From the IMG/VR virus record IMGVR_UViG_3300009609_000056, positions 1 to 25,210 of that record: a stretch of DNA of 25,210 bases. One strand, 5' to 3'. A program made the translations under genes and the position numbers. Position 1 is the stretch's first letter. The number at the start of each line of letters is the position of its first letter. This document shows positions 1 to 25,210 of the stretch, piece after piece. This stretch comes from a virus. Under the pieces are notes generated by a model, which saw only the letters and a program-made list of their open reading frames with translations, did no database searches and had not been told where the DNA came from.

Positions 1-522
1 ATAGACCTTGTAATGGTCGAGGTCCGCCTCGCCGTTATCGTTCCAGTCGAGGGAGACGAGGGAGTTACCGGCGGCTGCCACGAGGTTCGTCGGCGCGGCC
101 GGCGGGGTGTCCGCCGGTGGCGGTCCGCTCGGGGTGAGCTCCGCCGTGTAGGCCGTCCGCGCGGATTCGTTCGGCCCAGGTGACGGCGCCGTGTCGAATG
201 CCGAGATCCGGTAGCGGTACGTGTGGCCGTTGACGGCCGTGTCGTCGTCGTACGAGGCAACGGAGGAGCTGAAGCGGAGCGCTGGCTGGAAGACCCCTCC
301 AACCTTCTCCTCCCGGTAGACGAAGTAGCCAGCGAGGTCCGGCTCGGTGTTGGCGTCCCAGACGAGCGCGATGGAGTTGTCCCCCGGAGTTGCGTCGAGC
401 CCGGTCGGCATTGCGGGCGGGGTGACGTCAGGCACCGGCGGCGGCGGTCCGGAGACCACCTGCCCGAGGACCCCTCCCCAGAGATCAGCCCCCCACGGTG
501 ATGGCCCTACGCCGTAGCTCAT
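1..522 (-). CDS. Fibronectin type III domain tail protein (3' part beyond window edge)
   Basis: The frame is open from an ATG at 522 to the left edge (174 codons seen), so the C-terminus is missing. After a short Pro-rich lead (about residues 1-40) comes a fibronectin type III-like domain. Its visible signatures are a start like MPTGLDATPGDNSIALVWD and a later YFVYRE and HTYRYRISAFD. A second domain begins with PTNLVAAAGNSLVSLDWND. FnIII modules in phages usually sit on tail tip or fibre proteins and are thought to help binding to the host surface. The ATG overlaps the stop of the tailspike gene (ATGA), so the two are probably translated together. FnIII identity is fairly sure; the role as an accessory tail protein is inferred from position. 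Confidence 0.7.
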   Translation of the reverse strand, partial: MSYGVGPSPWGADLWGGVLGQVVSGPPPPVPDVTPPAMPTGLDATPGDNSIALVWDANTEPDLAGYFVYREEKVGGVFQPALRFSSSVASYDDDTAVNGHTYRYRISAFDTAPSPGPNESARTAYTAELTPSGPPPADTPPAAPTNLVAAAGNSLVSLDWNDNGEADLDHYKVY

Positions 523-2219
523 GGCAGCGCGTCCACCTCCACGCCGATCTTGTAGAAGGTCGTGGCCGCAGCCGCGGTCTGCTGGACGAGGACGTCGACC
601 TGCGTTGCGCTGGGAGTTCCTACGATGACGATCTCCCGAGCCGCCGGCAGGTTCGTCCCGGAGAAGCGGAACATGGTCACCCGGAAGTTCTCGGGGAGCG
701 GGGTCACGTCGAGGTCGAGCACGACGGAGAACGTGTCCGTGCCTCCGTCGCACGCCTCGCCAGGATCCGCCGGATGCTTGAAGACGCCGTGCGTCTTCCA
801 GTTCCGGTTGTTTCGCGCGTGCGTCGTGGTCGAGTCGTTCTGGACCCGGTTGCCAGACGTTCCACCGATGAAGTTGCCGAGGAGCGACGTGTCGGCGGCC
901 GCGGAGGTGATCTCGATCGACTTCGTGGATCCCTCGATGTGGCAGCCGATGAGAGTGTTCCGGTCGCCAGCGATGCGGAAGCCGCGGTCCCCGCAGTTGA
1001 AGGCGACGCAGTTCTCGAAGGCGTTGTCATCGCCGTTCGTCGCGAGGACCTCGAAGCCGATGTCCGGGCCCTCGATCGTGACGTTCGAGAGGCGGCACCG
1101 CTTCGCCCGCTGGACGAGACCGAAGCAGACGTTCGTTGCGTGGCTCGTCCCGAGGATCCGGACGTTCGAGATGACGCTCCCGTGTGCGCCGTTTCCGAAG
1201 GTGCCGTCATCCGCCTGGAGGTCGATCCCGCCCGCGATCGTTGCCACCCCCTCGAAGGTGCAGCCGGTGACCACGACCGGTCCCCAGGCGACGAGGCCCA
1301 GCCTGTAGGAGGAAACTCCGAAGGCCGGCGTGGAGAAGTGGCAGCCGGTGATCCGGTTCCCCATGTTGTCATTCGAGCGGTTCTGGATCTCGACGAGGTT
1401 CGAGACGCACTCGGTAAAGTGACAGCCCTCGAGCGTTAGGTATTTGCAGCTCCCTCCAGAGGCGCCGGAGAGGAAGACCGCGTCACGCTTGCAGCGGATG
1501 ATCTCGACGTTCTTGAGCGTCAGCCGGGTCGTCTTCTCGAGGTAGATACCGTCAAGTCCCGAGGGGCAATTTGCCTCGTTGCCGTCGATCGTCAGGTCGC
1601 GGAAGGTGCAGCGATCGACGAGCGCGGTCGACTTGAACATCGATTTCGTGGAGCTCGCCTTGAGCTTCAGTATCGTTGCCCCCATACCCGCTCCCTGGAT
1701 CGTCAGGTTCGAGTGCGGGAGGAGATCCCCGTCGATGACGTAGGTCCCCGGCGGAATGATGAAAAGGCTCGCGGGCGCCAGGCCGTTCACGAAGGCGGTC
1801 GTGTCGTCCGTCGTCCCGTCGCCCTTCGCTCCCTTCTCTGTGGCGTAGATGGTCTGCGCCCCGATGTCCACCGCCTTCGCCTCGAGGTCGTCCCGGAGCT
1901 TGGAGGTCGAGATGAGCGCGATCTTGTAGACGACACCGGCCACGTTCTTCGCGCTCGCGGCGAGGCCGCCCTTCCCAGTCTCCTGCCCGCGGATGACGGT
2001 GAACACGTCGGTGTTCCGCGCGGTCATCCGGACGATCTCCCGGTTCGGATCGTCCGCCGGGTTGGGGTACGTGGTCGCGTTCCACCAGACCAGGTTGCAG
2101 GGGGTTGTGGGGAACCTGGAGCCCTCGCCGGTGGCGACCTGGATCGACGTGGCCGAGGAGCTGTAGCCCTGGCTCAGGGTGGCGATGGCGAAGTTGAAAA
2201 CCTCGTCGAGGGTCGGCAT
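519..2219 (-). CDS. Tailspike / pectate-lyase-like beta-helix tail protein
   Basis: 566 residues. The N-terminal 120 or so residues (FAIATLSQGYSSSATSI, then a DVFTVIRGQE segment) resemble the virion-attachment heads of tail fibres. At residues 130-140 the GAKGDGTTDDT signature marks the start of a pectate-lyase-3 type right-handed beta-helix. The body has irregular strand repeats such as LTIQGAGMGATI, LTLKNVEIIRC and RCRLSNVTIEG, followed by a beta-rich C-terminal domain (about 490-566). Such proteins bind and often cut host surface polysaccharide; the substrate cannot be read from sequence. The start at 2219 has an AGGAG ribosome site directly after two dyad copies; a second ATG four bases upstream (2223) is in another frame. 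It lies two genes downstream of the tape measure gene. Confidence 0.85.
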   Translation of the reverse strand: MPTLDEVFNFAIATLSQGYSSSATSIQVATGEGSRFPTTPCNLVWWNATTYPNPADDPNREIVRMTARNTDVFTVIRGQETGKGGLAASAKNVAGVVYKIALISTSKLRDDLEAKAVDIGAQTIYATEKGAKGDGTTDDTTAFVNGLAPASLFIIPPGTYVIDGDLLPHSNLTIQGAGMGATILKLKASSTKSMFKSTALVDRCTFRDLTIDGNEANCPSGLDGIYLEKTTRLTLKNVEIIRCKRDAVFLSGASGGSCKYLTLEGCHFTECVSNLVEIQNRSNDNMGNRITGCHFSTPAFGVSSYRLGLVAWGPVVVTGCTFEGVATIAGGIDLQADDGTFGNGAHGSVISNVRILGTSHATNVCFGLVQRAKRCRLSNVTIEGPDIGFEVLATNGDDNAFENCVAFNCGDRGFRIAGDRNTLIGCHIEGSTKSIEITSAAADTSLLGNFIGGTSGNRVQNDSTTTHARNNRNWKTHGVFKHPADPGEACDGGTDTFSVVLDLDVTPLPENFRVTMFRFSGTNLPAAREIVIVGTPSATQVDVLVQQTAAAATTFYKIGVEVDALP

Positions 2220-2230
2220 CCATGGCTCCT

Positions 2231-2259
2231 GGACGCCGGTCCGCGAGGGACGCCGGTCC
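2231..2259 (-). promoter_or_regulatory. Start-associated dyad pair upstream of tailspike
   Basis: Two perfect copies of GGACGCCGGTCC on the plus strand (GGACCGGCGTCC on the coding strand) at 2231-2242 and 2248-2259, 17 bases apart. Each is a GGAC/GTCC stem around a four-base loop. The start-proximal copy ends against the AGGAG ribosome site of the tailspike gene. It is the cleanest of ten such pairs in the window. Confidence 0.75.
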
Positions 2260-2343
2260 GTAAAGGTAGGAGGGGGGCAGGCCTTGGGTCAGCCAGCCTA
2301 CCCCCCTGTTGGGGCAGTCTCCCTGTGATGCTACGCCAGAGGG
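2260..2343 (-). promoter_or_regulatory. Gap with CCCC-AACA-GGGG hairpin and shared TGATGCTA motif
   Basis: This is part of the 124-base gap between the 130-residue protein and the tailspike. It holds a short hairpin at about 2302-2314 (coding strand CCCCAACAGGGG) and the octamer TGATGCTA (plus strand, 2326-2333), which also occurs in two other gaps at 12333 and 24245. No clear -35/-10 promoter is visible. It may hold a transcript start or attenuator for the tail fibre genes; that is inference. Confidence 0.35.
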
Positions 2344-2736
2344 CTAAACGAAGAGGATTTTCACGAGGAGGCTCGTGCCCACCTGGCCGAGCGCCATGAG
2401 CCACTCCATGAGCTCCTCGTGCCGCTTGCGGCGGCTCTCCGTGTCCTGGTCCAGGCTTTCAGCGTCGGCGAGGGCGTCGGCCGTCAGCTCGCCGAGGGAC
2501 CCTGCTCCCCGAATGAAAGCGAGCCGGGTCGCGAGCGATGCCGAGCCGCTCCAGCCCGAGAGGAGCTCCTTCAGCTTCTCGGGGCCCATGCTCTCGAGGA
2601 GATCCGACCGGGCCATGGTCGCCTCGATCGCGTCGATGGAGGCCTGCCAGAGCGGAGCCTCGCCGGCGGAGGCGTTCATCATGGAGTTGAAGGCCGCCTC
2701 GTGGGCGTTCTGGAGGGATTGAAGTAGCCAGCTCAT
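2344..2736 (-). CDS. Hypothetical protein with C-terminal hydrophobic tail
   Basis: 130 residues, not recognised. It is largely helical and amphipathic (MSWLLQSLQNAHEAAFNSMM at the start, a charged stretch with RRKRHEELMEWLM near 102-114) and ends with a hydrophobic segment, ALGQVGTSLLVKILFV. That segment could be a single C-terminal membrane anchor or a buried helix. The start at 2736 is preceded by a good AAAGGAG ribosome site. It sits between a small lipoprotein and the tailspike, where one would expect distal-tail or hub proteins, but it is far too short for those. A lysis or membrane-associated role is possible; I would not assign one. Confidence 0.7.
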   Translation of the reverse strand: MSWLLQSLQNAHEAAFNSMMNASAGEAPLWQASIDAIEATMARSDLLESMGPEKLKELLSGWSGSASLATRLAFIRGAGSLGELTADALADAESLDQDTESRRKRHEELMEWLMALGQVGTSLLVKILFV

Positions 2737-2748
2737 ACGCGCTCCTTT

Positions 2749-2967
2749 CTATGGCTGCTCGATCGCCCGGCGTACGGCGCTCCAGTCAGCTTCCTCGCCC
2801 AGAATGTAGGCCTTCATCTCGTCGGCGCTGGCGGTCCCTGCGCGGACGAGCTCGGCAGCCCTGCGGGCGCGGGCCTCGCCGGCGATGACGCTCTCGCGCA
2901 CGCGCGCGGGGATCCCGCACCCGGCGAGCAGGACGAGAATGGAAAGTGACAGCAGGGCTCGATTCAT
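2749..2967 (-). CDS. Small phage lipoprotein (possible outer spanin-like)
   Basis: 72 residues with a clear lipoprotein signal: a hydrophobic stretch SLSILVLLAGC with a lipobox (LAGC) whose Cys17 would be lipidated. The mature part is about 55 residues, Ala/Arg/Glu rich and probably helical. The start at 2967 follows an AAAGGAG ribosome site. Small lipoproteins of this size in phages can be outer-membrane spanin subunits (Rz1-like), but Rz1 proteins are usually Pro rich and paired with an overlapping inner-membrane partner, neither of which is seen here. It may instead be a surface-exclusion protein. The signal is confident; the function is open. Confidence 0.7.
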   Translation of the reverse strand: MNRALLSLSILVLLAGCGIPARVRESVIAGEARARRAAELVRAGTASADEMKAYILGEEADWSAVRRAIEQP

Positions 2968-2979
2968 GTGGGTCTCCTT

Positions 2980-5900
2980 TCACCCGAACGCGTTTCCGAG
3001 CTTCTTCCGAAGGACGAAGGGCAGCTCCTCGGCCATTGTGCGCGCGAGGGCGCGCGCGTTGGTCACGAGGGTGTTCTCCACCTTGATGGTCAATGGCTGC
3101 GGCTTGAAGCTCCGCACCATGGCGGCGATACCCGAGTCCATGGGGTCCTCCGCCGTGGCGGCCGTGAGGTTCGGCCCAAGCACGACGCCCATGACCCCCT
3201 CGACAACGTGCCGCATCATCGCGAGGAGCTCGTCCAGGGGAGCCACCACCTCGGTGCCCGCCTCGCCGATGAGGGCGTGCGTCGGGCCCGTCGTGATACC
3301 GCCCTCCTTCAGGGTCTTCCCGCCGTGGCTCGAGCTCAAGGCCTTCGCCGCACCGATGGCGGCCGCAGCCGCCGCGATGCCGAGCGCGAGACCCACGATC
3401 GGGAACTCCGCGTAAGCCGCGATGGACCCGTACACAATCTCCGTGATCTTCACCGCCACGTACTCGATCAGCATCTTGAGGACCCAGGCGATGAGGTCCG
3501 CGGCGAGAGAGGCGAAGACGCCCGACATGGCGTCCGCGAAGTTCGTCCCGCTGACGAGCATCTGGACGAAGGCATGGGCAGCCGCCTCCGCGATCCTGTT
3601 GAGCCCATCGACGATGCTGACGAAGACGTCGGCGCTCGAGACCCGGATGTCCTCGAGCCAGGTCGTCATCGCCTGCTGCATTGTCTCGAAGTCGGTCTTG
3701 AATCCCTGGATCTCCCCACGCGCCTGCTGCCAGTTGGCGACGAGCGCCTGGAAGGTCTCGTCCTGGCGGAGCTCCTCGGTGCTCGCGCCGGCGGCCTCGA
3801 GCTTGGCCGCGTAGTCGAAGACAGCGGTCTCGGCGTCGCGCAGGTTCTTCTCGAGGCCCTCGAACTGGCCGGCGAGCTTGGGCCCGAACTCGATCGTTGC
3901 CGCCAGGCCCTTGAGCCTCTCGAGGGTCGCGACGGCGTCCTTGACGCCCTGCGTCTCGCCGATCTCGATGTCGGTGCGCTTCTGCTCCTTGCCCTTCGCG
4001 ATCATGTCGGCGATCGCGCCCTCGGTCTCCTTGATCTTGGCGCCCAGGACGTCGAAGCCGCCGAGCATCCTGCCCGTGAGGTCGATGGCCGCGAGGGTCG
4101 CTCCGAGCTCCTTGTACGCCCTATCCGCCCCGGCGACGACCTTGGCTGCCTCCTCGGTCTCCTCGTTCGACTTGAGCTGCTCGAGGCGTAGGAGCTTGAT
4201 CGTGTTCGCGAGCTCGAGGACCCGCTCGTCCTCGGCCCCGAGGAGCGGGACAAGCTCCTCGAGAAGCTGGACGTCGATCGCGATCTGCGCCGCGAGTCGC
4301 TTCTGGTCATCGCCCAGGAGCTTGAAGGAGTCATTCGCGCGCTTCGATGCGTCGGCCGCGCGATTCCACGCCTCGTCGATTCCAGCCTGCTTCGCCTCTT
4401 CAGCGATGCGCGCCTGGATCGATCGCAGCGCCTCGAGCTTGTGGGTGAGCCCGGCCGCGCGGGTCTCCATCTCCTTGAAGGCCGGGCCGAGCTGCGTCCT
4501 GTCTCCGCCCTTCGCGACCTTGTCCAGCCATTCGTTGATGGCCTTGAGCTCGGCCTCGAGCTTCTGGATCTTCTCCGTACCGCCGAAGTTCTCGAAGGCG
4601 GTGCTCAGGATCTTGACCTTCTCCGCGGCCGTGGTCGCAGCTTCGCCGAGCTTCCTCGACTCCGCGGCCGCCTTGCTCATCCCGAGAGTGAAAGTCCCGA
4701 TCGCGAGGACCGCGACCGCGACCGCTGTCCCCAGGACGACAAGAGGATGTTTCGAGAGGAATGCGAGAGCGACCGAGGCTCCCTGGGCCGCCTTCGTCAC
4801 CGCGGCGAGGATCAAGAGGAGTGGGCCCAGGCCGGCGACGAGCGCGGCGAGGCCGACCGTGGCGAACTGGATCGACTCCGGCAGGTCGTGGAAGCCGCCT
4901 ATGACGACGGTCATCACCTGGAGGAGGCCGCGGAAAGCGGTCATGGCGACCTTGAGCGATGGGATCAATGCGTCCCCGAGCCTTGACGCCGCGATATCCA
5001 CGCGGTTCTTGAGCATCTCGAGCTTGGAGCCGGTCGTCCCGTAGGCGATGCCGACCGTCTCCGTCAGCGTGAGGTTCCGCTCCCACTCCGCCCGACCCTT
5101 CGCCACGGTGTCGCGTAGCGAGTCCTGCGCGTTCGACAGGTTGAGGACGACCCGCTGCAGGCGGTCAGCGTCGAGGCCGAGCTCCTCGAGGGTCCGGAAG
5201 GTCTGGCTCCCCTCCTCCGTGATTCCCTGGAGCCCCTCAAGGAATGTCGCGATCGCGTCGGCAGCGTTCTTCTTGAAGGCGACTGCGAACTCCTCCGAGC
5301 TCGTCCCGGCCACGGCCGCGAAGTCATCGAGCTCCTGGCCGCCCTTCTCGACCGCGCTCGCGATCTTCACCATGAGCTTCGAGATCGCCGTGCCGCCAGC
5401 CTCGGCCTCGACGCCCGCCGAGGCGAGCGCCGCGGAGAAGCCGAGGATCTCCGCCTGCGTCATTCCCACGACCGTGCCGGCGCCGGAGATCCTGAGCGCG
5501 AACTCGGTGATCTGCGCTTCCTGCGCCTTCGTGGTCTTACCGAGCTTCAGGATCGTGGAGGCGAGGCGATCGAACTGGGTCTCGGGTAGGCGCGTGATGT
5601 TCGCGATCTTCGCGAGCGCCGTCGCGGCGTCGATGGCGGATAGGTTCGTGGTCTCGCCCATCGCGATCATGACCTCGGTGAACTGGAGCACGTTCTCCGA
5701 GGCGATGCCGAGCTGCCCGGCCACCGAGGCGACGGCCGCGATCTCCTTCGTGGTCGCGGGGATCCTCGTCGAGAGGTCCTCGAAGCCGTGGCCGAGCTTC
5801 TTCAGGTCCTCCTCGGTGCCGTCCACGTTCTTCCGGACGGAGGCCATTGCGGTCTCGAAGCCGATAGCGCTCTTGAGCGCACCTGCGGCGAGCGCGGCCA

Positions 5901-6048
5901 TGGGGGCGGTGATGGCGAGCGACAGGCCGACGCCTGTGCGCTGGAGCTTCTCGCCCACCTTGTGGAGCTTCTGCTCGACCTTGCCCATGGTCTCGTCGAA
6001 GCCCTTGAGACTGGCACCGATCCTGACGAAGAGCTCCCCGAGGTTCAT
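2980..6048 (-). CDS. Tail tape measure protein
   Basis: 1022 residues, by far the longest gene. Tape measure proteins set tail length, act as a scaffold for tail tube polymerisation and are ejected at infection. The N-terminus (ELFVRIGASLKGFDETMGKV) and the TP901-type core around residues 60-250 (GFETAMASVRKNVDGT, ETTNLSAIDAATALAKIA) are typical. Hydrophobic segments lie near 395-460 and in the Ala-rich stretch IVGLALGIAAAAAAIG. Long charged coiled-coil stretches fill about 460-700, and a GPTHALIGEAGTEVVAPLDE motif lies near the C-terminus. At about 1.5 angstrom per residue the family rule predicts a tail of about 150 nm. The ATG overlaps the stop of the DUF6527-like gene (ATGA). Confidence 0.93.
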   Translation of the reverse strand: MNLGELFVRIGASLKGFDETMGKVEQKLHKVGEKLQRTGVGLSLAITAPMAALAAGALKSAIGFETAMASVRKNVDGTEEDLKKLGHGFEDLSTRIPATTKEIAAVASVAGQLGIASENVLQFTEVMIAMGETTNLSAIDAATALAKIANITRLPETQFDRLASTILKLGKTTKAQEAQITEFALRISGAGTVVGMTQAEILGFSAALASAGVEAEAGGTAISKLMVKIASAVEKGGQELDDFAAVAGTSSEEFAVAFKKNAADAIATFLEGLQGITEEGSQTFRTLEELGLDADRLQRVVLNLSNAQDSLRDTVAKGRAEWERNLTLTETVGIAYGTTGSKLEMLKNRVDIAASRLGDALIPSLKVAMTAFRGLLQVMTVVIGGFHDLPESIQFATVGLAALVAGLGPLLLILAAVTKAAQGASVALAFLSKHPLVVLGTAVAVAVLAIGTFTLGMSKAAAESRKLGEAATTAAEKVKILSTAFENFGGTEKIQKLEAELKAINEWLDKVAKGGDRTQLGPAFKEMETRAAGLTHKLEALRSIQARIAEEAKQAGIDEAWNRAADASKRANDSFKLLGDDQKRLAAQIAIDVQLLEELVPLLGAEDERVLELANTIKLLRLEQLKSNEETEEAAKVVAGADRAYKELGATLAAIDLTGRMLGGFDVLGAKIKETEGAIADMIAKGKEQKRTDIEIGETQGVKDAVATLERLKGLAATIEFGPKLAGQFEGLEKNLRDAETAVFDYAAKLEAAGASTEELRQDETFQALVANWQQARGEIQGFKTDFETMQQAMTTWLEDIRVSSADVFVSIVDGLNRIAEAAAHAFVQMLVSGTNFADAMSGVFASLAADLIAWVLKMLIEYVAVKITEIVYGSIAAYAEFPIVGLALGIAAAAAAIGAAKALSSSHGGKTLKEGGITTGPTHALIGEAGTEVVAPLDELLAMMRHVVEGVMGVVLGPNLTAATAEDPMDSGIAAMVRSFKPQPLTIKVENTLVTNARALARTMAEELPFVLRKKLGNAFG

Positions 6049-6338
6049 GTGTCCTCTCCGTAATCGGGGAGATCGACGGTTTGCCCCGCGAGTGCGTGGT
6101 GGCAGTCTGAGAGGAACTGGATGCGGCCGTCAGTGACGAAAGAGTGGCAGCGCTGCTCCGGCACGCTCCCGAACACCATGAGTGACGGGCTGAAGGTGGG
6201 CTTCTCGGTGGAGCCGTTCCAGGACCAGATGGGGCGGGGGGGCGTCTGGGGAAGGACGTGGAAGGGATGGTCGTACTTGCAGCCTGGGCAGTAGAAGAGC
6301 CAGATGCCGGCGCTGATTTCGTGGATCTTGGCGCCCAC
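6045..6338 (-). CDS. DUF6527-like putative metal-binding protein
   Basis: 97 residues. It matches the small DUF6527 family as I know it: a CPGC motif near the start (WLFYCPGCKYDHPFHV), a WSWNGS..KPTFSPSLMV centre, then RCHSFVTDGRIQFLSDCHHALAGQTVDLPD. The conserved Cys and His residues suggest a bound zinc ion. The biochemical role is unknown to me. It lies between the frameshifted tail chaperones and the tape measure, a position that is usually gene-free in siphophages, and it overlaps the tape measure start by four bases. It may be a passenger gene or may take part in tail assembly. Confidence 0.8.
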   Translation of the reverse strand: MGAKIHEISAGIWLFYCPGCKYDHPFHVLPQTPPRPIWSWNGSTEKPTFSPSLMVFGSVPEQRCHSFVTDGRIQFLSDCHHALAGQTVDLPDYGEDT

Positions 6339-6339
6339 G

Positions 6340-6762
6340 TCAGTTCTCCCGGTTCTTCTCGAGCGACTTCTTCATCTCGAGCTGCTTCCTCCGCGCCTCG
6401 GGATCGACGCGGGCGTTCGACTCCTCGAGCATGCCGCGGAGGTCCTCGAGGTCTGCGCCCTCGTGGTCCTCGCCGGCCAGTTGCCGGACCATGCGCGCGA
6501 GGTTCGGCTTCTTCTCGCGGAACCCCTTCACCAGGGCCGCGACCTCCGCCGCGCTTTGCTTCCGCATGAGCGACACCTCGAGCTCCTTCCCGTCGAAGAC
6601 CGTCTGAAGCTCCCGGAGGGTCAGCCTCCAGAATTCATCCGGCTTCAGGCCACAGAGCCCGCAGGCGAGGCGTTCGAGTTCTCGCCAGTCGGTAACGAGC
6701 CGGCCTTCTTCAGCATCTCCCTCACGTCCGGAGGCAGGGACTCCAGCACGTCCTCCACGTTT
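6340..6762 (-). CDS. Tail assembly chaperone, -1 frameshift extension (GT-like part)
   Basis: From the A9 run at 6760-6768 down to the stop at 6340 the -1 frame relative to the upstream chaperone is open without interruption (about 140 codons). It encodes RLVTDWRELERL, then CGLKPDEFWRLTLREL, which looks like the phage tail assembly chaperone (TAC) family pattern, then a charged helical tail ending KKSLEKNREN. Most of it has no suitable start of its own. The first in-frame ATG is at 6576, inside the domain, so it is best explained as the C-terminal part of a fusion of about 263 residues made by -1 frameshifting, like lambda gpGT. That fusion would load onto the tape measure protein while the unshifted product binds tail tube subunits. 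A separate start at 6576 would give only 78 residues. Confidence 0.75.
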   Translation of the reverse strand, partial: KRGGRAGVPASGREGDAEEGRLVTDWRELERLACGLCGLKPDEFWRLTLRELQTVFDGKELEVSLMRKQSAAEVAALVKGFREKKPNLARMVRQLAGEDHEGADLEDLRGMLEESNARVDPEARRKQLEMKKSLEKNREN

Positions 6763-7130
6763 TTTTTTGAGGCCTCGGGGACGGTTCCCTTGATCGCCTC
6801 CATGACCTTCGTAAGGACGTAGGTCAGTTTCCCCATGAGGTCATCAGGCGGCGCCTGGTCGATCAGGTCGCCGGCCTGGCGGATGGTGAGATGCTCGTCC
6901 TCGTGGAGGAGCGCCGCCCAGAGGAGGGCGCGCGTCTCGCGGAAGCCCAGGACAGAGCCGAGCCGCATGAGGTTCCCGCCGGCCGAGGCGGCCTTGGTGA
7001 AGGTCTCGTAGAGGAGCGTCAGCGCTGGCTTCCCGTACTCCGTCTCGAAGCTCGCCAGCCCGTTCGCGTCGAACTTGAGCGTGCGTTCCTTGTCGAGCAT
7101 GATCGCCACCTCGCCGCGGAACTTGTTCAT
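6645..7130 (-). CDS. Tail assembly chaperone, unshifted product (G-like)
   Basis: 161 residues. The N-terminus (EVAIMLDKERTLKFDANGLASFETEYGK) is typical of tail assembly chaperones that follow the tail tube gene in siphophages. A run of nine A lies at codons 121-124 (Ser-Lys-Lys-Asn), giving the heptamer A AAA AAC in frame. Ribosomes that do not slip make the 161-residue protein; those that slip by -1 enter the frame of the next feature. The start at 7130 has a CAGGAG ribosome site and is preceded by a dyad pair. Gene order (tube, chaperone, tape measure) supports the call. The known stoichiometry in lambda is a few percent shifted product; here the rate cannot be read. Confidence 0.85.
   Translation of the reverse strand: MNKFRGEVAIMLDKERTLKFDANGLASFETEYGKPALTLLYETFTKAASAGGNLMRLGSVLGFRETRALLWAALLHEDEHLTIRQAGDLIDQAPPDDLMGKLTYVLTKVMEAIKGTVPEASKKNVEDVLESLPPDVREMLKKAGSLPTGENSNASPAGSVA
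6757..6770 (-). other. Slippery A9 site for -1 frameshift in tail chaperone
   Basis: Coding strand TC-A9-CGT. Zero-frame codons are TCA AAA AAA AAC, which contains the heptamers A AAA AAA and A AAA AAC. The -1 frame is open on both sides of it to a TAC-like domain. In G+C-rich DNA a nine-base A run is rare; the only other one in the window is in the portal gene. Confidence 0.8.
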
Positions 7131-7142
7131 GGGTCTCCTGCT

Positions 7143-7173
7143 GGGCGCTGGTCTTCAAAGAGACGCCGGGCCC
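7143..7173 (-). promoter_or_regulatory. Start-associated dyad pair upstream of tail chaperone
   Basis: Degenerate copies on the plus strand: GGGCGCTGGTCT at 7143-7154 and GAGACGCCGGGCCC at 7160-7173. They lie between the ribosome site (CAGGAG) and the terminator-like hairpin. The pairing is less perfect than at the tailspike or capsid. Confidence 0.5.
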
Positions 7174-7187
7174 GAAAGCCGTGGGGT

Positions 7188-7232
7188 AAAAAGCGAGCCC
7201 CGCCGGCGCGGCGTGCTGACCGGCCGGCGAGG
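7188..7232 (-). terminator. Terminator-like hairpin after tail tube gene
   Basis: On the coding strand a ten-base-pair stem, CCTCGCCGGC with GCCGGCGGGG (7198-7232, one U-G pair), is followed five bases later by TTTTT (7192-7188). Placed directly after the tail tube gene, it could act as a partial terminator that lowers expression of chaperones and tape measure relative to the abundant tube protein. The gap between stem and T run makes it weaker than a classic intrinsic terminator. Confidence 0.45.
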
Positions 7233-7249
7233 ACTCAGCCAAGCGGTGC

Positions 7250-7672
7250 TTACGGTGAGTTGACGAGCGGTCCGGCTCCCTGAAATTCCGCTGTGAAAGA
7301 AACGACGTCGGACTCCGGGAACTCGCTCGAGATGTCGGTGATGATCGCCTTGCCCTCCTTCTTCTCCCCGCCGATGGGAGAGGCGTCCATCTGGACGAAG
7401 ACCTGCGTCTTCGCCGCCCACGCGGCGGTGATGTAGCCCCACGCGGAGTCCAGGGGATTGAGCGCGCCGTCGCAGCCCATGCTCCACGGGGTCCGCGTGA
7501 TGACCCCAGCGGGCCACCCGTTGTCATCCTTGTGGGTCGCGTCAGCGGTCTCCGTCGTTCGTCCGAAGGACCCGCCACGCTGCTGTCCGATGGCCACCCA
7601 GTTGGCGCCGGCTCCGCCGACGCCGTTCAGGTCCACCTTCAACTTGACTTGTCGTCCAGCCCAAACAGCCAT
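7250..7672 (-). CDS. Major tail tube protein
   Basis: 140 residues. The start (MAVWAGRQVKLKVDLNGVGG), the RTTETADATHKDD and GWPAGVITRTPWSMGCDG segments, and the predicted beta-rich fold with one helix fit the TP901-1/lambda gpV-type tail tube family. It polymerises into the hexameric rings of the tail tube around the tape measure. Position supports it: directly upstream (in transcription) of the tail chaperones, downstream of the tail terminator. A strong ribosome site (TAGGAGG) eight bases before the ATG and a hairpin after the stop suggest high expression. Confidence 0.85.
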   Translation of the reverse strand: MAVWAGRQVKLKVDLNGVGGAGANWVAIGQQRGGSFGRTTETADATHKDDNGWPAGVITRTPWSMGCDGALNPLDSAWGYITAAWAAKTQVFVQMDASPIGGEKKEGKAIITDISSEFPESDVVSFTAEFQGAGPLVNSP

Positions 7673-7693
7673 GGCCGGGGCCTCCTACGTGAG

Positions 7694-7722
7694 GGGCTCC
7701 GGCCTTCAAGAAGCGCTGGCCC
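7694..7722 (-). promoter_or_regulatory. Start-associated dyad pair upstream of tail tube gene
   Basis: Plus-strand copies GGGCTCCGGCCT at 7694-7705 and GAAGCGCTGGCCC at 7710-7722. Compared with the tailspike copies, A3-T10 has become G3-C10, so the stem is kept by paired changes in the first copy. The TAGGAGG ribosome site follows. Confidence 0.6.
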
Positions 7723-7766
7723 GCGAATCGGTGCTTTAAGTCGGTTTCGTTCTGGCGCCTGTGGTC

Positions 7767-8108
7767 TTACCTGCCGCTCTCCGCGAGCGAGACTGCCTGC
7801 ACGGTGACGGTCGTAACGCCTGTGTACGCCACGTTCACGCGGCCGTTCGAATCGTCGAACTCGTTCTTCGGGAATGGCCCGATGAGCTTCTCCCCGGTGG
7901 TCGCAGGGACGATGACGGCGACGTCGTGCTCCACGTTCTGCGAGCACTTGATCTTCGAGTCGATCGTGACGGTGATCTGCGCTCCGGCGTTCTTGATGTG
8001 GAGGAACGTCCGGCCGTCGTTCGGGAAGTCGTCTCCGCCGGCGGAGGCCGCCACGAGAGCCGGCGTGTGCCCAGTGTGCTTGAGGACTGCTACCGTGAGA
8101 ACCGCCAT
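7767..8108 (-). CDS. Small virion protein of the neck/tail region
   Basis: 113 residues, beta-rich and low in charge clusters: MAVLTVAVLKHTGHTPALVAA, then NDGRTFLHIKNAG, ITVTIDS and VNVAYTGVTTVTVQAVSLAE. The strand pattern suggests a compact beta-sandwich. I recall similar small proteins next to tail tube genes in phages of high-GC bacteria, annotated only as structural. It lies between tail terminator and tube genes, with its own dyad pair and a GGAG ribosome site, so it is probably a structural or decoration protein made in quantity. No specific family is claimed. Confidence 0.75.
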   Translation of the reverse strand: MAVLTVAVLKHTGHTPALVAASAGGDDFPNDGRTFLHIKNAGAQITVTIDSKIKCSQNVEHDVAVIVPATTGEKLIGPFPKNEFDDSNGRVNVAYTGVTTVTVQAVSLAESGR

Positions 8109-8126
8109 GAGCCTTCTCCTGTCGAA

Positions 8127-8155
8127 GAGGCTCTGGCTCGCACGGAGCGCCGGCC
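8127..8155 (-). promoter_or_regulatory. Start-associated dyad pair (diverged)
   Basis: Plus-strand copies GAGGCTCTGGCTC at 8127-8139 and GGAGCGCCGGCC at 8144-8155, in the 61-base gap before the small virion protein at 8108. The core CYGG is kept, the outer stem is partly broken. Confidence 0.5.
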
Positions 8156-8169
8156 TGCAAGGTCGTGTG

Positions 8170-8583
8170 CTACTGAATCTCGAGATCCTGGACGATGAAC
8201 CGGAACCGGAGCTCGGCGGTCTGGATGACCTCCGCCTCGCCGGAGAGCGGGAAGGCCTCGCAGAACTCGAGGCGCGTGAGAACGTGCTTCCACCCTCCCT
8301 CGAGGTCGAACGGCGCGCGCGAGACGGAGTGGACCACCTTGTCGATGATTCCCTGGATCTCGAGCACTCCCTCTTCCGCGGAGGCGATACCGATGGAGTA
8401 GGTCACCGCGCCGATCCCCGAGCCCTTCGTCGATTCGTCGGCAATCGAGAAATCGTGGATCGTCACGAAGGGATGCTGCTTGTCGAACGGCACGTACGCG
8501 AAGACCTTGATCGGGCCCAGGTCCTCGGAGAGCCGCGCGTACAGGGCCTTCTGCATGGGCGCGAGTGGGACGCGGAGGAGCAT
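8170..8583 (-). CDS. Tail terminator protein (DUF3168-like)
   Basis: 137 residues. The pattern PMQKALYARLSEDLG, then VPFDKQHPFVTIHDF, GIASAEEGVLEIQGIIDKVV and a final AELRFRFIVQDLEIQ fits the DUF3168/lambda gpU-like tail terminator family, which caps the growing tail tube and joins it to the head-closure proteins. It lies three bases downstream of the HK97 gp10-like gene, as usual in siphophage modules. The start at 8583 is the ATG closest to the upstream stop. Family assignment rests on pattern and position together. Confidence 0.8.
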   Translation of the reverse strand: MLLRVPLAPMQKALYARLSEDLGPIKVFAYVPFDKQHPFVTIHDFSIADESTKGSGIGAVTYSIGIASAEEGVLEIQGIIDKVVHSVSRAPFDLEGGWKHVLTRLEFCEAFPLSGEAEVIQTAELRFRFIVQDLEIQ

Positions 8584-8586
8584 GGG

Positions 8587-9204
8587 TCATCTCGCCGCCT
8601 CCCCGGCCTTCCTGAGCGCCACGCGGATGGCCGACATGAACTTCGGCCGCTCCTCCGCATAGGACGGATAGAGGAACGGGCGCGCGACGTTCCCGCCGCG
8701 CTGCTTGATCTTCCGGGCGATGACGAAAGCCAGGCCGCGGATGGCGTCCTGGTCGTTGACGACCTTCGCGCCGAAGCCGGCGCCGCGGAGCCTCGTGGCC
8801 CCGAAGGACCTCGCGTGCCGACGCACCCAGGGGATGAGCGCCGCGATGGGAGGCATCTTGTGGCTCGCCCCGTGGGTGTACCCAGGCGGGAGCGGCTGCT
8901 TGTTGGTGCGAGCGCCGAGGGGCCCGGTCCCGAACTCGACGAACTTCGCGTACTTGACGTTCGTCCCCACCGCCGCGGCGAGGCCGCCATCGAGCGTCAT
9001 GAGCCGGATCGAGCTCCGGAGCCTGCCCGTGTCCCCGCGGCAGCGGCGGACCGCGCCGGCGTGGATGGCGAGCGCCGAGCGCGTGATGGCCTGCGCCACC
9101 TCGAGCTTCGCCTGCCTCGAGAGCACGCGGAACCTCCCGGCCAGCTCGCGCGTCCCCGTGAGCTCGACCGAGATATCAACGCCGTTTCGGAGCTGGAGGG
9201 TCAC
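8587..9204 (-). CDS. HK97 gp10-like tail completion protein
   Basis: 205 residues from a GTG start at 9204 that overlaps the upstream stop as GTGA; an ATG farther upstream at 9273 would run 70 bases into the preceding gene and is not preferred. The HK97 gp10 family signature is clear: HAGAVRRCRGDTGRLRSSI, then VKYAKFVEFGTG, and near the C-terminus RPFLYPSYAEERPKFM. In the family this protein completes the neck end of the tail. It belongs to the tightly packed connector block at 8170-10159. Confidence 0.85.
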   Translation of the reverse strand: MTLQLRNGVDISVELTGTRELAGRFRVLSRQAKLEVAQAITRSALAIHAGAVRRCRGDTGRLRSSIRLMTLDGGLAAAVGTNVKYAKFVEFGTGPLGARTNKQPLPPGYTHGASHKMPPIAALIPWVRRHARSFGATRLRGAGFGAKVVNDQDAIRGLAFVIARKIKQRGGNVARPFLYPSYAEERPKFMSAIRVALRKAGEAAR

Positions 9205-9536
9205 GTGGGGCGCGCCTCCACCAGGCGGAGCTGGATCAGCCCGCCGTAGGTCCCCACCCCGAGGATCTCCCACTCCTGGCCGGCGGAGTCGAGGATCCGG
9301 TCCGAGCCCAGGATGCCGAGCGTGTCGGACACGACGACGAACCCCTGGCGCCGGACCTCGAGGCGGTGGGTGAAGTAGGTCTCTCGCGCCATGACCGGCA
9401 CGAGCTCGCTACCGTCCACGTCGCCCAGGTCGGCCCAGGATGGGATCTGGCCGCCTCCGAGGTCCGTGGACGGGGTGTTCCTCCGCACCGTGTAGCGGAG
9501 CGTCAGGAAGGTTCTGGAGAGCTCCTCGACGATCAT
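9201..9536 (-). CDS. Head closure / head-tail stopper protein
   Basis: 111 residues from ATG 9536, which overlaps the adaptor stop (ATGA). Features are an N-terminal YTVRRNTPSTDLGG segment and a beta-rich C-terminal half with RQGFVVVSDTLGILGSDRI, then GQEWEILGVGTYGGLIQLRLVEA, typical of the small beta-barrel head-closure proteins (SPP1 gp16/HK97 gp7-like class) that seal the portal after packaging. The order adaptor, closure, gp10-like, terminator is the canonical connector order. The longer frame to 9824 is rejected because it overlaps the adaptor gene by nearly 300 bases. Confidence 0.75.
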   Translation of the reverse strand: MIVEELSRTFLTLRYTVRRNTPSTDLGGGQIPSWADLGDVDGSELVPVMARETYFTHRLEVRRQGFVVVSDTLGILGSDRILDSAGQEWEILGVGTYGGLIQLRLVEARPT

Positions 9537-10159
9537 GCGAGCGAGACCTCCACGGCGTGGGGCGCGATGACCGTCTCGAACCACGGCGGCGCGGACCAGC
9601 TCCGCCCCTCGGCGTACGTCACCGAGCCGACGCCGGCGAGGGTCTCGGAGATCTTCGCCCCGGTGGGGCTGTGCTTCTGGTACCAGTAGGCCGCCAGGGC
9701 GTGGACGGCGTCCTCCAGGTCCGCCGGGAGGAGGAAGCCCGAGGTGTTGTAGGTCACCCGCACCAGGGGCCAGTATGGGTCCGTGTAGGCCATCCAGGCG
9801 GCCGCGGGCTCGTGCGGGGGCCAACCGACCTGGAGCGCCCCACCGAGGAGGACGAGCCGGCCGCGGGAGGCGTCGACCAGGTCGTAAGCGGCGTCACCCC
9901 AGGTGCCCGTCTGCTCGAGGTGCCGCGCCTCGACCTTCGTCACGGTGGCCACGGGCCGATGCTTGAGCGTGATGACGGTCCCGACCTGGATGCGCTCGAA
10001 GATGTCGATGACGCCGGTCTGGGCCTCGAGGTCGTAACGGGTCCGGCGCTGGAGGTGTTGCCTCGCAGCGTTCAAGCTCCGGCCCACCGCGCTGTCCTTC
10101 GACGTGTCGCTTGTGAGTATCCTGAGCTTCTCCTTGACCGCGCCGACCGTTAACGGCAC
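9533..10159 (-). CDS. Head-tail adaptor (connector) protein
   Basis: 208 residues. An all-helical N-terminal part (MPLTVGAVKEKLRIL, AVGRSLNAARQHLQRRTRYDL) and a C-terminal helix (DLEDAVHALAAYWYQKHSP) flank a beta-rich insert with ITLKHRPVATVTKVEAR, as in the gp6/gp15-type adaptors that bind under the portal. YNTSGFLLPADLEDAV is a pattern common in this family. The start lies nine bases after the stop of the upstream small head protein. It initiates the coupled block of four connector genes. Confidence 0.8.
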   Translation of the reverse strand: MPLTVGAVKEKLRILTSDTSKDSAVGRSLNAARQHLQRRTRYDLEAQTGVIDIFERIQVGTVITLKHRPVATVTKVEARHLEQTGTWGDAAYDLVDASRGRLVLLGGALQVGWPPHEPAAAWMAYTDPYWPLVRVTYNTSGFLLPADLEDAVHALAAYWYQKHSPTGAKISETLAGVGSVTYAEGRSWSAPPWFETVIAPHAVEVSLA

Positions 10160-10168
10160 TCCTCCTCC

Positions 10169-10474
10169 TTACTTCCCGGTCGAGAGCCACAGCAGCGCAA
10201 CGATGCTGTTCGCCGGTGAGTTGGTGGCCTGCGCCGTGAACTGCACGGTGTTCGCGGCCGTGACCTTCGCGACGGCCGTCCGGTTGAAAATCCCGACGGT
10301 GCCGGTGTCGTTGGGCGGCGGGAACTGGACCGCGGCCACGATGATGTCCCCGACTTTGATGCCGGTGATGGTGATGTTCGTGTCCGCGGCGGCGCCGGCC
10401 GCCACCCCGAAGCCGACGTCGGGCGTCCGTCCACCGAGCCTCGCGGCGATCTTCTTGAGATTCAGTCCGGGCAT
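10169..10474 (-). CDS. Small head protein, possible capsid decoration protein
   Basis: 101 residues, starting MPGLNLKKIAARLGGRTPDVG and then beta-rich: TNITITGIKVGDIIVAAVQF, FNRTAVAKVTAANTVQFTAQAT, NSIVALLWLSTGK. It directly follows the major capsid gene, where many phages carry a decoration or head-fibre protein. The predicted fold (small beta-barrel) agrees, and it resembles the small protein at 14108-14452 in style but not in sequence. A GGAG ribosome site lies before the ATG at 10474. The decoration role is inferred from position. Confidence 0.7.
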   Translation of the reverse strand: MPGLNLKKIAARLGGRTPDVGFGVAAGAAADTNITITGIKVGDIIVAAVQFPPPNDTGTVGIFNRTAVAKVTAANTVQFTAQATNSPANSIVALLWLSTGK

Positions 10475-10502
10475 GTTTGCTTTCTCCGCGGGACCGAGGC
10501 CC

Positions 10503-10519
10503 CCCGCTCAGGGAGCGGG
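10503..10519 (-). promoter_or_regulatory. Hairpin between major capsid and next gene
   Basis: Perfect six-base-pair stem (CCCGCT/AGCGGG) with a five-base loop at 10503-10519, in the 66-base gap after the capsid stop. There is no T run, so it is more likely an mRNA-stability or processing hairpin than a terminator. A diverged dyad-like GGCCTCGGTCC (coding strand, about 10491-10501) lies next to it. Confidence 0.45.
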
Positions 10520-10540
10520 CAGGCCGTCAGCCCAGGTGGA

Positions 10541-11533
10541 TCAGATGGCGTCGATGGCGAAACCGAGGACGACTGCTTCCGGGAGCGCGTACTTCACGTC
10601 ATAGCGGAGGGACACGCAGAAGGACGTCGCGCCTTCACGCGGGTCGCGGAAGCGCTCGACCCGGAGCCGGCGGTGCCAGCCGACGATGATGTTCTTGGGG
10701 TTCGTGAGGATCGCGAACTTCGTGTAATCCTGCGCGACCGAGTTGATGGTCCCGGTGCCCGAGAGGAGCGGCGTGGGGACGACGGGGATCCCGCGGAACG
10801 CGCGGAGCTTCCCGCCGACCAGGGTCTCGTCGCCGAGCGGCGTGCCGCGCGCGGACAGTTGATCCGTCCACGCGTCCGACAACTTGATCGGGACGAAGAG
10901 CCGCATTTGCGACGGGTCGCCGCGGTAGCGGTAGGGCATCCCCTCGAGCATCTTCCGCATGACCGTCTCCGGGTCGGAGATGCCGGTCATGGTGATTTCC
11001 TGCGTGGCGCCGAGCTCGGTCTGAGCGGTCTTGATGAGACCGTCGAACGAGTCAAGCCACCCCTCATTGTCGCCCGCGATCCTCGCGGTGTCGCTCTTGA
11101 TGGCGAAGTCCTCGATGTCGCGGCCGACGGCCCGTCCCAGGCCCTCCATGATCGTGTCGCCGATACCGGCCTGCTCGACCGAGTCCTCGAAGATCTCGTC
11201 GGACACCGGCACTTCCCCGCGGAAGAGGTTCGTGCTCAGGGTCACCATGCCCGTGACGGGCTTCTTCCGATCGGCGTCCGCGAGGCGCGTGGCCTCGACG
11301 CCGTTCGTGAGGATGCGGACACCGTGGAAGGACAGGCGCGGGACCTCGAACTTCGTGGCGTTCGAGAACTCCTGACGCGCCTCCTTGAGGATCACCGCCT
11401 CGTCGGTCGCGACGCGGATGAACTCCTTGAACTGGTCTGGGGAGAGCAGGCCTCCGTTCGTGCCGCCGGAAAGATCCGGGCTCGTGAACGTCGCCTTTGC
11501 CAGCCACCTTCTCGGCTTCAGAACTGAGGGCAT
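10541..11533 (-). CDS. Major capsid protein (HK97 fold)
   Basis: 330 residues. An N-terminal arm (to about residue 35), an extended loop with ATKFEVPRLSFHGVRIL, a spine-helix region around GIGDTIMEGLGRAVGRDIEDFAIK, and a late part with GTPLGDETLVGGKLRAFRGIPVV and TNPKNIIVGWHRRLRVERF are typical of HK97-fold capsid proteins. Near its end SFCVSLRYDVKYALPEAVVLG closes the P-domain. It builds the icosahedral shell. It follows the scaffold gene and has its own dyad pair. The absence of an N-terminal delta domain of about 100 residues fits the presence of a separate scaffold protein upstream. Confidence 0.9.
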   Translation of the reverse strand: MPSVLKPRRWLAKATFTSPDLSGGTNGGLLSPDQFKEFIRVATDEAVILKEARQEFSNATKFEVPRLSFHGVRILTNGVEATRLADADRKKPVTGMVTLSTNLFRGEVPVSDEIFEDSVEQAGIGDTIMEGLGRAVGRDIEDFAIKSDTARIAGDNEGWLDSFDGLIKTAQTELGATQEITMTGISDPETVMRKMLEGMPYRYRGDPSQMRLFVPIKLSDAWTDQLSARGTPLGDETLVGGKLRAFRGIPVVPTPLLSGTGTINSVAQDYTKFAILTNPKNIIVGWHRRLRVERFRDPREGATSFCVSLRYDVKYALPEAVVLGFAIDAI

Positions 11534-11554
11534 GTGGATCGGAGCTCCGTTGTG

Positions 11555-11583
11555 GGGCTCCGGCCCTCATGGGGCGCCGGCCC
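11555..11583 (-). promoter_or_regulatory. Start-associated dyad pair upstream of major capsid gene
   Basis: Plus-strand copies GGGCTCCGGCCC at 11555-11566 and GGGCGCCGGCCC at 11572-11583, 17 bases apart. Both stem bases 3 and 10 have changed together (A-T to G-C) relative to the tailspike copies, which is compensatory and supports a stem. The start-proximal copy has TC, the distal one GC, in the loop, as at several other sites. Confidence 0.7.
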
Positions 11584-11597
11584 TCAGTTACAGTCTT

Positions 11598-11639
11598 CGT
11601 TCAGTCTTCGCCGAACGGTGCGTCGTTCAGTCTTCGCCG
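11598..11639. repeat. 16-base direct repeat at the end of the scaffold gene
   Basis: CGTTCAGTCTTCGCCG occurs at 11598-11613 and again at 11624-11639. The second copy contains the scaffold stop codon and last codons (GED, stop); the first repeats them in the gap. It looks like a small tandem duplication of the gene end, with a third partial copy starting at 11591. Confidence 0.7.
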
Positions 11640-12241
11640 TACACGATGTTCTGGAAGAGGCCCTCGCCCAGCTTGGGCGCGGTCTTCTTCACGCGGCGGC
11701 CCGCCTCGAGCTGACTCGACTCCGGGTCTTCGTCCTTGCGGCCCTTCTTGAGGCCGCGCTTCGTCTGCCCATCTTCCTCCGGCTCTTCCTCCTCTTCCTC
11801 GGGCCCTGCCGCGAAGTATTTCTCGACCGTTGTCTTGAGGTCGCCCACGGCGCCCGTGAAGCCCTTCAGGGTCTCGAGCGAGTCCTTCGACAGGCTGATG
11901 TCCTTCGAGGGCGTGGTCGCCTCCGCGGCGCCGGCGGCGGGCTTCTCTCCGGCGGCGTCCTTCTCGTCCTCGGCCTTCCGGAGCGTGAACGTGCCCTTGA
12001 AGTGCTTCGGGCCGAGCATCTTGACGAGACGCTCGAGCTTCTTCTGGCTCAGGCGGTCGAGCGCGACGGCCCCCTTCTGCAGGGCCTCGATCGCTCCGGC
12101 GGCGTGATCGGCGAGCTCCTGGAGGTTCGCCTCGAGCTCGTCGGGGTCCTCGGTCTTGAGGACAAGCCACTTGCGCCCCGTGGCCGGCTCGTCGACGGCA
12201 TCGCTACGGTCGACCTCGAGGTCCTTGAGAGCGCTGGTCAT
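11627..12241 (-). CDS. Putative capsid scaffolding protein
   Basis: 204 residues, highly charged, no hydrophobic core. An N-terminal part (EDPDELEANLQELADHAAG, LQKGAVALDRLSQKKLERLVKML) looks helical, followed by low-complexity Ala/Lys linkers (about 90-112), a further helix (SLETLKGFTGAVGDLKTTVEKYF) and an acidic run of glutamates at about 147-156. Scaffolds have this composition and lie directly upstream of the capsid gene, as here. The protease encoded two genes upstream would remove it during maturation. A strong hairpin and a diverged dyad pair precede the ATG at 12241. Family homology cannot be shown by eye; the call rests on position and composition. Confidence 0.7.
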   Translation of the reverse strand: MTSALKDLEVDRSDAVDEPATGRKWLVLKTEDPDELEANLQELADHAAGAIEALQKGAVALDRLSQKKLERLVKMLGPKHFKGTFTLRKAEDEKDAAGEKPAAGAAEATTPSKDISLSKDSLETLKGFTGAVGDLKTTVEKYFAAGPEEEEEEPEEDGQTKRGLKKGRKDEDPESSQLEAGRRVKKTAPKLGEGLFQNIVYGED

Positions 12242-12244
12242 GGT

Positions 12245-12291
12245 CTGAGTCCCTTGCTCGAAGGACTCAGGCTCTCGAGGAGCGCCGGTCC
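12245..12291 (-). promoter_or_regulatory. SD-occluding hairpin and dyad pair upstream of scaffold
   Basis: A 26-base inverted repeat at 12245-12270 (CTGAGTCC...GGACTCAG on the plus strand) ends four bases before the start codon. On the coding strand its 3' arm contains AAGGGA, the only ribosome-site candidate, which would be paired in the stem. The dyad copies GGACTCAGGCTC (12263-12274) and GGAGCGCCGGTCC (12279-12291) overlap and follow it. This is a plausible translational switch. Confidence 0.6.
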
Positions 12292-12327
12292 GCTGTTGCG
12301 GGTGGGAGGGCTCTACCTCCCGGTTGC

Positions 12328-12627
12328 TTACCTGATGCTACCCCTTACAGCGATTGCAAGGAGGGCGTTCTGATTTTCCTCCTGTCGGAGGAGGTATCGG
12401 TTGGTCGCCTTGCAGGTCCTACAGCGCCGCTCGAAAATCTTCCCGTCCCACGCCCCGATCGGGCGGTCGCAGGTCAGGCAAAGGATGGCGCCGTGGCCGC
12501 CTGTCTTCAGGCTGAAATGGGTCAGGAGCTTACAGGGCCGGCAGAAAAGCTCGAGTTCCCCGGTCTCCTCCTCGATCCTCCCGAGGAGCCGCTGGCAGCT
12601 TTTCTGGGGGCAATGGATATCCTTCAT
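12328..12627 (-). CDS. Com-like double zinc-ribbon protein
   Basis: 99 residues from ATG 12627 (overlaps the protease stop as ATGA; a longer frame to 12705 lies inside the protease). Two Cys4 clusters are visible: C6/C11 with C29/C32, and C50/C53 with C69/C72. The first half (HCPQKSCQRLLGRI then ELELFCRPCKLLTHF) resembles phage Mu Com and its relatives, small zinc-ribbon proteins; Mu Com binds an mRNA hairpin and activates translation of mom. The second cluster is a similar ribbon. Nucleic-acid binding is likely from the family; RNA binding in this phage is inference. The gene is coupled to the capsid protease and followed by the scaffold. Confidence 0.75.
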   Translation of the reverse strand: MKDIHCPQKSCQRLLGRIEEETGELELFCRPCKLLTHFSLKTGGHGAILCLTCDRPIGAWDGKIFERRCRTCKATNRYLLRQEENQNALLAIAVRGSIR

Positions 12628-14108
12628 GCCCGTGCCGCCCACCCCTGGATGGAGAATCCGTTCAGGTCGCCGCTCTTGATGAGCGCCCAGGCCTGGGGCT
12701 CCCACACGACCCCGAGAAGCCAGTCACCGGGCGAGATGACCTGGCCGCCGATGGTCGTCTTCTCGAACCGCCAGACGTAGCTTTCGACGACCCGGCCGGC
12801 GCCCTCCGTCCCGAAGCGGTGCATGATCCCGACCTTCGGGTCCTGCATGAACTGCCACGCGGCTTTCTCGAGCTCCTCGGCGTCCGCGTACTCGCCGTGC
12901 GCGTCCACGCTGTTCGCCGGGTAGGCGACCCCGAGCGAAAAGCGCTGCTCGTCCGCGCGCTTCACGAGTCGGTAGCTCGCGAGCTTGTCGGTCGCCTTCT
13001 TGACGTCGACCAGGCGGTGCCCGCGCGAGAGGTTCAGGGGATCCCGCGGCAGGATCGCGCGCGTGACCCCGCGGGCCCGGAGGATCTCGAGCGACTTCAC
13101 GAGCTCCTGGCGCGCGGCCCACGGCGCCTGATCCTCGGTCCATGCCGCGGTCCAGGCCTCGCCGGTCCGCTCGAAGAGGAGCCGGCCGGGGGCGAAGCGC
13201 TCGCCCTGGAGGATGACCTCGACCGCGTCCTCGGCTGCGTGCCCGAGGATGTAGGTCCCCGCGCCCTTCGTCTTCCACCGGGCGCGCTTCCCGCTGCCGT
13301 CCCTGAAGGCGGGAACGCCGGGGGCCTTCGGCCACGCGGCGGCCGTCGGGGCGGGGAACGTCCCGCCCCTGATCCCGAAGCCCCAGGGGAGCGGCCCGTC
13401 GAAATGGAGGAGGAGGGAGGACGTCTCCCAGGCATTCCCCTTCCGGAGCTCCTTCGTCTGGACGCAGAAGGCCCGCGGGTGCCCGCGCCGCGGCATGGCC
13501 TCGTGCCAGTGCGCCGCCCATTCTTCGGCGACGATCTTTCCCTTCGCTATGTCGAGACGCTCCTCGAGGGGGCGGCCGCGGAGGCGGAACTCCTCGCGCA
13601 CGTCGCCGGTCGCCACGAGGATCCGGTCGAAGCGAAGCGCGATCGGCAGGGTACGCTCCGGGCCCGGCTCGCCCGGCTTCACGTAGGCGAGGGTGATGTG
13701 CGGCGTGAAGCCGTGATCATTCTTCGGGTAGGCGCCCTCGTACTCGAGCTCGCGCACCAGGTCCTCGCGGAGGCCCGCGAGCTCGGGCGAGTCGAAGGAG
13801 GCGTAGATGACCTCGTCGCCGTCCGAGGTAGTCGAGGCGTCGAACCGGCCGATGCCGCTGATCTGGCCTGCGAGCTGGGGCCGGCGGGCGGTGAACGCCT
13901 GGACGCAGGCCAGGGTCCGCTCGACCGTCTCCTGCGCCAGGTCCTCGAGCTTGCCGAGGTAGCACAAGGTCATGTGCAGGTCCTCCGGCGGCTCTCCGCC
14001 TGGGATGGCGATCGCCTGGGCGACGTCCTCGGGGAGGAGGAAGGCGACCATGAGCCCGCGGCCAGCGGACTTCGCGAGAGCGCTTTTCCTTTCGACGGCA
14101 ACCGGCAT
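12624..14108 (-). CDS. 2H phosphoesterase fused to XkdF-like capsid maturation protease
   Basis: 494 residues from ATG 14108, which overlaps the previous stop (TGATG). Domain 1 (about 18-180) is a 2H phosphoesterase: two H-x-T motifs, H45-M-T47 (EDLHMTLCYLG) and H137-I-T139 (GFTPHITLAYV), spaced as in 2'-5' RNA ligase/cyclic phosphodiesterase proteins. Domain 3 (about 385-494) matches the XkdF-type phage serine protease: RFSLGVAYPANSVDAHGEYA, H430 in GIMHRFG, GDWLLGVVWEP and S486 in NGFSIQGW. The middle (about 205-370, with LLLHFDGPLPWGFGIRGG and KGAGTYILG) is not firmly recognised; it faintly recalls LigD-like phosphoesterase segments. Protease location upstream of scaffold and capsid fits head maturation. 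The phosphoesterase may be packaged with the head. Confidence 0.85.
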   Translation of the reverse strand: MPVAVERKSALAKSAGRGLMVAFLLPEDVAQAIAIPGGEPPEDLHMTLCYLGKLEDLAQETVERTLACVQAFTARRPQLAGQISGIGRFDASTTSDGDEVIYASFDSPELAGLREDLVRELEYEGAYPKNDHGFTPHITLAYVKPGEPGPERTLPIALRFDRILVATGDVREEFRLRGRPLEERLDIAKGKIVAEEWAAHWHEAMPRRGHPRAFCVQTKELRKGNAWETSSLLLHFDGPLPWGFGIRGGTFPAPTAAAWPKAPGVPAFRDGSGKRARWKTKGAGTYILGHAAEDAVEVILQGERFAPGRLLFERTGEAWTAAWTEDQAPWAARQELVKSLEILRARGVTRAILPRDPLNLSRGHRLVDVKKATDKLASYRLVKRADEQRFSLGVAYPANSVDAHGEYADAEELEKAAWQFMQDPKVGIMHRFGTEGAGRVVESYVWRFEKTTIGGQVISPGDWLLGVVWEPQAWALIKSGDLNGFSIQGWAARA

Positions 14109-14452
14109 CAGAACTCCTGCTCGTACCCACGGAGGTTGAGCGTCAGGACCACGGCCGCGCCGCCGGCGATGCACACGAGCTTCGCGTCGGCGCCCTTCGT
14201 CATCGCGATCGGGTCGGTGAACTGGTGAGTCGCCTTCGTCCCGCGCGGCGCCGCCGTCCCGATCCAGTCCTTCCAGATCGTGGTCGAGCCGTCGACGAGG
14301 AGGATCGAGATGTCATTCACGGCCGCGGCGCCGGAGATGACAACCGAGTACCCGGTGACGAAGTAGCGCTTCCCGGCGACGCCGGTCTTCGTCAGGGTGA
14401 GCGCGGCGTTCACGCCGCTGTCGCCAGTCAGATTGAAGCGGGTCGAGATCAT
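14108..14452 (-). CDS. Small beta-rich virion protein
   Basis: 114 residues from ATG 14452, which overlaps the MuF-like stop (ATGA). Beta-rich with short loops: RFNLTGDSGVNAALTLTKTG, KRYFVTGYSVVISGAAAV, SILLVDGSTTIWKD and a closing AVVLTLNLRGYEQEF. No catalytic motif is seen. The strand pattern suggests a jelly-roll or sandwich like phage decoration or head-fibre proteins. Position between head morphogenesis and protease genes supports a head role; the exact function is not known. Confidence 0.75.
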   Translation of the reverse strand: MISTRFNLTGDSGVNAALTLTKTGVAGKRYFVTGYSVVISGAAAVNDISILLVDGSTTIWKDWIGTAAPRGTKATHQFTDPIAMTKGADAKLVCIAGGAAVVLTLNLRGYEQEF

Positions 14453-15171
14453 GGTTTTGTCCTGTAGACCTGCGTGCACCTGCACTGGATGGTGTTCCCC
14501 GCGCTGGCCCCGAGGCTCGCGTCGCCGGGGAACATGAGCTGCTCTGTCCTTCCCTGGTACGTGACCTGGTGCGGCTTCTCCGCGTCCACCCAGACCTCCT
14601 TGGCGTCATAGGCGGAGTGGGCACTCCTCACGCGGTCGTCGTGGAGAGAGACCCACTGCTTCTCAAGCTGGAGGCCCACCGCATTCCCGGCCGCCACCGC
14701 GCCCTCCTGGCCCCCGAGGTTCGACGCGGCGATGACCTCCGTCCGCGCGATGACCTCCGCGCGGTTCGGGATGATCTCTGAGCCGTAGAGACCATCGATG
14801 CGGTTCGCGAGCTCGTTGATCCCCTCGCCGGCGTCGACGCCGATCTTGAGCTCGCGGCGGATGGAGTCCCGCTGAGTCCCAGTGATTTGAACGATCCTCG
14901 TGCCCGCCTCGCGGCGGAGGTAACGCGAGACGCGTTCTTGCCAGCGGTCCCTGATCTTCTCCGCCGCGAGCGATCCACCGAGGAAATCGACGAGCGCCTC
15001 GGTGAAGCCCGGGTCGTCGTCGATGGCCTTCGTCACGCGGCCGCTCCTGTCGGCGAGGTCCTGGAGCGTGGCGATCGCGAACTCGTCGACGGTCTCGGCG
15101 TACGTCTCGGCGTACCACCGCTCGAGCTCAGGCCGCATCGCGAAGAGGGCGGTTTCTACACGGGCCATCAT
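14449..15171 (-). CDS. MuF / SPP1 gp7-like minor head protein
   Basis: 240 residues from ATG 15171, which overlaps the portal stop (ATGA). The C-terminal half carries the family hallmarks: VIARTEVIAASNLGGQEGA, then WVSLHDDRVRSAHSAYD, a PGDASLGASAGNTIQCRC segment and the CRC motif near the end. Proteins of this family bind the portal, are packaged in small copy number and in some phages enter the cell with the DNA. The same frame stays open upstream through the A9 run in the portal gene, so a -1 frameshift there would yield a portal-MuF fusion. The frame extends back to 15552, but an ATG there would overlap the portal by almost 400 bases, so the 15171 start is preferred for the free form. Confidence 0.88.
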   Translation of the reverse strand: MMARVETALFAMRPELERWYAETYAETVDEFAIATLQDLADRSGRVTKAIDDDPGFTEALVDFLGGSLAAEKIRDRWQERVSRYLRREAGTRIVQITGTQRDSIRRELKIGVDAGEGINELANRIDGLYGSEIIPNRAEVIARTEVIAASNLGGQEGAVAAGNAVGLQLEKQWVSLHDDRVRSAHSAYDAKEVWVDAEKPHQVTYQGRTEQLMFPGDASLGASAGNTIQCRCTQVYRTKP

Positions 15172-16823
15172 GGTTCCGAGGCCCCCGCCGCGACGGACCT
15201 GATCGGCCACTTTTTTTTTGACGCGCGGAAGATTCGCTGAAGGTCGGGTCGCGCACGGGATACGTGCTTCTCGCGCTTCTTGTCCGTGTCGGCCGCCTTC
15301 TCGCGGCGCTCCGCCTTCCCCGGAGCCTTCACCTCCGTTGGTTTCTTCTCCTCGTTTCGCTCCGAAGAAGTAGCCCCCGGCTCCGGTGGAGCGGTCTCTG
15401 TCTCTGGAGGCGTGCGCGGCGGCTCCACGGGCTCTCCGAGGGGGACGCCCTGGAAATAGTGGAGGTCGAGGACCTTCTCGTCCTTCCTCGACATGCGGAG
15501 CTTCTCGCGTGCCTCGTTCGGCGAGAGGATCCCGAGGCGGACTCCCTCCCACGCGGCGTCGTGCTCAAGCTCGAGCTGCTCCCAGTCGAGATCCTTGAGC
15601 ACGAACCGGATGCCCCTCGCCTTCAGGTCCAGGCCTCGCTCCCCGAAGAGGGTGCGCTCGAGGCGGCTCTCAATGAGCGCCTGCCCGGGTTCGATCGCGC
15701 CGTATCGGTAGGCCCGGAGCATCTCGCGCGCGGAGGACCCGCCCAGGGATCCGACCACTGCCAGGCCGATCCGGTAGGGCGGCACGCAGTGAACCATGAG
15801 GAACTCTTTCGACAGGCCGTCGCTTCGTTCCCCGAAGTGCCCCTCGCGGTGCCCGACGTTCGACGCGCGGAGGGGCTCCACGTTGACGGAGCTCGTGGGG
15901 CCGCCACTCGTGACGATGTCCGTGTGCGCGCGGCCGCGTGCCTCCGCGAGCTTCTCCCTGATCTTGGCCGCGCTGGCGTCGGCAAGCGCCGCGTCGTCCG
16001 CCGCGACGTGGATGATCGTGTCCACGAGGCCGGAGGACTCGAAGAAGCTGATGTTGTAATGGCGGATCGCGGCGAGCTCGGCGCCGGCGGGGAGGACCGC
16101 GAGCCACCGAGGGACGCCGTAGTATCGAGGCGAGCGGTAGGAGTAGCGGCGGAAGACGATGACCTCGCGCGCCGCGGGCTCCCCCTTCGTGACGTCCCTT
16201 CCGTGTTCCGGATGGATCCTGAGCGGCGAGCCGAACTCGACGAAGTACCGGGTCTGCTCCTCGATGAGCTGGACCCAGATCCCCTTTCGATCCTTCCGCT
16301 TCTGATCCCGCGGGACCGCGCGGAGCGTGTGGGCTGGGATCGGGAAGATGCCCACGATGTCGCCCTCGGGCTTGCCGCCCTTCCGCGCGATCTCCCACGC
16401 CGACCACCCCACGGCCTCGGCCTCCCATCGCGCCTGGTCGAGGAGCTCGCCGAAGGGGAACTGTGGGCAGATCTCGAGGAGGTGCTCGTCTACGGCCTGG
16501 CCGTCCGCGGCCGCCTCGGCGTCCTCCTCATGGCTCTTCTCCTTCTCGCGCGACTCGTAGGTCCAGCCGTGCCCGACCGAGTCCACGGTCTTCGCGTCGA
16601 TGCACGCCGCGTGGACGGAATTCTCCTCCGCGAGGAGGAGGAGGCGCGCTGGATCGAACGGCGGCTCCACAGCCCGGTCCTGCTGGTAGAGGCCGCTGAA
16701 GTCGACCTCGAGCTGTTGCGACTCGACGTCATCCGCTGGCTCAGCCGCCTTCGAGACGACGTAAACGCCCGGCCCTCTCTCTTCTCGCGTCGCTCTGGTC
16801 TTACGCGTCTTCGTCCGGGCCAA
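15168..16823 (-). CDS. Portal protein
   Basis: 551 residues from a TTG at 16823; an ATG at 17015 is possible but would run through the dyad pair and into the divergent plus-strand gene. Portal proteins form the dodecameric DNA channel. Visible family features are DFSGLYQQDRAVEPPFDP, SVHAACIDAKTVDSVGHGW, EAVGWSAWEIARKGGK, the PIPAHTLRAVPRDQK stretch and a late YRSPRYYGVPRWLAVLP, followed by helices in the stem and crown region, ending with an acidic/basic tail. They fit the PBSX/HK97-like portal class. The last 14 codons follow an A9 slippery run that could fuse this protein to the next one. Its neighbours (terminase upstream, MuF downstream) confirm the call. Confidence 0.88.
   Translation of the reverse strand: MARTKTRKTRATREERGPGVYVVSKAAEPADDVESQQLEVDFSGLYQQDRAVEPPFDPARLLLLAEENSVHAACIDAKTVDSVGHGWTYESREKEKSHEEDAEAAADGQAVDEHLLEICPQFPFGELLDQARWEAEAVGWSAWEIARKGGKPEGDIVGIFPIPAHTLRAVPRDQKRKDRKGIWVQLIEEQTRYFVEFGSPLRIHPEHGRDVTKGEPAAREVIVFRRYSYRSPRYYGVPRWLAVLPAGAELAAIRHYNISFFESSGLVDTIIHVAADDAALADASAAKIREKLAEARGRAHTDIVTSGGPTSSVNVEPLRASNVGHREGHFGERSDGLSKEFLMVHCVPPYRIGLAVVGSLGGSSAREMLRAYRYGAIEPGQALIESRLERTLFGERGLDLKARGIRFVLKDLDWEQLELEHDAAWEGVRLGILSPNEAREKLRMSRKDEKVLDLHYFQGVPLGEPVEPPRTPPETETAPPEPGATSSERNEEKKPTEVKAPGKAERREKAADTDKKREKHVSRARPDLQRIFRASKKKWPIRSVAAGASEP
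15208..15221 (-). other. Slippery A9 site near portal 3' end
   Basis: Coding strand TC-A9-GTG at 15211-15219. Zero-frame codons are TCA AAA AAA AAG, which contains A AAA AAG, the most efficient -1 heptamer known in E. coli. The -1 frame continues without a stop into the MuF-like gene (VADQVRRGGGLGT, then its ATG). The normal portal stop is 14 codons downstream. Confidence 0.7.
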
Positions 16824-16842
16824 GGTCCCAACCTGTTGCGGT

Positions 16843-16871
16843 GGACGCCGGTCCGCATGGGACTCCGATCC
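16843..16871 (-). promoter_or_regulatory. Start-associated dyad pair upstream of portal gene
   Basis: Plus-strand copies GGACGCCGGTCC at 16843-16854 and GGACTCCGATCC at 16860-16871, 17 bases apart. They sit about 20 bases before the TTG at 16823, at the same distance as in other genes, which is part of the reason for choosing that start. Confidence 0.65.
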
Positions 16872-16974
16872 GAGTGGTGTCGATTCAGGCCGCCACCCCT
16901 CATGTTCGCCGAGAGCACAAATTGCCGCAGGGGTAGCGCAAGCCGATGACGTTTGGGCTACCCTGGAAGGTGGA
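16872..16974. promoter_or_regulatory. Divergent control region with inverted repeat
   Basis: This is the gap between portal (minus) and the plus-strand island. It holds a seven-base inverted repeat, GGGTAGC at 16931-16937 and GCTACCC at 16957-16963, with a 19-base spacer, ending 11 bases before the ATG at 16975. A repressor operator is a reasonable reading, the XRE protein at the island's end being the obvious candidate ligand. No confident -35/-10 pair is visible for either direction, though a promoter must lie here for the island. Confidence 0.45.
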
Positions 16975-17370
16975 ATGAAGAGAGTAGTTAAGCGCCCTGG
17001 AAAAAAGCGGCGCAAAAAGAAGGTCGTGGACCGCTCTGCCGCGATTCGTCGCGAACGGGCCCGCTACGGACCGGGGAATGAAGAGCGCAGGGACCGCAGG
17101 CTCGAAGCCGCGGTCCGGCTGGATGTCGTTGCCCTCTTCACGGGCGAACCCCTCAGAAGCCGCGACGATGCGCGAGTCGTGCAGGTGCTCGAGGCGGCGC
17201 TCGAGGTGGCCCGTCAGCGCTTCTGCGGGTCAAGTAGGCTCAGGCGGATTGGCGGTCCGGAGGAGCTTCGCGAGATCCAGCGGCGGGAGATCGCTCGGCC
17301 GGAGGCGTCGCTGGATTACCCGTGCTATTGTGAGGAGCCGGGCGGAGAAGGATGGGCGGATGACGACTGA
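16975..17370 (+). CDS. Hypothetical basic protein, first gene of plus-strand island
   Basis: 131 residues, not recognised. The N-terminal 30 residues are extremely basic (MKRVVKRPGKKRRKKKVVDR), the middle is helical (LEAAVRLDVVALFTGEPL, ARVVQVLEAALEVARQRF) and the C-terminus is acidic (CEEPGGEGWADDD). The start has a good ribosome site (GGAAGGTGGA directly before ATG). The basic head suggests nucleic acid or ribosome contact, but nothing specific is seen. It overlaps the next gene by 11 bases. Runs of A around 17000 give it somewhat lower G+C than the head genes. Confidence 0.65.
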   Translation: MKRVVKRPGKKRRKKKVVDRSAAIRRERARYGPGNEERRDRRLEAAVRLDVVALFTGEPLRSRDDARVVQVLEAALEVARQRFCGSSRLRRIGGPEELREIQRREIARPEASLDYPCYCEEPGGEGWADDD

Positions 17371-17560
17371 TGACTTCGACAGGATGGCCCGGGCGATCGC
17401 GCGGGGTGTCGTAAAGGCGACAGGCGATGACCCTCACGAGTGCGCGCTCCTCCTTCGCCGGGCGATCGTGTACCTTGAGCGGCGGCACGTCCCGTCGTCG
17501 TGCCAGTCGCAACTCCGAAGGAAGGCTTCGGCGCTGGCTGTAAGCGGAGAAGTACAATGA
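17360..17560 (+). CDS. Hypothetical small helical protein
   Basis: 66 residues from ATG 17360, chosen because GAAGGA lies seven bases before it; the frame is open further upstream to 17078 but that would duplicate the first gene. The sequence starts MTTDDFDRMARAIARGVVKA and continues with helices ECALLLRRAIVYLERRHV, then a basic end. No family is recognised. It is tied by overlaps to both neighbours, so the island is probably one transcript. Confidence 0.6.
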   Translation: MTTDDFDRMARAIARGVVKATGDDPHECALLLRRAIVYLERRHVPSSCQSQLRRKASALAVSGEVQ

Positions 17561-17631
17561 CGTGGCTCTGGTGGATACCAGTCGGCGTGGCGCTTGTCCT
17601 CGTCGTGTGGCTTTGGTGCCAGAAGCCGTGA
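17557..17631 (+). CDS. 24-residue membrane micropeptide
   Basis: A 24-codon frame, ATG 17557 to TGA 17631, encoding a single hydrophobic span (MTWLWWIPVGVALVLVVWLW, then CQKP). The ATG overlaps the preceding stop (ATGA) and its own stop overlaps the next GTG (GTGA), which argues it is translated. Such peptides in phages can be small membrane toxins, lysis regulators or exclusion factors; none is claimed. The four Trp residues near the membrane borders are characteristic of interface anchoring. Confidence 0.55.
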   Translation: MTWLWWIPVGVALVLVVWLWCQKP

Positions 17632-17822
17632 GAACCCCCATCCCATCCGACGAGTTTCATGCGCTTGGCGGGTACTTCGACTTCCAGACCTCCACCTACT
17701 ACTTCACCACGGAGCTGATCGCGAGGCTCCTCGATCTCCAGGTGGAGACCGCCAAGAAGGCCGCGGCCTCACGGGAGGAACTAATCAACCTGATGAGAGA
17801 GGACGCCAGCGCTGATTTTTGA
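17628..17822 (+). CDS. Hypothetical small acidic protein
   Basis: 64 residues from GTG 17628 (GTGA overlap with the micropeptide); an ATG at 17562 would overlap the whole micropeptide. It starts VRTPIPSDEFHALGGYFDFQ, followed by a helical part with TTELIARLLDLQVETAKKAA and ending EELINLMREDASADF. No family is recognised. It precedes the XRE regulator by 12 bases. Confidence 0.6.
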   Translation: MRTPIPSDEFHALGGYFDFQTSTYYFTTELIARLLDLQVETAKKAAASREELINLMREDASADF

Positions 17823-17834
17823 GGAGGGCGATCG

Positions 17835-18098
17835 ATGGCGAAGGACGATGACGAGCTCGTGGATGTCTTCAAGACCGAGTGGTACCGGAAGATGAAGGCT
17901 ACCCTGACGCCGGGGCGCGCCCTCCGCGCCTACCGAGAGAACCGCGGCCTGGCCAGGGAGGCCCTTGCGAAGCTGCTCGGTCCCACCGCGCGGAAGACTC
18001 ACGTTGCGGACATGGAAGCCGGACGGCGCGGCATCTCGAAGGAGATGGCGAAGAAGCTGGCGCGGATCCTCGGAGCCCCGGTGGAGAGGTTCCTGTGA
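17835..18098 (+). CDS. XRE/Cro-type helix-turn-helix regulator
   Basis: 87 residues with ribosome site GAGGAGGG before the ATG. The helix-turn-helix lies at about residues 28-85: GRALRAYRENRGLAREALAKLLG, then HVADMEAGRRGISKEMAKKLARIL and GAPVERFL at the end, the normal Cro/CI DNA-binding pattern, with no extra domain. It would repress or activate a phage promoter; the inverted repeat at 16931-16963 in front of its own transcript is a natural target (autoregulation, inferred). Its stop lies only six bases from the convergent stop of the large terminase, so transcripts from the two strands overlap unless ended elsewhere. Confidence 0.85.
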   Translation: MAKDDDELVDVFKTEWYRKMKATLTPGRALRAYRENRGLAREALAKLLGPTARKTHVADMEAGRRGISKEMAKKLARILGAPVERFL

Positions 18099-18104
18099 TG
18101 GCCC

Positions 18105-19631
18105 CTATCCCTCCCGCGGGTCCCGCCACTCGTCGTCCTCCCGAGCCTTCTCCCCGTACCTCGTAGTCACCGCGCCCACGTAGCTGATCCCGTCCTTCGG
18201 GCGTGACACGTACTCGCCGGCCATCGACAGGTTGTCCACCTGGTCGTCGTGCGCCCCGCGCGGGAAGGTCAGGAGCTCCGACTCGAGCGCGTCGAGCCAC
18301 GGCGCTCCCTGGAGGAAGAACACCGACCCGTTCTCGAGCCGCGCCGCCGGGTTCTGCGCGCGCGAGAACTTGTCCTTGTCCACCTTCACGGAGACGGCCG
18401 GGAGGCTCTGTCGCTTCGCGTACTGCGCGAGGGTTGCCTGGTACTGCGTGCCCTCGATCAGGATCTTCTTCGGGCTCCAGCGCGAGTTCAGGACGTGGAG
18501 GAGCGCGAGCTGGTCCGGGCCCTCGAGCCGCTTCCTCACGACGTCGAGGAGGAGGAGGTCACTCTCCGGAGTCAGCGCCCAGACCATCATGACCGTGAAA
18601 TCGGCGGACGTCTTGAGCGAGATCGCGAGGTCCGCCGTCAAGGACTTCATGCAGTCCACGGCGAGGAAGCGCTTCGGCTCGCCGTCCGGGCGGTGGAGGA
18701 CGTAGGTCCCATCCTCCACGGTGAAGTAGCGGAACGTGGAGCGCTTGAAGAGCGACCCCTCCTCGGGGGCTGGACGCCCCTGGTAGAGAGCCGACCACCA
18801 GTAGGCCGTCTGCGTGCGCTGGATCTGCTCCAGGACCTCCAGGGGGTAGCGCTCAGGCCAGAGCGCCTCGCCCTCGGCGCGGCCGAGCTGGTCGCCCTCC
18901 TCCGCGATCGCCGCGAAGTTGATGTGCTCCCAGGCCTCACCCGTCTGCTTCGCGTGATCGAGGATCCGGCCGGCGAGGTCGTCCTGGTGCCACCGGGTCT
19001 GAATGAGCGCGATGCACCCGTTCGGCTCGAGGCGGGTGTACGCGGTCGAGAGGTACCAGTCCCAGATCGCATCCCGGATGGTCTTCGACCGCGCCTCGAG
19101 GGCGTTCTTGATCGGATCGTCGATGATGAAGACGTCCGCTCCGCGGCCGGTCTGGCTCGCGCGCATTCCGCTCGTCACCATCCCGCCGCGCCGGCCCTCG
19201 ATCCTCCACGCGGCGCGCGCGTGGGTGGAGGGGCTCACGCGGACGCCGAAGACGGATTGCCCGTGGCGGAAGAGGATGTCCCGCGCCTTCTCGCCCCACT
19301 CCGCGGCGAAGCCGGCCTGGTAGCTCGCGAGCATGACCCGCTTGTCTGGGAAGCGCCCGAGGAACCACGCCGGAAAGAACGCGCTCACGGTGTCCGACTT
19401 CCCGTGCCTGGGTGGCATGGTCACGAGGAGGCGACGCGTCCGGCCAGAGGTGACGTCGAGGAGCTTACGTATGAGGGCCTTCAGGTGAGGCGGCTGGCGG
19501 TACCTGTGCCCCATTTCGAGAGCGGCCAGGCCCGCCGGCCCGAGGTAGGCCAGCCGCCGCAAGCTCAACCAGCTCGAGGTAGCGCTCTGCGATGACGGGG
19601 TCGTCGAGGATTCTTTCGGAGAGGGGGTCAT
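18105..19631 (-). CDS. terL: Terminase large subunit
   Basis: 508 residues from ATG 19631. ATPase motifs are clear: Walker A PPRHGKS at 73-79, Walker B VFIIDDP at 167-173 and the coupling motif QTRWHQDDL at 211-219. The nuclease half has D326 (FLAVDCMKS), E393 (LIEGTQYQ) and a late HDDQVDNLS (461-469), which fits the RNase H-like fold. It cuts concatemeric DNA and drives it into the head. The start overlaps the small terminase by 167 bases, unusually long; the first 40 residues look unlike a family N-terminus, so a later start (for example M40, at 19514) is possible. It is followed by the convergent plus-strand island instead of the portal. Confidence 0.92.
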   Translation of the reverse strand: MTPSPKESSTTPSSQSATSSWLSLRRLAYLGPAGLAALEMGHRYRQPPHLKALIRKLLDVTSGRTRRLLVTMPPRHGKSDTVSAFFPAWFLGRFPDKRVMLASYQAGFAAEWGEKARDILFRHGQSVFGVRVSPSTHARAAWRIEGRRGGMVTSGMRASQTGRGADVFIIDDPIKNALEARSKTIRDAIWDWYLSTAYTRLEPNGCIALIQTRWHQDDLAGRILDHAKQTGEAWEHINFAAIAEEGDQLGRAEGEALWPERYPLEVLEQIQRTQTAYWWSALYQGRPAPEEGSLFKRSTFRYFTVEDGTYVLHRPDGEPKRFLAVDCMKSLTADLAISLKTSADFTVMMVWALTPESDLLLLDVVRKRLEGPDQLALLHVLNSRWSPKKILIEGTQYQATLAQYAKRQSLPAVSVKVDKDKFSRAQNPAARLENGSVFFLQGAPWLDALESELLTFPRGAHDDQVDNLSMAGEYVSRPKDGISYVGAVTTRYGEKAREDDEWRDPREG

Positions 19632-19986
19632 GTGTTTTCACGTCAATGGTCGCCTGGACCTTCGACGGCAAGTCGAGGCCGAAGAGCCTGGACCACCGCT
19701 CGCGGACGCGGATCCCCGCCTGCACCCACTGCGGGTCTGCGCCCGCCGAGAGGCCAACGCAGACCTGGCGCCAGAGGTACTCGAGGCGCTCGGCCTCGAG
19801 CTTCCGGTGCTCCTCGACCTCCTCGGCGGGGATCTCGAGGAGCGCCTCGCGGTAGAGCTGGAAGGCCCGCGACTTCGAGCACTGGATCTGCTCGGCGATC
19901 TGCGAATAGGAAAGCCCCTGGGTTTTCAGCGCGACGGCGCGCGCGCGCTTCTCCTGGACGAGGACCTCGGTCTCGGCATCGGTCAT
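19465..19986 (-). CDS. terS: Terminase small subunit
   Basis: 173 residues from ATG 19986, which overlaps the upstream stop (ATGA). An N-terminal helix-turn-helix (GLSYSQIAEQIQCSKSRAFQ, about 24-45) would recognise the packaging site, followed by an oligomerisation core with EEVEEHRKLEAERLEYLWRQ, then GIRVRERWSRLFGLDLPSKV. The end is rich in Gly, Pro and Ala and overlaps the large subunit frame. Small terminase identity follows from the motif and the adjacent large subunit; the family is divergent. It is coupled to the upstream membrane coiled-coil protein. Confidence 0.8.
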   Translation of the reverse strand: MTDAETEVLVQEKRARAVALKTQGLSYSQIAEQIQCSKSRAFQLYREALLEIPAEEVEEHRKLEAERLEYLWRQVCVGLSAGADPQWVQAGIRVRERWSRLFGLDLPSKVQATIDVKTHDPLSERILDDPVIAERYLELVELAAAGLPRAGGPGRSRNGAQVPPAASPEGPHT

Positions 19987-20399
19987 CCGGTGGCCTGCGG
20001 CGGATTCTGGAGGGCGGTCTGCGCTCGAACATCAGAAGCGGCCGTCTTGAGCTGCCTGACCATGTCCTCGAGCTCGGCAATCTTGGCGTCCTGCTTTGTG
20101 GACTTATCGTTGACCAGCTTCTCTGTGGTCACCACAGTCCCCTTGACCGAATCGAGCTCCTTCGCTGCGGCGACGGCCAGACCCCGCGACTCGTCGGCCT
20201 TCTTGTTGGCGAGCTTGGCGGAGAAGTACGCGATCGTCGCAATCGCGATCTGCACCGCGGACGCGAGGAGGATCGTGAGGACGCCAATCAGGCCTGGACC
20301 GATATCAATGCTCGCGCCGAGAGTCTGCGAGGACTCCCAGCCAACGCCGAGGCCGAGGGTGGTTCCAGCAACGACAGCGAGCGTGCTCGTCAGCGTCAT
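19983..20399 (-). CDS. Membrane coiled-coil protein (holin/spanin-like candidate)
   Basis: 138 residues from ATG 20399, which overlaps the caspase-like stop (ATGA). Two hydrophobic segments (about 5-21, LAVVAGTTLGLGVGW, and 34-59, GLIGVLTILLASAVQIAIATIAYF) are followed by a charged coiled coil from about 65 to 125 (KLANKKADESR, then DAKIAELEDMVRQLKTAAS). That architecture occurs in holin-like and inner-spanin-like lysis proteins and in membrane sensors. It is the last gene of the phospholipase-caspase cassette before the terminase. A lysis role is plausible but no family signature is seen. Confidence 0.7.
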   Translation of the reverse strand: MTLTSTLAVVAGTTLGLGVGWESSQTLGASIDIGPGLIGVLTILLASAVQIAIATIAYFSAKLANKKADESRGLAVAAAKELDSVKGTVVTTEKLVNDKSTKQDAKIAELEDMVRQLKTAASDVRAQTALQNPPQATG

Positions 20400-21190
20400 C
20401 GTCCCTCCTCGAGTGCGCCCCACCTGCGCATGTATTTCGGCCCGGTGATCATCGGCTCCTGTGGGTACTCCCTCGTCGGAAGCCGGGAACGGATGCCTCG
20501 CTGCCAGTCCATGTAGCTCAGCGGATTGTCCGCCAGAGCGTCGAGCGCGGCCCTGGTGAACGCCCCGTTCGTGCCGGTCGAGTAGCTGTACTGGCTGTCG
20601 GTACAGCCCGCCATGAGAAGGACGGAGGACGATGCCAGGATCCGCCCAGTGGACGGTAGCGCGGCGACGGCCTCTGCCTTCTTCAGCTTCTCGGCCTTGA
20701 GGAAAACCTCCGGAGGCATGAAACGAACGCGCCGCTGGCTTCGCTCCGAGCACGAGGAGCGCACGGACATGAAGCGCGAGACGGTTCCCGAGTGGCAGGA
20801 GTCGGAAATGAAGATGACCCGCGATCCTCTCTCGCGCTCGGAGAAGATCTCCGCCAGCTCGTCGTCAACCAGCGGGCCGATCGTGAAGACATCGATGGGG
20901 CACAGCGCCTCGTCGCGATGGTCCTTCTCATCGCCGTCGAGGTCGGGGGTCCATGTGCCATGGCCGGAATAGGAGAAGATCCCGAGATCTCCGTACTTGA
21001 GCTTGGAGATGAGCGCTCGGATGGCGCTCGTTAGCGCAGCCTTCGTTGCCTGAGCGTCGAGGAGCTTCTCCACCTCGAAGCCGCGAGCATTGAGGGCGGC
21101 GGCCCAATCGTTGGCATCGATGACGCAGTCCGGAAGATCCGAACCCGTCCCGACGTAATCGATCCCGACGCAGAGGGCGAGCTTTGACAT
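20396..21190 (-). CDS. Caspase-like (peptidase C14, metacaspase-type) protease
   Basis: 264 residues. The caspase fold signatures are present: N-terminal strand LALCVGIDYVG, FEVEKLLDAQATKAAL, the catalytic His77 in FSYSGHGTW, then RDEALCPID, and catalytic Cys132 in FISDSCHSGT. A second part with LLMAGCTDSQYSYS and NGAFTRAALDAL resembles the small subunit of metacaspases. Members cut after basic residues (metacaspases) or serve as bacterial immune proteases. No signal peptide is seen, so it is probably cytoplasmic. It lies between the patatin-like lipoprotein (seven-base gap) and a membrane protein. In a phage a caspase is unusual; target and role are unknown. Confidence 0.88.
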   Translation of the reverse strand: MSKLALCVGIDYVGTGSDLPDCVIDANDWAAALNARGFEVEKLLDAQATKAALTSAIRALISKLKYGDLGIFSYSGHGTWTPDLDGDEKDHRDEALCPIDVFTIGPLVDDELAEIFSERERGSRVIFISDSCHSGTVSRFMSVRSSCSERSQRRVRFMPPEVFLKAEKLKKAEAVAALPSTGRILASSSVLLMAGCTDSQYSYSTGTNGAFTRAALDALADNPLSYMDWQRGIRSRLPTREYPQEPMITGPKYMRRWGALEEGR

Positions 21191-21197
21191 TGCCGTC

Positions 21198-22331
21198 TTA
21201 CCTTTCGAGAACTCGTGTTGCGTCTTCGATCACCGGAACCGCCGTCTCCCACGTGCCCTCGATGCCGAAGGTCTCTCCCCACTCGAAGAGCAGCCTCATG
21301 CCCTCGGGGTCGAACTCCTGCGCGCCGAAGGACAGAGGGATCCCCGTGGGGATCCGCGACAGGTACCAGGCTGCTCCGACCGAGTCCGCCACGGCCTTCG
21401 ACTGGACGAGATTCCCCATGCCGCTTGCCGCCGCCAGGATCTCCACGCCGCGCTGCGCGAGGGACAGGAGCCGCGGCTGGACGCAGGTCGGATCAACGTC
21501 GATCTGTCCGTTCAGGATCACCCATACCTTGACGCCCGTCGCGCGAGCGCGCGCGAGCTCGAGCATGACCTTCCGCACGAGAAGCTGCTCGCGGACGCCG
21601 CCGTCCGAGTGGAAGTAGCCGTCGATGTCGACCGGCGAGTAGAGAGCCGGCACCGCCGAGCTCGCGAGGAGGACCTGACGGTAGCGCGCATAGTCCTTCG
21701 CCGCTGCGAGCGCCGTCATGTCCCAGACCTTGAGCTTGCCCGCGTCGAGGTTCGTGGTCGCCACGTAGAGGCGTCGGCTCCTCGCCTCGGTCGCCACGTA
21801 ATCGATCACGTCGTTCGTAATCACCTTCGCGATGAGGCGCTCGAGCGGATCGAGGACCGCGAGCGAGTCGGAGAACGGCAGCTCGAAGAACCACCTCTTC
21901 TTGAAGATGTCCCCGTCGCGCACGGTCGTGTAGAAGGTCTCGAGGACCTGGTCGTCGGCCTCCTGGCCGAGGAAAGCGTGCGTCGCGAGAAGAGCCCCGG
22001 TGCTCACGCCGGTGACGACCTGGAACTGAGGCCTCGGAGGTGTTGCCTTGCGCCAGCCCTTGAGGACGCCGGCGCCCCACGCTCCATGCGAGCCGCCGCC
22101 GGAGAGGACGAGGACGTTCAGGTCGCCCGCGGCGGAGCGCGCCACGGACTCGAGGGACGCCGCGATCGCGCGCGATTCCGCGTTCTCGGTCTTGATCCCG
22201 ACCCCGGCGAGCGTGCGCTCCCTGGACGCGGCCGCCGCTACATCCGGCGGGCACTTGCGTGCCGAGCAGCCCATGAAGAGGAACAAGGCAAAGACTCCGG
22301 AGAGGACGAGTAGGAGCTGGCCGTCGGTCAC
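21198..22331 (-). CDS. Patatin-like phospholipase lipoprotein
   Basis: 377 residues from GTG 22331, which overlaps the upstream stop (GTGA). A longer frame to 22511 has an implausible Arg/Gly-rich head. Residues 5-22 form a lipoprotein signal (LVLSGVFALFLFMGC) with Cys22 lipidated, so the enzyme is exported and anchored. The patatin fold is clear: oxyanion loop GGGSHG at 78-83, nucleophile elbow GVSTG (Ser110) and catalytic Asp243 in SDGG. The family hydrolyses acyl chains of phospholipids. Export places it at the envelope of a Gram-negative-like cell, where it could damage the outer membrane at lysis or change surface lipids. It is coupled to the 56-residue membrane peptide and adjacent to the caspase. 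Confidence 0.88.
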   Translation of the reverse strand: MTDGQLLLVLSGVFALFLFMGCSARKCPPDVAAAASRERTLAGVGIKTENAESRAIAASLESVARSAAGDLNVLVLSGGGSHGAWGAGVLKGWRKATPPRPQFQVVTGVSTGALLATHAFLGQEADDQVLETFYTTVRDGDIFKKRWFFELPFSDSLAVLDPLERLIAKVITNDVIDYVATEARSRRLYVATTNLDAGKLKVWDMTALAAAKDYARYRQVLLASSAVPALYSPVDIDGYFHSDGGVREQLLVRKVMLELARARATGVKVWVILNGQIDVDPTCVQPRLLSLAQRGVEILAAASGMGNLVQSKAVADSVGAAWYLSRIPTGIPLSFGAQEFDPEGMRLLFEWGETFGIEGTWETAVPVIEDATRVLER

Positions 22332-22498
22332 GTGATCCGCGCCGCGCCGAGCGCCACAAAGAGGCAGCCCACGAGCACCGGGCCCAGGGCCAAAACCTCG
22401 AGCGCGATGAGCACGCCGAGCACGATGACGACGAGAGCGATGACCGCTCCTATTCCTGACGGCATTGGAAACTTCTCCTTCACTTGCGCCCAGTTCAT
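22328..22498 (-). CDS. 56-residue double-membrane-span peptide (holin-like)
   Basis: A 56-codon frame from ATG 22498 to TGA 22328. Its start overlaps the preceding stop by one base (TAATG) and its stop overlaps the next GTG (GTGA). Residues 16-35 (GIGAVIALVVIVLGVLIALE) and about 37-51 (LALGPVLVGCLFVAL) are two hydrophobic spans joined by a short turn; ends are short. This matches small class II holins in size and topology but could also be a membrane partner of the phospholipase. A ribosome site is hard to see, so translation probably depends on coupling. Confidence 0.65.
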   Translation of the reverse strand: MNWAQVKEKFPMPSGIGAVIALVVIVLGVLIALEVLALGPVLVGCLFVALGAARIT

Positions 22499-22794
22499 TA
22501 GCAGTCCTCAACGTAAAGGGTTCCGCAGAGCTCGAGCTTCTCCGTCGTCGACGGGGCCTGACACTTCACGTGGTACGCCGTTCCACCCTTCCCGCCCTTG
22601 TAGGTCGCCTGGACGCGCGGGCTCGAGACGACGCAGTCCGTGATGACGAGCGGCGGGACAGTCACAGGCGTAGCCGTCGGCGTCGGGAGCGGAGTCGGGA
22701 GCAGGCTCGCGCCTTCCTCGAGGTCCGCCCCGAAGTCGAAGTGGAAGATCATGTCCTCATAGGGACTCTTGATGAGCTGCTGGCCCGCCGTCAC
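22498..22794 (-). CDS. Fibre-tail-adaptor-like small virion protein
   Basis: 98 residues from GTG 22794 (GTGA overlap); the frame is open upstream to 23094 but that overlaps another gene. It starts VTAGQQLIKSPYEDMIFHFDF, has a Pro/Thr linker (PTPLPTPTATP), then a beta-rich part LVITDCVVSSPRVQATYK, KGGTAYHVKCQAPSTTEKLEL and ends LYVEDC. The layout (DxxLDYxxDW-like start, ITSxxVS, GGTAGTxY and final TLxVxDC) recalls the small fibre-tail adaptor proteins common in phages. The Cys residues near the C-terminus may form a disulfide. Assignment is tentative. Confidence 0.6.
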   Translation of the reverse strand: MTAGQQLIKSPYEDMIFHFDFGADLEEGASLLPTPLPTPTATPVTVPPLVITDCVVSSPRVQATYKGGKGGTAYHVKCQAPSTTEKLELCGTLYVEDC

Positions 22795-23261
22795 CGGATG
22801 ACCGTCCTCCCTCGATGCGCGCGGGGACGCTGGATCGCAGCGCCCGGCGTGACGATGATCCGCTTCCGCCCATCGGGGAGTGGCTCCTCCCTGTGCGGCG
22901 GGAGGACGTCGGGGAAGCTGCCGACCGCGGGCGCGATCCCGAGCGCTGCCTCCTGCTGCTGGGCTTTGATGATCTTCGCGGCGAGCCAGCCGGCGTTGAA
23001 GAAGAGCGTCCGCCCGCAGCGCCCGCACCGAACGACGTAGTCCTGCCCGTTGTTGATCACCTTCGTCGCGGCGCTCGAGAGGTTCTTCCCGCACTTCCCG
23101 GGCTCGACCGTGCCCCCGTAGTCCTGGCCGGGCGGCACGCCGGGGTCACCGGGTCGGCCGCCGCCCTCGCAGAAGAAGTGCCCCTTCTCGGCGCCCGGCA
23201 CGATGGTCGCGAAGTCGCCGATCGACTGGATGTCTTCGGGGTTGCGTGAGATCTCGACCAT
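22791..23261 (-). CDS. Zinc-ribbon protein of unknown function
   Basis: 156 residues. A four-Cys site is spread over C31, C57, C79 and C82: FFCEGGG, KCGKNL, then YVVRCGRCGRTLFFNAG, consistent with one zinc ribbon. The remainder is an amphipathic helix (AAKIIKAQQQEAALGI) and a basic Pro-rich tail. CGRCGRTLFF recalls Com-like ribbons, as in the gene at 12328, but the spacing differs. It starts after a perfect dyad pair and is coupled to the fibre-adaptor-like gene downstream. DNA or RNA contact is possible; no function is assigned. Confidence 0.65.
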   Translation of the reverse strand: MVEISRNPEDIQSIGDFATIVPGAEKGHFFCEGGGRPGDPGVPPGQDYGGTVEPGKCGKNLSSAATKVINNGQDYVVRCGRCGRTLFFNAGWLAAKIIKAQQQEAALGIAPAVGSFPDVLPPHREEPLPDGRKRIIVTPGAAIQRPRAHRGRTVIR

Positions 23262-23283
23262 GAACCGGAATCCGTTTCGTTCA

Positions 23284-23314
23284 GGACTCCGGTCCGCTCG
23301 AGGGACTCCGGTCC
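23284..23314 (-). promoter_or_regulatory. Start-associated dyad pair upstream of zinc-ribbon gene
   Basis: Two identical copies of GGACTCCGGTCC (coding strand GGACCGGAGTCC) at 23284-23295 and 23303-23314, each extended by GC on the coding-strand 5' side, 19 bases apart. With the tailspike pair this is the best preserved site. Confidence 0.75.
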
Positions 23315-23327
23315 GCGATTGATAGCT

Positions 23328-23693
23328 TTAGGCGGTCGCCTCTTCCTTCTCGGCTTCGACGTCCGCGATGAAGTCGAGGCTCGGCGCCTTGCCGATCCAC
23401 CAATGGTCGGCGGGGTCCCTCGAGTTCATGCGGTCCGTCACCTTCACGTAACCGCACTTCTCGCGGAGGTAGGCCACGACGAGGCGCGTCTTCCGCGGCT
23501 TCGCCTCCATGAGGGTCTCGAGCAGGTCGGCGGAGAACACCCGGCCCTCGGGCTTCTCGAAGGTCCCGAGGAACTCATCGCCGTGCCAGATGTTGAAGGT
23601 GCGCGCCTTCTCGTCGCGGTCGAGCGCCAGCGAGTTCTTCGCCACAGCCTCCATGAAAGCCTCGAAGGTCCAGTTCGGGTCAACGTGTGCCAT
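23328..23693 (-). CDS. Hypothetical protein in tail-like block
   Basis: 121 residues, not recognised. It starts MAHVDPNWTFEAFMEAVAKN, has a central ARTFNIWHGDEFLGTFEKPE strand pair, then DLLETLMEAKPRKTRLVVAYL and a Trp-containing DHWWIGKAP segment, with an acidic end. It could be a small alpha/beta protein. It lies 15 bases after the virion-like gene at 23709 and has a GAAGGAAG ribosome site. Lack of overlap with shadow frames and normal codon use support a real gene. Confidence 0.7.
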   Translation of the reverse strand: MAHVDPNWTFEAFMEAVAKNSLALDRDEKARTFNIWHGDEFLGTFEKPEGRVFSADLLETLMEAKPRKTRLVVAYLREKCGYVKVTDRMNSRDPADHWWIGKAPSLDFIADVEAEKEEATA

Positions 23694-23708
23694 GTGCTTC
23701 CTTCTTTC

Positions 23709-24179
23709 TCAGACCGCGATGTAGCCGATCCCGTCCGCGTGGTACTGCACCACCAGGTCGTTCCCGTTCGGATCCACCGAGGCGAAGTCGAGGTTGATGA
23801 TGATCGGCGAGAGCGCGTCCGACGTGATCTCCTTGATGACCTCGAGATGGGCCGCCGCGCTCGTGGGGTTGTACGCCGTCCACAGCTCGTCGGCCCCGTC
23901 GAAGATGCCGCGGTTCGTCGAGGTGTTGTAGGTCGTCGTCTTCGACGCCAGCGCGTGGCGGCCGGAGCCATTGAAGCCACCGGTGTAGTTCGTGCCGGTA
24001 GCCTCGAAGTCGTCGGCGTCGTCCGCGCCGCCGTCGCTCACGAAGCTGTCATCGGGGTTCGGCACGTGCCCAGTGCCCGTGAGCATCGCCTTGATCGAGG
24101 CGTCCGTGTCGAGGTCGATCGCGTCGGCGTGACGCTGCATCAGTTTCAGAACAGCGTTGCCCTGCCAGTGTGAAGCCAT
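23709..24179 (-). CDS. Small phage structural protein
   Basis: 156 residues. The pattern MASHWQGNAVLKLMQRHAD, then IDLDTDASIKAMLTGTGHV, PNPDDSFVSDGGADDADDF, TGTNYTGGFNGSGRHALAS and a final VVQYHADGIGYIAV is that of a widespread phage protein with an N-terminal xxKALLxxxxHxFNPDxxFVSD signature, usually listed as virion or tail associated. A dyad pair and AAGGA precede it. No enzymatic motif is seen. It lies directly after the Ala/Pro repeat protein. Confidence 0.7.
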   Translation of the reverse strand: MASHWQGNAVLKLMQRHADAIDLDTDASIKAMLTGTGHVPNPDDSFVSDGGADDADDFEATGTNYTGGFNGSGRHALASKTTTYNTSTNRGIFDGADELWTAYNPTSAAAHLEVIKEITSDALSPIIINLDFASVDPNGNDLVVQYHADGIGYIAV

Positions 24180-24186
24180 GCGCGAT

Positions 24187-24229
24187 GTCCTTGCTCAAGG
24201 GACTCGGGCCGGCAACGCAGCTCTGGTCC
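24187..24229 (-). promoter_or_regulatory. Hairpin and diverged dyad pair upstream of structural protein
   Basis: Plus-strand copies GGACTCGGGCC at 24200-24210 and GCAGCTCTGGTCC at 24217-24229, preceded by a short inverted repeat GTCCTTG...CAAGGGAC at 24187-24203 that pairs the AAGGA ribosome site, as in the scaffold leader. Confidence 0.5.
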
Positions 24230-24249
24230 GCCGTGGATTACCCCTGATG

Positions 24250-25210
24250 CTAACCGCTACCGCCTCGCCAGGTGCGCTCGCGCGCCTCGGCGGCCCACGC
24301 CCGAGCTCGCTCGGCTGCCCGCCATACCCGCTCCCGCCCGGGAGAGAACCAGGCCTCGGCGCCGGGGACGAAGACGACGGCGCTCGGGATCGTGGTCGGA
24401 TCGTTCGCCACCGCCGAGGCTTGCGCCGCTGCGAGGAGAATGAAGATGATCTGGCGCGGGTCGTTCGCGGTGGCGGACCCGACCGCCGAGACTGGACGCG
24501 CCACGAACGCGCAGGCCGGGTCCAGGGCGGTCCCGAGCGCAGGCGCCGAGAGTGGGCCGCACACGATCGCCCCCGCTGGGTCAGGCGCGACGGCGCTCCC
24601 GCCGGCCGCGGGGAGCGAAACGAAGATGATCCCCTTCGCCTGGGGGGCGACCGCGGAGGCAGCGGCCGCGGAGGGGTTCGCGACGTCCGTGCTCCCGACC
24701 GTCGGATTCTGGGCAAAGGCGGACGCCGCTGCGGGCTCGGGGTTGACGACGACCCGTCCCTTCGGGTCCGGGGCTGTTGCCGAGGAGCTCGCCGGCGCGG
24801 GCGAGGTCCGAAGGATTGCCGTCGAAGGGGGAACGACGGCGGAGGCGATCCCGGGTGCCGCCAGTGCAAGAATTCGACCGAGAACGTCATTCGCCGTGGC
24901 GAGGGCCTGGGCGGCCGTTGTGGGCGCGACCACCCGGCCTGAGGGGTTTGGAGCCGTGGCGGCCGCCGAGGCCGCGAGGGGCGCCGTTGTGAGCCTTGGG
25001 GCCGGGTCTGGAGCGGATGCCGTTCCTGGGGCTGCCGCCGGGGACCGGATGTCCGCGGCTGTGGCGAGCGGGCCAAGGGCGACGGCCGAGGCTGGCCCTG
25101 GATCCAGCTTGACGACGATGGGCGTCGTTGGGTCGGAGGCGACTCCGGAGGCCGCCGCGGGAGCCGGGGAGGCGAGGACTCGGACGTTCGGATCCGGTGC
25201 TGTCCCGGTC
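24250..25210 (-). CDS. Protein of tandem 20-residue Ala/Pro/Val repeats (5' part beyond window)
   Basis: The frame is open from the stop at 24250 to the right edge (320 codons plus stop, N-terminus outside). An internal GTG at 24933 is not needed. About 14 units of 19-22 residues follow each other, with the pattern (V/T)AxDPxxxIVVxPxPAAASA. Good examples are TAPDPKGRVVVNPEPAAASA and VAPDPAGAIVCGPLSAPALG. The last 40 residues change to WFSPGRERVWRAAERARAW and a second WAAEARERTW. Similar repeat proteins occur in phage tail regions; each unit probably makes one or two beta strands of a long fibrous stalk. Function as a tail or fibre component is inferred from repeats and neighbours. Confidence 0.7.
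   Translation of the reverse strand, partial: TGTAPDPNVRVLASPAPAAASGVASDPTTPIVVKLDPGPASAVALGPLATAADIRSPAAAPGTASAPDPAPRLTTAPLAASAAATAPNPSGRVVAPTTAAQALATANDVLGRILALAAPGIASAVVPPSTAILRTSPAPASSSATAPDPKGRVVVNPEPAAASAFAQNPTVGSTDVANPSAAAASAVAPQAKGIIFVSLPAAGGSAVAPDPAGAIVCGPLSAPALGTALDPACAFVARPVSAVGSATANDPRQIIFILLAAAQASAVANDPTTIPSAVVFVPGAEAWFSPGRERVWRAAERARAWAAEARERTWRGGSG

Follow-up and report, generated by a model that had tools for sequence, protein, structure and literature searches.

Frameshifting in phages is known at tail chaperones. Fusions of the portal protein and a MuF domain in a single gene, which the original prediction mentioned as known from some phages, are found in Geobacillus phage GBK2 and in Microbacterium phage clusters EB and EA3/5/8, and those of the Microbacterium phages have been described as in-frame fusions (PMC7302621). 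In phage SPP1, the MuF-type protein gp7 enters the procapsid in few copies (PMC6316719). It is of interest how a 12-subunit portal retains so few MuF/gp7 proteins. A run of nine identical bases can generate two forms of a protein from one gene, as in dnaX of Thermus thermophilus, in which transcriptional slippage makes about as much of the long form as of the short one (PMC5009743). No report of a portal–MuF fusion reached by frameshift was found among open-licence papers, in keeping with the prediction, which knew of no such case. Here we describe a viral locus in which the portal and MuF appear to form one fusion unit that requires one change of frame at a stretch of nine A's.

Organization of the portal–MuF junction

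The analyzed DNA, referred to below as the window, is the linear virus record IMGVR_UViG_3300009609_000056, with a length of 25,210 bases. The features of the portal–MuF junction are:

15168-16823, minus strand: portal gene; its 551-aa zero-frame product consists of the portal, a partial MuF N-terminus, and a 13-aa tail, WPIRSVAAGASEP
14449-15171, minus strand: MuF/gp7-like domain, 240 aa from the ATG at 15171, which overlaps the portal stop as ATGA
15211-15219, minus strand: run of nine A's (A9), read in the portal frame as TCA AAA AAA AAG (15221-15210)
15210-15317, minus strand: portal-frame codons for KAERREKAADTDKKREKHVSRARPDLQRIFRASKKK, an initial portion of the N-terminal helices of MuF, with a gap-free profile match from model position 6
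15172-15210, minus strand: VADQVRRGGGLGT, the 13 codons between the A9 and the MuF ATG, which are decoded in the MuF frame only if a -1 shift has occurred

Inspection of the open reading frames places the start of the portal gene at a TTG at 16823. The portal core is recognized by PF04860 (1.6e-13, residues 139-442) and by the PHROG portal family phrog_12 (4.4e-25), and the MuF core by PF04233 (1.9e-12) and phrog_2468 (1.1e-35). The TCA AAA AAA AAG that had been predicted just before the portal stop is present in the portal frame and is followed by 13 sense codons and a TGA that overlaps the MuF ATG. The A9 run contains two slippery heptamers of the form X_XXY_YYZ in zero-frame phase, A_AAA_AAA (15219-15213) and A_AAA_AAG (15216-15210), as in programmed -1 frameshifting; it also has the length of at least nine A or T bases that characterizes transcriptional slippage sites. 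Joining of the two frames by a -1 shift gives a product of 791 aa from the TTG at 16823, in agreement with the predicted size of about 790 residues, and the junction reads SKKKVADQVR. The junction peptides of the joined product would be FRASKKKVADQVR, whereas the short form ends with the tail given above.

The -1 frame is open from the A9 into the MuF gene, as predicted. However, we discarded this openness as evidence for a fusion because the GC-rich DNA keeps the -1 frame open back to 15552.

Two observations concern the surroundings of the junction. A single ORF at 12624-14174 combines an RNA-ligase-like domain (phrog_14859, 8e-42, residues 38-193) with a head-maturation-protease domain (phrog_3017, 7e-25, residues 402-514). 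The gap of about 1.3 kb between the terminase and portal genes (16823-18105) holds no clear structural gene on the minus strand, and a plus-strand ORF within it (16975-17370) opens with a stretch very rich in lysine and arginine.

Rarity of the nine-A run and its second occurrence

Runs of nine A or T occur twice in the window, at the portal site and in the tail chaperone, where the prediction had placed the only other copy:

6760-6768, minus strand: second A9, the tail-chaperone slip site, TCA AAA AAA AAC, an internal positive control by homology

The chaperone zero frame (6645-7127) matches phrog_2115, and the -1 ORF that follows the A9 (6340-6759) matches Phage_TAC_6 (PF09550, E 3.6e-8). 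By homology, the chaperone site probably serves as an internal control that an A9 is used for a change of frame in this phage. The chaperone run ends with A_AAA_AAC and the portal run with A_AAA_AAG, so that the nine A's themselves are what the two sites share.

The frequency of the A9 in this genome, with a GC content of 68%, is far above chance. No A9 appeared in dinucleotide shuffles of the window, and synonymous-codon reshuffling of its genes, performed with a gene list that included a few doubtful ORFs, gave an expectation of 0.0004 per window. Lysine is encoded by 259 AAG and 18 AAA codons in the genes of the window, and A_AAA_AAN heptamers are confined to the two genes that carry an A9. 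A curated list of genes contains 16 in-frame AAA codons, of which the two runs account for four, and both runs are preceded by TCA, which accounts for 4% of serine codons.

The MuF domain continues across the slip site

A MuF profile built from 78 relatives, with this phage left out, aligns without a gap to the joined product, from the portal frame through the three lysines of the A9 into the -1 frame. The joined product scores 217.8 bits, compared with 199.0 bits for the protein started at the ATG at 15171 and 206.4 bits for the MuF preceded by the zero-frame tail. When the 62 residues on the portal side were shuffled, 217.8 bits was reached in 0 of 2000 trials; shuffling of the 13 -1-frame residues between the A9 and the ATG reached it in 4 of 2000. 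None of 6000 natural charged 62-residue segments from non-MuF ORFs attained this score, and the best of them was the portal tail of phage psiM2. The same segment was the only one of the 6000 to attain the joined score with the N-terminal profile alone. With that N-terminal piece, the joined product scores 26.4 bits vs about 4-6 bits for either side. The MuF frame on its own covers just positions 44-91 of the N-terminal model, whereas the joined product covers the N-terminal region from position 6. Helices ahead of the MuF core are common to fused and split relatives, and here the N-terminal helices and the core would come to lie in one polypeptide only through a frameshift.

As judged from the profile alignment, the slip site lies within the conserved MuF N-terminal helices, not between two complete genes, and use of the ATG at 15171 would yield an N-terminally truncated MuF. 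The proposal that the A9 joins the portal to MuF is thus well supported as to the fusion itself, since the MuF N-terminus spans the slip site and the most closely related MuF proteins belong to in-frame fusions. The accompanying picture of two complete genes linked by a minor event does not hold, because translation in the portal frame terminates within the MuF domain.

The coding signal, calculated as codon log-odds trained on the other genes of the window, points to the portal frame upstream of the A9 and to the -1 frame downstream. Between the A9 and the MuF ATG, the 13 codons score +6.2 bits in the -1 frame, a value reached by about 0.5% of out-of-frame stretches (P about 0.005). In the portal frame they score -0.4 bits, and 2.3% of true coding stretches are as low or lower. 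Because the signal shifts to the -1 frame at the A9, MuF coding begins there and not first at the ATG. This switch speaks against separate starts for the two genes and is compatible with slippage as well as with an intact A10 frame.

Portal and MuF genes of related phages

About half of the MuF relatives with a recognizable portal have portal and MuF in a single ORF, and the other half have separate genes, most of which overlap. The nearest MuF relatives are single-ORF fusions: L002 (48-49% identity), L003, and GBK2. In the MuF tree, the MuF of this phage groups with these three with support of 90/86, a placement that is not firm because the branches are long. The portal itself is nearest to portals of the psiM2, PhiF3, and Drs3 type, in which MuF is a separate gene or degenerate, and therefore the case for fusion ancestry rests on the MuF side. 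Together, the continuity of the MuF domain, the coding switch at the A9, and the single-gene fused relatives indicate that the portal–MuF fusion is very probably a real, ancestral product, for which a -1 shift would be required in this phage.

Conservation of the A run in related phages, to which the prediction had looked for support, was not observed. No relative has the run at this position, yet the genes are kept, an outcome that the prediction had named as refuting; these relatives, however, arrive at the fusion, or at a MuF complete in its own gene, with no need for a shift. The conservation of the site expected for programmed -1 frameshifting is thus absent among the sampled relatives, the nearest of which is only about 49% identical. 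None of the relatives with a clear N-terminal match has a frame break in the MuF domain, whose N-terminus and core are read in the same frame. The linkers of the fused relatives show no excess of slip heptamers (23 seen vs 22 expected). Searches by portal or capsid protein gave no close relatives, and the terminase is at best 48-49% identical to its matches. The pattern TCAAAAAAAAAGTGG was too common in viral contigs, and the search with it produced no MuF-bearing locus.

One other contig, L028, has the heptamer T_TTT_TTT in phase at the end of its portal gene (L028:2557-2623) and MuF in the -1 frame. The MuF frame lacks an ATG, GTG, or TTG until 36 nt beyond the portal stop, and MuF started from the first such codon scores 194.5 vs 211.7 bits, a loss of 17. 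L028 may thus encode a second portal–MuF fusion made by slippage. However, T7 is not rare in the L028 genome, its sister L024/L295 (66% identical) has a normal overlapping ATG, and it is possible that the frame break is a T7/T8 error.

In psiM2 (L043:4200-5375, ORF10/ORF11), the C-terminal tail of the portal weakly resembles the N-terminal helices of MuF (11 bits). The product of ORF11, which carries a hypothetical annotation, is a degenerate MuF (PF04233 E 0.005, below the cut-off). This arrangement suggests an old fused-then-split organization in archaeal viruses. The MuF ORFs of L216, L251, L265, and L078 are 625-1349 aa long and have long stretches past the MuF core; MuF proteins with extra C-terminal domains are a known layout.

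Possible mechanism of slippage at the portal A9

The explanation that we favor, and regard as reasonably probable, is that the portal and MuF form one fusion unit with a single frame step at the A9 inside the MuF N-terminal helices, and that slippage yields the 791-aa fusion. Normal decoding would stop 14 codons past the A9 and give a short portal that includes roughly 36 residues from the N-terminus of MuF. The fusion would result from slippage on the run, by a ribosomal -1 shift on A_AAA_AAG or A_AAA_AAA, by insertion of one A by RNA polymerase, or by both. That slippage occurs and is selected at this site we infer from the sequence features described above; it would determine how many of the portal subunits, probably 12, have an inward-facing MuF domain. 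If SPP1 gp7 is taken as an analogy, the number of MuF domains per portal ring would be limited.

A_AAA_AAG ranks in the top three heptamers for efficiency in Escherichia coli when stimulators are present (PMC4066793), but it is not clearly the strongest, which the prediction had stated. A_AAA_AAC, at which the chaperone run ends, is inefficient as a ribosomal heptamer in E. coli (PMC4066793), and runs of nine A or T suffice for efficient polymerase slippage in bacteria (PMC5009743). Because the two sites share the nine A's while A_AAA_AAC is inefficient for ribosomes, the comparison leans slightly toward polymerase slippage. A structure that could stimulate ribosomal slippage is located downstream:

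15123-15205, minus strand: candidate stimulatory hairpin that starts 5 nt past the heptamer and encloses the portal stop and the MuF ATG

The hairpin has a minimum free energy of -41.7 kcal/mol (z -1.77), matched by 10 of 200 shuffles. Among stretches of the strand, it ranks in the best 5% at lengths of 50 and 90 nt, and at 26% and 19% at 60 and 75 nt, respectively, and it is therefore only modestly unusual.

Alternative explanations

Two further points count against the fusion unit: the ATGA start that overlaps the portal stop, as in separate coupled genes, and the origin of the sequence in a single metagenome contig, where an A10 misread as A9 would conceal an ordinary in-frame fusion. Such an assembly or sequencing error would make the gene similar to those of GBK2 and L002, and we consider it rather unlikely. 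Homopolymers are the usual place of such errors, the closest relatives by MuF have in-frame fusions, and the -1-frame coding signal starts at the A9, with the portal frame weak afterwards (-0.4 bits, 2% of true coding). The frame break is also unique among the surveyed relatives; however, the same survey implies that such errors are rare in these sequences. Moreover, the chaperone A9 was called in the same contig with the length required for frameshifting there, and the remaining large structural ORFs are intact. By codon use, an A10 read in frame would be less likely still, with three AAA codons at 6.5% each, and it too would be prone to slippage, leading to truncated portals, so that the oddity of the A run would remain.

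It is improbable that the locus consists of two separately translated genes, a portal with a MuF N-terminal piece and a MuF core translationally coupled at the ATGA (ATG 15171), with an incidental A9. Many split relatives have an ATGA overlap too, and psiM2 has the weakly MuF-like portal tail and a separate gene for its degenerate MuF core. Nevertheless, split relatives retain the N-terminal helices in the MuF gene, and here the 13 codons before the ATG look coding in the -1 frame and match the family (4/2000). The MuF ATG lacks a strong Shine-Dalgarno sequence, and the A9 is far from chance. The last observation also bears on a reading that we consider slightly less probable still, in which a fused gene was disrupted by the true loss of one base and the A run acts as a savior tract, restoring enough of the fusion to be tolerated but not selected for a ratio. 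Slippage-rescued pseudo-pseudogenes have been reported (PMC10986495; review PMC5009743), and a recent event would be consistent with the site being absent from all relatives, but the existence of a run made of the rare codons AAA and TCA in a genome with 68% GC would be left unexplained.

Comparison with known systems

Beyond the fusion unit itself, we tentatively suggest, with less confidence, that programmed slippage at an A9 element shared with the chaperone makes mixed portal rings, in which a set share of subunits has a covalently attached MuF, and that L028 is an independent second instance. If so, a covalent fusion made by slippage would be a direct means to set the number of MuF domains per portal, and the portal would join the small set of phage structural genes for which recoding is known. 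For annotation, the locus shows that calling a MuF gene from the first ATG can leave out its N-terminus.

Like GBK2 and the Microbacterium phages of clusters EB and EA3/5/8, this phage would have both domains in one polypeptide, and the MuF domain of GBK2 groups with its own. However, in those phages the fusion is one unbroken ORF that places MuF on every portal subunit, whereas here a -1 shift is needed. In SPP1, the gp6 portal and gp7 are products of separate genes and associate non-covalently, unlike the joined product. Tail chaperones of the lambda gpG/gpGT type likewise have their slip site toward the 3' end of a structural gene and are made in short and extended forms, and the chaperone of this phage has the same TCA-A9 as its portal gene; the genes are different, and the portal–MuF junction falls inside a conserved domain. 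The dnaX gene of T. thermophilus likewise uses a run of nine, but its zero frame encodes the long form and slippage produces the short one, the reverse of the arrangement proposed here.
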